A DNA stretch of 64,000 bases from Thermoanaerobaculia bacterium. GTDB taxonomy: Bacteria > Acidobacteriota > Thermoanaerobaculia > Multivoradales > J023. How positions within the stretch are numbered: position 1 is the first letter of the stretch; every line of letters starts with the position of its first letter. Both the position numbers and the translations under genes were made by a program. The stretch lies in assembly GCA_030431255.1 (NCBI GenBank), contig JAUIJL010000024.1:1-64000 (forward strand), read 5' to 3'. The notes under the pieces are model-generated. The model saw nothing but the letters and a program-made list of their open reading frames with translations. It had not been told where the DNA came from and searched no databases. Positions 1 to 64,000 of the stretch are shown one piece after another.

Positions 1-82
1 GCGCCAGGCCGGGTGTGGATACGCGGTTTTCTCGACATGTCCAATCCTCCATGGGTTGAGTGTGCGCAGGGCAGAGCTCTGC

Positions 83-216
83 GCTTCCAATAAAGCTTGG
101 ACGTAAAAACCTCCGTGAATTCTGCCCTGGCTCGAAGATTGTCGGGAGAACGTAAGATCGAAGCAGCAACGATGCTTCTAATAAAGCTTAGACGTAAAAG
201 CATCCGCGAATTCTGC
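83..216. repeat. Pair of 43-bp imperfect direct repeats
   Basis: Positions 83-125 and 174-216 match at about 38 of 43 bases and share cores such as AATAAAGCTT and GAATTCTGC. The first 233 bases hold no convincing gene on either strand. The pair lies just downstream of the truncated PadR partner, so it may be part of what replaced that gene. Seen directly; function unknown. Confidence 0.7.
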
Positions 217-233
217 ACGAAACGGAGATTTGT

Positions 234-341
234 TTAGGATTCGATGGAGTCGAAAAGGTGCCACGTAGATTCGGAAGCAGCGTGGATCCGAAGGCGAAGC
301 CGTTGATCTGTCCGGTCTGTTGGATCTTGAGAGTCGGTCAT
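234..341 (-). pseudogene. Truncated 35-codon remnant of the PadR partner gene
   Basis: An ATG at 341-339 lies 10 bases past the PadR stop and has a good ribosome-binding site (AGGTGAG, about four bases before the ATG). The frame reads MTDSQDPTDRTDQRLRLRIH and ends after 35 codons at 234. Its last third is the translation of a type A repeat copy (257-272, read as STWHLF). PadR genes are usually followed by the membrane protein or ABC permease they control. I infer that this is the start of such a gene, lost by deletion or rearrangement at the repeat. It could instead be a chance short ORF, but the strong RBS and tight spacing argue against that. Confidence 0.5.
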
Positions 342-351
342 GGCGCTCACC

Positions 352-720
352 TCATGCCTCGGAGGGTTGGGTGACGAGGGCCACGGCCCGGACAAAGGCC
401 TGCCATCGGCGCTGCTCTGCGGCCAGCGCCCGGCTGCCCTCAGGGGTCAGCCGGTAAAACCGCCGCCGCCGTTCTCCGGCTTTTTCCACCCAACGTCCGG
501 CAATCCAACCCCGCTCTTCGAGTCGGTTGAGCAGGGGATAGAGTGACGCGACGCGAAAGTCCAACACGCCCTCGGACCGACTCTCGATCAGCTTGGCGAT
601 TTCATAACCATGACGGTCCCGGTGCTCGAGCAATGAGAGCACCAACATCTCGGCAGCGGCCTTTTTCTTTTCGGGGGTGGCGCTCGGATTGTCGGCGCTG
701 GAAGGGTCGGCTATGGGCAT
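352..720 (-). CDS. PadR-family transcriptional regulator
   Basis: 122 residues, the usual size of a compact PadR regulator. The winged-helix core reads AAAEMLVLSLLEHRDRHGYE, then SLYPLLNRLEERGWI and a wing with YRLTPEGSRAL. Family knowledge: PadR proteins are dimeric repressors that often control a neighbouring membrane protein or efflux gene. The start was set at 720 because AGGAG lies eight bases upstream; the open frame runs further upstream, but only through repeat DNA. The gene that should follow is truncated (234-341). Two palindromic sites upstream (782-835) are plausible autoregulatory operators. Confidence 0.9.
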   Translation of the reverse strand: MPIADPSSADNPSATPEKKKAAAEMLVLSLLEHRDRHGYEIAKLIESRSEGVLDFRVASLYPLLNRLEERGWIAGRWVEKAGERRRRFYRLTPEGSRALAAEQRRWQAFVRAVALVTQPSEA

Positions 721-781
721 CGGTGGGTCTCCTGGTGCGTTTCGAGGTCGGTGTGACGAGGTGCAACCTGGCTGTCCACAC

Positions 782-835
782 ACATACTGTATGTCTATAC
801 GTTGCGTGGGTATATATTGTTGCACGATATATGTA
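782..835. promoter_or_regulatory. Two dyads upstream of the PadR gene
   Basis: 782-794 is the palindrome ACATACTGTATGT, symmetrical except for its centre base. 811-835 contains a second dyad with arms TATATTGT and ACGATATA around TGC (7 of 8 pairs). PadR operators are typically AT-rich dyads of the ATGT/ACAT type, and the stretch is unusually AT-rich for this window. Both lie 60-115 bases upstream of the PadR start, so autoregulation is a reasonable inference. Confidence 0.5.
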
Positions 836-894
836 GATTTGAGAGCGATGCTTCTATCTGGCTTCTTTGGCCCTTGAGCCGGCCGCGGTCGGGA

Positions 895-1009
895 GGTGCC
901 ACGTAGTTTCCGACCGGGAGGTGCCACATAGTTTTTGAAGGTGCGGATTCCGAAGGTGCCACATAGTTTCTGAGACCGGATTTCCGAAGGTGCCACGTAG
1001 TTTCCGAGA
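895..1009. repeat. Type A repeat cluster (4 copies)
   Basis: Copies of GGTGCCACGTAGTTTCCGAG or close variants start at 895, 920, 955 and 989, with a decayed fragment near 940. Two copies have CATAG instead of CGTAG. Together with the PadR dyads this fills the 447-base gap between the PadR start (720) and the methyltransferase start (1168). I see no gene in the gap. The open frame that runs through it on the minus strand is only repeat translation. Confidence 0.85.
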
Positions 1010-1120
1010 TCGCTTCCCGCGTTCTTCCTCAATTTGGAATTGCATCGTCATGGGCGGCATGGAATCGTTGGTGCACGATGTCGTCTTGATGATTTGGGGC
1101 GGCGCGCTATGGGGCCTGCT

Positions 1121-1134
1121 AAGTGCCTGGCACC
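1121..1134 (-). repeat. Type C repeat core, inverted
   Basis: AAGTGCCTGGCACC is the exact reverse complement of the first 14 bases of the type C repeat found three times in the GH3 gene (30601-30686). It is followed by a short duplicated CACCGACTCTCGG, and lies 34 bases upstream of the methyltransferase start. Confidence 0.6.
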
Positions 1135-1167
1135 GACTCTCGGGCACCGACTCTCGGCCGATCCCAC

Positions 1168-1776
1168 ATGAAACCCAAAGACCTCGCCAAAAGCTACGAC
1201 CGTCTCGCAGACCATTGGAACAGCGACGACTTCCCGCGTTCGAACGGCATCGAGCAGCACGAGCGGGCCGTGGCTTTCGTAGAATCGAAGGGGCGCGCCT
1301 TGGACGTCGGCTGCGGCAGCAGCGGACGGCTCATCGATCTCCTGCAGGGTCACGGCTTCGAGGTGCAAGGTGTCGAGCTCTCCGATCGAATGATCGAGCT
1401 GGCACGGCAACGTCATCCGTCGGTGACCTTTCATCACGCGGATATTTGCCGCTGGAAACTACCCGGCACCTACGATTTCATCACCGCTTGGGACAGCATT
1501 TGGCACATCCCATTGGCCGAGCAGGAGCCCGTGCTGAGCAAGCTCTGCCAGGGTCTCAACCCCGGAGGCGTCTTCATCTTCACCACCGGGGGCTTGGACG
1601 AGCCGACGGAGAAAACCGACTCGGCCATGGGACCTCCGATGTATTACAGCTTGATCGGCATCCCCAACATCTTGAAGCTCTTGTCCGAGTCGGGATGTGT
1701 GTGTCGGCACCTGGAATACGATCAATACCCCGAGCTGCACGTCTACATCGTCGCCCAAAAGCTCGACCCGAAATAG
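1168..1776 (+). CDS. Class I SAM-dependent methyltransferase
   Basis: 202 residues. Motif I is ALDVGCGSSGRL (about residues 44-55), followed by GVELSDRMIELA, which binds the SAM ribose, and an ITAWDSIWHIP segment at motif IV. These mark a Rossmann-fold methyltransferase of the Methyltransf_11/25 type. The substrate cannot be told from sequence. The start MKPKDLAKSYDRLA was chosen because the longer frame upstream is repeat DNA. It is probably the first gene of a run with the VOC protein (9-base gap) and the AlkD-like gene. Confidence 0.85.
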   Translation: MKPKDLAKSYDRLADHWNSDDFPRSNGIEQHERAVAFVESKGRALDVGCGSSGRLIDLLQGHGFEVQGVELSDRMIELARQRHPSVTFHHADICRWKLPGTYDFITAWDSIWHIPLAEQEPVLSKLCQGLNPGGVFIFTTGGLDEPTEKTDSAMGPPMYYSLIGIPNILKLLSESGCVCRHLEYDQYPELHVYIVAQKLDPK

Positions 1777-1785
1777 GAGCCTGCG

Positions 1786-2265
1786 ATGCCTGAAGCCACC
1801 AAAGTGACACCTTTCCTGATGTTCAACGACCAATTGGAGGCCGCGATCGAGCTTTACACCTCGGTCTTCCCGGACTCGGAAGTGCGCAACTCAGCCCGTT
1901 CCGGCCCAAACGGTCCACTGGTCTCCGCTGAATTCGTGGTGGGCGGTCAAACCTTCAAGGGCTTTAACGGTGGCCCCCACTTCGGGTTCTCAGAGGGCTC
2001 TTCCCTATTCGTCGACTGCGAGGATCAAGAGGAAGCCGACCAATATTGGGACCGGCTCGTGGAGGCCGGCGCGGAACCCGGGCAGTGCGGTTGGATCAAA
2101 GATCCGTTCGGCCTTTCCTGGCAGATCGTGCCGCGACGGTTCATGGAGCTGGTCGGTGACGAGGACCCGGTCAAGGTGAAAGCAGTGATGGACGCCATGA
2201 TGACCATGGGCAAGCTGGATATCGCGACTCTAGAAAAAGCCTACTCGGAGGCGGCTGGCTCTTGA
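1786..2265 (+). CDS. VOC-fold protein, PhnB/3-demethylubiquinone methyltransferase-like
   Basis: 159 residues. TPFLMFNDQLEAAIELYTSVFP is the classic start of the PhnB-type vicinal-oxygen-chelate family (quoted here as TPFLMFNDQLEAAIEL then YTSVFP), and CGWIKDPFGLSWQIVPRRFME is the conserved C-terminal strand-helix. Despite its name in databases this family is not proven to methylate; members are glyoxalase-fold proteins of mostly unknown substrate. AGGAG sits 7 bases before the ATG. Cotranscription with the upstream methyltransferase is likely from the 9-base spacing. Confidence 0.85.
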   Translation: MPEATKVTPFLMFNDQLEAAIELYTSVFPDSEVRNSARSGPNGPLVSAEFVVGGQTFKGFNGGPHFGFSEGSSLFVDCEDQEEADQYWDRLVEAGAEPGQCGWIKDPFGLSWQIVPRRFMELVGDEDPVKVKAVMDAMMTMGKLDIATLEKAYSEAAGS

Positions 2266-2286
2266 GATCCGCGACGCGGCGTTGAG

Positions 2287-3000
2287 ATGTCGGATCCGAT
2301 GGATATAGATCAGGTGCTCAAAGAGCTCGAAGCCTTGGCCGATCCCGAGAAGATCGGCATGAAGGCCCAAAAGTTCGGCATCCATGCCGAGCATTCCCTT
2401 GGAATCCTGCACAAGGATTTGAAGGTCTTGGCCAAGGGGATCGGCCGGAACGACGCGCTGGCGCTCCAGCTCTACGACACTGGAATCTACGAAGCTAGGC
2501 TTTTGTGCAGCAAGATCTACGATCCGAAGCTCGTCACCGAGCAGCAGATGGACCGATGGGTCCAGGATTTCGAGAATTGGGAGATCTGCGACTCTTTTTG
2601 CATGGGGCTGTTCACCAAGAGCGCCCATGCGCTGCCGAAGGCCATGGCTTGGTCGGAGGCTGAAGGGGAATTCGTCAAACGGGCGGGTTTTGCCGTCATG
2701 GCCGCCTACGGATTCGCGGATAAAACATCGGGCAATGAGGTCTTCGAGTCGTTTTTTGTGCCCATTGAGCGGGAAGCGTGGGATGAACGGGTTTATGTCA
2801 AAAAGGCCGTCAATTGGGCCTTGCGGAATGTCGGCAAGAGAAATGTGGATCTAAAAGTTCAGGCGATCCGGGTCGCTCGACGGATCTTGGAAATGGACAG
2901 CAAGTCGGCGCGGTGGATCGCCAAAAACGCCCTGCAAGAGCTCGAAAAACCCGGTGTCAGGATGTCGGATTACCCGAGGAGCATCTATCGACCGCAATAG
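2287..3000 (+). CDS. DNA alkylation repair enzyme, AlkD-like
   Basis: 237 residues built from helical HEAT-like repeats. The segment MDRWVQDFENWEICDS carries the Trp and Asp that in AlkD contact and excise the alkylated base, and VNWALRNVGKRN is the conserved C-terminal motif with the DNA-contacting Arg. Family knowledge: AlkD glycosylases remove N3- and N7-alkylpurines without base flipping. It follows the VOC gene by 21 bases and is probably part of the same transcript, but the three products have no obvious shared pathway. Confidence 0.85.
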   Translation: MSDPMDIDQVLKELEALADPEKIGMKAQKFGIHAEHSLGILHKDLKVLAKGIGRNDALALQLYDTGIYEARLLCSKIYDPKLVTEQQMDRWVQDFENWEICDSFCMGLFTKSAHALPKAMAWSEAEGEFVKRAGFAVMAAYGFADKTSGNEVFESFFVPIEREAWDERVYVKKAVNWALRNVGKRNVDLKVQAIRVARRILEMDSKSARWIAKNALQELEKPGVRMSDYPRSIYRPQ

Positions 3001-3084
3001 CCACATGAAATGGCTTGCTGATGCGTATGGATGTCATGAGTTGGAAATCCGCTCCGAATCCCGAATTCAAATCAAGGAGACGAT

Positions 3085-3348
3085 ATGTCGCTCAGCTCAC
3101 ATCTCAAGATCGCCGTGGAATCCATTCGTTGCTTCACCGACGACGGCAAGCTCGACGTCGGTGAGCTGAATTATTTGTTGGGCTTGGCGAAGGCCGACGG
3201 CCACGTGGACGATGAGGAAAAGCGCGTGCTGGTGAGCATCATGACCAAGGCCACTGAAGCCGGGGTGGACGCGGGCACCGCGAGGAGGATTCGTCAGGTT
3301 ACGGAGGAGCTGGGTTTGTCTGCCCCGAGCACCCGGCGCCGAATCTGA
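3085..3348 (+). CDS. Small TerB-like acidic protein
   Basis: 87 residues with a strong RBS (AAGGAGAC). The segment LNYLLGLAKADGHVDDEEKR followed by VLVSIMTKA resembles the core helices of TerB/TerB-N type domains (acidic DGxVDxEE motif that can bind divalent metal). It is much shorter than a full TerB domain (about 140 residues), so this is either a minimal member or only a look-alike. It lies 84 bases after the AlkD-like gene. Function unknown. Confidence 0.6.
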   Translation: MSLSSHLKIAVESIRCFTDDGKLDVGELNYLLGLAKADGHVDDEEKRVLVSIMTKATEAGVDAGTARRIRQVTEELGLSAPSTRRRI

Positions 3349-3385
3349 CGCCCGTAAAGTGGGCGGCCGCACCCTCACCCTCGCT

Positions 3386-3643
3386 CTATGACTCCGACTT
3401 TCTTCGTGCCGATCTTTGGCGGGCCTGGTAGGCTTCGAAATTCGCCCGGTCCCAGTCTTCCCGCTGTTTTTGGAGCTCCTCGATCGACTTGTGTTTGTAG
3501 ACGCCAGGGGGATAGCTGGGCTGTAGTGTTCGGCTTGCGAAGCCCCAGACCCGTTCGATGGCGCGAAAGAGCTCAGGGCTGCCGGCCTCTCGCCAGGTGT
3601 TCCCTTCCATTTCCTCCACGCTGCGATATTTTTTGATCGGCAT
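3386..3643 (-). CDS. Small partner protein of a nucleotidyltransferase
   Basis: 85 residues, charged, beginning MPIKKYRSVEEMEGNTWREA and ending in a basic tail. Its ATG overlaps the stop of the upstream nucleotidyltransferase reading frame (TGATG at 3645-3641), so the two were translationally coupled. I recall similar small proteins beside AbiEii-type nucleotidyltransferases, which suggests one half of a toxin-antitoxin-like or nucleotidyl-transfer module. This partner is intact although the nucleotidyltransferase is broken. The function is inferred from context only. Confidence 0.6.
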   Translation of the reverse strand: MPIKKYRSVEEMEGNTWREAGSPELFRAIERVWGFASRTLQPSYPPGVYKHKSIEELQKQREDWDRANFEAYQARQRSARRKSES

Positions 3644-3965
3644 CAGCGGTCTTCCAGCTCGAATCGAAGCTTCAAGCGCTCGGCGTCGCCCCAGTCCTGA
3701 GGCCGAACCGTGGATTTTTTCATCTCGTAAAGGGTCCGCGGAGTGACCACCGTCCGATTTCGTCTAGGTTGGGGTCGTCGAAGACCGCTCTGAGGGCGTC
3801 TTTGAGCTTTTCTATATTGTCGTGATCCGGAGCAATGAAGAGATCGAGATCTTCAGTGGCTCGGGCCAAACCATGAAGGTTGAGAGCGACGCCGCCGAAG
3901 ATCGAGTAGTGCACTCCTTTTGCCTCCAAGGCCGCAAGAATTTTTTTGGTGATGTGATAATCCAT
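3643..3965 (-). pseudogene. Nucleotidyltransferase (AbiEii-like) with internal deletion and frameshift
   Basis: The N-terminal frame from 3965 reads MDYHITKKILAALEAKGVHY, then FGGVALNLHGLARATEDLDL. This is the GG...DLDL nucleotidyltransferase signature. After DDPNLDEIG it runs into 11 non-family residues and stops at 3720. In the next frame, 3750-3643 encodes VVTPRTLYEMKKSTVRPQDW and then GDAERLKLRFELEDR, the usual C-terminus of the same family. Family members are about 170-180 residues; the two halves total about 106. So roughly 70 central codons were lost and the ends are out of frame. Inactive as read. Confidence 0.8.
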
Positions 3966-4110
3966 TTATTTAACCGTCGGCTGAGGTCTATTTTACCGCA
4001 GAAGCCGGTGCGGTCATTGGTGTGGCTTCACCCTTGCTGGGGCGACCTCCTCCGATCCACCGGCGGAGCCCGGGCGTTGATCCGGATCTTGGAGAGACAG
4101 ACCTGAAAAA

Positions 4111-4165
4111 GGTGCCACGCAAATTCTGAGACCGTCCCTGAAAAGGTGCCACGTAGTTTCTGAGA
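4111..4165. repeat. Two type A repeat copies
   Basis: Copies begin at 4111 (diverged: GGTGCCACGCAAATTCTGAG) and 4145 (GGTGCCACGTAGTTTCTGAG). They sit in the 274-base gap between the nucleotidyltransferase start and the glycine-repeat gene. No gene was seen in the rest of that gap. Confidence 0.8.
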
Positions 4166-4239
4166 CCGGTAGAACGTCAACGACCGGGTCGCGAAGTGGG
4201 CGGGTCAGGTCCGCAGCAATGAGTTGTTAGGCTGACCGT

Positions 4240-4668
4240 TCATTCTCCCGGCTCCACTGTATGTATACCGGCCGTGGTTCCTCCGACGGCCAGATAGCCT
4301 GCTGCTGCGCCACCAAGAGCAACGATCCCAAGGGCTGCTCCGCCCATGGACACCAGGCCTACCGCGACGCCACCCATCGCAACGAGACCAGTGCTGACGC
4401 CACCCATGGAGAAGACGCCCGTCGCCCGACCTCCCATCGCGAATACACCTTTAGCCACGCCGCCGAGGGCTATGAACCCCGTTGCTCTTCGCCCAAGAGC
4501 AAGGACGCCACGTGCGCTGTCGCCGACTGCAATGACACCGTGAGCGCTGGGTTCGGTGTCTTCGAGAGTGTCGTGCCCCACTGCAACTGAAAGCAGGGGT
4601 AGCTTGCCGACGCGGAGCTCCGATTCATGCCGGAAGCTCTTTCCGGGCCCTCGTGCTTCTTGGTTCAT
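4240..4668 (-). CDS. Glycine/alanine decapeptide-repeat protein
   Basis: 142 residues. After a charged N-terminus of about 40 residues it consists of nine or ten tandem repeats of about 10 residues of the form GVxALGGxAxG (for example GFIALGGVAKGVFAMGG). The strict alternation of small and hydrophobic residues suggests a beta-solenoid or a repeat-built membrane/surface layer; no signal peptide is visible. I do not recognise a named family. The start at 4668 lacks a strong RBS, so it may be off. Type A repeats lie on both sides of the gene. Confidence 0.6.
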   Translation of the reverse strand: MNQEARGPGKSFRHESELRVGKLPLLSVAVGHDTLEDTEPSAHGVIAVGDSARGVLALGRRATGFIALGGVAKGVFAMGGRATGVFSMGGVSTGLVAMGGVAVGLVSMGGAALGIVALGGAAAGYLAVGGTTAGIHTVEPGE

Positions 4669-4682
4669 ACGGATCAGTTTAG

Positions 4683-5201
<519 letters not shown>

Positions 5202-5212
5202 CTGTCCCCCAG

Positions 5213-5566
5213 ATGAAATTCAAGCTCGATGAGAACCTGCCTACGGAAGCCGTTGCGGTTCTCCTAGAAGCGGGCCACGATGCGATGTCCGTCCTCGATC
5301 AGGATCTCGGCGGAGAGGCCGACGATAGGATTGCTGAAATCTGCCTCGCCGAAAATCGAGTGCTCCTAACCTTTGATATCGATTTTGCGAATATCCGGAC
5401 CTACCCACCATGCGATTTTGGTGGGATTGTTGTGTTTAGACTTGTTACGCAGGAGAAAGCTCATCTCACTGAGATCTTGAACAAGCTTTTAGAGATTCTA
5501 GAGACTGCTTCTCCAGCAAGACAGCTCTTGATCGTTGAGGAAGATCGAATCCGAATTCGAGAATAA
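5213..5566 (+). CDS. DUF5615 PIN-like toxin
   Basis: 117 residues. MKFKLDENLPTEAVAVLLEA carries the first acidic cluster (DEN), and RVLLTFDIDFANI carries the second acidic motif (LTxDxDF). Both are typical of DUF5615 PIN-fold nucleases. With the DUF433 gene 11 bases upstream it forms a complete type II toxin-antitoxin module. Active-site acids are present, so it is probably functional. The local sequence is less GC-rich than flanking genes, compatible with recent transfer. Confidence 0.9.
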   Translation: MKFKLDENLPTEAVAVLLEAGHDAMSVLDQDLGGEADDRIAEICLAENRVLLTFDIDFANIRTYPPCDFGGIVVFRLVTQEKAHLTEILNKLLEILETASPARQLLIVEEDRIRIRE

Positions 5567-5696
5567 CTCCTTGTGGCAAGAAAAGGTTGTCTGCGGGCCC
5601 TCCAACGTGCGGCCTCAGCGCCGATCTGACGACAACGACCATCGACACCAACGCGGCGGTCGAGCCAGGCTCGATCAGCCGGGCTCGACCGATGAC

Positions 5697-8600
5697 TCAA
5701 TTCCCGACCACCGACGACCAGGCGCTGACGTCGCCGCTTTCGAAACCATCCTCGAACACACCCCAATCCACCGGCGGAGCCCCAGCGCTGATGCGGTCCA
5801 AGCTGTTGAGGAACGCGATCAGCTGATCGCGCTCAGCCTGGCTGACGCCGAGGGCCACCCGATGGGGTGACGCTTGGACGGCGTCGTCCGCGGTGCCGAC
5901 GGTGAGGTCGTCCAAGCCGATGTCCGAAAACGCGGTGGTGATCAGCTCGATTTGCACCGAGTTGACGGCTCCGGCGTTCAGGGGCACGTTGTCGAAGGCC
6001 ATGCGTTCCCATTGGAAGTGCACGGTTTCCGAGTCGAAATCCCGATCCTCGATCACCGCGCCGTTCACCCGCAGCCGCAGGGTGCCCGAATTTGTGGGCC
6101 AATAGCGCAGCTCGAGCCGACCGAGGCCGCCGGAGCCGCCGTCGACGTTGTCGAGGGTGACCGACGCACCCGGACCGCCCAGCTGCACCATGTTGCCGTG
6201 GAACGAGCTGTCTTGGTTGATCGACGGGAAACCCGGCAGATCCGCGTCGCCGGCGAAGGTGCCCAGCTCGAGCTGGTAGACCGTGCCGCCGACGGCTGAG
6301 AACACCTCTTCCAGGGTGGCGGCAGAGCCGTCGTGCAGGTAGGGCGCGCCGTCGAAAATGCCGAGCAGCGTCGGTGTGTCGATGCCCGTGAGGGGCTCAC
6401 CCAGGCGTTGGCCGGAGCTGGTGCGCAGCGTGCCGACGTTGTGCAGGGTGGCGGTGCCGAGGGTGCTGTCGGTGAATTCGGCTTGTGGGAGGTGGCAGGT
6501 GCCGCAGCCCAGGTTTTCGAAGACCGTGGCACCGAGCTGGGCGTCGGCATTCAGCCCGCCGCCGCCCGTGCGATGGGGGCTGCGACCGAATCGGTCGGCG
6601 CCCAGGGAGGTCAAATAGGCGGCCAGCTCGTCCAGCTCCTGGCTGCGGCCGGCGTTGGTTGCGCCGAGGGGCGGATTGGCGGTTTCGCCGTCGGGCAGGA
6701 AGCCTTTGCCGCCGAATTGGAATTGAATGTCGTTGACGAAATCCTGGATCTCGTTGAAATTCGCCGTCCAATGCACGTTGCCGTGACCCATACCCGCGCG
6801 TCCGTTGAGGGCGGTGGTATTGCGCAGACCTTCACCCCGCTGGGTGAAATCCCACACCCGGCCGTCGTGACCGCCGTCGAGATGACAGCTGGCGCAAGAG
6901 ATATATCCCTCGAAGCTCATCTCGTTCTGGCCGTCGACCGCGTTGCCCGCGAAGTAGAAGTGGGTTTTGCCCGCCAGCACGGCGCTGGGCAGCAGCTCGC
7001 CCGCCACCGTGGCGACCGTGGAATCGTTGACCGTGCGATCACCGCTGGCGAAGAAATCCGTCAACGACAGGCTGGTCAGGGAACGTCCGAGGAAGCTCTT
7101 GATCCACAATCGATCATTCGACGGATCCAACAACAGGCCTTGGGGGGCGCCGCCAGAGCTGTCGAATCGCCAAGTTGAGCTGCGTCCACCGCCGTCGCGG
7201 ATCGCCAGGTCGTCGAAAACGGCCACGGTGTCGTTGCCTTGGAGGGTGACGAATACGTAATCCCCGGCGGGGGAGAAGACCATCGCCGACGGGGAGTCGG
7301 AGTTGTCGATATCGATCCGCGCCCGCGACGAGCCCGTGCCGCCGACGTTGGGCTCGAAGGGGTTGTCGGGATTGCTCAAATCGATGCGTCCCAGCACCGA
7401 GCGCACCGTCGAATCCGGGGACATGGGCAAGTTGAGGTCGGTGTCTTGACGGAAGAAGAGACCGCGGTTGGTGTCGGCCTTGATCGCCGTGAACCAGAGC
7501 CAATCCTGCTGCGGGCTGAGCACCAGGCTCGAAACGTAGTTGGGCACGCCCGGACCATCGGAGCCGCCGGCGTCCAGGCCACGCTCGCCCCGATCCCGCA
7601 GAAGATCGATGGTCCGGGTCAAGGTCATGGACGCGGTATCGACCTCCCAAATTTCACCGTGGTGCTCTTTGGAGATGAAGCGAGCGACATAGGCGCGGCT
7701 GCCGTCGCCGGTCACCGCCATGGCCCCGGCGAATGGGCCGAGATCCACGGCGCCGTCGGGGTTGAAGGTGCCGGTGTCGAAGCGCAGCAATTGGCCGTTG
7801 GACGGGGAGCCCGTGCTGCGGCCTCGGGTGGTGACGTAGGCGTTGGATCCTTGGACCACGACCGCTTGGGGTTGGGATCCCCAGCCCAGGTCGAGGTCCG
7901 CCAGCAGCGCTCCGGCGTGCGAAAGCACGAGCAGCGCATCGCTGTCGCGGGCGGCGACCCATGCGTTGCCGTGTCCGTCGACATCGACGGACACGGGATC
8001 GACGGTTTCGCTGGTATTCAGCAGGGATCTTAGGTCGATGGTTTGTAAGAGGGCCTGGGTGTCGGCGTCGACCCGGGCCACGGAATCGTTGTCCGGATTC
8101 ACGGTCCACACCACCCGGCGGACGTCGTCTAATGCCAGCTGCGACGAATGGGACGGCAACGGTCCTGCGACCGGCTCCACCACGCTGACGGTCAAGATCT
8201 GCGAGACCACGGAGTGGCTGCCGTCGGGTTTGAGGTCGCGCACCTGCACCTTGACGGAGTAGTGCCCCGACTCGGTGTAGGTGTGGGCAGCCACGGACGC
8301 CGCGGCCCAATCCCGTGCCGGTGAGCCGTCGCCGAAGGTGAGCTTGTATTCGAGGGAGTCGCTCTCGGGGTCGGTGGCGAAAACGGAGAAGTCGATCTCC
8401 TCACCGGGGGCCGCCGGAACAGTGTCGGCCGCCACGTTGGAAATCACGGGCGAGCCGTTGCCGCCCGCCACACCGCTGCCGGTGGAGAAGGTGAATGAAT
8501 AACCTTCGATGCCGTTGTTGGACGCGTCGCGGATGCCGTCGGCGACCACCACCAGCTCGTAGGTGGTGTCGGTCGCAAGATATTGCTTGGGCGTGACGGT

Positions 8601-9971
8601 CAAGACGCCGTCGTGGGAGAACGACGTCCAAGCGTCCACGGGCTGGCCGCCCACCGGCCGCAAGATGATCGTTTCGCCGTTGATGATGGTGAACGACTCT
8701 AGGGTCTCGGCGATCACCAGGCTGACCGGCGCGCCCAGCGGGAAGTTGGTTTGACCCGGGCGCGGCACGTGGTAGCCGACGTAGGGGGCCCGCCGATCGG
8801 GCGTGCTTTGGTGGCACCAAACGCCGACCCCGTCCCGGCCGCTGAAGCTGTAGGAGCCGCTGACCAGCAGGTTGCCGATCGGTAGGGTGTATTGGCTGAC
8901 GTCGAGGGCACCGGGAACGCTGCCCGGCGGACGGTTGTCGCCGACCTCGTCCAGCTCGAGCACCGGTGACAGGCTCTCCATATCGATTTTATGGCGACGG
9001 GCGAAGACGTATTGATCCTGAGTTTGCACGTAGGGCACGTTGGTGCCGGCGTCGAGCTCGGGGGTGCCCGAAAGGTCGAGGGTGGTGACCAGCTGAAGGT
9101 CCGTGGGATCGCTGAAGTCGATGACATACATCAGCCGTCGCTCCGCGCCGCCGGTGAGCACCAAGTAGTTCTCCCACACCGATCCGATATAAGCGCCCAC
9201 GGGGCCGGTGAATTTATCGAGCAAGACCGGGTCCGAAGGCGGTGTGTCGAAAATCGGCCCAATGTCGTAAGCGGCGACGCCGAGCATGGAGGCGTCGGAG
9301 ACGATGAACAGCAAATTGCCCAAGAGAATGGCGTTGCCGCTGATCCCGTGGTCGGCCAAGGGCTCCCAATCCGCCAACAGCTGGTCGGCCCGCCAAATCC
9401 GTCCGCTGGCGGGAGTCGGTCCGTATTGCAGCCAATTGAAGGGCAGCGCCCACGGGTAGTAGACCCGATGTAGCCCACTGTCCAAAGGCGCCTGCTGGAT
9501 GCTGGAGAAGCGGTCTGCCGACGGCATGGTCTCAAAGGAATTGACGCCGGGTGAGATGCGTCGGACTTGGTAGTCGCCCGCCCCGCCGGCGAAATCGCCC
9601 GCCTTGCCGTGGCCGTGGGTCCCTTGGTCGGTGAGCCAGGGAAGATCCTGATCGTTGACGATGCCGAGGGTCGTGGGGTCGGTGGGATCGCTGAACAACC
9701 ACTCCCGCCGATCGCCGCCGCCGACGTTATTCGAGTAGATCCGACCGTTGTGGTAGATGATGTTGGCTACACGACCCAGGTCCACTTGGCGGTACATCAA
9801 CTGACCTGGGGTGCACGAAAAATCGTTGGGGAAACCGGGTACCACGGGCGGAACCGTCTCACCCGCGCCCGCGGGCTGGGATGCGAAAAGGGAAAGGGCG
9901 GCGAGCATCGCCAAAGAGAAGGACACCGCAGACACAGACCGAGACACAGCGACGGAAAGAATGGATCTCAT
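5697..9971 (-). CDS. Giant secreted propeller/PKD/di-heme cytochrome protein
   Basis: 1,424 residues from ATG 9971; the frame extends a little upstream, but MRSILSVAVSRSVSAVSFSL starts a classic signal peptide ending near AGA-GE. Order seen: LVIVD/YVTN-like propeller repeats (about 40-390), a Big_5-like Ig domain (about 400-500), a PKD domain (about 510-600), a second YVTN-type propeller (about 620-1000), then two c-type heme sites, CASCH (near 1025) and CGTCH (near 1155), in a cytochrome c peroxidase-like unit with YLHDGSAATLEEVF. A lectin/CBM-like beta-sandwich interrupts this unit before its closing helix QAERDQLIAFLNSLD. The C-terminus is DGFESGDVSAWSSVVGN. It is probably periplasmic or surface-exposed; redox partner unknown. 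Confidence 0.85.
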   Translation of the reverse strand: MRSILSVAVSRSVSAVSFSLAMLAALSLFASQPAGAGETVPPVVPGFPNDFSCTPGQLMYRQVDLGRVANIIYHNGRIYSNNVGGGDRREWLFSDPTDPTTLGIVNDQDLPWLTDQGTHGHGKAGDFAGGAGDYQVRRISPGVNSFETMPSADRFSSIQQAPLDSGLHRVYYPWALPFNWLQYGPTPASGRIWRADQLLADWEPLADHGISGNAILLGNLLFIVSDASMLGVAAYDIGPIFDTPPSDPVLLDKFTGPVGAYIGSVWENYLVLTGGAERRLMYVIDFSDPTDLQLVTTLDLSGTPELDAGTNVPYVQTQDQYVFARRHKIDMESLSPVLELDEVGDNRPPGSVPGALDVSQYTLPIGNLLVSGSYSFSGRDGVGVWCHQSTPDRRAPYVGYHVPRPGQTNFPLGAPVSLVIAETLESFTIINGETIILRPVGGQPVDAWTSFSHDGVLTVTPKQYLATDTTYELVVVADGIRDASNNGIEGYSFTFSTGSGVAGGNGSPVISNVAADTVPAAPGEEIDFSVFATDPESDSLEYKLTFGDGSPARDWAAASVAAHTYTESGHYSVKVQVRDLKPDGSHSVVSQILTVSVVEPVAGPLPSHSSQLALDDVRRVVWTVNPDNDSVARVDADTQALLQTIDLRSLLNTSETVDPVSVDVDGHGNAWVAARDSDALLVLSHAGALLADLDLGWGSQPQAVVVQGSNAYVTTRGRSTGSPSNGQLLRFDTGTFNPDGAVDLGPFAGAMAVTGDGSRAYVARFISKEHHGEIWEVDTASMTLTRTIDLLRDRGERGLDAGGSDGPGVPNYVSSLVLSPQQDWLWFTAIKADTNRGLFFRQDTDLNLPMSPDSTVRSVLGRIDLSNPDNPFEPNVGGTGSSRARIDIDNSDSPSAMVFSPAGDYVFVTLQGNDTVAVFDDLAIRDGGGRSSTWRFDSSGGAPQGLLLDPSNDRLWIKSFLGRSLTSLSLTDFFASGDRTVNDSTVATVAGELLPSAVLAGKTHFYFAGNAVDGQNEMSFEGYISCASCHLDGGHDGRVWDFTQRGEGLRNTTALNGRAGMGHGNVHWTANFNEIQDFVNDIQFQFGGKGFLPDGETANPPLGATNAGRSQELDELAAYLTSLGADRFGRSPHRTGGGGLNADAQLGATVFENLGCGTCHLPQAEFTDSTLGTATLHNVGTLRTSSGQRLGEPLTGIDTPTLLGIFDGAPYLHDGSAATLEEVFSAVGGTVYQLELGTFAGDADLPGFPSINQDSSFHGNMVQLGGPGASVTLDNVDGGSGGLGRLELRYWPTNSGTLRLRVNGAVIEDRDFDSETVHFQWERMAFDNVPLNAGAVNSVQIELITTAFSDIGLDDLTVGTADDAVQASPHRVALGVSQAERDQLIAFLNSLDRISAGAPPVDWGVFEDGFESGDVSAWSSVVGN

Positions 9972-10173
9972 GAACGACCTTTGAAGGAAGACTGGGGTTG
10001 GGGGGATGGGGTTTGAGCCGGCCAACCGGTAGAGCAAGCGACGTGCCAGGGGTTTTGATGAGCACCTCGCGGAGAACTATCGAAAAATAGCAAAAAATCA
10101 ATGGATAGCGAAAATTTCCGTGACATGGATTCGCAAATAGGCCTGCCAAGAATTGTCAGCTCTTCGCACCGAA

Positions 10174-10597
10174 GGTGCCACGTAGTTTCCGAGACGGAAG
10201 GTGCCACGTAGTTTCCGAGACACCGTTCGACAATAAGGTGCCACGTAGTTTCCGAGACGCCGAAGGTGCCACGTAGTTTCCGAGACGCCGAAGGTGCCAC
10301 GTAGTTTCCGAGACGCTGCTCTTCGCACCGAAGGTGCCACGTAGCTTCCGAGACAAAAGGTGCCACGTAGTTTCCGAGCACCGTTCGACAATAAGGTGCC
10401 ACGTAGTTTCCGAGACACCGTTCCGAGAGATCGAAGGTGCCACGTAGTTTCCGAGACGCCGAAGGTGCCACGTAGTTTCCGAGACGCCGAAGGTGCCACG
10501 TAGTTTCCGAGACGCCGAGGTGCCGAGACGGAAGGTGCCACGTAGTTTCCGAGACGCCGAGGTGCCGAGACGGAAGGTGCCACGTAGTTTCCGAGAC
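10174..10597. repeat. Type A repeat block, 13 copies
   Basis: Full copies of GGTGCCACGTAGTTTCCGAG start at 10174, 10200, 10237, 10265, 10293, 10333, 10359, 10395, 10436, 10464, 10492, 10534 and 10576, nearly all continuing ACG or AC. Spacing is irregular (26-42 bases). Larger units are duplicated: CGTTCGACAATAA precedes the copies at 10237 and 10395, GCTCTTCGCACCGAA precedes those at 10174 and 10333, and a GCCGAGGTGCCGAGACGGAA linker precedes those at 10534 and 10576. The block fills most of the 752-base gap between the cytochrome start (9971) and the next gene; no gene lies within it. Confidence 0.95.
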
Positions 10598-10723
10598 GGT
10601 TTCCGAGACGCCGTCTATGTGTTTTGCGCAGCGGCGGCGTCTGTCGTAGCAGACCTACCTCAAGGCTACTTTCTCAAGCCGTACCAGCTTCTGAGCACGT
10701 CGAATGCTCGAGCCGGTCCCAAG

Positions 10724-11188
10724 CTAGCCCTTCTTATAAACAAGACTCGCCAGGGTCCCGGTAGAGACGCTGATGGCCAGACCCGCGATCAGCCATTTGA
10801 TCGTCAAGTCGAGGGGTAGTGGATAGGTGGCGTAGGCATGGGTGACGGCCTGAAACCCGGAAAAGAGGTAGGCCAGGAAGCCGAACCCGGCTCCTTCCTT
10901 CCAGCCGCCTCCCTGCGAGAGCTTGGCAAAGAGGTAAGCGAAGATGAGGCAAAAGATCGCGGTCGTGGCTTGGGTGATCCAGGCCTTCGACATGAGGTCC
11001 GGCTGCGCCCGCCAGACGTTGCCCATGAGATCCGTGTAGCTCGAGCCCAGCCACACTCCATGCACGACGATGGCCATCGTCATGTAGAACACGAAGAGCA
11101 CGACGCCCGTCAAGAGAACACGTTTGGTATTCACACGCTTTCGACTCGGTGTCTCGGCGGTCTGATGGTCTGCGTTGGTCACTTTCAC
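10724..11188 (-). CDS. Four-helix integral membrane protein, unknown function
   Basis: 154 residues starting with GTG at 11188, preceded by AAGGAG with a 7-base spacer. Four hydrophobic spans are visible: about 25-48, 72-91, 98-122 and 128-151, the last ending in a basic KKG tail. I do not recognise a characterised family; related short four-span proteins are annotated only as hypothetical. It stands alone between the repeat block and the YadA-head gene, transcribed toward the repeats. Confidence 0.75.
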   Translation of the reverse strand: MKVTNADHQTAETPSRKRVNTKRVLLTGVVLFVFYMTMAIVVHGVWLGSSYTDLMGNVWRAQPDLMSKAWITQATTAIFCLIFAYLFAKLSQGGGWKEGAGFGFLAYLFSGFQAVTHAYATYPLPLDLTIKWLIAGLAISVSTGTLASLVYKKG

Positions 11189-11491
11189 AGCTCCTTCGTT
11201 GGCTTGGCCCCGGAATGGGCTCAGTCTCGGAATGCGGCCAAGCTAGCCGATCTCAGACGGTCGCGGCAACGCACGTGGGCCGGACCGCTGGACATGCGGG
11301 CTCGCTAGGCCCGAGTTGCCGGGTCAGCCGTGCCATGCGCCGATCGAAAGTTGAGGCGATAAAGAGGGTAGACCCGATCTGAGCCGAATACCCCTGCACA
11401 GCGCGAATGCCCATCGTCGGCGCGATGGGCATACTGCTTTAGCTATCGAGTTTCTGGAGGGTCAGCGCATTGATGTGCTGGTGTCTCGTCC
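11189..11491. other. Gene-free gap with a 10-bp hairpin
   Basis: A perfect inverted repeat, ATGCCCATCG / CGATGGGCAT, lies at 11407-11416 and 11423-11432 with a six-base loop. It lies about 60-85 bases downstream of the YadA-head gene stop, in the right place for a terminator, but no T-tract follows on the minus strand. Nothing else is supported in this stretch. Confidence 0.5.
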
Positions 11492-13243
11492 TCAAGTCCA
11501 TAGCCGGATGGAGAAGGCAATCGTAAAGTCGTCCACGAACGAGCTGTCCCCCCCGCTCTCCCAGTCGATATAGAGATGGCTCTCGTCGAAGGTGATGGTC
11601 GCCCTTTGAAAGATGGTGATGATGGAGCCATTCTTTTTGTACCAGATGTAGATCGCATGATTCCCGGAATTCCCGGCGAAGTGATCCTGCCCGGCAATGA
11701 AGCTACAGGAATCTGAGGAGCCATCGGAATATCCAACGCTGGTCATGGCGGCCTCTCTGAGACCCGCTACTGCTGTGACCTCAGCTCGGGAAGGCGAAAC
11801 TCCAAGGGTGTGAGCGAGAATTTGTTGCCCGCTGTCAGCCTCCGACTGTCGAGTGCCTTGGACCCACACGAAATCGGTCCCTGTGCTCGGAGCGTCTCCG
11901 ATGCACCCATTGCTGTCGCAGACCGTGCCGGTCGATCTGATGTTGCCGTGAACATCAAGAGCATGCTGAGGATCGGTGGTTCCGAGCCCTAAGTTGCCGT
12001 TTTTGAGAACGGTTAAGGCGCTCTTTCTTTCGAGGTCGCTCTGGCCGATTCCGATGGAGAAGACCGGGTCTTGATCCTGCCAGTTGTTGGGTGATCCGCC
12101 GGCCTCGTTGAACCTGCCCAAAGCGACGGAGCCATAGGCCCGCGCTTCAGTTTCAAAGCCGAGCGCCAAGCTGTTGGTTCCACTCGCCAGCGTGTTCTGG
12201 CCCATGGCTGTAGATTGCTCTCCCTCGGCCGCGGTCTGGGTCCCCATGGCGGTCGAGCTGTTTTGAGTGGCTCGGCTTCCGAAGCCTAAGGCTGTGGAGG
12301 CGTGACCGCCGGCGGTGGTTGCGACACCCATGGATGTTGATCCAGGGCCCGTGGCCTGGGTGCCGAAGCCGAGTGCGGTGGATTGACCTCCACCGGCGGT
12401 GGTGCTTCGTCCCAGAGCGACTGAATCTTCTGCCAATGCCTTTGCCGCGTGACCAAGCGCAACAGAAACCGAGCCGGCGGCGGTTGTGTTTAGGCCTAGA
12501 CCGACCGACATCACGCCAATGTTTGCGTCGTCCCATTGATCTAAGGTGACTTGACCTGCTCGGATCGCTGCCTTCGCGGGGTACCACAGGAGTCGGGTAC
12601 CTGCCCCTTCGATGGGAATGGAGCCAAGGCCATTGGTTCCGGTGAAGAGGACACCGCCGCCAGACACCTCTAGCAGAGCGCTCGGATCCATAGTCCCGAT
12701 ACCCACATTGCCGTCGAGGTAGAAGGCATCCAGGCCATTGAGACCGAAGGGCGACGCCCCAGGAGGCCCTGGCTCTCCGTCCTGCCCCGGCTCTCCCTGG
12801 TCTCCCTTCTCCCCTCGATTTCCTTCCAGTGCAAACAATGCGTAGGGAGTTGCTGTCAAAGGTTGAGGCGGGGCCAAGTAGTTGAACGGTGTCGTGGCAT
12901 CGCAGGCTCCGGCCGGAGCCACTCCGATCTCCAACCAGAGCGCCGAGCCGTCATAGATGTCTCCGAAGTCAACACTGACGTTGAAAAGCCCTTGGTGGAC
13001 CTCGACGGCGCAGTGGCGATCTGTGCCCAAGAGCATGGCGGTAGTTGTCTCGGGTCCGTCGTAGACCCTGAATTCCAAATCATAGTTTCCTTGTGCCGGA
13101 GAGCCCGTGTCTTGGATGTATCCTTGATAGGTAAAATTGGTTCCCAACGGGCTCGCAGCAATTTGATGGTCCGGCAAAAGGACCGCCGTTAGCACTAGAC
13201 ACAGCAAGCTTGAAAGCATAACTTGGTGGTGATTGAGTTTCAT
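11492..13243 (-). CDS. Secreted YadA-head/collagen-like fibre protein
   Basis: 583 residues with signal peptide MKLNHHQVMLSSLLCLVLTA. Residues about 35-140 form a beta domain ending APPQPLTATPYALFA, often found before fibre repeats. Residues about 140-165 are a short collagen-like Gly-X-Y run (GEKGDQGEPGQDGEPGPPG). Residues about 240-390 hold 10 or more YadA-head repeats (SVALG, STALGFG, STAMG). GNVGIGTMDP and GNLGLGTTDP are phage-fibre-like motifs. No YadA membrane anchor is present, so it is not a classical trimeric autotransporter. It follows the 119-residue secreted gene by 46 bases and is probably co-expressed. Composition is less GC-rich than its surroundings. Confidence 0.8.
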   Translation of the reverse strand: MKLNHHQVMLSSLLCLVLTAVLLPDHQIAASPLGTNFTYQGYIQDTGSPAQGNYDLEFRVYDGPETTTAMLLGTDRHCAVEVHQGLFNVSVDFGDIYDGSALWLEIGVAPAGACDATTPFNYLAPPQPLTATPYALFALEGNRGEKGDQGEPGQDGEPGPPGASPFGLNGLDAFYLDGNVGIGTMDPSALLEVSGGGVLFTGTNGLGSIPIEGAGTRLLWYPAKAAIRAGQVTLDQWDDANIGVMSVGLGLNTTAAGSVSVALGHAAKALAEDSVALGRSTTAGGGQSTALGFGTQATGPGSTSMGVATTAGGHASTALGFGSRATQNSSTAMGTQTAAEGEQSTAMGQNTLASGTNSLALGFETEARAYGSVALGRFNEAGGSPNNWQDQDPVFSIGIGQSDLERKSALTVLKNGNLGLGTTDPQHALDVHGNIRSTGTVCDSNGCIGDAPSTGTDFVWVQGTRQSEADSGQQILAHTLGVSPSRAEVTAVAGLREAAMTSVGYSDGSSDSCSFIAGQDHFAGNSGNHAIYIWYKKNGSIITIFQRATITFDESHLYIDWESGGDSSFVDDFTIAFSIRLWT

Positions 13244-13289
13244 ATCGATATTTCCAATCTTTTCATTGAAAGTTCAGAGGTTTTGGTGG

Positions 13290-13649
13290 TCAATCCCAAG
13301 CTGCCGCGTCGCCGCTCTCAAAGCCGTCGCAGAAAACGGTATCCATTCCGGTGCAGCCGAGATCCAGAATTGCCGGTATCCAGAAACCGCTGGAAAGCTC
13401 GACTTCGGATGCGCTGGAGTTGTCTGCAACCGGCTGTCCGATAGTTCCTTGCAGCTGGAATTCGCCACCAGTGCTTCCGCTGCTGCCCCCATCGATCGAG
13501 TGAGAGACGATCTCAATCGTCGCTCCTGATACCCATGGCGGAGCAGCGGGCTCACCCTGATCGCCTAAGGGCTCAGAGGCGTTGCCGACAGTTGCTGCGA
13601 TGCTCAGCGCGAAACCTAAACACAAGATTTTCCACTCTTCATGGGACAT
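13290..13649 (-). CDS. Small secreted protein with C-terminal DGFESGD motif
   Basis: 119 residues. An N-terminal hydrophobic stretch (LGFALSIAATVGNA) looks like a signal peptide. The core IEIVSHSIDGGSSGSTGGEF, then LQGTIGQP and LSSGFWIPA, matches a recurring secreted-protein domain of the form SxDGGG..GG.f.l.GTiGQp...sgGFW, common in Planctomycetota and Myxococcota. The C-terminus is DGFESGDAAAWD, as in three other secreted proteins here. The RBS GGAGAA is good. It is the first gene of an operon with the fibre protein downstream. Function unknown; a surface role is inferred. Confidence 0.75.
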   Translation of the reverse strand: MSHEEWKILCLGFALSIAATVGNASEPLGDQGEPAAPPWVSGATIEIVSHSIDGGSSGSTGGEFQLQGTIGQPVADNSSASEVELSSGFWIPAILDLGCTGMDTVFCDGFESGDAAAWD

Positions 13650-13686
13650 AGGTTCTCCTTCTCGCCTTTTGGCATGAATTTCTCGT

Positions 13687-13708
13687 CATGATCTTCCGTG
13701 AGATCATG
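13687..13708. promoter_or_regulatory. Dyad upstream of the secreted pair
   Basis: CATGATCT and AGATCATG form a perfect 8-bp inverted repeat around TCCGTG, 38 bases upstream of the 119-residue gene start. It could be an operator or an RNA hairpin in the leader. No matching regulator can be named. Confidence 0.4.
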
Positions 13709-13814
13709 GAGGCCTCCGCATGATCACCGACCCTGCGGAGCTATTCTGTTGACTGCCTACCTATAGCGAGAAGGAGAAGAAAAGGGCTCAAGAATTTCCC
13801 AGAGCTCTTTCCAA

Positions 13815-16568
13815 TCAGGTTTTCCCGTCATCCTTGTTGTGGAGATCCTGGGCAAGCTCCTCTTGTCCGGTTGCCCTGTAGTACTCAACCAGCGCTTCGC
13901 GCGCCTTGCTCGTGGACTTGTGCTCAGATCCCAGATCCTTTTCTACCTTCTTGAGACCACTTTTGAGAAGATGGTGGCCTTCGGCTGCGTGACCTCTCGC
14001 GACCAACGTCTGCCCGAGAACGGTCTCGATAATTCCGGTCTGCCAGCTTTCTGCGCCTCCATGTTTCGTGCGGATATCGAGGGATTGTCTAAGATACGAT
14101 TCTGCTTCCGAATATCGTTCTTGGTCTTTCCTCAGCTTCCCGAGATGAAAGTACGGGCCGGCCAGCTTCAGATGCTCTGGAGAGTGTAAACGCCCAAGGG
14201 TTTCGATCGCTCTTAGAATCAGCTTCTCGGCTGATGGATGGTCTCCAATCGCAACCTTGAACACTCCGAAATTGAAAAGACTGGTCGCAAAGGCTTCATG
14301 CTCTTCACCAACGTGCTCACGCCAGATCTGAAGCGTCTCTTCATAGAGCAGCTCAGCTTGTTCGAAATTTTCTTGATCCTTTAGAATGATGGCGAGAGCT
14401 TCGAGGCTCTTGGCCACTTCAGGGTGGCGGTCTCCATAAGTCATACGTCGGATCTCGAGAGCCTGTCGATGGAGCTGTTCGACTCTTTCGAGGTCTTGTG
14501 AGTTTCCTTTCTGATAAAGCATAGTTGCTAAGTTGTTTAGGGCAATTGCAACGATGTGGTGTTTGTCTCCGTAGACCTTTTGTTGTATCTGGATCGCTCT
14601 TTTATAGTGCTCTTCCGAGCGGTCGTACAGGCCCATGCTCCTGTAGAGCGACGCCAGGTTTATTAGGGTGTTTCCAACTTGGGAGCTGACCTCGCCGTGA
14701 CCTTTTTGTCGAATCTCCAGAGCTCTTTTGAACGCCGTTTCAGCTTCGGGAAAACGGCCATTTCGGTGTAAGATAACACCCAATCCGTTTAGATCGTTAC
14801 CGATATACGGGTGGTCGCCTTCGAATAAATTGCTATCGATATTCAGAGCCTCTCGCTGATACTTCTCCGCCTCAGCGTATCTTCCCAGCTCTATCATAAG
14901 GGTTGTAAGATTTGTATATGTGCTTGAGATCTCTTCGTGATATCGGCCGTATGACGAAAGTTGCCTAGCCAGCGAGAATCTTAGTAGTTGCTCTGCCTCT
15001 TGATACTCGCCCCTTTTTATGAGGATCGTTCCTAAAACTCCTTTGGCCTCAGCCGCCGACAGAGAGTCTTCTCCTTTTGATTTTGTCCTTATTTCGACAG
15101 ACCGACGCGCCAGATCCTCGGCCGATGCGAAATTTCCCTGTTGATACAGGACGGTTGAGAGCTGCCCCAAAAGCTCGGATCTTGCTTCGGGTTGATCTTC
15201 CAGCTCTTCTTCGAGACGGTCAGAGGCAGATTTGAGCACATCTTGAAGACTGAGGTTTCGTCCACCGGAGTTGGTGGGATTGGCATCGGCAAAGACTCTA
15301 ACCAGGAAGCTCTGAAGTTGTGTTGCCTTTTTGCGTTCTGCGTTTCGGGACATGAAAGACGACAATGACACGCTGACTATCAAAAGCAGAGCTGCTGTCA
15401 CGGCAAGGGCTGTGCGGTGCCGAGAGAAAAACTTTTTGAGTCTGTATATATAGCTTTTAGGGGCAATGTTGATCGGCAATTTCCAAAGGTAGTTGTTGAT
15501 GTCTTCCACGACCTCGGCAACGGAGTTGTACCTTTGGTTTCGATCGCGCTCGATACACCTCAGAAGAATATGGTCCAAGTCTCCTTTCAGTGTGCGACGA
15601 ACCCTCTTTTCTTCTTCCTCGTCTCTATAGCGCGTTCCTTTTCCCGTGATGGAGCTCGGTTCGGACGGCTGTGTTTCCTCAAGAACTTTCAGGATGTGTT
15701 GGGGATTCCGTCTGGATTCAAAGTGATATGGACGAGACCCGGTCAACAGCTCATATAAAACAACACCGAGTGAGTATACGTCGCTCGCAGTCGTAATCAC
15801 CTCGCCGAGGATCTGCTCGGGGCTCGCATATTCCGGGGTCAATCCAGAGATCCCCCCAAGGGTGGTCGTATCCTCGTCCATCGGATCCATGAGCTTTGCC
15901 ACTCCAAAATCGAGCAGCTTCGGCTCGCCTTCCGAGGTAATGAGGATATTCGACGGTTTGAGATCTCGGTGAACGATGAGGTTGCGATGGGCGAATTGAA
16001 CGGCAACGCAAACTTTTTGAAACAGCAACAAACGATCGCGTATTGAGAGCTGATGCTCGTTGCAGTACTGATCGATGGGTTTTCCTTCGATAAGCTCCAT
16101 CGCAAAGTAGGAGCGGTGGTCTTTCGTAGTACCACCATCGAGAATCGTGGCGATGTTCGGGTGCCGGAGATTGGCGAGTATTTGACGTTCGGTTCTAAAC
16201 CTTATTGCGAATTCGCTCGACTCGAGACCGGGCCTTAGAACCTTGACCGCCACATGCTCTTCAAAGTCTCCTTCTATACGTGAAGCCAAATAAACTTCGC
16301 CCATGCCGCCTCTTCCGACAAGCTCGACGATCTGAAAAGCGCCTACTTGTGTGCCTGAGGGGAGGGATCCCGTATCCCGAAGCAGGTCGGTTGCTCGGCC
16401 GTCTAGGAACGGGAGCTGATCAGTGTCCGTAGCCAAGAGAGTCTCAACCTCTTTCAGCAAGCTCTCATCTTTCCCACAAGCATCACGTAAGAAACGCGAT
16501 CTTTCTTCCGCCGGTAACTTAATCGCCGCCTCCGCCAGGTCCAGGACTCTCTTTGTCTTATTGGTCAT
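13815..16568 (-). CDS. Membrane-anchored Ser/Thr protein kinase with TPR tail
   Basis: 917 residues. All Hanks kinase motifs are present: GRGGMGEVY (about 85-93), AVKV with the ATP-binding Lys (109), HRDLKPSN (200-207), DFG (220-222) and an APE-like YASPEQ. One transmembrane span (TALAVTAALLLIVSVSLSSF, about 402-422) follows, then about 10 TPR-like units (LGTILIKRGEYQEAEQLLR, LGVILHRNGRFPEAETAFK). The kinase is inferred to be cytoplasmic and the TPRs periplasmic. The start ATG (16568-16566) lies two bases past the sigma-factor stop, so the two are translationally coupled. Codon and base usage are visibly AT-richer than in the other two kinases here. Confidence 0.95.
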   Translation of the reverse strand: MTNKTKRVLDLAEAAIKLPAEERSRFLRDACGKDESLLKEVETLLATDTDQLPFLDGRATDLLRDTGSLPSGTQVGAFQIVELVGRGGMGEVYLASRIEGDFEEHVAVKVLRPGLESSEFAIRFRTERQILANLRHPNIATILDGGTTKDHRSYFAMELIEGKPIDQYCNEHQLSIRDRLLLFQKVCVAVQFAHRNLIVHRDLKPSNILITSEGEPKLLDFGVAKLMDPMDEDTTTLGGISGLTPEYASPEQILGEVITTASDVYSLGVVLYELLTGSRPYHFESRRNPQHILKVLEETQPSEPSSITGKGTRYRDEEEEKRVRRTLKGDLDHILLRCIERDRNQRYNSVAEVVEDINNYLWKLPINIAPKSYIYRLKKFFSRHRTALAVTAALLLIVSVSLSSFMSRNAERKKATQLQSFLVRVFADANPTNSGGRNLSLQDVLKSASDRLEEELEDQPEARSELLGQLSTVLYQQGNFASAEDLARRSVEIRTKSKGEDSLSAAEAKGVLGTILIKRGEYQEAEQLLRFSLARQLSSYGRYHEEISSTYTNLTTLMIELGRYAEAEKYQREALNIDSNLFEGDHPYIGNDLNGLGVILHRNGRFPEAETAFKRALEIRQKGHGEVSSQVGNTLINLASLYRSMGLYDRSEEHYKRAIQIQQKVYGDKHHIVAIALNNLATMLYQKGNSQDLERVEQLHRQALEIRRMTYGDRHPEVAKSLEALAIILKDQENFEQAELLYEETLQIWREHVGEEHEAFATSLFNFGVFKVAIGDHPSAEKLILRAIETLGRLHSPEHLKLAGPYFHLGKLRKDQERYSEAESYLRQSLDIRTKHGGAESWQTGIIETVLGQTLVARGHAAEGHHLLKSGLKKVEKDLGSEHKSTSKAREALVEYYRATGQEELAQDLHNKDDGKT

Positions 16569-16570
16569 CC

Positions 16571-17176
16571 TCAGCGCCCCCCCTCGAGATCTTGGGCAGC
16601 TCGAAGCTCCCGGGCGAGCCACTTTCTCGCCAGTGTCCAACGTCTCTTTATGGTTGCTCTGGAGACTTGCAGCACTTCTCCGATTTCATCGAGGCTTAGA
16701 CCTGCGAAATATTTCATGACAACGATCTGCTCCAACTCCGGCTTGTGCTCTGCGAGTCTCTTCAGTGCTCCGTGGAGGTCTAGGAATTGATGGAGGTCGA
16801 GGCCGGATGACGTGGGCGGGTCCGACAGCGTATGGAGCGCGATCGTGGCGTGTCCCCCTCCTCGTTTCGCAGCAAGCCGCGCTCTTGCGTGGTCGACGAG
16901 AATTCGCCGCATGGCGGCCGAGGCGAATCCGAAGAATTGAGCGCGCGATTCCCAGGCGACTTTGTGCCGCGCGCTCATTCGAACGTACGCCTCGTTGATC
17001 AAATCGATGGTCTGCAGGGTTTGTCCGGCGTGCTCGTGGCGCAAATGTTTTCGGGCGATTTGCTTGAGATCAGCATACGTGAGCTCGATAAGCGGTGAGA
17101 TGGCTGATCCATCTCCATCTGCCCAGCGAAGCAAGAGAGCAGTAATCTCCGAAGGTTTAGAAATTGAATCCGTCAT
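16571..17176 (-). CDS. ECF-type RNA polymerase sigma factor
   Basis: 201 residues from MTDSISKPSEITALL. Region 2 contains LKQIARKHLRHEHAGQTLQT and WESRAQFFGFASAAMRRILVD, and region 4 contains LSLDEIGEVLQVSRATIKRR, matching the ECF subfamily (TIGR02999 type) that typically sits next to Ser/Thr kinase-TPR genes in Acidobacteriota and Planctomycetota. GGAGG precedes two consecutive ATGs; the second (17176) has workable spacing. No anti-sigma factor is seen. The kinase two bases downstream is the natural candidate to control it by phosphorylation (inference from this pairing). Confidence 0.93.
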   Translation of the reverse strand: MTDSISKPSEITALLLRWADGDGSAISPLIELTYADLKQIARKHLRHEHAGQTLQTIDLINEAYVRMSARHKVAWESRAQFFGFASAAMRRILVDHARARLAAKRGGGHATIALHTLSDPPTSSGLDLHQFLDLHGALKRLAEHKPELEQIVVMKYFAGLSLDEIGEVLQVSRATIKRRWTLARKWLARELRAAQDLEGGR

Positions 17177-17356
17177 CATTCCTCCTATAGCTTCAAGCGT
17201 CAAAGGGCAGGATTCGGCTCAGCTTTCAGCTAATCCAGGGAGCTTTGCAGGAGATCCCAAGGGCATGTGGTTTTGGGCAGGCCGATCATATCCAGTCGAA
17301 GCCGTCTTCACGCGGCGGCTCTGAAGGTGTCAGCCGTCGCGAGATCTCCGACTGAA

Positions 17357-17390
17357 CCGACAGAAAGCCGACATGTCGGTGTTCTGTCGG
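17357..17390. promoter_or_regulatory. 34-bp nested palindrome
   Basis: Outer arms CCGACAGAA (17357-17365) and TTCTGTCGG (17382-17390) flank the perfect 12-bp palindrome CCGACATGTCGG (17368-17379). The whole is a 17+17 dyad with two mismatches, made of repeated CCGACA half-sites. It lies in the 441-base region between the sigma-factor start and the divergently transcribed genes, where an operator for either side is plausible. A cruciform or transcript hairpin is an alternative reading. Confidence 0.6.
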
Positions 17391-17410
17391 TTTCCTGGTC
17401 AGACTCAGAA

Positions 17411-17431
17411 AACCCGCTAATTTAGCGGGTT
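17411..17431. terminator. Palindromic stem, terminator-like
   Basis: AACCCGCTAA and TTAGCGGGTT are perfectly complementary around a single T and are followed by a TCTCTCGTTTTC tract. It lies between divergent transcription units, so what it would terminate is unclear; it may belong to an unseen short transcript or to a leader RNA. Confidence 0.45.
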
Positions 17432-17476
17432 CTCTCGTTTTCGAAAGCCGGCATCGTTTCTGCTCTAGAGGTAGAT

Positions 17477-17560
17477 ATGACGCTCAGAGAGCAACCCAGC
17501 TCCAAGAGGAGCAAAGCAGGCTCCAGAAGGAGCAAGGCAGGCTCGAAGGGCAACATCTGA
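17477..17560 (+). CDS. Putative 27-residue basic repeat peptide
   Basis: ATG at 17477 with an upstream AGAGG at suitable spacing opens a frame ending at TGA 17558-17560. The product is very basic and repetitive (SSKRSKAGSRRSKAGSKG), because the DNA contains two copies of CTCCARRAGGAGCAARGCAGG about 21 bases apart. It precedes the 238-residue gene by 57 bases. It could be a real small protein or leader peptide, or merely a duplicated inverted-repeat segment that happens to be open. Confidence 0.3.
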   Translation: MTLREQPSSKRSKAGSRRSKAGSKGNI

Positions 17561-17617
17561 TGACTCGAAGGCAAGAGGTCTCGGGTCGTTATTTAACCTC
17601 GGATCAAGGAGACCCTC

Positions 17618-18334
17618 ATGGCCTGGGTATCTGCAGCACACGTTGTTTCCGACAAAGCCATCACCTATTTGACCGCGACCTGGGAGGTGCCGAAAGCGCC
17701 GTCTAAAGATGTGGGGCAGACCATCTTCCTCTTCCCCGGCTTGCAAGCCAGCGCCCATGTCTTGCTGAACGGCAGGACCCACCATATTTCCGGTGCGGCG
17801 GTTCTCCAACCGGTGCTCGGCTGGGAGTCGTCGTCCGGTTGGACGATGGAGAATTATGTGCTCGCCAATGCACCGGTCCCCAACGACGAGGTTACAGGGC
17901 AAGTGGGGTCGGTTTCCGTGAAGGAGGGGGACAACATCATCGGTACCGTGACCCAATCGGGAACCGACTACACCATGTCCTTCCAGATCAACGGGGGCAA
18001 GACTTATTCCACGACGGTCGGCCTTGCAGCGATCGAGAAGGTCTGGGAGTCGACTTTGATCAAGGGGGCGACGCTGCAAGGATCGATGGTCTTCAACGAA
18101 GCGGTCATGGTGCTCGAAGAGTATAAGGTCAATGATTGCAGCAGCTATCCGGATACCAGCGGGGTGACTTTCTACAACCTCCAGGCGATGACCTCCGATG
18201 TATCGCCGGTGAACGGTGAGTGGACCGTGGAGACGGGTCTTGCCCAAGATCCGAAATGCGACGCGGTGAAGGCCGTGATCCAAAGCCCGACGATGGATTC
18301 CGGGCAGGTCGAGATCAAGATGGCGGGTTCCTAA
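17618..18334 (+). CDS. Beta-rich protein of unknown function
   Basis: 238 residues, no signal peptide, strong RBS (AAGGAGACC). The pattern YLTATWEVPKAPS, TIFLFPGLQ, VLQPVLGWESSSGW, then VSVKEGDNIIGTVTQSG is that of a beta-sandwich family found in scattered bacteria and fungi (FPGL...LQPVLxW...GD.i.G); the fold looks eqolisin/lectin-like, but I see no catalytic evidence. It converges on the sigma54 activator with a 4-base overlap of stop codons (CTAA). A second unrecognised protein lies beyond the activator, suggesting a small regulated set. Confidence 0.7.
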   Translation: MAWVSAAHVVSDKAITYLTATWEVPKAPSKDVGQTIFLFPGLQASAHVLLNGRTHHISGAAVLQPVLGWESSSGWTMENYVLANAPVPNDEVTGQVGSVSVKEGDNIIGTVTQSGTDYTMSFQINGGKTYSTTVGLAAIEKVWESTLIKGATLQGSMVFNEAVMVLEEYKVNDCSSYPDTSGVTFYNLQAMTSDVSPVNGEWTVETGLAQDPKCDAVKAVIQSPTMDSGQVEIKMAGS

Positions 18335-20022
18335 GCTAGTCCCAGCTCCCGGAGCCGGCGGCGCAGGGTGCGAATGGAGATCTCGAGGTGCTCGACCATG
18401 GCCTCGTGGTCCCCTTCACAGTCGTCGAAGGCTTGACGGATCTCGTCGTTCGTGACCTCGCTGGAAGCGCGGAGGTTAGGGAATTTTTCGATCAAGGCGT
18501 AGAGGGAGGTGCGCGAGATGCAAAGGGCTTCGGCGGTGGGCTTCAAATCCCAGCGGTTGCCCCTAAGGGTTTCGCGCAGCTCGTCCTCGGTCACGGTCGA
18601 GGGTTTGCGTCGAATGGCTTTCGGCGCTTTGGCGGGACGGCTGGGGTTGGAGGCCGGTTCGGCGGTGCCCTCCAGCAGTCGTTCCACCGAGGGGCCGAGC
18701 TGGAGACGGGGAGCCTTGCGGCTGCCGATCACCATTTGGCGCACGACGTTTTTCAGCTGGCGGACATTGCCCGGCCAGGGCAAGGCCACCAGCCGGATGA
18801 GCATCGGAGGGTCGAGCCACGTGGTGGCGTCCTCGGCCCGAAGGCGATGGGATTCGCCGACGTTCTCGAGCTCGCTTTCCAGGAAATGCTTGAACAACCG
18901 GCCGAAGTCGTCTCGGCGGTCTCGCAGGGCCGGCAATCGGATTTCGAAGCCGGCCAAGCGGTGGAGCAGGGGCGAGCGGAAGGACCCCGAAGCGATCTTG
19001 GCTTCGAGGTCGGCGTCGGTGGCGGCCACGACCCGGACGTCGACTCGACGGGGCCGCGGATCGCCGAGGGGTTGGATCTCACCGCTTTCGAGCACCCGAA
19101 GAAGCTGGGCTTGGAGCTCCGGCGACGACTCGCCGATCTCGTCGAGAAAGAGGGTCCCGCCGTGTGCGCGGGCAAAATAGCCGGGTTGATCTTGGTTGGA
19201 ACCGGTGAACGCGCCTTTCCGAGCCCCGAAGAGCTCGGCGACCGCCAGCGACTCGGGGATCGCGGCCAGGTTGACGGCCAAGAAAGGTCCGCTTCTCCGT
19301 GACGCGCGGTGCACGGCCTGGGCGACCAGCTCTTTGCCGGTGCCGGTTTCACCGCGAATCAGGACCGAGACGTCGAGGTCCGCTACCCGTTCGATGTCGG
19401 CCCGGGTGCGCACGAGGAGGTGAGATTGCCCCACGAGTCCGTAATCCGGGGGAGCCGCCGACATGGCCAGACGATGGAGATGCAGCCACAACACGATGCG
19501 TCCGGCCAGCTCCAGGGCAATGCCGTCTTCGAGCTCGGCGGAGGAAAATGTGCGTGGGGCGGTGATCGCCTTGCCTTGGATCCTGAGGGTCGACGAGCTG
19601 GAACCGGGATCCAGGAGCAAATCGCCGTCGGCGGGGCGCAGATGCCACGGATTGCGGCTCAGGTGGCGGTCGCGCAGGGCCGAGTCCCGACCCTGCGAAT
19701 TGGAAGTGAACACCGGCTCTCGACGGGAGAGGGCCACGGACCGGCCTCGTTGCAATTGGGGCAGCAGAGCGCGATCGCCGATCCGGTGCAAATCGGGGTG
19801 GAACAGAATCGTCAGAGCCGGGACCGCCGATCCCTGGGCATGTCGTTCAGTGGCTTGCCGACCGAGCGCGGAGCCGGCTTGGAGGGTGGACTCGTCCAGT
19901 GAGTCTCTCTGTGAGAGGCCCTTTGCGGTGTCCCCCCTGGCTGAGTCGCTTCGCGCTGAATGGTTTCGCACGGATCTGTTACGCGCTGATTCATTTTTCA
20001 CGGTGGGATGGTATCGAATCAA
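18331..20022 (-). CDS. FHA-AAA+ sigma54-dependent activator with two C-terminal HTH units
   Basis: 563 residues. A Ser/Arg-rich N-terminus (about 1-65) precedes an FHA-like domain (about 75-185, GRSVALSRREP...RDRHLSR). The AAA+ domain has Walker A GETGTGKE, the sigma54-contact loop as GAFTGS (canonical GAFTGA), Walker B GGTLFLDEIGE and an arginine-finger region. The C-terminus holds two Fis-like helices in tandem: ELRETLRGNRWDLKPTAEAL...SRTSLYALIEKFP, then NDEIRQAFDDCEGDHEAMVE...SIRTLRRRLRELGLA. FHA input implies response to a phosphothreonine protein, plausibly a kinase substrate. The start is uncertain (TTG at 20022 or GTG at 20001). No clear sigma54 promoter (GG-N10-GC) was found nearby. 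Confidence 0.88.
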   Translation of the reverse strand: MIRYHPTVKNESARNRSVRNHSARSDSARGDTAKGLSQRDSLDESTLQAGSALGRQATERHAQGSAVPALTILFHPDLHRIGDRALLPQLQRGRSVALSRREPVFTSNSQGRDSALRDRHLSRNPWHLRPADGDLLLDPGSSSSTLRIQGKAITAPRTFSSAELEDGIALELAGRIVLWLHLHRLAMSAAPPDYGLVGQSHLLVRTRADIERVADLDVSVLIRGETGTGKELVAQAVHRASRRSGPFLAVNLAAIPESLAVAELFGARKGAFTGSNQDQPGYFARAHGGTLFLDEIGESSPELQAQLLRVLESGEIQPLGDPRPRRVDVRVVAATDADLEAKIASGSFRSPLLHRLAGFEIRLPALRDRRDDFGRLFKHFLESELENVGESHRLRAEDATTWLDPPMLIRLVALPWPGNVRQLKNVVRQMVIGSRKAPRLQLGPSVERLLEGTAEPASNPSRPAKAPKAIRRKPSTVTEDELRETLRGNRWDLKPTAEALCISRTSLYALIEKFPNLRASSEVTNDEIRQAFDDCEGDHEAMVEHLEISIRTLRRRLRELGLA

Positions 20023-20082
20023 GATGGGATGACCAACGTCTGAATTGGGTCCCTAAATGAGCTGAAACACAAAGGAGAAATC

Positions 20083-20688
20083 ATGGCCAACACTTACACG
20101 TTTCAAGTCGGTTTCACATGGGATCAGAGCAAAACCGCCGACAAAACCACCTGGCCCCTGTCTTTCGTTTTCGTCCAATCGAACGGAAACCTCTACACGC
20201 CGAAATCGGGCTCCTCAAGCTACAACGGACGGCAAAGCACGGCCGGAAACCCCGACGACATTCACTACGAATTCGTGGAGGGTGACAGCATCCGTTGGGA
20301 GATCTATGCGTTGTCCTCTCCCACGAGTGGCACCCTCAAGCTCAGCAATCTGAGGGTGCCTTTCGAGCTCATGAAGGATAAATCCACCCAGACTCCCTTC
20401 AAAGCGAACAACTACAGCAGCCCTATCTGGGTGGCGGCCACGGGCAGCAAAACCTGTGACCATCTTCCCGGTGCCACGTCGGGAACAGCCTATCCATATT
20501 GGACGCCTCCGACGGGTGGCACATTCGTCATCGACAAGACGGGAACCTACAGGTTCTGGGTGGATTTCGACGTTGCGGTAGATGGGCGGAAATTCGCGGT
20601 GGATCCGGAGATGATCACCGGACCGGCAAACTCCGGCGGTGGCGGTTATTCGCCGTATTCACCAATGTTTCCTTTCGGCGCGCCGTGA
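20083..20688 (+). CDS. Unrecognised 201-residue beta-rich protein
   Basis: It starts MANTYTFQVGFTWDQSKTAD with an excellent RBS (AAAGGAGAAATC). No signal peptide or transmembrane span. The body is rich in Ser, Thr, Tyr and Trp (WPLSFVFVQSNG, SIRWEIYALSSP, GTYRFWVDFDVAVDG), predicting beta strands; the C-terminus is a Gly/Pro/Tyr-rich tail ending PMFPFGAP. I do not recognise it. It is divergent from the FHA-sigma54 activator (60-base gap) and converges on the second kinase gene, so the activator may control it. Confidence 0.7.
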   Translation: MANTYTFQVGFTWDQSKTADKTTWPLSFVFVQSNGNLYTPKSGSSSYNGRQSTAGNPDDIHYEFVEGDSIRWEIYALSSPTSGTLKLSNLRVPFELMKDKSTQTPFKANNYSSPIWVAATGSKTCDHLPGATSGTAYPYWTPPTGGTFVIDKTGTYRFWVDFDVAVDGRKFAVDPEMITGPANSGGGGYSPYSPMFPFGAP

Positions 20689-20734
20689 GCATCTGAGCTG
20701 AGAGGTTTTGGCGGCGAGCAAACCGACCATGAGC

Positions 20735-23155
20735 TCAGCGCGCCGCCCCTGGGACCCGTTCCGTCGATGGATTTAGATCCACCGCGAGCAGGTGGAAGCG
20801 GGGGTCGGTTCTGAGCTGGTCCAGCTCGGGGTCGAGCTGGGTTTCTTGGGGAGAATAGCCTTGCCACAAGGCCTGCCCGAGAAGGTCTAAGGCCCGGTCT
20901 CGGTGTCCACAGATCTCGAGGGTGACGGCGAGCCGATAGTGGGAAGAAGCATCGAGCGTCGGGGCGGCCGAGGTGCCATCGTCGGCTTTCAACCGAGCGA
21001 TGAGGTCCATGGCTTCGGCCGTCCCACCGCTTTTGGCGAGAAAGAGGGCCAAGCGACTCTGCAGGGTCGGGTTCTGGGGCTGGCCCTCGAGCTCGACCCG
21101 CAAGAGCTGAATCGCTCGTCGATAGTGCTTTTCGGCGTCTTGCTTCTTGGCAGGTATCCAGCGATAGGCATCGGCCAGATTGGCCCAATAGAGATAGTGG
21201 TTGGCGGCGGTTCCCAAAGCAAGTGCTTTTTCGAAGGCATCGGCGGCTTCCACGTAAAGGCCTTGGATGAAGAGCAAGGTGCCCAGATTCGCGTAGAGCG
21301 AGGGGACGGGGGAGATTTGCAGGGCGATTTGTAGCTCTTGGGACGCCTCCGCATATTGTCCTTGCATGTAGAGGGCGGCCACCAGGTTGCGGCGACCGTA
21401 GACCGCCCGCGGGGCGATCGCGATGCTGTCTCGGTAGGCCGCCTCCGCCTCTTGGTATCGACCGGATTTCAAATAGAGATCGCCGATGGCGTCGTGGGGC
21501 CGTCGATCTCCGGGCTCGCTTTCGATGGCCCGCCGATACGCTTGCTCCGCTTCGTCGATTTCGTTTCGGGCATCGAGAATCTGGGCTTTTCGATACCAGG
21601 CTTCGCGGTGATTCGGTTGGAGGATCAACGCCGTCTTTAGGTCGCTCTCGGCCGCCGCCGGCTCGTCCTGATGGAAAAGCACGATGCCGCGAATCACCCG
21701 CGCGTCGGCGAAGTGGCCGTCCAGCTCGACGGCTTTTTCCGCCGCGGCACGGGCTCGGACGAGGAAGGAAGGATCACGATTGTCGTCCTGGAAGCGCCAA
21801 AGATGGGTTTCCGCCAAGCCCGTATAGGCGGGGGCCGATCGCTCGTTGAGCGCCAGCATTTTGCGGAAGACCTGCTCCGCGCGTTCCGCGTGGGAGACCT
21901 GGCTGGAGTCCCTCAGCAGATCTCGGCCGTATTGGTAGAGCTGCTGTGGGCCCATATCCTCCGTTGGATCCACCGACCCTTGTGCTGTAGATCCTTGCGG
22001 GGCGGCGTTTTCCTGCATCCCGGGGGGCGACGGCGGGTCCTTCCGATAGGTTTCGCCGAGGTCGTCCCCTCGGAGCCCCAGCCAAAGGGCGGCGAGCCCG
22101 AGGCAAGCGATCCCCAAGGCCACGAGCCTGGGTCGTGGAATCACGAAATAGGAGGTCGAGAGGTTGGAGCCGGACGGCTCCTGAACGGAGGGATCCGCCG
22201 AGCTCGGCAAGTTGGAGGCCTGTGTGGAATTCGAGGGTCCCGCCAGGGTCACCGAATGATCTTCGGTGAGGTCGCCGGCCGGAAAGCCGGGCTCGGATGC
22301 CGCGCGATCCCGGAAGCCGACCAGGGTGTCGACCACCGCCTGGGTGCTCGAAGGGCGGAGCTCTGGGGACTTCTGGTGCAGCCGCTCCACCCAAGCCGAA
22401 AGATCTTCAGGGATGCTGGGATCGACGTCGTGGAGGGGCTCGGGATGAAAGGTCAACACCCGGCTCAGGGTCTCTATCAAGCTGTTGCCGCGAAACGGCG
22501 ACCTGCCGGCCAGCATTTGATAGATCAACGTGCCTAAGGAAAAAAGGTCCGATCGGAAATCCACGTCCAAACCCCGGGCCTGCTCGGGTGACATGGCGGT
22601 TCCCGTGCCGACGACCACACCCGGGACGGATATCGACGCATCCGTCGGATCCGGGCCGTCGGTCGAATGCGGCTCGACCCTTTTGGCCAGCCCGAAGTCG
22701 AGGATTTTGACCCGTCCGGAGCGGGTCATCGCGACGTTGGCGGGTTTTAGATCTCGATGCACGATGCCGTGAGCGTGGGCTTCCCGCAAACCTTCGGCGA
22801 TATCCAGCGCCCAGCCGAGAGCCTTTTGTAGCGGCACCGGACCTTCGCTCAGCTCGTCGGCGAGGGTAAAACCGTCGAGCAGCTCCATAACGATCCAGCT
22901 ATCGCCGTTGTCGTCTTCCAGAATGTCGTGAATCTGAACGATGGCGGGGTGATTGAGCCTGGCCACAGACCGGGCCTCGCGCAGAAATCGCGCCCTGGAT
23001 CGGTCTGAATCGAGTAGGTCGGCCCGGATTTGCTTCAACGCCACGCGTCGATGCAGACGCTCGTCGAAAGCCTGAAATACCTCGCCCATGCCTCCCCGCC
23101 CGAGCAGATGCTCCAAACGGTATGGGCCAATGGTGTGGAAGGGCGGTGGGCTCAC
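20735..23155 (-). CDS. Ser/Thr protein kinase with TPR tail
   Basis: 806 residues from GTG 23155. The kinase domain has GRGGMGEVF (19-27), VALKQI with Lys41, VHRDLKPANV, ILDFGLAKR and MSPEQARGLDVDFRSDLFSLG. A transmembrane span (LVALGIACLGLAALWLGL) follows at about 345-365, then at least eight TPR units (LNERSAPAYTGLAETHLWRF, FADARVIRGIVLFHQDEPAA, PNHREAWYRKAQILDARNEI). The TPR tail is probably outside the cytoplasm. It is adjacent to the FHA-containing activator, whose FHA domain is the kind of module that reads kinase output; a direct link is inference. Confidence 0.93.
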   Translation of the reverse strand: MSPPPFHTIGPYRLEHLLGRGGMGEVFQAFDERLHRRVALKQIRADLLDSDRSRARFLREARSVARLNHPAIVQIHDILEDDNGDSWIVMELLDGFTLADELSEGPVPLQKALGWALDIAEGLREAHAHGIVHRDLKPANVAMTRSGRVKILDFGLAKRVEPHSTDGPDPTDASISVPGVVVGTGTAMSPEQARGLDVDFRSDLFSLGTLIYQMLAGRSPFRGNSLIETLSRVLTFHPEPLHDVDPSIPEDLSAWVERLHQKSPELRPSSTQAVVDTLVGFRDRAASEPGFPAGDLTEDHSVTLAGPSNSTQASNLPSSADPSVQEPSGSNLSTSYFVIPRPRLVALGIACLGLAALWLGLRGDDLGETYRKDPPSPPGMQENAAPQGSTAQGSVDPTEDMGPQQLYQYGRDLLRDSSQVSHAERAEQVFRKMLALNERSAPAYTGLAETHLWRFQDDNRDPSFLVRARAAAEKAVELDGHFADARVIRGIVLFHQDEPAAAESDLKTALILQPNHREAWYRKAQILDARNEIDEAEQAYRRAIESEPGDRRPHDAIGDLYLKSGRYQEAEAAYRDSIAIAPRAVYGRRNLVAALYMQGQYAEASQELQIALQISPVPSLYANLGTLLFIQGLYVEAADAFEKALALGTAANHYLYWANLADAYRWIPAKKQDAEKHYRRAIQLLRVELEGQPQNPTLQSRLALFLAKSGGTAEAMDLIARLKADDGTSAAPTLDASSHYRLAVTLEICGHRDRALDLLGQALWQGYSPQETQLDPELDQLRTDPRFHLLAVDLNPSTERVPGAAR

Positions 23156-23488
23156 GGACAGGTGCTCACGGCAAGGGCTGTGGATCGACCGTCGGCGAGG
23201 GCTCGGCTCGCGGGCGACGGGTGTTTACCGTGTAAGCATACGCGGCCGACTCGGGCCGGGGGAAGCCATGGCGCGCTGTGACTGAAATGGTGACGGAGAC
23301 GAAAGCGAGGCGCGGAGCGGGCGCTCTAGGATGGTCGGCCGGGCTGGGAGGGAGTATGGAGCTGACTGAGCTTACGCGCCGTGCGGAGGAATGGGTAGGA
23401 AAAGAGGTGGCTCAACAGCAGCGGCGTCATCGCTCGGCGGAAGGCTTGGCAGCCGTCCCCGAGCGACTTGCGCTGCCCATGACCGTGC
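23156..23488. other. Gap without a supported gene
   Basis: 333 bases between the divergent ends of the kinase start and the DUF2188-like gene stop. A short plus-strand frame (23278-23496) starts without a clear RBS and resembles nothing I know. No repeat of the GGTGCCA group or strong hairpin was seen. Confidence 0.5.
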
Positions 23489-23941
23489 TCAGTTGACGCC
23501 GTAGGTGTGGCGCGCTTGCTCGTTGCCGTCGACGGTGTTGATCACCAGCTCGCTGGGTTGATTCTCGCGGGCCAGCTCCCTGGCGGCTTCGAGGGCGTCG
23601 GCCTTGGTGGAAAAGTCCGAGCGGATCTCGCCCTTCCCTTCGAGAGTGATCTTCCAGGCGTCTTCGTCGGATTCCAGGCGGAAGACTTTGGCGCTCGGCT
23701 CGGCAGTGCTGTGCTCGTTGGATTGGGATGGCGTGTCAGTGTCGACTGCTTGTTCTTTCATGGCCTGCCTTTTCAAGACCTGACGAACCGCCAAACCACC
23801 GGCAACCAGAGTCGTCAGCGCCACGACGCCTGCGGCGGCGGTCGCGCCTTTGTGGTTGGCAATGAGCTTGGTGGTTCGTTGGATCGCGGGCTGGGCCAAA
23901 TCGAGACAGCTTGAAACTAATTTAACGTCGGCAACGTTCAT
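23489..23941 (-). CDS. Membrane-anchored protein with DUF2188-like domain
   Basis: 150 residues. A hydrophobic span (GATAAAGVVALTTLVAGGLAV, about 32-52) is followed by a polar linker and a C-terminal domain (WKITLEGKGEIRSDFSTKAD...ALEAARELARENQPSELVIN...HTYGVN). That matches DUF2188, a small alpha/beta domain of unknown function usually found alone. RBS AAGGAG is clear. A monocistronic gene is likely. Confidence 0.75.
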   Translation of the reverse strand: MNVADVKLVSSCLDLAQPAIQRTTKLIANHKGATAAAGVVALTTLVAGGLAVRQVLKRQAMKEQAVDTDTPSQSNEHSTAEPSAKVFRLESDEDAWKITLEGKGEIRSDFSTKADALEAARELARENQPSELVINTVDGNEQARHTYGVN

Positions 23942-24214
23942 GAAGGCTCCTTTAGGTCGTGGAAATGTGGGTTGTGGATATGGAAAAACTGAGGCCGGAA
24001 CGGGTCGGCATGCACCTCCGACGGGCTCCGTTCTCGTAAGCCTCGCTTCTGCCTACTCTTAAAGAGCAAGGCCTATGCCGGCCCCTGGAGAGCGCTATTC
24101 AGGTCTAGACGGGGCTGTTTGGGAGAAAGAATTGTAATCTTTGCTCTGCTCTTGCAAGATTTGCAGTGAACGATAGACCGTGAAATACACCATTAGCCGG
24201 CAGGAACGCATGTC

Positions 24215-24520
24215 ATGAGCCGCGAACACGAGCAGCTTTCGAACGCATCGAATCCGATCCCTTGGACATTCTCACGGATGGGTCGAATGGTGTTGGGGGT
24301 CGTGGCGATTTTCTTCGGTCTGGCCATCGGAGCGTGGGTGCTCTACAACTCATGGGTCGAGCGACTGCCCGAATACTCCGGAGGTTTTTTGACCTTCGGG
24401 ATATCGCCGATGATGATCGGTTGTGGGGTGTTTTGGGTGCGCACGGCCTACACCGGCGAGACTCCGACCCTTGGCGACGACTGGGAGGAAGACTGGCAGG
24501 AAGATGTGGATCACTCTTGA
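24215..24520 (+). CDS. Small two-span membrane protein
   Basis: 101 residues. Two hydrophobic stretches (MVLGVVAIFFGLAIGAWVLY, about 25-44, and FGISPMMIGCGVFWV, about 61-75) and a very acidic C-terminus (DDWEEDWQEDVDHS). No family recognised. It stands alone, with about 200 uninformative bases on its 3' side before the next gene. Confidence 0.6.
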   Translation: MSREHEQLSNASNPIPWTFSRMGRMVLGVVAIFFGLAIGAWVLYNSWVERLPEYSGGFLTFGISPMMIGCGVFWVRTAYTGETPTLGDDWEEDWQEDVDHS

Positions 24521-24723
24521 AGAGTGGGGAATTGCCTTTCTCCTGGTTAGAAAAGCACTGTGGCTCGTCCCGATATGAGGGGAAAACATCCCAGAAAATG
24601 AACCTGGAGTCCTAACTTGGTCCTATTTTCCAGCGATTTTCGCATTAGAGGATGAAAGCGAACGGTCCCGTCGATCGTCGACGGGCCTCGGGAGCTTCTA
24701 ACTTCTTATGGGAGCTGGGTGAC

Positions 24724-25056
24724 ATGACCACTTCAAAGCGTTTTTCCTCAATGATCTGCATCTTCTTGATGGTCTTTTCCTTGACGGCGACGGGTGTCGC
24801 TTTCGCCGGCAATGGCAACAGTAATGGAAACGGAAATGGCGGTAACGGCAACGCCAACGACCAGGCTTGTTGGGGCCAAGCGACCCGGGTCTTTGCCCAG
24901 ACCGGGGCCATGGGCTATCACGCTTCCAACCAAGACGAGCCACGGTTGGGTCTGCGCAACCTCGCCGTGGTGCTATTCGACGCCGGCTTGATCGACGCGC
25001 CGACCCTGCAGGCCCTCGGTGCCTTCGTGTCCGAAGACATCAGCGCTTGCCAATAA
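24724..25056 (+). CDS. Small secreted Asn/Gly-repeat protein
   Basis: 110 residues. MTTSKRFSSMICIFLMVFSL plus TATGVAFA is a clear signal peptide. The mature start is a low-complexity run (GNGNSNGNGNGGNGNAND), followed by a compact domain with two Cys (ACWG... and ...SACQ at the very end) likely to form a disulphide. GGAG lies upstream of this ATG; the longer frame from 24652 lacks signal character. Function unknown. A strong hairpin follows (25083-25116). Confidence 0.7.
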   Translation: MTTSKRFSSMICIFLMVFSLTATGVAFAGNGNSNGNGNGGNGNANDQACWGQATRVFAQTGAMGYHASNQDEPRLGLRNLAVVLFDAGLIDAPTLQALGAFVSEDISACQ

Positions 25057-25082
25057 GCCTCGCCCCAGGGCGCACAGCTAGA

Positions 25083-25116
25083 AACGGCCGAGGATTCCTC
25101 TGGGTCCTCGGCCGTT
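25083..25116 (+). terminator. Rho-independent-type hairpin
   Basis: AACGGCCGAGGA pairs perfectly with TCCTCGGCCGTT around a 10-base loop, followed by CTTC. It lies 27 bases after the secreted Asn/Gly protein stop. Confidence 0.75.
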
Positions 25117-25262
25117 CTTCGCGTAGGTCTCGACTCATCAAGTGTGCCGAACCGCCTGAAGCTCTTCTTCAGCGAGTCGAAGAAAGGCATCGATTCTTTT
25201 ACGCTGGACGCTCATAGACTCTGCGGGCAGCGGTCCAATCTGCGACTAGCCGGGCGCTAGCG

Positions 25263-26561
25263 CTAGCTGCGATCCTCGAGCTGCCAGATTGAGGGCCAGG
25301 CGAGGAACCCCCATTGGCCGTCCATGACCTCGCCGGTGCCGTAGACGTCCCGGCCCACCATCTCGAAGCTACAGGCGCGCTCGATCATGTCCACGTGGCG
25401 GCGGCCTTCGAGCAGGCGGATGGTGAGGTAGTAGACGCCGGGGTTGAGGGGCGGGGCTTCGAGCTTGAAGCGAAAGACGCCGCTGCGGATCTTTTCCGGC
25501 ACGGGTCCACCGGCCATTTTCGAGCTCATGGAGTAGACGTCGATGCCTTCGCGATCTTCGAGGGTGATGATCGGATTGACGTCGTGCAGCTCGCGGTCGG
25601 CTTCAAAATGCAGCTCGAATTCCAAGTCACTGCCCATGGGCAGGAGCCCGGGATCGTCGCTGCCGCCGAGGCGGATTTCCTGAAATACGGGTTTGAAGCG
25701 AGGGGAGCGACCCGCGTGCTCGGTGAGGGAAAGGCGCCCGCCCATCTGTAGCTCGTTGGAGCCGGATTCGAGATAGGCGGCGATGGTCTCGACGGTCTCG
25801 CCCAGGCCGGCGATTTTTCCGCCGTCGATCCACAGCACCCGGGTCGCCAAGCGACGGATCACCGAAAGATCGTGGCTCACCAGCAGGATGGTGCGGCCGC
25901 TGTCGTGCAGGCTGCCCATTTTGCCCAGGCATTTGTTTTGGAAGGCGAAATCGCCGACCGCCAAGACCTCGTCTACCAGCAACACGTCCGGGTCGAGGTG
26001 GGCGGCGACGGAAAACGCCAGACGGACCCGCATGCCCGAGCTGTAGCGTTTGATCGGTGTGTCGAGGAAGCGGCGGATTTCGGCGAATTCAACGATTTCG
26101 TCCAGGCGTTGATCGATTTCGGATTTGCGCATGCCGAGGATCGCGCTCGACAAGTAGAGATTCTCCCGTCCGCTCAGCTCGGGGTGGAAGCCGGTGCCCA
26201 CCTCGAGCAGGGAGCCCACCCGTCCGCGGATTTCCGCCCGGCCTTCGGACGGCGCGGTGATGCGGGAAAGCAGCTTGAGCAGGGTGGTTTTGCCGGCGCC
26301 GTTGCGTCCGATCATGCCCAGGATTTCGCCCCGGGGCACCTCGAAGGAGATGTCCCGCAGGGCCCAGAACTCGGATTTTTCCTCGCTTTCGGCGCCCCGA
26401 CCGAGCCGAGATTTCACCGCTCCGCCGATGCGCTCCCGCAAGGTGTTGTAGGTGCCGCCGCGGCTGCCGAGCTTGTATTTCTTGCCCAAACCCTCGACGC
26501 GGATCATGGGCAGCCCTGGGTTCATGGGCAACCCTGGGTTCATGGGTAGCTCAGACGACAT
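25263..26561 (-). CDS. Polysaccharide ABC transporter ATP-binding protein (Wzt-like)
   Basis: 432 residues. Walker A GRNGAGKT (about 86-93), signature YSSGMRVRLAFSVAAHLDPD and Walker B VLLVDEVLAVGD mark the ATPase of a type 2 O-antigen/teichoic-acid exporter. The C-terminal 170 residues form a Wzt-like beta-sandwich (carbohydrate recognition in E. coli O9a Wzt). It overlaps the permease stop by 11 bases. The N-terminus is odd: MSSELPMNPGLPMNPGLPMI, where the 18-bp unit is tandemly duplicated so that three successive Met codons could start. The family-like start is the third (MIRVEGLGKKY). Confidence 0.92.
   Translation of the reverse strand: MSSELPMNPGLPMNPGLPMIRVEGLGKKYKLGSRGGTYNTLRERIGGAVKSRLGRGAESEEKSEFWALRDISFEVPRGEILGMIGRNGAGKTTLLKLLSRITAPSEGRAEIRGRVGSLLEVGTGFHPELSGRENLYLSSAILGMRKSEIDQRLDEIVEFAEIRRFLDTPIKRYSSGMRVRLAFSVAAHLDPDVLLVDEVLAVGDFAFQNKCLGKMGSLHDSGRTILLVSHDLSVIRRLATRVLWIDGGKIAGLGETVETIAAYLESGSNELQMGGRLSLTEHAGRSPRFKPVFQEIRLGGSDDPGLLPMGSDLEFELHFEADRELHDVNPIITLEDREGIDVYSMSSKMAGGPVPEKIRSGVFRFKLEAPPLNPGVYYLTIRLLEGRRHVDMIERACSFEMVGRDVYGTGEVMDGQWGFLAWPSIWQLEDRS
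26505..26549. repeat. 18-bp tandem repeat at the start of the ATPase gene
   Basis: CATGGGCARCCCTGGGTT occurs at 26505-26522 and 26523-26540, with a partial third copy at 26541-26549. On the minus strand it encodes repeated MNPGLP and duplicates the start codon region. Confidence 0.85.
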
Positions 26562-27435
26562 CGGCGAAGGTCCTTTCCATCCGGCGGAAATACAGCAAGC
26601 CGGCCACCAACAACACCAGCGTGGCGGAGCTCGACGCGAGCAGGGTCGGACCGGGCATGGTCTCGGTGTCGAGCAAGGCCCAGCGGAATCCGTCGACCAC
26701 GCCGACCATGGGGTTCAGGGCGTAGATGATGCGCCATTTTTCCGCCAGCAGGCTGCTGGGATAGGCGATCGGCGTAGCGAATAGCCAGAGCTGCACCAGG
26801 AAGGGCACGGTGTGGCGGACGTCGCGATATTCCACGTTGAGAGCGGACAGCCACAGGCCGACGGCGAGGGCCGCGGCCACCGACAGGATCAGCAGGAACG
26901 GCAACCACACGATGTTGGCCGTCGGCATGATGCCGTAGGCGGCCATCATGCCGAGCAGCACGAGGAAGGCGAGAAAGAAATCGACCACGCCGGCGAAAAC
27001 CGCGCCCAGGGGGATGATCAGCCGTGGGAAGTAGATCTTGCGCAGGAGATTGGCGCTGCCCACCAGGCTGTTGGAGGAGGCGGCCAAGGCGTTGGCGAAG
27101 AAGGTCCACGGCACCAGGGCGGCGAACGAGAAGATGGGGTAGGGCACACCGTCCGACGGCATGCTCGCCAATTTGCCGAAGAACAGACTGAACACCACCA
27201 TGGTCAGCAGGGGCTGGAGGATCGCCCACAGCGCGCCGAGCGCGGTTTGTTTGTAGCGCACCTTGATGTCGCGCCAGACGAAGAAACCGAGCAGCTCGCG
27301 ATAGGCCCAAAGCTCCACCAGCTCCGCGCCCAGGAAACCCCGGTTCGGCAGAATCACGGTGGTGGGCAGGCTTTCGACCGGAGCTAGGGAATCGTCGGCG
27401 CGCGGGGCGGCGTTGGGGTCGGCAGAGGCATCCAT
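26551..27435 (-). CDS. Polysaccharide ABC transporter permease (Wzm-like, ABC-2 type)
   Basis: 294 residues with about six membrane spans. YRELLGFFVWRDIKVRYKQT then ALGALWAILQPLLTMVVFSL is the signature N-terminus of ABC-2 polysaccharide permeases, and VGVVDGFRWALLDTETMPGP is the usual C-terminal loop. It partners the overlapping ATPase gene to export an undecaprenyl-linked glycan. Glycosyltransferases are not in view, though the methyltransferase upstream may modify the glycan. Confidence 0.93.
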   Translation of the reverse strand: MDASADPNAAPRADDSLAPVESLPTTVILPNRGFLGAELVELWAYRELLGFFVWRDIKVRYKQTALGALWAILQPLLTMVVFSLFFGKLASMPSDGVPYPIFSFAALVPWTFFANALAASSNSLVGSANLLRKIYFPRLIIPLGAVFAGVVDFFLAFLVLLGMMAAYGIMPTANIVWLPFLLILSVAAALAVGLWLSALNVEYRDVRHTVPFLVQLWLFATPIAYPSSLLAEKWRIIYALNPMVGVVDGFRWALLDTETMPGPTLLASSSATLVLLVAGLLYFRRMERTFADVV

Positions 27436-27493
27436 GGCGAAGCGGATCTTACTGTCTATCCCCTACCGACGCGAGGTCTATCCCGGATGGGGT

Positions 27494-27702
27494 GAGCCCT
27501 CACCCCCCAGCCCCCTCTCCCGCAGACGGGAGAGGGGGAGCCGGATTGTCCTCCCAAACTTCTTGGGCATATTAGGAGATGCTTCTCGCCCGAACGGTTC
27601 GAGATTGCTTCAAACGCGCGCGCGGAGCGCAAGCAATCATTCCCCCCTCTCCCGTCCCGGGCGGCCCGCGCAGGGAGAGGGGGGCTAGGGGGGTGAGGGC
27701 TC
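27494..27702. repeat. 209-bp inverted-repeat element
   Basis: Outer ends GAGCCCTCACCCCCCAG (from 27494) and its near-complement ending GGTGAGGGCTC (27702) form 28-30 bp terminal inverted repeats. Inside lie three hairpins: CCCCCTCTCCCG/CGGGAGAGGGGG (27511-27538), GATTGCTT/AAGCAATC (27603-27638) and CCCCCCTCTCCC/GGGAGAGGGGGG (27642-27684). There is no coding frame. Similar CCCTCACCCC/CCCCTCTCCC palindromes are frequent intergenic repeats in many GC-rich genomes. It lies in the 286-base gap upstream of the ABC permease. Confidence 0.75.
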
Positions 27703-27721
27703 TCCAGCTCGAAGCGATGCG

Positions 27722-28471
27722 CTATTCGGACAATTTGCGGGCGACGATCAAGTAGTGCAGGCCGTAGCCGGCTTCGAGCCGCCAGCGCTCGAAAGCCGCG
27801 CCGAGACCGACGAGGCGCGCGATGGCCGCGATTCGCCGGGCGTTGACCCAGCGGTAGAGACCCTGGCTGCCGTACCCGGGGATGAGGGTCGTGGATCGCT
27901 CGACCACGAAGCCGTTGTTCTCCAGCATGCGATGGAGCTCGCGGCGGTCGATCCAATTTTCCAGGGGCTGATCGGTCCAGGCGTCCCGTTGGGCCGCGGG
28001 CATGGCGTTGAAGGTGCGGGGGTTGGGCGTGGTGAAGATGAAATGCCCGCCGTCCACCAAGAGGTGAGCCGCCAACTCCACGTGCCGCTCGGGCTCCTCG
28101 AAATGCTCGATCACCTCGTGGGAGATCGCTACCTCGAATTCGGCCCGGGGCGCGTCCCAGGTCAAGAGATCGTGAGCCTCGAATTGCAGGCTCGGGTATC
28201 GAAGCCGGGCTTCCTCGACCGCTTTGGGGGACAGCTCCACGCCCAGGGTCGGACCGAATTGACCGAGCACCGCGGTCAACCAACCGGCGCCGCACCCGAG
28301 ATCGATCAAACGCGGCTGATATCGACGGGTGGCCACCAGGGCGTCCAAGATGCCCACCGTGCGCTGCAACCGCAGTCGATTGGCGTAGTCGTGTTGCTGC
28401 CACCGTCGGTCGTAGAACTCCCGCTGGGCATCGATATCTGGGGCCTGTCGCTCAGGGGCCGTGGACGTCAT
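27722..28471 (-). CDS. Class I SAM-dependent methyltransferase
   Basis: 249 residues. RLIDLGCGAGWLTAVLGQFG (motif I), GVELSPKAVEEARLRYP and ISHEVIEHFEEPERHVELAA are typical of UbiG/Methyltransf_11-23 enzymes. LVDGGHFIFTTPNPRTFNAM and the RRELHRMLENNGF segment recall methyltransferases of polysaccharide or lipid clusters. It is upstream of the exporter genes on the same strand, separated by the inverted-repeat element; glycan end-capping is a plausible but unproven role. Confidence 0.85.
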   Translation of the reverse strand: MTSTAPERQAPDIDAQREFYDRRWQQHDYANRLRLQRTVGILDALVATRRYQPRLIDLGCGAGWLTAVLGQFGPTLGVELSPKAVEEARLRYPSLQFEAHDLLTWDAPRAEFEVAISHEVIEHFEEPERHVELAAHLLVDGGHFIFTTPNPRTFNAMPAAQRDAWTDQPLENWIDRRELHRMLENNGFVVERSTTLIPGYGSQGLYRWVNARRIAAIARLVGLGAAFERWRLEAGYGLHYLIVARKLSE

Positions 28472-28533
28472 GGGCGCAGCTTATCAGCGGTGCACGCGAC
28501 CGACGAGGCCCGTCGATGGACCGCCTTCGACCT

Positions 28534-28581
28534 TTGACAAACGGCTCCTAATCCACTATAACGATTTACTATAACGATTTA
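28534..28581 (+). promoter_or_regulatory. Sigma70 promoter with overlapping direct repeats
   Basis: TTGACA (28534-28539), a 17-base spacer and TATAAC (28557-28562) make a near-consensus promoter. The -10 lies in a 13-bp direct repeat, CTATAACGATTTA, at 28556-28568 and 28569-28581, so a second TATAAC occurs 13 bases on. The ATG of the GH3 gene follows 22 bases later. The repeats may be an operator for a sugar-responsive regulator, or a duplicated promoter box. Confidence 0.75.
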
Positions 28582-28602
28582 GTGAATCAAGGAGACCTGT
28601 CC

Positions 28603-31098
28603 ATGCACGGGAGCCGTCTGCCTTCGAGAACTCTGTCAGCCACCGGGTCTAGAGCCGTTTCAAGGGCCCGCCGGCTCGTGCTTTGGATGTCGATCAGCTT
28701 GCTCTGGTCGCCGCTCGGATTCGCCCAAGAAGCGGAGGAGAGCGACATGGAAACGAAAATCAGCCGTCTTGTAGAGGCCATGACCCTCGAGGAGAAGGTG
28801 GGCCAGACGGCCCTGCGGGGCTTCAGCAGCCGGTCGGCCCAAAGCGCCGACGTGCTGGCGGACGCGATCCGGGCGGGGCGCGCGGGAGCGTTGCTCAACG
28901 TCATGGATCGACAGGTGGTCGACCAATTGCAGAAGGTCGCGGTCGAAGAGAGCCGGTTGGGCATTCCGCTGCTCTTCGCCCGGGACGTGATCCACGGCTT
29001 TCGCACCATCTTCCCGATCCCCCTCGGCCAAGCCGCTTCGTGGAGCCCCGAGCTGGTGGCCGCGGGCGCGCGAGTGGCGGCGGAGGAAGCGAGCACCTAC
29101 GGCATCCGTTGGACCTTCGCGCCTATGCTCGACATCGCCCGGGATTCCCGCTGGGGACGGATTGCCGAGTCGCCGGGCGAGGATCCTTTCCTGGCGGAAC
29201 GCATCGCCGAAGCCGCGGTGCGCGGGTTTCAGGGTGAGGATCCCACCTCGCCCACCAGCCTGGCGGCCTGTGCCAAGCATTTCGCGGCTTACGGCGCGGC
29301 CGAGGGGGGGCGAGACTACAACTCGGCCTTTGTGTCCGAGGCGCAGATGCGTAACGTTTATCTCAGACCCTTCGACGCCGCCGTGAGGGCCGGGGCGTTG
29401 ACCCTCATGACCGGCTTCAACGAGCTCAACGGCGTACCCGTGACCGCCGATCCCTGGTTGTTGACCGACGTTCTGCGCGGTCAGTGGGGTTTTGACGGAT
29501 TCGTGGTCAGCGATTGGGAGTCGGTGACCGAGATGATCGCCCACGGCTTCAGCCGCGATCCTGAGCACGCGGCGTCCCAGGCCATGCGGGCGGGCACGGA
29601 CATGGAAATGACCAGCCGAGCCTATGAAGATCATTTGGTGGAGCTGGTGCGGTCCGGTCAAGTGCCGGAGGCGGATCTCGACCGTGCGGTGGCCGGGATT
29701 CTGCGGGTCAAAATGAAGCTCGGCCTCTTCGACCATCCGTGGCGCGATGCGGGCCGGGACGACGTTTTGTTGGCGCCGGAATATCTCGACGAGGCCCGAA
29801 AGGCCGCGCGTCAAAGTCTGGTCTTGCTCAAGAATCAGGATCTCCTGCCGCTGGAACCGAGCCTCTCGAAAGTGGCGGTGGTGGGTCCGCTGGCGGACGC
29901 TCCCCACGAGCAGCTCGGCACCTGGACCTTCGACGGCAAAAAAGAACATAGCGTCACCCCCGTGACCGCTTTGCGGGATCGGCTGGGCAACGAGCGGGTG
30001 ATCTTCGCGCCGGGTCTCGCCTATTCCCGGGATCGATCCACCGAAGGATTCGCCGCGGCCCGAGCCGCCGCGGAGCAGGCGGACGTGGTGTTGTTCTTCG
30101 GTGGTGAGGAGGCCATCCTGTCGGGTGAGGCCCACAGTCGGGCGGACCTGCGGTTGCCCGGCGCCCAGGAAGCGCTGCTGACGCAGCTGGCGCAGCTCGA
30201 CAAGCCGATGGTCCTGGTGCTGATGGCAGGACGCCCCTTGACCGTGGAAGAGGTTCTGGACGAAGTCGATGCCCTGATGATGGCTTGGCACCCCGGCACC
30301 ATGGGTGGCCCGGCGATCGTCGATGTGCTCTTCGGCGACCACGGTCCCCAAGGACGTCTGCCGGTCACTTGGCCGAAAGCCGCTGGTCAAGAGCCGATCT
30401 ACTACAACCACAAAAACACGGGGCGTCCGGCACCGTCGCCCGGCGAGAAACAGCCCCTTCCCTTCGACGAAATTCCCGTGGGTGCCTGGCAGAGCTCCTT
30501 GAGCAATACCTCCCGCTACCTGGATCTGGGGTCCCGTCCACGGTTCCCGTTCGGCTTCGGTTTGACCTACACCACCTTTGAATATGGCGACTTGAAAGTC
30601 GGTGCCAGGCACTTATCCGAGGGTGGGGAAACCGGTGCCAGGCACTTATCCGAAGATACAGAAACCGGTGCCAGGCACTTATCCGAAACGCAATCGTCGG
30701 TCGTGCAGCTGACCCCTGACGGGGTTCTGACCGTGGAAGTCGAGCTCGCCAACACGGGTCCGCGGCCGGGCACGGAGGTCGTCCAGCTCTACACCCGGGA
30801 TTTGGTGGGCAGCTTGACCCGTCCCGTGCGCGAGCTCAAAGGATTCCAAAGCGTTGTTTTGAAGCCAGGTGAGTCCAGGACGGTGACCTTTGAGCTGCCG
30901 GCGTCGGCGCTGGCCTTTTTCAACCAAAAGGGCGAGTCGGTGCTCGAAGCCGGCGAATTCGAGCTTTGGGTGGGCGCCCACGCGGAAGACGCGCGTCTCG
31001 GCCGACGCTTCGAGCTGGTGGACCCGTCCGGAGATCCCCCGGTTTCTGGAGAAGACCAGGCTTCTGGAGAAGACCCGGCTTCTGGAGAAGACCTTTGA
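28603..31098 (+). CDS. Secreted GH3 beta-glucosidase-like glycosidase
   Basis: 831 residues from MHGSRLPSRTLSATGSRAVS, chosen for the AAGGAGACC upstream. A signal peptide ends near GFA-QE. The GH3 N-domain has KVGQTALRG, the GESPGEDPFL-like SPGEDPFLAERIAEAAVRGF, KHFAAYGAAEGGRDYN and the catalytic nucleophile Asp304 in FVVSDWESV. The C-domain has MAWHPGTMGGPAIVDVLFGD, and an FnIII-like domain closes the protein. Two oddities are visible. Residues about 667-698 are three tandem TGARHLSE units encoded by type C repeats. The C-terminus is an acidic SGEDPA repeat. It is the first gene of the gluconate operon and probably releases glucose in the periplasm. Confidence 0.92.
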   Translation: MHGSRLPSRTLSATGSRAVSRARRLVLWMSISLLWSPLGFAQEAEESDMETKISRLVEAMTLEEKVGQTALRGFSSRSAQSADVLADAIRAGRAGALLNVMDRQVVDQLQKVAVEESRLGIPLLFARDVIHGFRTIFPIPLGQAASWSPELVAAGARVAAEEASTYGIRWTFAPMLDIARDSRWGRIAESPGEDPFLAERIAEAAVRGFQGEDPTSPTSLAACAKHFAAYGAAEGGRDYNSAFVSEAQMRNVYLRPFDAAVRAGALTLMTGFNELNGVPVTADPWLLTDVLRGQWGFDGFVVSDWESVTEMIAHGFSRDPEHAASQAMRAGTDMEMTSRAYEDHLVELVRSGQVPEADLDRAVAGILRVKMKLGLFDHPWRDAGRDDVLLAPEYLDEARKAARQSLVLLKNQDLLPLEPSLSKVAVVGPLADAPHEQLGTWTFDGKKEHSVTPVTALRDRLGNERVIFAPGLAYSRDRSTEGFAAARAAAEQADVVLFFGGEEAILSGEAHSRADLRLPGAQEALLTQLAQLDKPMVLVLMAGRPLTVEEVLDEVDALMMAWHPGTMGGPAIVDVLFGDHGPQGRLPVTWPKAAGQEPIYYNHKNTGRPAPSPGEKQPLPFDEIPVGAWQSSLSNTSRYLDLGSRPRFPFGFGLTYTTFEYGDLKVGARHLSEGGETGARHLSEDTETGARHLSETQSSVVQLTPDGVLTVEVELANTGPRPGTEVVQLYTRDLVGSLTRPVRELKGFQSVVLKPGESRTVTFELPASALAFFNQKGESVLEAGEFELWVGAHAEDARLGRRFELVDPSGDPPVSGEDQASGEDPASGEDL
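30601..30686 (+). repeat. Three type C repeats inside the GH3 gene
   Basis: GGTGCCAGGCACTTATCCGA starts at 30601, 30634 and 30667, exactly 33 bases apart, so the reading frame is kept and each unit adds 11 residues (for example TGARHLSEDTE). The insert falls between the YTTFEYGDLKV strand and the next strand of the C-terminal domain, a loop position that tolerates insertion. Confidence 0.9.
31044..31093 (+). repeat. 18-bp coding repeats at the GH3 3' end
   Basis: TTCTGGAGAAGACC occurs at 31044, 31062 and 31080 (period 18), encoding SGEDxA. The last copy supplies GGAGAAG just ahead of the TTG start of the next gene (31095), so the repeat also acts as its ribosome-binding site. Confidence 0.85.
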
Positions 31099-33581
31099 GC
31101 TTCGGCGCGGCCCTCGGTCTCTTGGCGTTGGCGGTCGGGGTCCTGCTGGTCTTGGTGCTGGTTTTCCGCTTCCACGGCTTCCTGGCACTTTTGGCGGTCA
31201 GCCTGCTGGTCGCTTGGGTCGGTGGCGTCGCGCCGTTGGAGGTGGCGGGTCAAATTCAAACGGCCATGGGCGGCACCCTCGGATATATCGCCATCGTCAT
31301 CGGCTTGGGCGCGATTTTCGGCGAGATGTTGCAGCGCTCCGGCGGCGCGGAGGTGATCGCCCATCGCATGCTGAGCCGCTTCGGCAAGCGTCGAGCGCCC
31401 ACGGCCCTCGGCCTCACCGGTCTGGTGGTGGCGATCCCGGTGTTTTTCGACGTCGCCTTCATCCTCTTCGTGCCCCTGCTCAAGACCTTGAGCCGACGCA
31501 CGGGTCGTCCGTTGATCGGTTTCGCCATCCCGTTGCTGGCGGGTTTGGCCGTGGCCCACGCCTTCATTCCGCCGACCCCCGGTCCGGTGGCGGTCGCTGG
31601 TTTGCTGGGAGCGGACTTGGGTTGGGTGATCCTCTTCGGCCTGATCGCGGGCGTGCCCGCCTTGGCCGTGGCAGGGGTGTTTTTCGGCTCGGTGTTGGCC
31701 CGAGGGCCTCTGGGCGAGCTCAAAATCGATGAGGCTCCAAAGTCTGAAGAGGCGGAGTCCGATGATGCAGCAGGGGCAGAGACCGAGGGCGGTCCTGGAT
31801 TCGCGGAGGCGTTGGCCTTGGTGGCCCTGCCCTTGGTGCTGATCCTAACGGCCACCGTCTCCAAAGTCGGCATGGCGGAAGGCTCCGTGCGGACGCTGTT
31901 GCAGGTGGTGGGCCATCCCTTCGTCGCCCTCTTGTTGACCGTGGCCGCGGCTTGGATCCTGCTCGGCCGACGTTGCGGTTGGAGCAAACAGCAGCTGGAA
32001 GCCATGGCCGGCCGGTCGTTGGAGCCTGTGGGCGGGATCCTCTTGCTGACCGGTGCCGGCGGAGTGTTGGGAAAGATGCTGCTGGCCACCGGTGCCGGCG
32101 GTGTATTGGCGGAAGGCCTCAGCGACTCTGGGCTGCCCCTGCTGCTCTTGGGATTCGTCACCGCCTTGGCGTTGCGCATCGCCCAGGGGTCGGCCACGGT
32201 TTCCATGGTCACCGCCGCGGGTTTGATCGCGCCCCTCGTGGAAGCGGATCCGGTGAGCGGACGGGCCACTGCCGCGTTGGTGGTGGCGATTGCCGCCGGC
32301 GCCACCGCTTGCTCCCATGTCAACGACTCGGGTTTTTGGCTGGTGAGCCGATACCTGGGCCTAACGGAGAAAGAAACCTTGCGAAGCTGGACGTTGATGA
32401 CCGCGGGAGTGGGTGGAGTCGGATTCTTGGGTGTGTGGATCGCCTCGGCGTTGCTGGGCGGCTTCGGTGGGCAGGTCGAGGCTCGACCGTTGAACGAAGC
32501 GTCGCCAAATGAAACACCTTCGAAGATCGCAGCTGCCGATCCGTCGGCCGAGGCTCGCCTTGAGACCCTCGGTGAGCTAGAGGCCTGGGAGGTCGGCTTG
32601 GGTGGGTTGATCCCCGCCGACGCCAAGGTAGAAGTGATCGCCGAAGGATTCGAATGGGCGGAAGGTCCCGTATGGCTGCCCGACGAAGGCTCGGTGCTGT
32701 TCTCCGACGTGCCGACCAATCGGATCTACCGTTGGTCGGAGGCGGGTGGGCTGGACGTTTGGATGCAGGGATCGGGTTACACCGGTCAGGTGCCCCGGGG
32801 TGGCGAGCCCGGCTCCAACGGTCTGTTCATGGACGGTGCCGGGCACTTAGTTCTAGCCCAGCACGGGGATCGACGGATCGCACGATTGATCAGCCCGCGG
32901 TCGGAAGGACCTTTTGCTGCGGGTGAGGCCCGATTCGAGACCCTGGCCGACCACTTCCAAGGCAAGAAATTCCACAGCCCCAACGATTTGGTGATTAGCC
33001 GTGCGGGGGAGATCTTTTTCACCGACCCTCCCTACGGCTTGGAAGGCGGTTCCGACGGCCCGGGGCGAGAGCTCGGCTTCCAAGGCGTCTACTATCGCCC
33101 GGCGGGTGCAGAGAGCACCGTCCAGTTGTTGACCGACGAGCTCAGCCGTCCCAACGGCATCGCTTTGTCGCCGGACGAGAGAACCCTCTATGTCGCCAAT
33201 TCGGATCCCGAGCGGGCCCTGTGGATGGCCTACCCCCTGAGCGACGACCAAAAGTTGGTCAAAAAGCTCGGCGAAGGGCGTGTTTTCCACGACGCCACCG
33301 AGCGGGTCGGCGATGCAGACCCCGGGCTGCCCGACGGCATGGCCGTGGATGCGGCAGGGCACGTCTTCGCCACGGGTCCCGGTGGGGTTTGGGTCTTCGA
33401 TCCCCAGGGCAAGCCGCTCGGTCTCGTCCGCCTGCCTGTGCCGTCGGCCAATTGCACCTTCGGCGGAGCCGACGGCTCCACGCTCTTCATCACCGCCGAC
33501 AGTTATTTGCTGCGTCTGCGCACGACCACCCGTGGCCTGTACGGGGGGCCGCCGCGAGACGGCGGGCAACCGGGGGATTGA
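31095..33581 (+). CDS. Gluconate permease (GntP-like) fused to gluconolactonase (SMP-30)
   Basis: 828 residues, start TTG overlapping the GH3 stop (TTGA). Residues 1 to about 475 are a GntP/ion-transporter permease with about 12 spans (AVAHAFIPPTPGPVAVAGLL and ALRIAQGSATVSMVTAAGLI are GntP hallmarks). After a linker of about 45 residues, residues about 505-828 form an SMP-30/gluconolactonase propeller with metal and catalytic residues intact: EGPVW (Glu523), HSPNDLVIS, SRPNGIALSPDERTLY and LPDGMAVDAAGH. No stop or start separates the two halves. Inferred role: hydrolyse glucono-lactone and take up gluconate in one protein; the side of the membrane carrying the propeller is unclear. Confidence 0.88.
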   Translation: MSFGAALGLLALAVGVLLVLVLVFRFHGFLALLAVSLLVAWVGGVAPLEVAGQIQTAMGGTLGYIAIVIGLGAIFGEMLQRSGGAEVIAHRMLSRFGKRRAPTALGLTGLVVAIPVFFDVAFILFVPLLKTLSRRTGRPLIGFAIPLLAGLAVAHAFIPPTPGPVAVAGLLGADLGWVILFGLIAGVPALAVAGVFFGSVLARGPLGELKIDEAPKSEEAESDDAAGAETEGGPGFAEALALVALPLVLILTATVSKVGMAEGSVRTLLQVVGHPFVALLLTVAAAWILLGRRCGWSKQQLEAMAGRSLEPVGGILLLTGAGGVLGKMLLATGAGGVLAEGLSDSGLPLLLLGFVTALALRIAQGSATVSMVTAAGLIAPLVEADPVSGRATAALVVAIAAGATACSHVNDSGFWLVSRYLGLTEKETLRSWTLMTAGVGGVGFLGVWIASALLGGFGGQVEARPLNEASPNETPSKIAAADPSAEARLETLGELEAWEVGLGGLIPADAKVEVIAEGFEWAEGPVWLPDEGSVLFSDVPTNRIYRWSEAGGLDVWMQGSGYTGQVPRGGEPGSNGLFMDGAGHLVLAQHGDRRIARLISPRSEGPFAAGEARFETLADHFQGKKFHSPNDLVISRAGEIFFTDPPYGLEGGSDGPGRELGFQGVYYRPAGAESTVQLLTDELSRPNGIALSPDERTLYVANSDPERALWMAYPLSDDQKLVKKLGEGRVFHDATERVGDADPGLPDGMAVDAAGHVFATGPGGVWVFDPQGKPLGLVRLPVPSANCTFGGADGSTLFITADSYLLRLRTTTRGLYGGPPRDGGQPGD

Positions 33582-33585
33582 TCCA

Positions 33586-34110
33586 TTGAAGATTCAAGTC
33601 GTGATGTTGATGGGGGTCTGCGGCACCGGTAAATCGACGGTAGGTCGACTGCTGGCTCAGCGGTTGGCCTGGCCGTTTTTCGACGGCGACGACTTTCACC
33701 CCGAAGCCAATCGGAAAAAGATGGAGTCCGGCCAACCGCTGGATGACGACGACCGTCGTCCGTGGCTGGAGGCTTTGCGAGACCTGATCCGTCGTCGCCT
33801 CACCGCGGCGGGTCCGGCCGTTCTCGCCTGCTCTGCGCTGAAGCAAAGCTACCGGCAGCTGATGGTGCTGGACGATCCTCGGATTCTCTTGGTCCATCTC
33901 ACTGGTCCTCCCGAAATCCTCGCTCAACGCCTGCGTTTGCGTCGGGACCACTTCATGCCGCCGGGTCTGCTGGGCAGTCAGCTGCAAATCCTCGAGCCCC
34001 CGGGCGGAGAGGCCTTGACCCTCGATGTGGAGGCCTCTCCGGAAACCCTTTGCGACTTGATTCTCGAGGCAATGGAGACTCCGCGGGCGGCGGCGGCGGT
34101 TGAAAGATAA
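33586..34110 (+). CDS. gntK: Gluconate kinase
   Basis: 174 residues from TTG 33586 (read MKIQVVMLMGVCGTGKSTVG); ATG 33604 is an alternative. Walker A GVCGTGKS, FFDGDDFHPEANRKKMESGQ, PLDDDDRRPWLEALRD, CSALKQSYRQLM and VHLTGPPEILAQRLRLRRDH are the canonical gluconokinase order. It phosphorylates gluconate to 6-phosphogluconate for the Entner-Doudoroff or pentose phosphate route. It starts five bases after the permease-lactonase stop, completing a GH3, lactonase/uptake, kinase operon. Confidence 0.93.
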   Translation: MKIQVVMLMGVCGTGKSTVGRLLAQRLAWPFFDGDDFHPEANRKKMESGQPLDDDDRRPWLEALRDLIRRRLTAAGPAVLACSALKQSYRQLMVLDDPRILLVHLTGPPEILAQRLRLRRDHFMPPGLLGSQLQILEPPGGEALTLDVEASPETLCDLILEAMETPRAAAAVER

Positions 34111-34145
34111 GCGCTCAAAAAAGAAAACGGTCAGAAAAGAAAGAG

Positions 34146-34170
34146 GCCGTTGCCCCGCGGGCAACGGCCG
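34146..34170. terminator. 11-bp stem hairpin, bidirectional position
   Basis: GGCCGTTGCCC pairs with GGGCAACGGCC around CGC. The A-rich flank (AAAAAAGAAAA, 34117-34127) gives a T-rich run on the minus strand. It lies between the gntK stop and a convergent gene fragment, so it can serve either strand. Confidence 0.7.
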
Positions 34171-34220
34171 AGCATCCCTCCGGTCGGGCCTGACGGCCCC
34201 TAGTTTCAGATCACCGTCGG

Positions 34221-34655
34221 TCAGGGGTGCGTTTCGGTGTTGGGAACCTCGTCACCACCGCCACCGGGCTCGCCGCCGCCGTCCGGATCGGTCGGCGGCT
34301 CTTCGTCGGCGATGACGGGGCAGAGATCGATGGCCGAAACGCCGGTTTGGGCGTGGGTTTCGCAGCAAACCTCGGCGGTGCAGGAGCTGGAGCAGCTGGC
34401 CACGGCGCCGGCTTGGGCTTGGGCCGCCGCGATCACGTGGACCAGGTTGTCGGCGACCAGATAGTCCTCGACCTCACCGATTTTGAATTGACCACTGCCG
34501 TCCCAACCGCTGGTGTTGACCGGAACCACGGCATTGATGGGCACGTCGGTGATCGAGATGCGCATCCAAGACGCGACCTGGTCTATATCGAGCTCGTGGC
34601 CAGGGTTCGTGAATCTTGGGCCTGCGACCCAGGGTTGCGCTTCGCTTAGCCTGGG
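34221..34655 (-). pseudogene. 3' fragment of a secreted protein with GEVEDY motif
   Basis: The frame is open from a TAG at 34656-34658 to the stop at 34221. It has an internal ATG at 34565 but no RBS and no signal peptide. It encodes NPGHELDIDQVASWMRISIT, then FKIGEVEDYLV, the familiar ending of many large secreted repeat proteins (GEVEDY). It continues through a Cys-rich segment (CSSSCTAEVCCETHAQTG) to an Asp/Pro/Gly-rich tail. I read it as the 3' end of a larger gene whose 5' part is gone. A 44-bp repeat (34727-34770) lies just upstream, possibly the break. Confidence 0.55.
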
Positions 34656-34726
34656 CTATTGGATGAAAGTCCTTCAGGGTTTGAAGGCATCCGTCTCGGG
34701 GAGCTTTCCGCAGGCCTCGAAAATTC

Positions 34727-34770
34727 TTGACTCAGATGTTCAGGAATCGTTCGGAGGAAGCACGCTAGCT
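34727..34770. repeat. 44-bp repeat, left copy
   Basis: Matches 37577-37620 at 35 of 44 bases (TTGACTCA, GTTCAGG, TCGTTCG and AGCACG are shared). It ends 13 bases before the HMG-CoA lyase-like stop codon. Confidence 0.75.
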
Positions 34771-34783
34771 TGGCTCCGGCAGG

Positions 34784-35725
34784 CTACTGGTTGCGGGCAA
34801 CGAGCTCGCTGCGGGTGCCGGCTTGCAGCACGCGACTGGCCAGGGGACGGCCCAAGAAGTCTTGCAAGGCACGGGAGGCTTCGCGGATCGCGTCGAGGTC
34901 GACGCCGGTTTCGATTTCCATCTCCCGGCAGAGATAGAGCAAATCCTCGGTGGAGACGTTGCCCGAGGCGCCTTTCATCACCGGGCAGCCGCCGAGTCCG
35001 CCGAGGGAGGTGTCGAAGCGCGTGACCCCTTCTTCGAGGGCGGCGATGGTGTTGGCGATGCCGAAGCCACGGGTATCGTGGAGATGCAGCCAGAGGGGGA
35101 AGTCGCCGAGCCGATCGCGATATTTCCTCAGAAGTCGACGGATCTGCAAAGGGTTGGCCAGACCCGCTGAATCTCCGAGGCCGACCCGGTGGGTGCCGGC
35201 GTCGACGAAACGCTGGGCCAGCTCGAGGACCACGGAATCGTCGATCTTGCCCTCGAATGGGCATCCGAAAGCCGCCGCCATCACCGCCGAGACCTCCACG
35301 TCCTCACGCTCGCCCAATCGCACGATCTGCTCGAAATCCCGCAGGCTTTCGTCCACCGAGAGACCGACGTTGCGTTGATTGTAGGTCTCCGTGGCGCAAA
35401 CCACGAGGCGCAGGCCGTCGATGCCCGCCTTGAGCGCGCGCTCGGCACCGCGGCGATTGGGCACCAACGCGAGATAGCGCACGGCTGGATTGCGTTCAAT
35501 CCGCGCCATCACCTCGTCGGCGTCGGCCATCTGGGGGATGACCTTGGGGTGCACGAACGAGGTGGCCTCGATCTCTCGGACCCCGGACGCCGACAGACGG
35601 TCGAGGGTGGCGACTTTGAGGTCTGTGGGAATAAAGGTGGATTCCATTTGGAATCCGTCCCGAGGGCCGACCTCAATGAGGTGGAGGTGTTTGGGCAGGG
35701 AGGGTGCGTCGGTTGGGTCGGTCAT
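34784..35725 (-). CDS. Hydroxymethylglutaryl-CoA lyase-like enzyme
   Basis: 313 residues, a TIM-barrel member of the HMGL/DRE family: LIEVGPRDGFQMES (metal-binding Asp, substrate Arg), IEATSFVHPKVIPQMADADE, ATETYNQRNVGLSVDESL, GLGDSAGLANPLQ, LHLHDTRGFGIAN (metal His) and the Cys-loop GGLGGCPVMKGASGNVSTED. The known reaction is HMG-CoA to acetoacetate plus acetyl-CoA in leucine degradation; related CoA-lyases are possible. Other leucine-catabolic genes are absent here. It is divergent from the AbgT transporter, sharing a 236-base upstream region. Confidence 0.9.
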   Translation of the reverse strand: MTDPTDAPSLPKHLHLIEVGPRDGFQMESTFIPTDLKVATLDRLSASGVREIEATSFVHPKVIPQMADADEVMARIERNPAVRYLALVPNRRGAERALKAGIDGLRLVVCATETYNQRNVGLSVDESLRDFEQIVRLGEREDVEVSAVMAAAFGCPFEGKIDDSVVLELAQRFVDAGTHRVGLGDSAGLANPLQIRRLLRKYRDRLGDFPLWLHLHDTRGFGIANTIAALEEGVTRFDTSLGGLGGCPVMKGASGNVSTEDLLYLCREMEIETGVDLDAIREASRALQDFLGRPLASRVLQAGTRSELVARNQ

Positions 35726-35961
35726 GGGCGGGGATCTTCACATCCCGGCCGCTCAGATTCAACGCTTCCCTGGTGGGGATCTCCGGGTCGGCCCACAAAT
35801 CGGCCCTTACGGCAACAGGCTTGCCCGTGTCGGCAACCCAGCGCTCGAATTGTGCGGCGGTGCGGTATGCTGCAAGCTCCAAAGAGAAACGAGTCGGGCC
35901 CGCGCTTCGCCTCTGGTGCGACCCGGAGCCCACCCCTTGGCCCTGAGTGAGGTGTGTGTCC

Positions 35962-37524
35962 ATGGCAGATTCGAAGCAAAATGGCGGTGGCAGCCAGTCG
36001 GGATGGCTGAACCGCATCCTCAACGGTATCGAGGTAGCCGGCAACAAGCTGCCCGATCCAGCGATTCTTTTCTTGATCTTGATGGTGCTGACATGGTTCC
36101 TGTCGGCGCTTTTGGCACCGGTGCAATTCTCGGAGGTGCACCCGGGCACCGGTGAGCCGATCCGGATCGCCAATCAGCTGACGGGGGCGGCCATCGCCAC
36201 ATTCCTGGCGGATATGGTCAAGACCTTCACCGGCTTCCACCCTTTGGGGGTCGTGTTGGTGGCCCTGCTGGGCGTGGGTGTGGCGGAGCACACGGGTTTC
36301 ATCAACGCGGGCCTCAAATGGATGCTCGGATTCACCCCCAAAAGCCTGCTGACGCCGATGCTGATCTTGGTGGCGATCGTCAGCCACACGGCGGCGGACG
36401 CCGGATATGTGTTGGTCATACCCCTGGGCGGCGTGATTTTCTACGCCGCGGGACGACATCCCCTGGCGGGCATTGCGGCGGCGTTTGCCGGAGTTTCGGG
36501 TGGCTTCTCGGCCAACTTCATTCCGTCCGGAATCGATCCCTTGCTCCAGGGCCTCACCCAGGCGGGCGCCAATCTCATGGATCCCGATCTGCAGGTGAAC
36601 CCTCTCTGTAATTGGTGGTTCACCTCGGCGTCGTCGGTGCTGGTGATCCTGGTCGGTTGGTATTTGACCGACAAAGTCATCGAGCCGCGGCTGGAGGATA
36701 CGGAGATCGATGGCGATCCCGAGGAAATGCCGAAGATGGAGGCGATCACACCGGAAGAGCGCAAGGGCTTCTTCGCCGGTTTGGCGGCCATGTTCGTGTG
36801 CACGTTGCTGTTGATCCTCGCCACCGCCCCCGAGACATCTCCCATGCGTTCGCCGGACGGCCAAATCACCGCTTTCTCGGCGCCGCTCATGCAGTCGATC
36901 GTGCCGTTGATCTTCATCTTCTTCTTGATTCCCGGCGTGGTTCACGGTTTGGTCTCGGGCACGGTGAAGAAGTCCAAGGACGTGGTCGACGGCATGTCGA
37001 AGAGCATGGAGACCATGGGTTATTACCTGGTGATGGCTTTCTTCGCCGCCCTTTTCATCTACTCCTTCGGCAAGTCGAATGTCGGTATCTTGATCGCCGT
37101 CAAGGGCGCCAACGCCCTCAAGGCAGCCGGCATGCCCGGCCAAGTCACGATTGTCGGCATCGTTTTGCTGGCGGCCATAGTCAACCTTCTGGTGGGCTCG
37201 GCGTCGGCGAAATGGGCGATCCTGTCGCCGATCTTCGTGCCCATGTTGATGGCGTTGGGGCTGTCTCCCGAGCTCACTCAGGCTGCCTATCGCGTGGGCG
37301 ACTCCACCACCAACATCATCACCCCCTTGATGCCCTACTTCCCGTTGGTGGTGGTGTTCTGCCAACGCTATGTAAAGAAAACCGGCATCGGCACGGTGGC
37401 GGCGCTGATGCTGCCCTATTCGGTGTGTCTGTTGGTGTCCTGGACGATCTTCCTGATCGCCTATTGGATGCTCGGATTGCCCTTGGGTCTGCAGGCCGGT
37501 TACGTCTATCCTCCGGTTCCTTGA
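35962..37524 (+). CDS. AbgT-family transporter
   Basis: 520 residues. It starts MADSKQNGGGSQSGWLNRIL (RBS GAGGTG) and continues GIEVAGNKLPDPAILFLILM, the AbgT family N-terminus. FIPSGIDPLLQGLTQAGANL, NLLVGSASAKWAILSPIFVP and YRVGDSTTNIITPLMPYFPL are the conserved re-entrant and core motifs. About 11-13 spans. Known members import p-aminobenzoyl-glutamate or export sulfonamides; the substrate here is unknown. A strong terminator follows. Confidence 0.92.
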   Translation: MADSKQNGGGSQSGWLNRILNGIEVAGNKLPDPAILFLILMVLTWFLSALLAPVQFSEVHPGTGEPIRIANQLTGAAIATFLADMVKTFTGFHPLGVVLVALLGVGVAEHTGFINAGLKWMLGFTPKSLLTPMLILVAIVSHTAADAGYVLVIPLGGVIFYAAGRHPLAGIAAAFAGVSGGFSANFIPSGIDPLLQGLTQAGANLMDPDLQVNPLCNWWFTSASSVLVILVGWYLTDKVIEPRLEDTEIDGDPEEMPKMEAITPEERKGFFAGLAAMFVCTLLLILATAPETSPMRSPDGQITAFSAPLMQSIVPLIFIFFLIPGVVHGLVSGTVKKSKDVVDGMSKSMETMGYYLVMAFFAALFIYSFGKSNVGILIAVKGANALKAAGMPGQVTIVGIVLLAAIVNLLVGSASAKWAILSPIFVPMLMALGLSPELTQAAYRVGDSTTNIITPLMPYFPLVVVFCQRYVKKTGIGTVAALMLPYSVCLLVSWTIFLIAYWMLGLPLGLQAGYVYPPVP

Positions 37525-37548
37525 TCGAGGATGGACGCTGATCGATGA

Positions 37549-37578
37549 AAAACGCCCGCTTTCGAGCGGGCGTTTTTT
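37549..37578 (+). terminator. Rho-independent terminator
   Basis: AACGCCCGCT, loop TTCG and AGCGGGCGTT followed by TTTT, 24 bases after the AbgT stop. It overlaps the start of the right 44-bp repeat by two bases. Confidence 0.95.
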
Positions 37579-37620
37579 GACTCAATTGTTCAGGGGTCGT
37601 TCGCAAGGAGCACGTTGGCT
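37577..37620. repeat. 44-bp repeat, right copy
   Basis: The partner of 34727-34770, same orientation, 80 percent identical. It abuts the stop codon of the duplicated membrane protein. Both copies lie at the 3' end of a minus-strand gene. Confidence 0.75.
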
Positions 37621-39157
37621 AGTCGCTGGTAGGTATGGCCTTCAACAGGCGAAGCTGCCCGGCGGCGCAATCGGGGCAAAGGCCGTGGCTCAAGGTCGTG
37701 CCGGTTTCTTCCATCAAATAGCTCTCTACTTGCTTCCAGAAACCGAGATCATCACGGATGTTTTTGCACGCCGGGCATAGTGGAATCAAGCCGCGCAGGG
37801 TGGTGACCCGCTCCAGGGTGTCCGCCAGCGCCATGGTTTCCTTTTGCAGGCGGCGTTTCGCCTTCTCACCATAGGATTGCAATAGAAAACATATCCAAGC
37901 AACGGCTGAATAAAACGACAAATAACCCAATACCGCGGGTGATAGATAACCGGGCGCGCCCACCCCTAAACCGATGATCGCGGTAGCGATCAGCAGGATC
38001 AGCGCCCAGGCGGTGCCCGCGGATTTGGGCAAGATCGCGTAGAACACGTAGGGCATGACGAGCATCCAAAGCAGCGCATGGTGCTGGGACCCTCGTGTGG
38101 CGAGCTCGTAGAGCAGCAAAGCGGAAGCGCTGAGCGCGTAGCCGTGGTCGAGCGGGACGCGATGGGTCACGTGCCGATTCAAGGGCAGCAGGATCAAGAA
38201 TACGAAACCCGCTCCGATTTCCAATCCGCCCTTCATCGGCCTACCGTCCCATAGATCGAAGATACCGAAAAGCATGGCGACGAGCGCGGTGATCGTCAGG
38301 CAGAACGAAAGGTAACCCAGGCGTTGCAGGGGGCCCTCGGCGACTTGGGGCACCTTTTGGGTCGGCAAGAGCGCCTCGCGGGTTTTGACGATTCGGGTGG
38401 ATTGATCCCGTGGGCGGCAGTCCGGGCATTGGGCCTCCGCGATTTCGGCCAGGGAGTGCTCGGAGAGGTAGGCGTCGAGCGTGCTCCAATAACCTTTGTC
38501 GTCGCGGATGCTCTTGCAAGATGCGCAGATCGGTAGAAAGCCGTGGAGGGTCTCGACGTCGGAAACGGCTCGGTCGAGAAGCCTTTTTTCGTGAATCAAT
38601 TGGCGGGCATAGAGGCGACGACGCCACTCGACCTCGAAAGCGAAGATGGAGGCGATCGAAAAGGAGCACAAGTATCCGACCATCAGCTCCGTGGAATCGG
38701 GGATATGCGCGGCGCCCAAGGTGAGCGCTGAGATCATGGCGGTCAGAGTGCCGATGGTCCAGAGAATGCCCTCGCCGTGGCCGAAAAATACGAAAGCCAT
38801 GGGCGGTATCAGATAGAGCCACAAAAAACCGTAGCCGCTTTCCCAAACTGCCACCACATTGAAGGCGGTGGCGCCGATCAGGGTAATCAGCAAGACGCGA
38901 ATCCATAGTCTGGGTTGGAAGTTGAACCGCAAAATGGCCCAAGCCGCGGCGGTCAGAGCCACGATCGTGACCAGGGAAATCGAGGGCCTGAGGCCGGAAA
39001 GCCCGAGGGAGAGCAGGGCGTAGCCAGAGAAGACGAGGATCAGCACCCGGAGGATGAACAGGCGCTGACCACGGGTTGCCATGCCTCGTGGTGCTGTCGC
39101 CGCCAACATCGGCAGGGCAGAGGAAGAGAAAGCGGGGGATTGAATAGCACTGGACAT
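37619..39157 (-). CDS. Internally duplicated 6TM-CxxC membrane protein
   Basis: 512 residues from ATG 39157. It consists of two similar halves, each with about six membrane spans, a short coiled helix (TLERVTTLRG or VSDVETLHG) and a cytoplasmic-looking Cys module. Half one: LPICASCKSIRDDKGYWSTL then EAQCPDC. Half two: IPLCPACKNIRDDLGFWKQV then HGLCPDC. This CxxCKxIRDDxGYW...CPxC module is known at the ends of many sensor kinases and response regulators, where four Cys may bind metal or sense redox state. Here there is no kinase or other output domain. Role inferred: membrane sensor. The duplication is intragenic. Confidence 0.8.
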   Translation of the reverse strand: MSSAIQSPAFSSSALPMLAATAPRGMATRGQRLFILRVLILVFSGYALLSLGLSGLRPSISLVTIVALTAAAWAILRFNFQPRLWIRVLLITLIGATAFNVVAVWESGYGFLWLYLIPPMAFVFFGHGEGILWTIGTLTAMISALTLGAAHIPDSTELMVGYLCSFSIASIFAFEVEWRRRLYARQLIHEKRLLDRAVSDVETLHGFLPICASCKSIRDDKGYWSTLDAYLSEHSLAEIAEAQCPDCRPRDQSTRIVKTREALLPTQKVPQVAEGPLQRLGYLSFCLTITALVAMLFGIFDLWDGRPMKGGLEIGAGFVFLILLPLNRHVTHRVPLDHGYALSASALLLYELATRGSQHHALLWMLVMPYVFYAILPKSAGTAWALILLIATAIIGLGVGAPGYLSPAVLGYLSFYSAVAWICFLLQSYGEKAKRRLQKETMALADTLERVTTLRGLIPLCPACKNIRDDLGFWKQVESYLMEETGTTLSHGLCPDCAAGQLRLLKAIPTSD

Positions 39158-39519
39158 GGTTGCGAAGCCTTTGAAAAAGGGGGGGGCGCCGAAAGAGGGG
39201 GGACTTCGCAGAGGGTCGTCTATAGTGGCGGAGAGGGAGATCTTTCGCAAGAGATTGGAGTTAGAAAGCTAAAGGGTTAGGATGGAAAGATGAGGAATCG
39301 TTGGGTTTGACGCACGAAGTCGGCAAAACTTTCGAATCCCAGGGCCGTAAGTCTCTCTGAATTGTGCCTTCTGGGCGCGATTCGCTTTCGCGTGTGGGAG
39401 ACAGCTGTTGCAATTTGCAGCATCTTTCTCCGGCGCAGCACCTTGACGCCACTCCCCGGTTGTCCATCCGCTTGAGATTCGCTTCTCCATTTATGCCACC
39501 TCGTGCCCGGAGGATCTCC
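39158..39519. other. Divergent intergenic region with a 17-bp dyad
   Basis: 362 bases between the duplicated membrane protein and the S9 peptidase starts. It contains the dyad TGTTGCAA-T-TTGCAGCA at 39406-39422 (7 of 8 pairs), about 100 bases upstream of the peptidase start, a possible operator. No gene is supported; the peptidase frame runs back through it without an RBS or signal sequence. Confidence 0.45.
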
Positions 39520-41991
39520 ATGAGATGCACCCCATTCCGCCATCTGTTGATATTGATCGTGCTGCTTCCCTTGAGCTCCGTGCCGCTTTGGTCGACGGAG
39601 GGCTATCAGCTGCCGCCGAAAGAAATCGTCGATTTGATCGACGCACCTTTGTCGCCCCAAGTGCAATTCGGGCCGTCGGAGGATCGGGCGGTGCTGATGC
39701 AACGCAATTTCTTGACCTCCCTCGAAGAGCTCTCGGAAACCGAGCTACGGCTGGCGGGATTGCGCATCAAACCCGATTTGGACGGGCCCAGCCGGCAATC
39801 ACCGGTCAATAGGCTGCGGATTCTGCAGGTGGAGAGCGGGGAGGTTCGTGAGATTTCGGGTCTGCCCGAAAAGCTGCGTTTGATTTATTGGCAGTGGTCG
39901 CCGAGCGGGGACCACGGCAGCTTCGGGCAAATCACCTCGGACGGCATCGAGCTCTGGGTGGTCGACCTGAAAAAAGCTGAGGCCCGGCGATTGATGGACG
40001 ATCGCTTGAGCCTGACCGCGAGGATCGAGCCGGTTTGGATCGACGATCAATCGCTCGTGACCACGGTGGTGCCGAAGGATCGCGGACCGGCCCCTAGGCA
40101 GGCGCGAATTCCGAGAGGCCCGGTCATTCAAGAGAACCTGGGAAAAAAGGCCGCCGCGGTCACTTTTCAGGACCTGCTGGCCAATCAGCATGATGAGCGG
40201 TTATTCGATTACTACATGACGTCTCAACCCGTGATCGTCGGTCTCGACGGCAAGGTCGAGACCCTCGGCAACCCGGCGATCTATTGGAATATCGAGCCGT
40301 CCCCCAACGGCGAGCTGCTGTTGGTGCAAAGCCTCCATCGGCCGTACTCCTACCTTGTCCCCGCCTTCCGATTCCCCAAAACCACCGAAGTTTGGAATCT
40401 CCAGGGCGAGACCGTGCACGCCGCCTACGAGCGTCCGCTGCAAGAGAGCGTGCCCACGGCCTACGGCAGTGTGTCCAAGGGGCCGAGGCAATTCGATTGG
40501 CGAGCCGATGCCCCCGCCACCCTGGTTTGGGCGGAGGCCCGGGACGACGGGGATGCGGGCAAAGAAGCGGAGGTTCGCGATGAGATCTTCCAGCAGCCCT
40601 CGCCGTTTGAGACCAAACCCCAATCCCTGATCCGCCTCGGTTATCGCTACAACGATATTCAATGGCATGACGGTGAGCTGGCCATCGCGTCGTCTTGGTG
40701 GTGGAAAACGCGCGGGCTGAGGGCCTGGCGCATCCAGCCCGATCATCCTGATTTCGAGCCCGTTTTGGTGAAGGAGCGCTCCTGGGAGGATCGCTACAGC
40801 GATCCGGGATCGCCGATGATGGAGACCAACGCCTACGGCCGTAGGGTGTTGAAAACGACCCCGGACGGCTCGTCGTTGTTCTTGGCGGGTCCGGGCGCCT
40901 CTCCCGAGGGAGATCGGCCGTTCCTCGACCGCTGGAATTTGGAGACCGGCGAGGCGACCCGCCTATTCCGCAGCGAAGCGCCCTATTACGAGTCGCCCGT
41001 ACGCCTGCTCGACGACGAGGGCCATCATTTGCTGACCCGCCGGGAGTCCGTGGAAGAGGTCCCCAACTACTTCATCCGCCACCTGGACAAACCCGCCGAA
41101 GGCAAAGACCTCGAGCGGCTGACGGATTTCCCCCATCCCACCCCGCAGCTCAAAGGCATTGAGAAGAAGCTGCTGAAGTATCAGCGCGAAGATGGCGTGC
41201 AGCTTACCGCCACCTTGTACACCCCGAACGGCTACGACCCCCAGCGTGACGGTCCGTTGCCGATGCTGATGTGGGCCTATCCGCGAGAATTCAAGAGCGC
41301 CGACGCTGCCGGCCAAGTGGACGATTCGCCCTATCGCTTCGATCGGGTGGGGTGGTGGTCGCAGATCATGTGGCTGACCCAAGGTTATGCGGTGCTCGAC
41401 GATCCGAAGATGCCCATCGTCGGTGAGGGCGAGGCCGAGCCGAACGATACCTTCCGCAGCCAATTGGTGGCCAACGCCAAGGCGGCGGTCGACGAGGTAG
41501 TTCGGCTCGGTGTGGCGAAACCCGGCCACATCGCGATCGGCGGTCATTCATACGGTGCCTTCATGACCGCCAATTTGCTGGCCCACTCGGATCTTTTCGC
41601 CGCCGGCATCGCCCGTAGCGGCGCCTACAATCGGACCTTGACCCCGTTCGGGTTCCAATCCGAGGAGCGGACCCTGTGGGAAGCTCCCGAGGTCTACGCC
41701 ACCATGTCGCCGTTCATGCACGCCGAAAAGATCGACGAGCCGATTCTGCTGATCCATGGCGAGGCCGACAATAATCCCGGCACTTATCCCATGCAGAGCG
41801 ATCGTTTCTACAACGCGCTGAAAGGCCATGGGGCCGTGGCGCGTTTGGTCAAGCTGCCCCTGGAAAGCCATGGTTATCGAGCCCGGGAGTCGATCCTGCA
41901 CATGTTGTGGGAAACCCATCGGTGGCTGGAGCAATACGTGGCCTTTACCGAGATCCACAGCGAGGTGCCCGAAGCGGCCGGAGGTCGTTGA
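39520..41991 (+). CDS. Secreted S9 family prolyl-oligopeptidase-type peptidase
   Basis: 823 residues. MRCTPFRHLLILIVLLPLSS is a signal peptide; GGAGG sits upstream of this ATG, whereas the longer frame from 39364 has none. An N-terminal beta-propeller (about 40-560) is followed by an alpha/beta hydrolase domain with Ser677 in GGHSYGAF, Asp750 in HGEADNN and His784 in ESHGY, an intact triad. The overall form (LMWAYPREFKSADAAGQV) resembles the S9D glutamyl/acylaminoacyl type. It probably acts on peptides in the periplasm or outside the cell. Confidence 0.92.
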   Translation: MRCTPFRHLLILIVLLPLSSVPLWSTEGYQLPPKEIVDLIDAPLSPQVQFGPSEDRAVLMQRNFLTSLEELSETELRLAGLRIKPDLDGPSRQSPVNRLRILQVESGEVREISGLPEKLRLIYWQWSPSGDHGSFGQITSDGIELWVVDLKKAEARRLMDDRLSLTARIEPVWIDDQSLVTTVVPKDRGPAPRQARIPRGPVIQENLGKKAAAVTFQDLLANQHDERLFDYYMTSQPVIVGLDGKVETLGNPAIYWNIEPSPNGELLLVQSLHRPYSYLVPAFRFPKTTEVWNLQGETVHAAYERPLQESVPTAYGSVSKGPRQFDWRADAPATLVWAEARDDGDAGKEAEVRDEIFQQPSPFETKPQSLIRLGYRYNDIQWHDGELAIASSWWWKTRGLRAWRIQPDHPDFEPVLVKERSWEDRYSDPGSPMMETNAYGRRVLKTTPDGSSLFLAGPGASPEGDRPFLDRWNLETGEATRLFRSEAPYYESPVRLLDDEGHHLLTRRESVEEVPNYFIRHLDKPAEGKDLERLTDFPHPTPQLKGIEKKLLKYQREDGVQLTATLYTPNGYDPQRDGPLPMLMWAYPREFKSADAAGQVDDSPYRFDRVGWWSQIMWLTQGYAVLDDPKMPIVGEGEAEPNDTFRSQLVANAKAAVDEVVRLGVAKPGHIAIGGHSYGAFMTANLLAHSDLFAAGIARSGAYNRTLTPFGFQSEERTLWEAPEVYATMSPFMHAEKIDEPILLIHGEADNNPGTYPMQSDRFYNALKGHGAVARLVKLPLESHGYRARESILHMLWETHRWLEQYVAFTEIHSEVPEAAGGR

Positions 41992-42196
41992 CGTAGGCGC
42001 GGGCTCGTTGGCCCCTGGGGCGTTACCAGCGCGGGTAATTTGCCCCGGCGTGCGGTAAGGTGTTAACCCATGTAATGGTCCGGATTCCTGACCGGCCCTG
42101 TGGCCGGGCCGAGGCGGCCGCGAGTCGTTCTTGAGCTATGCCGGCTCGGCGTGTGGGAGATCCGCGACCCGAGGCGCGAAAGGGGCGGCGGCTCGC

Positions 42197-44893
42197 ATGT
42201 GGGATCGAGAGAACGACGGGGTCGCGGACGACGAGACGGTCGCAAGCGACAAGACGGTCGCGGACGACGAGACGGTCGCAGACGACGAGACGGTCGCAGA
42301 CGACGAGACGGTCGCAGACGACGAGACGGTCGAAATGAGTGAGGAGATGGTGTCGTCTCCGGCACCGTCCCATCGCGGCTTGATTCCGGGAGATCGCGTC
42401 GGCCCTTATCGGATCGTCCGCGAGGTGGGTCGTGGTGGCATGGCCGAGGTCTACCACGCGGCGAGGGCGGATCGGCAATTCGAGCAGAAAGTCGCCCTCA
42501 AGGTCTTACAGCCCGACCGGGTCAGCCGCCTGACGATCCAGCGTTTCGAGCAAGAGCGGCAAATCGTCGCTTCCCTCAGCCATCCCAACATCGCCGGCCT
42601 GCTCGATGGTGGCGTCACCGACGACGGTCGCCCCTATTTCGCTATGGAATTCGTCGAAGGGCTGCCCCTCGACGAATACTGCGACACTCACCGTCTGAGT
42701 GTCGCAGAGCGGCTGCGCCTTCTCATCACCGTGTCACGGGCAGTGCACCACGCCCACCAGAATCTCTGGGTCCACCGCGACCTCAAACCCGCCAACATCC
42801 TGGTGACCGAGGACGGCCAGGTCAAGCTCTTGGATTTCGGAATCGCCAAGCTCATCGAGCATGACGAGGCAAAAGCTCCCGCTGGGCAGCGGAGGGTGGA
42901 TACCGCCCACCAAACCTCGTTTTGGATGACCCCCCAATACGCGAGCCCGGAGCAGCTCCGAGGGGAGACCATCACCACCGCCGCCGACCAATACCAATTG
43001 GGATTGATTCTCTTCGAGATGCTCACGGGCCGGTTGCCGTACGACCTGGCCACGGCGCCGTTGGTGGAGGTCATCCGGATCGTTTGTGAGCTCGATCCGA
43101 TCCCGCCCAGCTCGGTGGTGCTGAAGTCGTCACAGATGTTCAAACCCTCACCGAGCTCCACCAAGTCGGGGTGGAAACAGCGACAACAAGAACAGGCTGA
43201 GGCTCCCGCCGGAGCCGATCCGGGAATGCAGAAGGTGGGCCGTTCAGACACCACCAAAGCGATGCCCACGGGAAAGCTTCCGGGGGCCGAGGGCGGCGAG
43301 TCGGCGGGCGAACCGCGGCGAGCTCCGTCGCCTCCCCCCTCGTTCTTGCCCAACGCCGAGGATTTGGCCTGGTTCAGAGGAACCTCGCCCAGGCGTCTGC
43401 AGAAGCGGCTCAAGGGAGATCTCGACGCAATTGTCGGTCGATGTTTGCGCAAGGATCCCAAAGGTCGCTACGGCTCCGTGGAGCAGATGATCGATGATAT
43501 CGAGCTGCATTTGGACGGTATGCCGGTGGGGGTGCGATCGGGTCTCGCCTATCGCAGCCGACGATTTTTGGCCCGTCATCGGTGGGCCGTGGGTGCGGTG
43601 GCGATCTTCATTTTGTGGATGATCGGCTACGCCGTCACGGTGACCCAACAAAGCCGACGAATCGCCGAGGAAAGAGATCGAGCACAGCTCGCCGCCGCAG
43701 AAGCGGAGCAGGTGAAAGCATTCTTGATCGATCTCTTTCAAGTGGCGGATCCCACCGAGCGCCTAGGAGAAGAAGTGACCGTCAAGCGATTGTTGGCTCG
43801 GGGAGCGGGTCGGATCGATGACCAATTGGCCGATCAACCGGCGGTACGGGCGGAAATGCTGCACGTTATCGGCACCGTCTACCTGCGCCTGGGAGAATAC
43901 GATCAGGCGGACGCATTGCTTTCAGAAGCCTTGGAGCTACGACGTCGGCTCCACGGCAAGGAGAGCCTGCTCGTGACCCAGGTGCTGAACGATTTGGCCA
44001 TGTTGTATCGGGATCTGGGTAGCTACCGGCGCTCGGAATCCGTGCATCGCGAGGTGCTCCGGATTCGACGTCGGCACCTGGGGCACGAGCACCCCAAAGT
44101 CGCGGGCACCCTGCACAACTTGGCCCGGGTGTTGGAGCTCCAGGGCTCCTTTGAGGAGGCTGAGCGATATTTCCGGGAAGCCCTGGAGATGGACCTGAAG
44201 ATCCATGGTACGGACCTGCACCGGGACGTGTCCTACGATCTCGCCAGCTTGGGGGTGCTGCTGTCGAACCTCGGGCGCTACGAGGAAGCGGGCGAGATGA
44301 TCGCTCGCGGATTGGAGATTCGGCGCGAGCTTTACGGTGACGATCATCCGATCGTCGCCAAGAGCCGGCGCAGCTTGGCGGATTTGTCGCGGGAGCTGGG
44401 GCAGCTCGACACCGCTGAGCAGTTGGCTTCGAAGAGCCTAAATGTGCATCGGAGGATCTACGGCGATGAACACATCGAGGTGGCCAAAGATCTTCATCAG
44501 CTGGGGTTGATCGCCCGAGACGCCGGACGTTTGGGCGAGGCGTCCGAACGGCTCGGCTCGGCGCTGGCGATTTTTGAAGGGGCCTTGGGTGCGAGCCATC
44601 CCAGCTCCCTGAGGAGCCGAACGGCCCTGGGCAGAGTGAAAGTGTTGGAGGGACGCCCCGAGGCCGGTTTGAAGGACTATGAGGCTGTGCTCGAATTCGC
44701 CGGATCGACCCTCGCGCCCCGTCATCCGGATACGGCCGAGATCTACCGGGGTTATGGGCTTTGCCTGAGAGCGTTGGGGCGTACGGAGGAGGCTCGGGCC
44801 GCGCTGAACGACGCCCTAGAGCTGCGCATCGACCTCTTCGGCGAAAGCCATCCGAGGACCGAAGAGATACGAGACGACTTGCGATCGCTGTGA
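42197..44893 (+). CDS. Ser/Thr protein kinase with acidic repeat N-terminus and TPR tail
   Basis: 898 residues from ATG 42197 (start uncertain; the frame is open upstream). Residues about 9-46 are six repeats of ADDETV. The kinase has GRGGMAEVY (78-86), LKV with Lys102, VHRDLKPANILV, LLDFGIAKL and YASPEQLRGE. An insert of about 80 residues rich in Pro/Ser/Gly splits the C-lobe before RRLQKRLKGDLDAIVGRCLR. A membrane span (GAVAIFILWMIGYAVTV, about 468-484) precedes about nine TPR units (LNDLAMLYRDLGSYRRSESV, LHNLARVLELQGSFEEAERY). Compared with the 13.8-16.6 kb kinase it shares the same architecture but no sigma factor is next to it. Confidence 0.93.
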   Translation: MWDRENDGVADDETVASDKTVADDETVADDETVADDETVADDETVEMSEEMVSSPAPSHRGLIPGDRVGPYRIVREVGRGGMAEVYHAARADRQFEQKVALKVLQPDRVSRLTIQRFEQERQIVASLSHPNIAGLLDGGVTDDGRPYFAMEFVEGLPLDEYCDTHRLSVAERLRLLITVSRAVHHAHQNLWVHRDLKPANILVTEDGQVKLLDFGIAKLIEHDEAKAPAGQRRVDTAHQTSFWMTPQYASPEQLRGETITTAADQYQLGLILFEMLTGRLPYDLATAPLVEVIRIVCELDPIPPSSVVLKSSQMFKPSPSSTKSGWKQRQQEQAEAPAGADPGMQKVGRSDTTKAMPTGKLPGAEGGESAGEPRRAPSPPPSFLPNAEDLAWFRGTSPRRLQKRLKGDLDAIVGRCLRKDPKGRYGSVEQMIDDIELHLDGMPVGVRSGLAYRSRRFLARHRWAVGAVAIFILWMIGYAVTVTQQSRRIAEERDRAQLAAAEAEQVKAFLIDLFQVADPTERLGEEVTVKRLLARGAGRIDDQLADQPAVRAEMLHVIGTVYLRLGEYDQADALLSEALELRRRLHGKESLLVTQVLNDLAMLYRDLGSYRRSESVHREVLRIRRRHLGHEHPKVAGTLHNLARVLELQGSFEEAERYFREALEMDLKIHGTDLHRDVSYDLASLGVLLSNLGRYEEAGEMIARGLEIRRELYGDDHPIVAKSRRSLADLSRELGQLDTAEQLASKSLNVHRRIYGDEHIEVAKDLHQLGLIARDAGRLGEASERLGSALAIFEGALGASHPSSLRSRTALGRVKVLEGRPEAGLKDYEAVLEFAGSTLAPRHPDTAEIYRGYGLCLRALGRTEEARAALNDALELRIDLFGESHPRTEEIRDDLRSL
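42221..42328 (+). repeat. Six 18-bp tandem coding repeats
   Basis: Unit GTCGCAGACGACGAGACG starts at 42221, 42239, 42257, 42275, 42293 and 42311. The first two or three units carry substitutions; the last three are identical. Each encodes VADDET, giving the kinase an acidic Thr-rich N-terminal tail. Confidence 0.95.
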
Positions 44894-44900
44894 TCGTAAG

Positions 44901-44929
44901 AAGCCCCGGGCCGAAACCCGGGGCTTTTT
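44901..44929 (+). terminator. Rho-independent terminator
   Basis: AAGCCCCGGG, loop CCGAAA, CCCGGGGCTT then TTT, seven bases after the third kinase stop. It also faces the convergent di-heme gene. Confidence 0.93.
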
Positions 44930-44964
44930 CAGCTCTGAATCGAGCCCGCTGGGATCCGGTTAGG

Positions 44965-46548
44965 TCAATCCCAAGCGGCCTGCCAGGACCGGCAGCGGTC
45001 GTTTTCGTCAATCACCATACAGCGGGTGTCCTCGGGCAGCACCTGTAGGGTCTTGAGGAATTCGATGATCGAGTTTCTCTCGTGGTCGGTAAGGGCGTGC
45101 CAAGCGTCCGTCGTGGCTTGGGCTTCACCGGCATGGGCCTCGATGGCCTGACGCATGGTGGTGTATTTGCCGTGATGGAAATACGGCGGTTGGTTGGCTG
45201 CGCCCCACAGCCGAGCGGTGAGGAAGGTTCCATTGCCGTCGAAGAAGGCGTCGGTGCCCACAGCGTGCTGGTTGAGGGACTCACGGTTCGGGTCGTCGGG
45301 ACCCGTGGTGATGTCGTGCAGCTTGAAGTCCGTGAAAGCCGTGACCTTGGTGACGCCGTTCTTGTTGTTCAGACGGGGTTTCGGTAGGTACGGGTTGTTG
45401 AGGTTGACTTTGAGGTCGTCGGCTTCTCCGGGTTGGAGATTGCCGGCGGGATTGTAGGGATTCGGCTCGACGAAATACCAGCCCCATTGGTCGAGCTCCA
45501 TCTCGGGCACGTGGCAGGAGCTACAGCCGATTTCCAGGAATTTGGCCTCACCCAGGCGCACAGCGTCCTCCACCGGGCGGTAATGGGGGATCCGTCGGCC
45601 GGGTACCGGCAGAGCGGCTTGGTAGACCGCCACCGCTGTGACCTCGGCGCGGGACATCTCGTTGGTGAATCCGTCACCGTCGGGATCGGCGTCGGTGCCG
45701 AAACGCTCGGCGGTTTGGATGCCGTGGTGGTGGTTGTAGGCGTTGTTGGTGAATTCCCGCAGGGAGGTGACCGCGCCCACTTGGTGGAAGGGTTTGATGA
45801 TCAGGCTGGGGGCGGTGGTGCCGTCGGCGACCATGCTGGCGGGCGGAAGCCCGCTGAGGCCCGAGGTGTTCCAGGTGCCGTCACCGTTACGGCTCAGGGT
45901 GCCGAAGCTGACCCCTTTGGTGACCAGCTCGGCGGAAGCGCCCGGGTCGAGGCTCGCGGCGATGGCACGCATCTCGGTGGTCATCTGACGCGCCAGCATC
46001 TCGATGTAACCGGAGCCGAACATGCCGACGGTCGCACGACTGTTGGCGGCCTCGTCGAGGGTGACGAAATCACCTCGCTCGTTGGAAGCAGAGACTAAAG
46101 GCAGTGCGTCGTCGTCGAACGTGATCGAGTCGAAGCGTTGGCCGAGCACGAAGACGTTGGCCACGATGTCACCGCTGCCGCCGGATCGGGGCAAGTTGTG
46201 GCAGCCGGCGCATGAGTTGGCGTCGGGGGCGGAGACCCGATTGAAGTTGCGGGGGAAGTCCAGCGGACGGCTCGGGTCGGCCAGCTCGGCACCGACTCCG
46301 TTGGTCAGCGGTCGCCCGCCACCTTCTTGGTCGGTCCACATGGCGCCGAAAAGCTCGGCGCCTTTGTTGAATAGAGCTCGGCTGCTCATCTGAAACTCGT
46401 CACCATCCGCCAGTCGTTGGCGGACGGAGACCTCGCGGCCGAGGTTCGGCTCGTCGTCGGCGACGGCGGTGTCGGTGATCGACACCGTGCCGAGCACGAG
46501 CACAATCACTGTGCATACAAGGCTTGGTAAAGATACAAATCGAGACAT
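44965..46548 (-). CDS. Secreted di-heme oxidoreductase (DUF1111/thiol oxidoreductase-like)
   Basis: 527 residues from ATG 46548 (RBS AGGAGAG). Signal peptide MSRFVSLPSLVCTVIVLVLG ends near AVA-DD. Two c-type heme sites: SCAGCHNLPRSGG (about 115) and GCSSCHVPEME (about 345). GPLTNGVG-like PLTNGVGAELADPS, FKLHDITTG, LTARLWGAANQPPYFHHGKY and HALTDHERNSIIEFLKTLQV follow the cytochrome c peroxidase/DHOR family. Periplasmic electron-transfer role inferred. It is monocistronic; a dyad lies upstream at 46623-46644. Confidence 0.88.
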   Translation of the reverse strand: MSRFVSLPSLVCTVIVLVLGTVSITDTAVADDEPNLGREVSVRQRLADGDEFQMSSRALFNKGAELFGAMWTDQEGGGRPLTNGVGAELADPSRPLDFPRNFNRVSAPDANSCAGCHNLPRSGGSGDIVANVFVLGQRFDSITFDDDALPLVSASNERGDFVTLDEAANSRATVGMFGSGYIEMLARQMTTEMRAIAASLDPGASAELVTKGVSFGTLSRNGDGTWNTSGLSGLPPASMVADGTTAPSLIIKPFHQVGAVTSLREFTNNAYNHHHGIQTAERFGTDADPDGDGFTNEMSRAEVTAVAVYQAALPVPGRRIPHYRPVEDAVRLGEAKFLEIGCSSCHVPEMELDQWGWYFVEPNPYNPAGNLQPGEADDLKVNLNNPYLPKPRLNNKNGVTKVTAFTDFKLHDITTGPDDPNRESLNQHAVGTDAFFDGNGTFLTARLWGAANQPPYFHHGKYTTMRQAIEAHAGEAQATTDAWHALTDHERNSIIEFLKTLQVLPEDTRCMVIDENDRCRSWQAAWD

Positions 46549-46866
46549 GAGACTCTCCTGCGCGTTGGTAAATAACCTCGGCCGAGGGCGGCTCAGCCGA
46601 AAAAAGATAGATCTAGCCTTTCTGTCATATTTAAATAGATGACACAACTACCGTTACACCTGTTTTTACACCCGATTGCCCGCCCGGTAGGGTGGGGGCG
46701 TGGGCTTCGTTCGAGGCTCGCCTCCGCCGATCGTCGGCAAGGGGCTCTCGGACGATCTCTGAATCGCCTTTTAGGTGAGCTGAGAAGCTCGATCGTTTCG
46801 AGGATTTCGAGGCCGTCGTCTGGAATGGGTCCGCTCGAGAGGCGAGGGCGGCGGGGAAGCTCCGGC
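46549..46866. other. Gap upstream of the di-heme gene
   Basis: 318 bases. It holds the dyad TGTCAT-N10-ATGACA at 46623-46644 around an AT-rich core (ATTTAAAT), placed 75 bases upstream of the di-heme gene start, where a promoter-overlapping operator would be expected. The TetR gene ends at 46867, so this could be its target, but that is inference. No gene was seen. Confidence 0.5.
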
Positions 46867-47460
46867 TTAGAGGTCGCTCTTGAGCACCGCCGCCAGGGCC
46901 ATGTCGGTCACTTGATCGGCGACTTGAATGTGGTCTAACGGGCCGTCCGCCCGGAACCATTTGGTGATCCACATCACCATGCCCAACAAGGTGAAGGCGG
47001 CCACGCTCTCGTTCAGCTCCGGACGCAGCTTGCCCTCGTTGCGCAATTGGTCGAGGGTGGCCCGCACGAGCTCGAAGTAGGCGCGTTTGCGGTGGTCGAT
47101 CAATCGCCGGTCGTCGGCGGGAAGGGCGTGCACTAGATCGATCACCAACAGGGTAAAAGCGCCCTCTTCTTCCTCGGTGATCATCTTGGCGTGGGTGGAG
47201 AGGATGTTGCGCAGCCTTTGCTCGTTGTCGCCGGCGCTCAAGGCCGCTTCGCGGGTGGCCCGTTCAAGGAAGTCGAGGGCGTAGGTCATGATCGAAAACA
47301 GGAGCTCTTGCTTGCTCTTGAAATGGTAGTAGAGCCCGGGTTTGGTGACCTCGGCACGCTCGGCGATGAGGTTCATCGAGGTCGCCTCGTAGCCGTGCTC
47401 GACAAAAACGTGGGCAGCTTTCTTGAGCAGCTCGGTCCGACGGTCATCGCCTTTGGCCAT
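46867..47460 (-). CDS. TetR-family transcriptional regulator
   Basis: 197 residues from ATG 47460 (AGGAG seven bases upstream). The HTH is ELLKKAAHVFVEHGYEATSM then IAERAEVTKPGLYYHFKSKQ, the TetR N-terminal signature. The rest is an all-helical ligand/dimer domain, TetR_C type with LRPELNESVAAFTLLGMVMW. Homologues often repress fatty-acid or xenobiotic catabolism. It follows the SRPBCC/hydrolase operon on the same strand after about 200 bases and is a candidate regulator for it. Confidence 0.92.
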   Translation of the reverse strand: MAKGDDRRTELLKKAAHVFVEHGYEATSMNLIAERAEVTKPGLYYHFKSKQELLFSIMTYALDFLERATREAALSAGDNEQRLRNILSTHAKMITEEEEGAFTLLVIDLVHALPADDRRLIDHRKRAYFELVRATLDQLRNEGKLRPELNESVAAFTLLGMVMWITKWFRADGPLDHIQVADQVTDMALAAVLKSDL

Positions 47461-47659
47461 GGCCAATCTCCTGTGGGCAAAAGTCGCAAGGTCCGGACGT
47501 CGGGGTTCAACCGGTCCGCTATCGCGTGCTGGGTGGGCCGACTCCGAACCGGGTCAACTCGACAAAAAGATTCCGGTCGCGGCCTGATTCTCCACATCTG
47601 AGGGGCAAACGTCCAATCGGCGCTGCGGATCCAATGCGGCAAGCTTGATCGGAGGCGTC

Positions 47660-48217
47660 CTAGTGAGACGAGCGCGGGACGGAGGGATCCAGCATGGCGG
47701 GGGCACCCTGAACCGACTCACGGCAAACGAATTGAAAGTGCTGAAGCCAGAATGTGCGCAGCAGTCGGAACGACCAGCCCATGGCTTTTTCCCAGCTGCC
47801 GAAGCGTGTCCGGCCGTCCGGCAGGGCGGTCATGTGGTAGGTGTGGCGGGCGTAGAAACCGGGCAAGATGGTGACTTTCCAGGTGACTCGACAAAATTCG
47901 GGGGCTTCTTCGAGCTCGACGATACGGGCAGTAGCGGGCATTTTGTAAAGCAGAGCCGGGCGGATCGGCTGGAAGACCCAAATCAGGTGGCGGCTCAGCT
48001 CTAGGACCGAGTTGTGGGCGTAGTAGAACGACTTATTCCATCGCGGCCAGTCCTTGGGTTGATTGAAGGCCCTCCAGGCGACCTCGAGGGGCGCGTCGAG
48101 GATCACGGTGTCGGCAATGGGCACCATGTCGGTCGAAGCGGTCAGCTCGGCGCAGCGAGGGTCGGCGGGGTCCTCGAGTGTGGGCGTAAAAGTGTCGTCG
48201 TAGGAGGGCTCAGCCAT
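47660..48217 (-). CDS. SRPBCC-superfamily protein
   Basis: 185 residues from MAEPSYDDTFTPTLEDPADP. ADTVILDAPLEVAWRAFNQPKDWPRW is the standard first strand and helix of START/polyketide-cyclase-like folds, and ARIVELEEAPEFCRVTWKVT fits the central strands. This fold binds hydrophobic ligands. Its start overlaps the stop of the upstream hydrolase by eight bases, so they are translationally coupled. The frame upstream of this ATG consists of translated type B repeats. Confidence 0.8.
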   Translation of the reverse strand: MAEPSYDDTFTPTLEDPADPRCAELTASTDMVPIADTVILDAPLEVAWRAFNQPKDWPRWNKSFYYAHNSVLELSRHLIWVFQPIRPALLYKMPATARIVELEEAPEFCRVTWKVTILPGFYARHTYHMTALPDGRTRFGSWEKAMGWSFRLLRTFWLQHFQFVCRESVQGAPAMLDPSVPRSSH

Positions 48218-49946
48218 CGGTCGAGCTCTCCGCGGATGTCCCGGGTCCGGTCCTGGGCTCGGTGCCAGGTTGATGGTCAGGCCCGGTTTGGGAGCCCTCA
48301 GTCTCCGTGCCGAGCTCGGTGCCAGGTTGATGGTCCGTGCCGAGCTCGGTGCCAGGTTGATGGTCAGGCCCGGTTTGGGAGCCCTCAGTCTCCGTGCCGA
48401 GCTCGGTGCCAGGTTGATGGTCCGTGCCGAGCTCGGTGCCAGGTTGATGGTCAGGCTCAAGATCCTGGGAGCTGCCGGATCGATGGTGCAGGGTAATTTC
48501 GGGGTAGCGCTCCGCCGGTCCATCGAGCAGAGGTGTTTCCAATCCTTGGAGGTAGCGACGGAAGAAGGCGTGGATGTAGGCGTTTTCGAGAACCGTTGCT
48601 CGGCGGGGCTCGATGTCGCCGATGAGCGGGCCGGTGGTGCCGACCACCTTTCCCATAGATTCGGGGATAGAAATCCAACCCATGAACGGAAATTGGAGGG
48701 TGAGGTCACCAAAATTCTGATGAGTCGTGCCGGCGAGTGTCACTCGATAGATGGGGCCTCGAGCTCGGTCGTAGAGCGCCTGGTTGGCCCCGCGGAAGGC
48801 CTCGCTTTCCATCAGCATCAAGGGCTGGCTCGGCATGTCGTCGATCATGTCGCCGGAGGCCAGGCAATCCACGTTGACACATGCGGCGATATCGGCCCGT
48901 TCCACGCAGAGCTGTCCAGCCACGATGCCGCCGAGGGAGTATCCCGCGGCGCCGACCCGATCGAGATCCAGTCGATCGGCGAGCACGGGGTCATTGGCCT
49001 GAAGCTCATTGAGCTTGTCGAGCACGAAGAGACTGTCTGCGGTCCACAGGCGTAAGCTCTGCTCGATCAGGTCGGCACCTTCGATGAGCTCTCGAAACAT
49101 GGCCTCGCGATTCGTCTCGGAAGCGTCTCGCAGCCGCTCGTAAAATTCGGGAAGTGGAAATTGACCTCGGACCGCGCTCATGTGCTCACCGTGACCCCGC
49201 AACAGCTCACCGTCAGGGAATCGGGTCACGAGCTCTTCGAAAGGGTGGGCCACGCTGACCACGACGAAACCGTGGCTCGCCAGCTCTTGCATGAGCTGGG
49301 TGCTTTCCATCACCGGACAGGTGTAGCAGTGGTTGTACAGGATCACCGGTAGCGGCTCGCCGGTGAGGCTGGGAGCTTCTGGATGAGAAGAGGTCGACAC
49401 GAGGGACCAATGGCTCAAGAACCAAGGACTCTTTCCAGACCAATATGCCCCGGTCCGGGAACCGGCAGGACGGGCCGGATACCAGAATTGGGCCATGAGC
49501 TTGCGCGGCCTGCTTTCGTCGAAGGGATCGATGCGAGCCTCATCGATCCATTGTCGAGACAGGGTGCCTACCGGGTGAGGCCCTGAGGGGGTGCTCAGCT
49601 GAAACACCGGAAGGGCGAGGCTGAGGATCCAGGCGGCGAGGTAGGCCGGGAGCGCCAAGCCGATGAGGGGAGCTCGGGACTTCTTGGTGCCGGGATCGTT
49701 GGTGCCAGGTAGATGGTCACCGGGTCGGTCGTCGATCTTCGAGGGTCGAAGGTGGCGAATCGCGAAAGCGATGGTCAGCAAATACGCGGGTGACATCTGC
49801 CAGCGCAGGCCCTCTGCGATCCAATGCGCGGCGAGACAAAGCACGGCCGACCTGGCAGCGGCGCGGCGCAGGCCGGCGGGAGCTATCGACCTCGGTAGCA
49901 CTGTCGGGAGCAGAACCACCAAGAGCAGGACCTCGAATCCGCGCAT
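48210..49946 (-). CDS. Membrane-anchored PAF-acetylhydrolase-like esterase with repeat tail
   Basis: 578 residues. Several N-terminal hydrophobic spans (1-125) precede an alpha/beta hydrolase domain: WYPARPAGSRTGAYWSGKSP, VILYNHCYTCPVMESTQLMQ, nucleophile Ser in AAGYSLGGIVAGQL and His in GTTHQNFGDL, as in plasma PAF-acetylhydrolases and dienelactone hydrolase relatives. From about residue 499 the product is a low-complexity tail of DHQPGTELGT units encoded by type B repeats. Another type B copy inside the gene (49701-49718) encodes GDHLPGTNDPG in the N-terminal part. The catalytic domain ends before the tail. Confidence 0.85.
   Translation of the reverse strand: MRGFEVLLLVVLLPTVLPRSIAPAGLRRAAARSAVLCLAAHWIAEGLRWQMSPAYLLTIAFAIRHLRPSKIDDRPGDHLPGTNDPGTKKSRAPLIGLALPAYLAAWILSLALPVFQLSTPSGPHPVGTLSRQWIDEARIDPFDESRPRKLMAQFWYPARPAGSRTGAYWSGKSPWFLSHWSLVSTSSHPEAPSLTGEPLPVILYNHCYTCPVMESTQLMQELASHGFVVVSVAHPFEELVTRFPDGELLRGHGEHMSAVRGQFPLPEFYERLRDASETNREAMFRELIEGADLIEQSLRLWTADSLFVLDKLNELQANDPVLADRLDLDRVGAAGYSLGGIVAGQLCVERADIAACVNVDCLASGDMIDDMPSQPLMLMESEAFRGANQALYDRARGPIYRVTLAGTTHQNFGDLTLQFPFMGWISIPESMGKVVGTTGPLIGDIEPRRATVLENAYIHAFFRRYLQGLETPLLDGPAERYPEITLHHRSGSSQDLEPDHQPGTELGTDHQPGTELGTETEGSQTGPDHQPGTELGTDHQPGTELGTETEGSQTGPDHQPGTEPRTGPGTSAESSTDG
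48261..48452. repeat. Type B repeat cluster in coding sequence, 87-bp super-repeat
   Basis: GGTGCCAGGTTGATGGTC starts at 48261, 48318, 48348, 48405 and 48435. The spacings alternate 57 and 30, giving an 87-bp (29-codon) tandem unit. All lie in the 3' end of the esterase gene and stay in frame. Confidence 0.95.
49701..49718. repeat. Isolated type B repeat copy
   Basis: GGTGCCAGGTAGATGGTC inside the esterase gene, the TAG variant also used in the 58.6 kb array. It is translated as DHLPGT between two hydrophobic spans. Confidence 0.85.
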
Positions 49947-49948
49947 GG

Positions 49949-50968
49949 TCAGCCCTCGAGCTCAGTCAAGAGCAGAGGGAATACATCGTCGACGGCGTTC
50001 TTGCCCATGAAGATGTCTAGATGGGAGTAGTTGGGCAAGATGTGAAGGGAATGACGACCCGGCTCCAAGGCATCGAAATACTCGAAGGTGCGTTGTTGAG
50101 AGACGGCTTCGAAGCAGACGTTTTCTTGCCCAGCTATGAAAGCGAACCGGGCGTTGGTTCTGGGCTCTTCGGCGACGAAGCTCTCGGGCAGCTGCTTTAG
50201 ACCGGCCACGGACACGAGATGGCCCTGCTGCAGGCATTCCCGAATCTGTTTGAAAAAGGTCATGGGGACGTGAGCCAGCTCATCCTTCAGCCACTCGTGG
50301 GTTTCGTCGTTGAGGTTTTCGTGCAGCCAAAGCGTGGGACGTCCAGTGCCGTAGGTGAAGCTCGACAGCTTGCAAACCATGTTGTCGCATTCGTGGTGGG
50401 TCAGGCGGACCAGCAGTGTGATCAGCTTGGCGGTCAGGGTAGGAGCCCGCTTTGCCCATTGGGGATCGAGGTAGGGGGTCATTTTGGCGAGAAGATCCAC
50501 GGACAAAGCGGCTTTGAAGAACGAGCCGGTCGGTACTTCGGGATGAAGCGACACCGCGTTGGACACGATATGCGTCACTTCCGGAACCAGACCCGCGACC
50601 GCCGACATCATGAAGCTGGTGGATCCTTGGCAGTGGATGACCGCTTTCAAGGTGTCGGCACCGGTTTCTTCGAGGATCTTTCGCACCGCGGCGGGGTGGT
50701 CATAGACGGCGGCTTCGTCGAGCGTCCATTCGTTAGGGGCGAAGTCGATCGAGGCGCGCCAGTTTTCGAGCCAAACGTCGTAGCCGTGGGAAATCAAGTA
50801 GGACACGAAGTCCGTCTCCACGGGAGCGCGAAAGATGTTGGCTCGCACTCCGGAGCCGTGAATCAAGACCACCGGTCCTTTGTCGGCGGGTCGATCCCCG
50901 GTGACGTGAATTAAGTTGCAGCGAAATCCGTCTCCGGCTTCGAAGGGAACCACTCGTTCTTGAAGCAT
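49949..50968 (-). CDS. Alpha/beta hydrolase
   Basis: 339 residues. GPVVLIHGSGVRANIFRAPV (oxyanion loop), YDVWLENWRASIDFAPNEWT, nucleophile Ser in AVIHCQGSTSFMMSAVAG and the C-terminal NYSHLDIFMGKNAVDDVFPL (His) resemble lipase-like domains associated with GMC-type sterol oxidoreductases. Its stop is two bases before the start of the PAF-acetylhydrolase-like gene, so a three-gene operon hydrolase, esterase, SRPBCC is likely. Substrate unknown; a lipid ester is plausible. Confidence 0.85.
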   Translation of the reverse strand: MLQERVVPFEAGDGFRCNLIHVTGDRPADKGPVVLIHGSGVRANIFRAPVETDFVSYLISHGYDVWLENWRASIDFAPNEWTLDEAAVYDHPAAVRKILEETGADTLKAVIHCQGSTSFMMSAVAGLVPEVTHIVSNAVSLHPEVPTGSFFKAALSVDLLAKMTPYLDPQWAKRAPTLTAKLITLLVRLTHHECDNMVCKLSSFTYGTGRPTLWLHENLNDETHEWLKDELAHVPMTFFKQIRECLQQGHLVSVAGLKQLPESFVAEEPRTNARFAFIAGQENVCFEAVSQQRTFEYFDALEPGRHSLHILPNYSHLDIFMGKNAVDDVFPLLLTELEG

Positions 50969-51110
50969 TGTGACCTCGGATAGCAGGGCGCGAGCATCCG
51001 GTCCTTGTGAGCCACGGAGGCGGTCGACGGTTGGGCCGGTTCTCGGATTGGGTTGTAGCTGCGCAGGCTTTAGAAAGCAGTTTAGCGCAAACTTTTCCGG
51101 CGCACAGTTC

Positions 51111-51244
51111 GGTGCCAGGTTGATGGTCGGAAAGCACAGGTCGGTGCCAGGTTGATGGTCGGAAAGGTGCCAGGTTGATGGTCAGAACGGATGGTCAGAA
51201 CGGATGGTCAGAACGGCCTCGGAAAGGATTGATGGTCAGAACGG
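51111..51244. repeat. Type B repeats and 13-bp tandem repeats
   Basis: GGTGCCAGGTTGATGGTC starts at 51111, 51143 and 51166. The end of the last runs into ATGGTCAGAACGG repeated at 51178, 51191 and 51204 in tandem and again at 51232. This lies in the 429-base gap (50969-51397) directly upstream of the transposase remnant; I see no other gene in the gap. Confidence 0.92.
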
Positions 51245-51397
51245 CCGGGTTACGAGCTCTTCCCCGAATAAATCGGAAGAAGTTTCTCCCTTCTGCAGAA
51301 TTGCAGACGATTTCTCCGTCTACACATCAGTAAATGGGTAGGTATTGTGCCTGCCCGACTTGGTGCCAATGCCGGAGCTGGTTGTTAGGAGAGATTG

Positions 51398-51817
51398 ATG
51401 CCGAGACTGCCCAGAATGTGGACCCGCCCTAACGTGATCGTGGAGGTCGTCAATCGGACGTTCCAGGGGCGCCACTTGATCAAACCCAGCCCCAGCTTCA
51501 ACGCGATCATTGTGGGTGCGCTGGCCAAAGTCGGTGAGAAACACGGCGTGGGGATCCATGGTGGAGCCTTTGCCGCCAACCATTTTCATCTATGCCTGAG
51601 CGCGGAGAGCCTCCGGGGCCAAGCAGCATTCATGCGTGACTTCACGAGAAAGCTCTCGTTCGAAAGTGGGATTGCCTACGACTGGGAGGGCTCGACCTTT
51701 CCGGATCGCTACCGTTCGACGGAAATCTCCGACGAGCCCGAAGCGCAAATCGACAGACTGACGCCCTTGGGTCTTGGTCGGTCGACCAGCTCGTTGCCTT
51801 ACAGGATTAGAAAGTGA
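51398..51817 (+). mobile_element. Truncated REP-associated tyrosine transposase (RAYT)
   Basis: 139 residues, RBS AGGAGAG. MPRLPRMWTRPNVIVEVVNR then TFQGRHLI and AANHFHLCL, with the metal-binding HxH (His62, His64), place it in the Y1/IS200-like RAYT family. In full-length relatives the QIDRL segment leads into the helix with the catalytic Tyr (form QIDRLKYI...). Here it is replaced after QIDRL by TPLGLGRSTSSLPYRIRK and a stop, so the nucleophile is missing. Probably inactive. Its position beside type B repeats is the reason to suspect these are its REP-like partners. Confidence 0.8.
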
Positions 51818-51826
51818 CATCCTCCT

Positions 51827-52453
51827 TCAAGCACCGAGGCGTGCGACGTCGACGCGCAGCTGGGCCAGCTCCTCGGCGTTGAAGGAATTGTAATAGCCGC
51901 GAATGCGTCCCTCGGCATCTACCAGCACGAATCGATTGCTGTGCACAATTGGCTCTGTGCCTTCGGCCGGGTTCGCAGGTGAGGCGTCGAGAGCGAGCAT
52001 AAAGCCTTGTCGAATCAAGGGATAGATCTCCGATTCGGCGCCGGTGAGGAAATACCAATCTGGCCCCGCTTCGTGTTTCTGCGCGTACACCTTTAGGACC
52101 TCAGGAGTGTCGTGCTCGGGGTCGACGCTGATCGACACGTAGCGAGCGAGACCCGGTGCCAGGTCGATGGTCAGCTCTTTCATGCGTTGGGTCATGATCG
52201 GGCAGACGCCGGGGCAGCGGGTAAAAACGAAATCCGCCACCCAAGGCTTGCCCAATAGATCCTTCGTCCTGATGCTCGTGCCATCGTGATGGGTGAGCGC
52301 AAAATCCGGGACCTCCGCGATGATTGGCAGAGCCGGCCCCTCCGGTGGAGCGGGTTTCATGCGGACCGCGATCACCAACACGGCCATCAGGAGCGCGAGG
52401 ACCCAAAGAGTCCAGGTCAGTCGACGCATCAAAGTCTTCGGAGATCGGCTCAT
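51827..52453 (-). CDS. SCO1/SenC-family copper chaperone
   Basis: 208 residues. An N-terminal membrane anchor (TWTLWVLALLMAVLVIAV) precedes a thioredoxin fold: VADFVFTRCPGVCPIMTQRM with the copper-binding CxxxC, VSISVDPEHDTPEVLK and the conserved His in IVHSNRFVLVDAEG. It delivers copper or reduces the CuA site of cytochrome oxidase. It lies 35 bases downstream of heme O synthase on the same strand, so together they point to oxidase biogenesis. Oxidase subunits are not in this window. The stretch TIDLAPG is encoded by a type B-like repeat (52155-52172). Confidence 0.93.
   Translation of the reverse strand: MSRSPKTLMRRLTWTLWVLALLMAVLVIAVRMKPAPPEGPALPIIAEVPDFALTHHDGTSIRTKDLLGKPWVADFVFTRCPGVCPIMTQRMKELTIDLAPGLARYVSISVDPEHDTPEVLKVYAQKHEAGPDWYFLTGAESEIYPLIRQGFMLALDASPANPAEGTEPIVHSNRFVLVDAEGRIRGYYNSFNAEELAQLRVDVARLGA
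52155..52172. repeat. Type B-like sequence inside the SCO gene
   Basis: GGTGCCAGGTCGATGGTC differs from the type B consensus by one base. It encodes TIDLAPG where SCO proteins are variable in length, so it may be an inserted repeat or a chance match; not decidable from one sequence. Confidence 0.45.
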
Positions 52454-52488
52454 GGAATCACTCGGGAAGGTCGAGAGGGGTCAATCGA

Positions 52489-53415
52489 TCAGGAGGCGGC
52501 GCGGTCGACCACCATCAGGATCAACACCACCGGCAGGTAAACCACCGATGCGAGCAGCAATCGGCGCGCGGACTTGACGTCTTTGGTGCGGCCGAAGTCG
52601 TAGGAATACCAGAGGAACATCAGGCCGCAAATCAGCGCGCCGAAGAAATACGAAAGCTGGGAGAACCCCATCACGCTGGGCAATAGGCTGACGGGCAGCA
52701 GGGCGCCGGCGTAAAGCACCATTTGGATCCAGGTGCGGCGTCCGTTGAGATCACCCACCGGCAGCATGGGGAACCCGCCCCGCTCGTAGTCCGCACGATA
52801 CAGCCAAGCGATCGCCAGAAAATGGGGCATTTGCCACAGGAAGAGGATGCCGAAAAGCACCCACGCCAACGAGGTGATCTGGCCGGCGGCCGCTGTGCAG
52901 CCCATCATCGGCGGCATGGCGCCGGGAATGGCTCCGATCAGGGTCGAAAGAGAATTGACCCGTTTCATCGGCGTGTAGATGGCCACGTAGAGCACCAGCG
53001 TGGAGACTCCCAGAATCGACGTCAGTGGATTCACCCACCACCACAGCTGCACAGCCCCCAGCAGCGATACCACCAAGCCGAAGACCAAGGCAGGAGCTGT
53101 TTTCAATCGACCCGCGGGCAAGGGGCGATTGGCGGTCCGCCGCATGTGACCGTCGGTCCGTCGCTCGACGACTTGGTTTAGGATCGAGGATCCGGTGGAC
53201 AACAATCCCGTGCCGATCAAGGTGTGGACCAGGAGAGGCCAGTCGAACATCGGGGTCGCGACCCAATAGCCGACCAAGGTGGTGAGCACCACCATCAGGG
53301 TAATTCGCGGCTTGGTGAGCAGCGAGAGATCACGCATCAGCGGTCGACGACCGGTGGAGGCCGAAGGTGTCGACGGGCTCGGGGCGGAGTGTGGAATCGA
53401 AGGTGCGGACGTCAT
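52489..53415 (-). CDS. ctaB: Protoheme IX farnesyltransferase (heme O synthase)
   Basis: 308 residues with about nine spans, UbiA superfamily. LLTKPRITLMVVLTTLVGYW, then NQVVERRTDGHMRRTANRPL (first Asp-rich prenyl-binding motif in its CyoE form), YTPMKRVNSLSTLIGAIPGA and WQMPHFLAIAWLYRADYERG are diagnostic. It makes heme O from heme B and farnesyl-PP. It is upstream of SCO1 in the same direction; a two-gene oxidase-assembly unit. Confidence 0.95.
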   Translation of the reverse strand: MTSAPSIPHSAPSPSTPSASTGRRPLMRDLSLLTKPRITLMVVLTTLVGYWVATPMFDWPLLVHTLIGTGLLSTGSSILNQVVERRTDGHMRRTANRPLPAGRLKTAPALVFGLVVSLLGAVQLWWWVNPLTSILGVSTLVLYVAIYTPMKRVNSLSTLIGAIPGAMPPMMGCTAAAGQITSLAWVLFGILFLWQMPHFLAIAWLYRADYERGGFPMLPVGDLNGRRTWIQMVLYAGALLPVSLLPSVMGFSQLSYFFGALICGLMFLWYSYDFGRTKDVKSARRLLLASVVYLPVVLILMVVDRAAS

Positions 53416-53495
53416 GATCAGGTCACGGTTGGGGCCGGGGGGAGGAGGATCCGACGAGCGTTCGCCGGACCCACGAAGCTTAACATTTTCACGTC

Positions 53496-53524
53496 AAAAA
53501 GCCCCGCCTGAGCGGGGCGTTTTG
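53496..53524 (-). terminator. Rho-independent terminator on the minus strand
   Basis: On the minus strand GCCCCGC, loop TCAG, GCGGGGC then TTTTTG. It lies about 50 bases after the stop of the toast-rack protein gene and shields the heme O synthase gene. Confidence 0.9.
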
Positions 53525-53570
53525 AAGCATAAGGCCGGACCGTAAGGATCGACTCAGCTGCCGATGGACC

Positions 53571-54554
53571 TCAGTGCTCGATCCGCAGCTCGCCCATGGA
53601 GCCGTTGACCTTCAGGTCGATTCTCGGCGCATCGTCCGGCAGCTCGGAGTAATCCGGAAGGCGGTTGACACTTTCGCCCATGGCCACTTTGCCACCTTTG
53701 AGGTCTACGCGGGCCTCCTCGGGCACCCACACGCGACATCCGCCCATGCTGAACGACACCTTGGCCTCGGCGTTCTGCCGCCAGGCTCCCTGAAGATCGA
53801 CGAAAAGCTCGCCCATGCTGTGATCCACCCTCACCATGCTGGGACTGGCGTCTCCCAGGCCGCGGATCTCCATCTCGCCCATGGAGCCCTCTACCGCGAA
53901 TTTGCCCATGGGGAACGGAACCGGCTCGCGAAATTCGATGAAGTGATCGCCGGGACCGAATTCGAGATCCACTTCTTGGACCCATAGGCCGCCGAGATCC
54001 ATCTTGGTTTCGCCCATGCCGATTTCGCCGACGATGCGGATGGGGTGGCCCCTGGGAATGGTGATCTCTACCTGGTTGTGGCTGTTGTTGCCCGAGCCGA
54101 AAATGGCGCCGAAGAACCCGCCCTTACCCCCGAACGAGATCTCATATTGCCACCGTCTGTCCTGGCCCACGGAGTAGTCCTCCTTGAGCTCGAATCCGCT
54201 GGCGTCGAAGTCCGCGTCGACCCGAATCGGCTGGCCCGCGGGTCCCGGTCGGACAATGAAATCGCCCATGGCCAGGTCGAGTACCAGCGTCCCGCCCGCC
54301 GTCTGCGGCTCGCCGACCAGGGCTGCTCCGCCATCGATCTCTATGGTCTGTGGTCGGTCGGCGGAGGCGTCACCGGGGGGGAGGGGCGGAGCCTCGGGCA
54401 ATGCTTGCTCCGCGGCCCGCTGCACGGGCTCGGGATCGGTTTGAGACGCGAATTGCACGGCGCTCAAAAGGAAGATCAGCCCAAACCCTAGGGCGATCAC
54501 TGAAATGCAGCCGATACATCCGTATTTAAAACAACCTGTGGACTTGTTGCTCAT
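53571..54554 (-). CDS. Membrane-anchored toast-rack/DUF4097-like protein
   Basis: 327 residues from ATG 54554 (AAAGG six bases upstream). An N-terminal Cys pair and one span (CISVIALGFGLIFLLSAVQF) precede a linker rich in Pro/Ala and a repetitive beta domain. The motif xMGEx recurs as IGMGETKMDL, GSMGEMEIRG, HSMGELFVDL, FSMGGCRVWV and GSMGELRIEH, the regular turn of the single-stranded toast-rack fold (DUF2154/DUF4097, LiaF-like). Family members sense or bind the cell envelope; a specific role cannot be assigned. Own terminator downstream. Confidence 0.8.
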   Translation of the reverse strand: MSNKSTGCFKYGCIGCISVIALGFGLIFLLSAVQFASQTDPEPVQRAAEQALPEAPPLPPGDASADRPQTIEIDGGAALVGEPQTAGGTLVLDLAMGDFIVRPGPAGQPIRVDADFDASGFELKEDYSVGQDRRWQYEISFGGKGGFFGAIFGSGNNSHNQVEITIPRGHPIRIVGEIGMGETKMDLGGLWVQEVDLEFGPGDHFIEFREPVPFPMGKFAVEGSMGEMEIRGLGDASPSMVRVDHSMGELFVDLQGAWRQNAEAKVSFSMGGCRVWVPEEARVDLKGGKVAMGESVNRLPDYSELPDDAPRIDLKVNGSMGELRIEH

Positions 54555-54839
54555 GGTCATCCTTTCGCCGAGGGTCATGGCTCAGCTGGGGATACTACGA
54601 CATGGACCCGTCGGCTGTTTCGTGAACGAGGAATCTTTTTTGCCATGGTCCCTCGACAAAACCTCGCCGGGCGACGAATGAAGATGTGCTACGGTGCGTA
54701 TTTGAACGTACCTATATCGCTATGCTCGATCCGCGTGGATTCATCGTTCGCGAAGCTCGAGCTCGACCGTTACCCCTTTGAAGGAGCGGCCTCTCAAGGC
54801 ACCGATCCGAGGCGGGGTAGCCCGTAAAGGAGATCGCCT

Positions 54840-55814
54840 ATGAGCTTCGTTGCGTTCGTCCTCGGCTTGATGCTGTACATCTTCATCAAGGTCGGGTTCG
54901 GAGGATTATTCACCGTTCGACCCAACGAGCGGGCGGTGAAAACCAGCTTCGGCAGGGCCGAGCGACGCCCGGGTGGACCGGTGGTCGACCCTCACCTCAG
55001 CGAGGATGAGAAGTCCCGCTATCAATATCCGAGCCTTCAGGTGATCCCTCCAGGCGGCCCCTACCTCAAGATGCCTTGGCAAAAAGTCCACAAGGTGTCC
55101 GTGGCCACCCAGGCGGTGGACATCACTTGGGATCCCACCAAGAGCCAGGGCACGATCGAATCGGTGACCAAAGACAATCTGACCACCGGGGTGAACGGCC
55201 AGCTGCGCTATCGGGTCAGTGAGAACAATCTCTATCCATATCTCTTCGGAGTCAGAAGCCCGTTGGAGCACGTGATGGGTTATTTCGTCTCCGTGCTGCG
55301 CGAGCGCATCGCCAATTTCGTCGATCCAAAGGGCGCAAGCCTGGTCGCCGAAGGGGATCTGGAGGGCGGAAAATCTTCCGTGGAGCTGTCCGAGGGTGTC
55401 TCGATCAACGACCTGCGCAAGAATCTGCCTTTGCTCAACGAGTATATGGAGCAGCAATGCCTGTCCACGGCGGGTCGCTACGGCATCGAGCTGGACGCGG
55501 CCTTGATCACCGAGATCGACCCGCCCCCGGAGGTGGATCACGCGCTTTCGGCCATCAACTCGACCCGCAACCAAGTGGCGGCGGATATTTCCACCGCCCG
55601 GGCCGACGCCGAGCAGCAGATCACCATGAGCGAGCGGGCGGTGGAGATCGCGCGCAACAACGCCGAGGCCGAGGTCGCTCCCTTGCGCGAGCTGGCGACG
55701 ATCTTAGGGAAGATCAAAACCGAGGGTGGATCCGGAGCCTTGCGCACCTACCTACGAAATATGCGAGTGCCCTTGTTCAAGCGGGCGGATCGCATCGTCC
55801 TGAACGCCGACTGA
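54840..55814 (+). CDS. SPFH/band-7 protein, first of a pair
   Basis: 324 residues. One N-terminal span (FVAFVLGLMLYIFIKVGFGG), then an SPFH domain (FTVRPNERAVKTSFGRAERR, TKDNLTTGVNGQLRYRVSEN) and a long Ala/Glu-rich coiled segment (DISTARADAEQQITMSERAV EIARNN region). Family proteins (prohibitin, HflK/C, stomatin) form large membrane rings. AAGGAGA precedes the ATG. The next gene starts 10 bases later and is a diverged relative, as in HflK/HflC-type pairs. Confidence 0.9.
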   Translation: MSFVAFVLGLMLYIFIKVGFGGLFTVRPNERAVKTSFGRAERRPGGPVVDPHLSEDEKSRYQYPSLQVIPPGGPYLKMPWQKVHKVSVATQAVDITWDPTKSQGTIESVTKDNLTTGVNGQLRYRVSENNLYPYLFGVRSPLEHVMGYFVSVLRERIANFVDPKGASLVAEGDLEGGKSSVELSEGVSINDLRKNLPLLNEYMEQQCLSTAGRYGIELDAALITEIDPPPEVDHALSAINSTRNQVAADISTARADAEQQITMSERAVEIARNNAEAEVAPLRELATILGKIKTEGGSGALRTYLRNMRVPLFKRADRIVLNAD

Positions 55815-55824
55815 GGAGGAAGAA

Positions 55825-56745
55825 ATGATCTGGAGTATTTTCGCGTTTCTCTTCGGTCTGCTGCTGATCCCAGTTATTTTGGGATTCGCCAAGATCTTCG
55901 GTCTCTACGCCACGGTCAACGAATGTGAGTGGCAGGTCTTCACGCTTTTCGGCAAGGTCATCGGTGTGCTCGACGAGCCGGGATTGCAATTTCCCGTGTT
56001 GAGGTTCGGTCCGAGGGCTTTGTTGCTGCCGTTTTTCGGCAAGCGCCACGTCGTATCAGCGGCCTTGCGCCAACACTATCTGCGTAGCCAGATGGTGAAC
56101 TCGGAAGAAGGCACTCCCATGGGGGTCGGCATTTGGTACGAGATGAGCGTCAATGACCCCGTGTCTTACTTATTCGTCAACGCCAATCCCGAGGGCTCCT
56201 TGCAGGCCAACGTGGCCAGCTCCACCATCTCGACTCTTTCCAATCTGGAGATGGAGGAGATGTTGGAGAACCGTCACAGCCTGAGCCGCACCGTGCGTTC
56301 CGCGGTTTCGCCCCTGAGCGAGAAGTGGGGGTATCAGCTGGGCTCGGTGTATATCCGCAAAGTCGCGTTCACCGATCGCTCCATGGTTGAAAACATCACC
56401 GAAAAGGTGGTCAAACGGCTGGTGCAGGTGACCAGCGCCATGAAACAGGACGGCGAGAATCGAGTCGGGTTGATCCAGAGTGAAACCGCCAAGAAGGTGT
56501 CGCAGAAATTGGCGGAAGCGTCGGCTGCCCGGCCGGCGGTGGTCGGCGAGACATTGAACCAAATCGGAGGACGCGACACCGAGATTCTGGATGCGGTGAT
56601 CGAGGTGATGGAAACCGAAAAATTGCTCGATTCCGGCGCTCGCGTCGACGTCTTGCCGAAAGGTGCGTCGATGTTGGTTCAGCTCGGCGGCTCCGAGCGT
56701 CCGCCGGAGCCGATCGGTCTGGGCATCAGAGAAAGGACCAGGTGA
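55825..56745 (+). CDS. SPFH/band-7 protein, second of a pair
   Basis: 306 residues: an N-terminal span (FAFLFGLLLIPVILGFAKIF), an SPFH domain (ATVNECEWQVFTLFGKVIGV, GIWYEMSVNDPVSYLFVNAN, SLSRTVRSAVSPLSEKWGYQ) and a C-terminal helical region ending RERTR. GAGGAGG precedes the ATG. It probably co-assembles with the upstream paralogue. Its last 20 bases overlap the convergent secreted-protein gene (56726-56745). Confidence 0.9.
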   Translation: MIWSIFAFLFGLLLIPVILGFAKIFGLYATVNECEWQVFTLFGKVIGVLDEPGLQFPVLRFGPRALLLPFFGKRHVVSAALRQHYLRSQMVNSEEGTPMGVGIWYEMSVNDPVSYLFVNANPEGSLQANVASSTISTLSNLEMEEMLENRHSLSRTVRSAVSPLSEKWGYQLGSVYIRKVAFTDRSMVENITEKVVKRLVQVTSAMKQDGENRVGLIQSETAKKVSQKLAEASAARPAVVGETLNQIGGRDTEILDAVIEVMETEKLLDSGARVDVLPKGASMLVQLGGSERPPEPIGLGIRERTR

Positions 56746-57691
56746 TGGCCGAGGCGGTGAAATTGAAGTAGAGCCACCAGCCGGATTCCAGGTTGTGGGT
56801 GTCCCGGTCGTCGCCGGCCGCGCAGTTGCCGGTGCCGCCGGGAAAGAGCGAGCTGAGGGTTTGCCCACCGACCACCGGTAGGTCGGCCGGCAGGATAAAC
56901 GCATCCGCTTCGCTCTCCAGCAGGAATCCGAACAACAAGCCGCTGACCAAATTCGACGGCGGCTCTCCGCCGCTGAACATGGCCGCGATCTGCACGTCCT
57001 GCAGATTCAGCGGGATGTTGCCGAGGAATGCCAGGCTCGCGTCACCGATCACCGAGCCGAAACACGGTGCGTCCGAGCTGGTGATGGTGGGGGAGTAACC
57101 CGAAGTGGTGGCGACCAAGGGCTCCAGGCAAGTGCCCATGGCTTGTGTGGAGTAGAGGGTCCGGCTGCCCGCCGAGGAATCTCCCGGACCACATTCCGTG
57201 GCGGAGGCGCATTGGCCGGAACGGAAATCCACGGTCTCCGTTCCCGTGTCCGTGGCCACCCAGGGCCGGAATGCGATCAAGGTCGTGGTGTCGAGGCAGC
57301 CGTCTCCGTCGCCGTCTTGGTTGAGGAAACCGTCGATGAGATCGTTGACCGAATCGGCGCCCGGCAGACCGACCTCGTCGGTGCCGTCGAGACAGCCGAA
57401 AATGTCCGCGTCGATGAAAACGTGCGGATCCCGGAGGGCCAAGGAGTCGATTCGGAAGACCGTGGGAGCGGTGGGCGTCTCGGCAGCTGCGGATGCCTGG
57501 CTCCAGTCGGAGATATCACCGTATTCGAATCCGTTGCCGAAGATGGTCGAGCCGCAGACCTGGGCGGAAGCAGGCAGCGATGCAAGCAGGCTCAGCAGGC
57601 CCAAAAGGGCGATTCGCCCGGCGAGCGTCCGGCGGATAATGGGTTCTGCAGTTTGGGCAGCATGGACGATAAACACGTTGGATCTCCTCAT
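56726..57691 (-). CDS. Secreted protein with N-terminal NGFEYGD motif
   Basis: 321 residues if ATG 57691 is used (it overlaps the SDR stop as ATGA). GTG 57676, with AGGAG seven bases upstream, is an equally good start. A hydrophobic signal (IALLGLLSLLASLPASA-QVCG) is followed at once by STIFGNGFEYGDISDWSQ, the same motif that closes three other secreted proteins here. The body is Cys-containing and beta-rich (FRIDSLALRDPHVFIDADIF, DGFLNQDGDGDGCLDTTTLI). No enzyme signature. Its stop region overlaps the SPFH gene convergently. Confidence 0.7.
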   Translation of the reverse strand: MRRSNVFIVHAAQTAEPIIRRTLAGRIALLGLLSLLASLPASAQVCGSTIFGNGFEYGDISDWSQASAAAETPTAPTVFRIDSLALRDPHVFIDADIFGCLDGTDEVGLPGADSVNDLIDGFLNQDGDGDGCLDTTTLIAFRPWVATDTGTETVDFRSGQCASATECGPGDSSAGSRTLYSTQAMGTCLEPLVATTSGYSPTITSSDAPCFGSVIGDASLAFLGNIPLNLQDVQIAAMFSGGEPPSNLVSGLLFGFLLESEADAFILPADLPVVGGQTLSSLFPGGTGNCAAGDDRDTHNLESGWWLYFNFTASAITWSFL

Positions 57692-58428
57692 TGAGCCGAC
57701 GACTTTCGCAGCGAAGGTCGCAGCTCCACGCGGCTGGGCAAGGCACGGCTGGGGTAGCGCAAAAGGTCGACCACGGTTTGGGCGATGTCTTCGGCGCGAA
57801 GCATGGAATCTCGTTGGGTGCTTCCCGGCGAGCCGATGGAATCGAAGAAATCCGTATCCACACTGCCGGGCAGAATGGCGGCAACTCGGATGCCGTCACC
57901 GCGCAGATCGAGCATGGACGCCTCGGAAAATCCCACCAAGCCGAATTTGCTGGCGTTGTACGCGGCGCCCCCGGCGAAGGCATTCCGTCCCGCCAGGGAG
58001 GCGAGATTCAGGATAAAGCCATCGCCCCGTTCCTTCATCACCGGAGCCACTGCCCGGGTGAAATAAAAGGGGCCGTCCAGATTGGCTCGCATCAGGCGAC
58101 GCCAATCGTCGCCACTGATCTCGTCCACGGGGGCGAAGAGGCCCAAGCCGGCATTGTTGACCAGCACATCGATCCGCCCGTGTCGATCGCTCACCTCGGC
58201 GACAAAGGCGTTGACTTGCGGCTCGTCACCGACGTCCACGGCGCGTCCGACCGCACGCTCACCGAAAATCGGCTCGAGGTCCGACAATGCCCGATCGACG
58301 GAGCTTTGGCTGCGGGAGCAAAACCAAACCGTAAAGCCCTGGCGTAAGAGTGCGTCGACCACGGCGCGGCCGATTCCCCGGCTGCCGCCGGTGACGATGG
58401 CGACCGCATCTTTTGAATCTATGGTCAT
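57688..58428 (-). CDS. Short-chain dehydrogenase/reductase
   Basis: 246 residues from MTIDSKDAVAIVTGGSRGIG (RBS AAAGGAG). Classical SDR motifs: TGGSRGIG for NAD(P), NNAG, catalytic YNASK (Tyr-x-x-x-Lys), LNLASLAG with the Ser, and ILPGSVDTDF. An Arg-containing segment at the cofactor loop (FCSRSQSS) suggests NADP preference. Substrate unknown. It is translationally coupled (ATGA) to the secreted protein gene downstream. The longer frame upstream is type B repeat translation, not protein. Confidence 0.93.
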   Translation of the reverse strand: MTIDSKDAVAIVTGGSRGIGRAVVDALLRQGFTVWFCSRSQSSVDRALSDLEPIFGERAVGRAVDVGDEPQVNAFVAEVSDRHGRIDVLVNNAGLGLFAPVDEISGDDWRRLMRANLDGPFYFTRAVAPVMKERGDGFILNLASLAGRNAFAGGAAYNASKFGLVGFSEASMLDLRGDGIRVAAILPGSVDTDFFDSIGSPGSTQRDSMLRAEDIAQTVVDLLRYPSRALPSRVELRPSLRKSSAQ

Positions 58429-58594
58429 GGAGAATCTCCTTTGGGATGGGACGGCCCCGGGGTCAAGGGCCGCTGGATCAACGTGAGTGTACAGCGGGAA
58501 TCGTTTTGGCGGACATCTTGGGTCGGCCAAAAGCGGTGGGGGTTGCGGCTCGTGGCCGAGAAAAGCGCGATCCCAAGCAGAGAGTCCGAAATAC

Positions 58595-58833
58595 GGTGCC
58601 AGGTTGATGGTCGGTCGGACCGGTGCCAGGTAGATGGTCGGCCGGAAATACGGCCGGAAATACGGTGCCGGAAATACGGTGCCAGGTAGATGGTCGGACC
58701 GGTGCCAGGTAGATGGTCGGACCGGTGCCAGGTAGATGGTCGGACCGGTGCCAGGTAGATGGTCGGACCGGTGCCAGGTAGATGGTCGGATCGGTGCCAG
58801 GTAGATGGTCGGATCGGTGCCAGGTTGATGGCC
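58595..58833. repeat. Type B array with exact 23-bp period
   Basis: Nine copies of GGTGCCAGGTWGATGGYC start at 58595, 58622, 58678, 58701, 58724, 58747, 58770, 58793 and 58816. The last seven are exactly 23 bases apart, unit GGTGCCAGGTAGATGGTCGG plus ACC or ATC. The end copies carry TTG instead of TAG. The array occupies much of the 453-base gap between the SDR and the metalloprotease starts, which are divergent; no gene lies in the gap. Confidence 0.95.
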
Positions 58834-58881
58834 GGCCGTTGAGAGTCGTCGGGTAGAGGGTCTTAGAAAGGCAGGTCTAGG

Positions 58882-59886
58882 ATGAGCGTTTCTCGTTCCA
58901 AGTGTCGATGGATCGGTGGATTTTTGGTGATCGGTCTCGGGTTGTATGCGGGCTCGGTGGTGGCGCAGGGTCTGGCTTGTGGGACGCACGCATCGCCGTC
59001 GTCGGTGTTGAGCTTTCCCCTCCAGCCTTTCGGATCGGGTTTGGGCGGTCCGGGTCTGGATGATTGCGCCGCCGACAGCAACAATCCAGCGGCCGCGTAC
59101 GATCCTTCCGGCGGCTTGATGACGGTGCCGATCGTCTTGCACATCATCATGGACGACGATTGCGAGGAAGGTGCGATTTCCGACGAGCAGGTCCAGGTTC
59201 AACTGGACATTCTCAACCAGGATTACCTGGCCCTGCCGGATTCTCCGGGCAGCCCGGGGGTGGACACGCAGATTCGATTCGAGCTGGCCGGCGTGACCCG
59301 TTCTTGCAACTCCCTTTGGCACAGCGATTCAGGCGAGTATTGGAATACGCTCGCCTGGGATCCCTACCGCTACCTGAATTTCTACACCCACAGCGCCGGG
59401 GGATCCGGGGGTTATGTGCCGGTGATCCCCGCCGCCGATCCCCAGCTGATCGGCGACCCTTCCGACCGGGTGGTGGTGAACGCGCTCGGTTTCGGCACCG
59501 ACGGGCCCGTGCCGGGGCGCCAGGGTGGACGTTTGGCCACCCATGAGATCGGCCACTATTTGGGCCTTTGGCACACGTTCCGCGGCAGCTGCGGTGTGGC
59601 CACGGAGCCGGAGTGCCACACCACCGGCGATTTGCTCTGCGACACCCCTCCCGACGCCGAGCAATCCGATAAATGCCCGATCGGCGCCACCAGCTGCGGT
59701 GGAGTCCCCGTGCCGATCGACAATTACATGCAATACACCGACGACGACTGCATGGATGGTTTCACCCTCGAGCAAGCCAAACGGATGCGTTGCACGCTGA
59801 TGTTTTATCGTCCAGGTTTGCTTTCGCTGTTCTCCGATGGCTTTGAAAGCGGGGATTTCACGTCCTGGAGCACGACGAGCCCATAG
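58882..59886 (+). CDS. Secreted M43 (pappalysin-like) zinc metalloprotease
   Basis: 334 residues. The signal peptide ends near SVVA-QG. PIVLHIIMDDDCEEGAISDE starts the M43 domain, HEIGHYLGLWH (from residue 221) is the extended zinc motif with catalytic Glu, and NYMQYTDDDCMDGFT is the Met-turn. Cys residues CGTH, DDC, SCGV, ECHTTGDLLC and DKC suggest several disulphides. The C-terminus is SDGFESGDFTSWSTTSP, shared with other secreted proteins. Divergent from the SDR, with the 23-bp array in its upstream region. Confidence 0.9.
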   Translation: MSVSRSKCRWIGGFLVIGLGLYAGSVVAQGLACGTHASPSSVLSFPLQPFGSGLGGPGLDDCAADSNNPAAAYDPSGGLMTVPIVLHIIMDDDCEEGAISDEQVQVQLDILNQDYLALPDSPGSPGVDTQIRFELAGVTRSCNSLWHSDSGEYWNTLAWDPYRYLNFYTHSAGGSGGYVPVIPAADPQLIGDPSDRVVVNALGFGTDGPVPGRQGGRLATHEIGHYLGLWHTFRGSCGVATEPECHTTGDLLCDTPPDAEQSDKCPIGATSCGGVPVPIDNYMQYTDDDCMDGFTLEQAKRMRCTLMFYRPGLLSLFSDGFESGDFTSWSTTSP

Positions 59887-59906
59887 GGAGCTCGGTTTCC
59901 ACTGCG

Positions 59907-61487
59907 TTACTCCCGAGCCAACACCTGTCGCCGATCGTCGAGCAGAGCGCTGAGGATGCCGTTGCCGTCGGCGTCCACCTGCAGCTCGGCGTAGCGGGCG
60001 GCGGACAGCTTTTCCCCTTGACCCTCCTCAAAGAAGAAGGCGTTGTGGCCGAGGCTCACTCGGCCGGCTCGTTTGCGATAGGAGAGCAGGTATTGACCAT
60101 CGGTCAAGGCCCGGCCCGGCCGGTGCCATCGCTCGAAGTGGGCGACTCCGTGCTGATCGGTCCGCACCACGATGTGGCCCCGCTCGGGTTGTTCCTTGCC
60201 CTTGTCTCCCAGCTCGTTTTCGAGCTCGAAGCGCAGGATCATGTAGTCACCTTGCATCAAAGACCTGGGATCCACCGGGGCGAGCTCGAGCAGGATCGGC
60301 GACGAGTCGCGCAATTGGATTTCCTTGCTCGCGGTCCAGACGCTCGGCACCAGCATCGCCAACAGCAGGCCGGCCCAAAACAGGCCTTGTCGGGCCGGAG
60401 CGAGCGACGGGCCGCGAGCCGTGGTGTGTGAGCGCGATGGCAAAAAGAGGAAACGGCCGAGCAGCAACGCGGCTGCCGTCGCCCCGAGGATCAAGGATTT
60501 CTCCATCAGCTTGAGGTCGAGGGAGTAATAAAACCCGAAGCAGAAGATGAGGAGAAAGGCGATGCCCCAGCCGAGGGTGGCGACCCTTTGCCGCCACCAG
60601 CCGAGACCGATCAGCAACAGGGACGCGGGAATGCCAGGGGCTTCGGAGGCGAGCACGGCCAGGATCAAGAGCAGGCCGACGGATACGGCGACGACTCGAT
60701 TCATGGGCGCCCCCATGCGAGCGCGAAGGGTCGCCGAAGCCAGGACCCCCACCCCGATCAAACCCAGGGTGGTCCAGCTGCCGGGGGGAGCTTGATGGAG
60801 CCAGTCCGGAAAAAGGGTCGGCATCAAAAGCATCATCAGAGCACCCATCGCCCCGGCAGTGGCGGCGGGTTGGCGTCGACCGCACAACAGCGCACCGGTC
60901 GGCCAGAAGGTGAAGCCGAGCAAGGTGGCGAGGCAGAAGAGGGCGGCACCGTCCATGGCGTGCTCGCCCCGATCGATGCAGTAGACGAAGGCCATAACCC
61001 CGATCAAGAAAGCGGAGATGAAGGCCTGTAGCCGTCCCGGATCCAGGAGCACTAAACCAAAGCTTAGGATGCCGAAGAGCAGTGCGGCGGTCGGGCGATC
61101 GTGGAGATCGAAGAAGCTATAGGCGCAAAGGGCTTGGCCGCCCAGGCTGACCGCGACCAACATGCGTCCGAGCACGCCCTGATTCAGGGTCGGTGTGAAA
61201 CGTCGGCCCAGGCTTCCGGCCACCAACATCAGGAGCCCGACGGTGAGCATGGATTCGGTGTGTTGGATCCAGCCCGTGATGGTAAACGCCGTGACGATGA
61301 AGAGGGCCGCGATCCAGGTGCCGAATCCAGCGAGGGCTTCTACGAACCAAGGGGTCGACGACTCCCTCAGCAGTTCAGGGGTCAGATGGTCCTTGACGAT
61401 TTGCCGATCACCGGCGGTGTGGAGATCGTCGGGGCGATCCAAGATGTCGCGCAGGGTCGGGCGGGTAGGAATCATCGGCAGGTTCAT
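59907..61487 (-). CDS. DUF4401/GDYXXLXY-domain membrane protein
   Basis: 526 residues from ATG 61487, which overlaps the upstream DUF2157 stop (ATGA). About 12 membrane spans (DUF4401) are followed by a C-terminal soluble domain with APVDPRSLMQGDYMILRFEL, the GDYXXLXY motif. Databases pair this with DUF2157 next door, as here. The function of the pair is unknown; coupled translation suggests a complex. It converges on the metalloprotease gene. Confidence 0.85.
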   Translation of the reverse strand: MNLPMIPTRPTLRDILDRPDDLHTAGDRQIVKDHLTPELLRESSTPWFVEALAGFGTWIAALFIVTAFTITGWIQHTESMLTVGLLMLVAGSLGRRFTPTLNQGVLGRMLVAVSLGGQALCAYSFFDLHDRPTAALLFGILSFGLVLLDPGRLQAFISAFLIGVMAFVYCIDRGEHAMDGAALFCLATLLGFTFWPTGALLCGRRQPAATAGAMGALMMLLMPTLFPDWLHQAPPGSWTTLGLIGVGVLASATLRARMGAPMNRVVAVSVGLLLILAVLASEAPGIPASLLLIGLGWWRQRVATLGWGIAFLLIFCFGFYYSLDLKLMEKSLILGATAAALLLGRFLFLPSRSHTTARGPSLAPARQGLFWAGLLLAMLVPSVWTASKEIQLRDSSPILLELAPVDPRSLMQGDYMILRFELENELGDKGKEQPERGHIVVRTDQHGVAHFERWHRPGRALTDGQYLLSYRKRAGRVSLGHNAFFFEEGQGEKLSAARYAELQVDADGNGILSALLDDRRQVLARE

Positions 61488-62524
61488 GACGCCGGCTCCC
61501 GAGTGGATTCGTCGACCGGCGTCTTGGATTCGAGCTGGGCCTCTTCGTGCATCTGACGCAGCCACCAAGTGGCCGCGGATATCTCCGCCACCAATCCGAA
61601 GCCGATCACCAGCAAGGAGAATCCGCCGGAAAACACTTCGAATTGCTCAACCACACACATGGTGAAGACCGTGATCGCCGCCGCCAAAGAGATGGCGGGC
61701 ACGAAGACTTCTTTGGAAACCCATCGTCGGTAGAAGCTGAGGCTGAAGGCCACCAAGATCGACAACAGGGCCAAGGCGATCAGCTCCTGGGAGCTGTGTG
61801 GCGATGGCTCGACCACGACCTCCAACGAAGGAGGAACTAAGGGTGTGATGGTGAGGACCGCGAAAATCCACGGTCCGACCCGTCGACCCAACCAGGGTGC
61901 TCCTCGACGAGCCGCCATCTCCCAGCCGGCCCAGGCAGCTCCGGCCATGGCCGAAAGGATCAAGACCGTGGTGGTCTCCGTCGGCAGGAAGATTTGGTGG
62001 ATCATCAAGAGGACGGCCAGCATGACGAGCCCGATATTGGCCAGCCAAGGCAAGAACCAACGGCTGAGCAGGGTCCACGGGATGGAAAGCGCGGCCCACC
62101 AAGCGAAGAGCCGCCAATCGTCGGCGCCGGTTTGGTAGATCTGCCCGAAGACCGCCAAAAGGGTGCCCAAGACGGCCCAGGCCACGGTTTGCAAGGCCCG
62201 TCCCGTGCTTTTATCCAACCCTACGTACCAAGCCGCAATGCCCGTGGCCGAAAAGGTGGCCAAGAGAATGCCCAGCTTGCTCAGACGGTCCAGACTTTGC
62301 CAATTGGCGGCAAAGAAGAAAATCACCGCCGAGGCCGCGAAAAGAGCGCCGGCGGCGAGCAGCAGGGTAGATAGGAAGGTGCGCCATTGATCGGCCGAGG
62401 GGCGGGGACGCGCCCACTCGGAAAAACGGGCCGCTACCTCCGCTGGGAGGACTCGGTGGATGCGCTGGGCGAGGGAGTCGTCGATCGGGCGATCCCATCC
62501 GGGATGGGTCTCGATGTCGTTCAT
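61484..62524 (-). CDS. DUF2157 membrane protein
   Basis: 346 residues. A soluble N-terminus (DDSLAQRIHRVLPAEVAARF) precedes about 10 spans, including LLLAAGALFAASAVIFFFAA NWQ, the usual DUF2157 start (ALLxGxGxxxFxAANW). Typical length. The gene is coupled to the GDYXXLXY gene and forms a two-gene operon of unknown role. Confidence 0.85.
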   Translation of the reverse strand: MNDIETHPGWDRPIDDSLAQRIHRVLPAEVAARFSEWARPRPSADQWRTFLSTLLLAAGALFAASAVIFFFAANWQSLDRLSKLGILLATFSATGIAAWYVGLDKSTGRALQTVAWAVLGTLLAVFGQIYQTGADDWRLFAWWAALSIPWTLLSRWFLPWLANIGLVMLAVLLMIHQIFLPTETTTVLILSAMAGAAWAGWEMAARRGAPWLGRRVGPWIFAVLTITPLVPPSLEVVVEPSPHSSQELIALALLSILVAFSLSFYRRWVSKEVFVPAISLAAAITVFTMCVVEQFEVFSGGFSLLVIGFGLVAEISAATWWLRQMHEEAQLESKTPVDESTREPAS

Positions 62525-62703
62525 GGCAATCTCCGATGGACCGATGTCGGGCTAAGGGCCAGTCTACAGCTTCGATGCGTGGGAGAAGAGAGCAAGGGCG
62601 ATGCCGGCCGGGAGTCCCTGTGGAGAGGCGTTTTATCGGCCGTGCGCAGCTCGGAAGATGCAGCCGGCAAGATGCAGCCCCAGGTCTCAGGTCTCAGGGG
62701 AGC

Positions 62704-63948
62704 TTAGGAGGTGTGTTGGGGCCGGCGGCTGGATCGATCGAAACGATGCCAGATCCACAAGGCAAGGGCCGCGGTGCCGGCGGTGATCGCGCTGAAGGTG
62801 AAGGGTGCCGCGGCACCGAATCCTCCGAAGTGGCCGAAACCCTGCCACAACACCCCGGCGATCACCGAGGCCGGGAGATCGAGAACGCCCACCAAGGCGT
62901 GGTAGGTGCCGAACGCGGTGCCACGTAAATCTTCGGGCACCAGATCCGTGACGAAGGCCTTGGCCGTGCCGTGGGTGAGGCCGTAGTAGACGCCGTAGAG
63001 GGCGAAGAGCGGCCACAGCTGGTGCTCGTTTTCGACGCGGGCAAGGCCGAGATAGACCAGGGCATAGAGACCCCAGCCGGCCACCAAAACCCGGCGTCGT
63101 CCGAAACGATCCGAAAGCCGTCCCGCAGGGGTGCTGATCAGGGCATAAACGATGTTGAAGAGGGCCAATAGGCTCAGAATGCCCATCAGACCGAGCCCCC
63201 GCTCCGAGGCGCGTAGCACCAGGAAGGCGTCCGAGGAGTCGCCGAGGTCGAAGAGAGCGACGATCGCGAGGAAGATGAAGAAGCGTTTGCCCAGCCCGCG
63301 AAATGCCAGGCTCGGCTTGGACTTCGGTTCCTTCGACGATGGAGCGATGTCCTTAGCGCCGAAAGCCAGCACCGCTACCGCCGCCAGAGCGGGCACCAAG
63401 CTGCAAACGACCACCCAGCGAAACGTGCTCGCGTCCAGGGTCGAGCCGGTACCCAAATACGAGATCACCGCCATGGCGACGCCCAGGCCGATCACCGCCC
63501 CCAAAGTGTCGGCGGCGCGGTGCAAACCGAAGACGAAACCGCGCCGTTCGGCGGGTGCGCTATCCGCCAACAGCGCGTCCCGCGGTGCGGTGCGGACGCC
63601 TTTGCCCACCCGCTCCACCCAACGCACCGCGGCCACGCTCTGCCAGCTGGTGGCCCAGAGAAAGAAGGGTTTCGATAGGGCGGAAATTCCGTAGCCCGCC
63701 ACCGCGAGCCATTTGCGTCGGCGAAAGCGATCCGCTACCCGTCCGCTCACCAGCTTCAGCAGGCTGGCCACGGATTTGGCGACCCCCTCGATCAAACCGA
63801 TCACATGTACGCCGACGCCGAGCACGGCCGAGAGGTAGAGCGGCACCAAGTGCAACACCATCTCGCTCGAGATGTCGGTCAGCAAGCTGGTGAGGCTGAC
63901 CGCCCAGATGTTTCGGCGGGCGGGATCTCGGGATTCCGATGTCGTCAT
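62704..63948 (-). CDS. Major facilitator superfamily transporter
   Basis: 414 residues, 12 spans. SLTSLLTDISSEMVLHLVPL and RWVERVGKGVRTAPRDALLA are typical of a drug/sugar-efflux-like MFS subgroup, with motif A (GRVADRFRRRK and GRLSDRFGRRR) in both halves and LVPEDLRGTAFGTYHALVGV in the second. Substrate unknown. The gap downstream (62525-62703) has only short local duplications (GATGCAGCC and AGGTCTC, each twice). Confidence 0.92.
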   Translation of the reverse strand: MTTSESRDPARRNIWAVSLTSLLTDISSEMVLHLVPLYLSAVLGVGVHVIGLIEGVAKSVASLLKLVSGRVADRFRRRKWLAVAGYGISALSKPFFLWATSWQSVAAVRWVERVGKGVRTAPRDALLADSAPAERRGFVFGLHRAADTLGAVIGLGVAMAVISYLGTGSTLDASTFRWVVVCSLVPALAAVAVLAFGAKDIAPSSKEPKSKPSLAFRGLGKRFFIFLAIVALFDLGDSSDAFLVLRASERGLGLMGILSLLALFNIVYALISTPAGRLSDRFGRRRVLVAGWGLYALVYLGLARVENEHQLWPLFALYGVYYGLTHGTAKAFVTDLVPEDLRGTAFGTYHALVGVLDLPASVIAGVLWQGFGHFGGFGAAAPFTFSAITAGTAALALWIWHRFDRSSRRPQHTS

Positions 63949-64000
63949 CAGGATCTCTCTTCCGATCTCGAGGTCTTATGCATCCAAAGGAAGAGGTAGA

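Follow-up and report, generated by a model that had tools for sequence, protein, structure and literature searches.

Our aim was to establish whether a gluconate permease and a gluconolactonase really form one protein in a Thermoanaerobaculia bacterium, as an initial annotation of a 64,000-nucleotide stretch of its genome (hereafter the window) had proposed, and what such a protein would do. The locus comprises the following features, given by their coordinates in the window.

28603..31098, + strand: GH3 beta-glucosidase (BglX-like), first operon gene; Pfam GH3 N, C and Fn3-like domains; BglX 681.1 bits, cut-off 666 (NCBIfam)
31095..33581, + strand: permease-lactonase fusion gene, 828 amino acids; TTG start overlaps the GH3 stop (TTGA), as in the related genome G003
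31095..32459, + strand: GntP permease domain, residues 1-455; PF02447, E 3e-122; TIGR00791 over cut-off; 64% identity to the G003 permease
32460..32609, + strand: linker, residues 456-505; mostly pLDDT <50 (AlphaFold2); no signal peptide seen in three forward frames
32610..33539, + strand: SMP-30/gluconolactonase beta-propeller, residues 506-815; PF08450; PDB 3e5z and 3dr2 by sequence and fold
33601..34110, + strand: gluconokinase GntK; TIGR01313 155.6 bits, cut-off 113.75; start codon uncertain, 33586-33604

A permease and a lactonase share one reading frame

The window DNA contains a single open frame of 828 codons plus stop on the forward strand (TTG start at 31095, TGA stop at 33579-33581), which has no internal stop and is known from one assembled genome. 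Pfam was run on a longer form of the frame starting at 30966; counted from 31095, the GntP permease match spans residues ∼9-451 (408.9 bits versus 22.5, profile positions 5-438 of 440), and the SGL match (PF08450, E 7e-45, 153.9 bits versus 26.3, profile 1-244 of 246) spans residues ∼521-801. The permease half also exceeds the NCBIfam cut-off for gluconate:H+ symporters (TIGR00791, 372.9 bits versus 292.75). With one frame and two nearly complete domains, the proposed fusion is borne out. The permease is full length but ends at residue ∼455 rather than after ∼475 residues, and the linker is ∼50 residues long rather than 45. The lactonase is likewise complete: Glu-523, Asn-630, Asn-687, and Asp-747 are invariant across 12 aligned lactonases, in agreement with the annotated Glu-523 and Asn/Asp motifs. 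We take these residues to be the metal-binding Glu/Asn/Asp and the substrate Asn known from regucalcin structures.

The AlphaFold2 model, calculated with an alignment of 12 sequences covering the propeller half only, is confident over most of the propeller apart from a few weak loops, falls mostly below pLDDT 50 in the linker, and is unreliable for the permease (mean pLDDT 58.7, pTM 0.46). The propeller superimposes best on 3e5z (Z 39.5, 1.9 Å over 286 residues) and on the gluconolactonase XC5397 (3dr2; Z 38.6, 2.1 Å over 290 residues). It thus resembles these exported SMP-30/SGL enzymes in fold, sequence, and conserved active-site residues, but differs from them in being attached to a permease and in having no signal peptide of its own that we could see. 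The permease half is, by its profile matches, a member of the GntP gluconate:H+ symporter family with an added domain. Each half is an ordinary family member, and their joining is the variant part. Third-position G+C is high through most of the junction and dips to 0.52-0.56 in the linker, the dip being a point against our preferred explanation. The fusion is the sole match to either half within its own genome at E 0.001.

A relative carries the same operon with separate genes

The gene order in G003 is the same as in the window (GH3, GntP of 456 amino acids, SGL of 368 amino acids, GntK), and the G003 permease also overlaps the GH3 stop. There, 34 bp lie between the permease gene and a separate lactonase gene, which is preceded by an AGGAG and encodes a lipobox-type (lipoprotein-type) N terminus. 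The permeases share 64% identity and the lactonases 55-58%, depending on the stretch compared. In G003 the permease stops directly behind the last helix, whereas the window protein continues from the corresponding helix through GGFGGQVEARPLNEASPNETPSKIAAADPSAEARLETLGELEAWEVGLGG into the propeller, whose first residues, IPADA, are also the first propeller residues of the G003 lactonase. In G003, genes for an ECF sigma factor and a Ser/Thr protein kinase (L077:1233-4636) lie directly before the GH3 gene and may regulate the operon there.

Separate genes in all close relatives had been named by the initial annotation as one of two findings that would speak against a fusion. The genes are separate in the sole relative found with the operon, which points to a lineage-specific joining of neighbors and does not undo the fusion. 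From the two operons of the order that could be compared, the fusion is likely the derived, lineage-specific state; that polarity rests on few operons counts against our preferred explanation. Neither half has a match in the second genome of the genus, so that persistence of the fusion cannot be judged.

The junction argues against a concealed stop codon

We considered that the joined frame might be an artefact or a fresh mutation, in which an erroneous base conceals a stop codon and translation of the lactonase begins within the linker, giving a cytoplasmic protein. The linker does contain in-frame start codons, such as the TTG at 32490, which has GAGG eight bases upstream, the fusion is found in one genome only, and a single substitution could turn a linker codon into a stop. 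These last two points count against our preferred explanation, and a consensus error is formally possible. However, a stop alone could split the halves but would leave the lactonase without an export signal. The AGGAG and the signal of the G003 lactonase are both absent at the window junction, where we saw no lipobox or signal peptide in any of the three forward frames, including one that might have been hidden in another frame than that of the fusion. One false base would thus not restore the G003 arrangement.

Export signals are common among the relatives of the lactonase. A simple script rule, crude in both directions, scored one in 30 of 35 SGL matches from 33 loci (19 lipobox-type, 11 Sec-type, 5 neither). 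One genus (g7) contributes 15 of the 19 lipobox-type sequences, and an export signal is scored in 15/20 matches outside this genus. Doubtful calls are one in L005, scored as Sec-type inside a longer frame, and the lipobox of L029; L028, L030, and L032 fail the rule, although their N termini look hydrophobic. Three loci from the window's own genome, the G003 duplicate, one partial match, and matches without a locus were left out of the count. Set against these signals, an artefact or fresh mutation appears quite unlikely, and we favor a genuine fusion. Some lactonases of the same order (in L004, L005, and L019) lie within longer open frames that have another upstream stretch. In L004 and L005 this stretch contains the motif NGPISGSPTNFIW and two lactonase matches stand side by side, perhaps as another kind of fusion.

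No second fusion was found

Among the genomes sampled from the phylum, no second case of this domain order turned up. In the family, 2/7 genomes match, namely the window's own and G003, and these are also the two of 72 genomes in the order that match the permease half at 1e-12 (1/71 others); the class yields 2/148 at 1e-10. A phylum sample gave GntP matches in 33/396 genomes at 1e-10, of which the window's own is the only one with the fusion. Mostly four first-look candidates were scored per GntP genome in this draw, so that copies may be missed, and G003 lies outside it. All 31 GntP loci read by script outside the own genome (the best locus of 29 among the 32 other phylum genomes, together with G003 and one plasmid from Sphingomonas) reach a stop codon no more than 27 codons past the end of the permease match, whereas the window protein goes on for ∼370 residues; it is otherwise like the GntP symporters (PF02447, TIGR00791), with a whole domain over the subfamily cut-off. 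For G134, G168, G333, and further copies, frame length alone was used; at 176 to 635 codons, these frames are too short for both halves.

Several candidates were rejected. An 821-codon frame tabulated for G224 is the only one besides the window's able to hold both halves, but this length was not reproduced: the DNA (L035) gives 5 plus 447 codons, with a stop right after the permease. In L043, L045, and L052, the frames reach 586 to 646 codons because they extend upstream of the permease; in L060, the ORF of the permease has 448 codons. Fetched flanks of the lactonases on 12 named contigs contain no GntP at 1e-5. Genomes outside the phylum were covered by one pattern scan and by plasmid and phage records. 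At least 80% of the query was held in one place by 1/912 matching plasmid records, in which the genes are separate, and by 0/26 matching phage records; no GntP relatives were found in viral contigs. The first annotation knew of no characterized permease-lactonase fusion, and our search of open-licence full texts likewise yielded no publication that describes a GntP-lactonase fusion.

Charge pattern and export signals suggest a periplasmic propeller

We base the topology on charge pattern, because the permease model is of low confidence and sequence profiles found no GntP relative in the PDB at E 0.1. A motif script was tried on 31 GntP loci, of which 20 were parsed and 11 were not. In each of the 20 parsed proteins, 1-4 Lys/Arg immediately precede the last helix, and the C terminus is reached no more than 24 residues after this helix begins; a single Lys or Arg close to the tip is present in two of them. 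The loop before the last helix contains 1-3 Lys/Arg and also 1-3 Asp/Glu in six sequences viewed more closely, the acidic residues counting against our preferred explanation. By the positive-inside rule, these basic residues point to a periplasmic C terminus in GntP. The literature we found, including the available portion of PMC10372470, contains no experimental GntP topology.

As most relatives of the lactonase carry export signals and the GntP charge pattern suggests that the C terminus lies outside, the lactonase is probably held at the periplasmic side of the inner membrane, next to the importer to which it is tethered. The same two lines of evidence argue against a real fusion with a cytoplasmic propeller that would act on intracellular lactones. 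Animal regucalcin is a cytoplasmic SMP-30 relative, so such a location has precedent, but we regard it as highly improbable here. A signal peptidase might instead cut the chain after the last helix and free a soluble periplasmic lactonase, in which case the fusion would only equalize dose. By eye, the last helix followed by VEA resembles a signal sequence with a possible site at GGFGGQVEA-RP, and Sec-type signals occur in some relatives. However, transporters are rarely cut at internal helices, and we consider cleavage unlikely. The preferred reading remains a tethered periplasmic propeller on what would be a single intact polypeptide.

The operon probably connects to gluconate catabolism

The fusion is preceded by a GH3 gene and followed by a gluconokinase gene, as initially annotated; both assignments hold, the former by Pfam and NCBIfam and the latter over the NCBIfam cut-off. 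The GH3 gene has an ATG behind AGGAGA and encodes an N terminus that looks signal-like by eye; its end at 31098 overlaps the TTG start of the fusion by 4 bases (TTGA). Within it, three 33-base tandem copies at 30600-30698 encode a GARHLSE-type protein repeat, and 18-base tandem repeats at 31027-31093 occupy its extreme end, adjoining the fusion start. A perfect 13-base tandem repeat (ACTATAACGATTT, two copies, 28555-28580) just before the first operon gene is possibly a promoter or operator element. Beyond gluconokinase, an AbgT-family transporter gene (35947-37524; PF03806, E 1e-194) adjoins an HMGL-like lyase gene on the opposite strand.

The operon had been proposed to cover glucoside hydrolysis, lactone opening, uptake, and phosphorylation. 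Gene order, gluconokinase, and the presence of Edd and Eda agree with this scheme, but the oxidation step is missing: GH3 releases a sugar, and no operon gene would oxidize it to a lactone, so that the operon alone does not run from glucoside to lactone. The genome encodes six GSDH-family genes elsewhere (seven matches, two in one frame), and nothing ties any of them to the fusion operon. The lactone may come from GSDH-type glucose oxidation or from GH3 acting on an oxidized glucoside. A PqqC search gave no match in G000 or G003, and the controls were likewise all without a match. Genes for Edd and Eda, both over their cut-offs, lie close together on one contig beside a glucose-6-phosphate dehydrogenase gene. 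With gluconokinase, Edd, and Eda present, gluconate can be phosphorylated and enter the Entner-Doudoroff pathway. A Pfam search of the genome found no 6-phosphogluconate dehydrogenase; the same search was positive in 9/14 controls.

Discussion

Our analysis makes it probable that the window encodes a real, lineage-specific fusion of neighboring genes, in which a periplasmic propeller is tethered to an importer and hands its product, gluconate, to the attached permease. A deletion or rearrangement would have eliminated the stop codon of the permease together with the spacer and the lactonase export signal, joining the last helix to the mature enzyme. Since this helix would exit to the periplasm, we propose that it has taken over the anchoring formerly done by lipid. 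The propeller would stay in the periplasm at the mouth of the importer and hydrolyze an aldonolactone, of which the likeliest is glucono-1,5-lactone, giving gluconate; xylono- and other lactones are possible substrates as well. The permease would then take up gluconate with a proton, and gluconokinase would form 6-phosphogluconate for Edd and Eda. A bolder version, which we think rather doubtful, is a coupled import machine: the propeller would sit over the outer mouth of the permease, with the last helix in place of the lipid anchor, and each opened lactone would yield one gluconate anion plus one proton, exactly what the symporter takes up, so that local hydrolysis would supply and in part power uptake.

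Fused transporter-enzyme proteins are a known kind, and the window fusion fits it by its ORF and by the separate genes in one relative. Sodium symporters fused to sialic-acid mutarotase propellers would be a parallel; the portions of the literature returned by our search do not report such symporters. LplT and Aas are neighbors in many bacteria and form one ORF in some, the fused forms being uncharacterized according to the available part of PMC11416262. In both cases, transporter and pathway enzyme share one ORF and are separate operon genes in relatives (in one relative for the window fusion), but the families are unrelated. In LplT-Aas, the enzyme works on the cytoplasmic face once transport has taken place, whereas that of the window probably acts outside before transport.

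GntP and SGL also occur as separate genes in one cluster, as in the G003 operon, on a plasmid of Sphingomonas parapaucimobilis (NZ_CP155753.1), where a porin gene lies between them and L-rhamnonate dehydratase and AraD1 genes follow. This cluster suggests a functional link between GntP and SGL; the genes that follow point to another sugar acid, and its substrate may differ. In Pseudomonas taiwanensis growing on xylose, the available sections of PMC11252243 describe lactonase and GntP as acting in series on xylonolactone and xylonate, with GntP as one of two importers of xylonate. Growth improved when increased lactonase was combined with derepression of gntP, whereas deletion of gntP alone left growth unchanged and its overexpression changed little. 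Fusing the two activities may improve flux.

Periplasmic opening of lactones followed by sugar-acid uptake is a route to oxidized sugars in some bacteria. The natural single-chain version described here would allow a direct test of whether tethering an enzyme to an importer speeds flux, and its C-terminal soluble domain offers a natural means of placing the topology of the GntP family.
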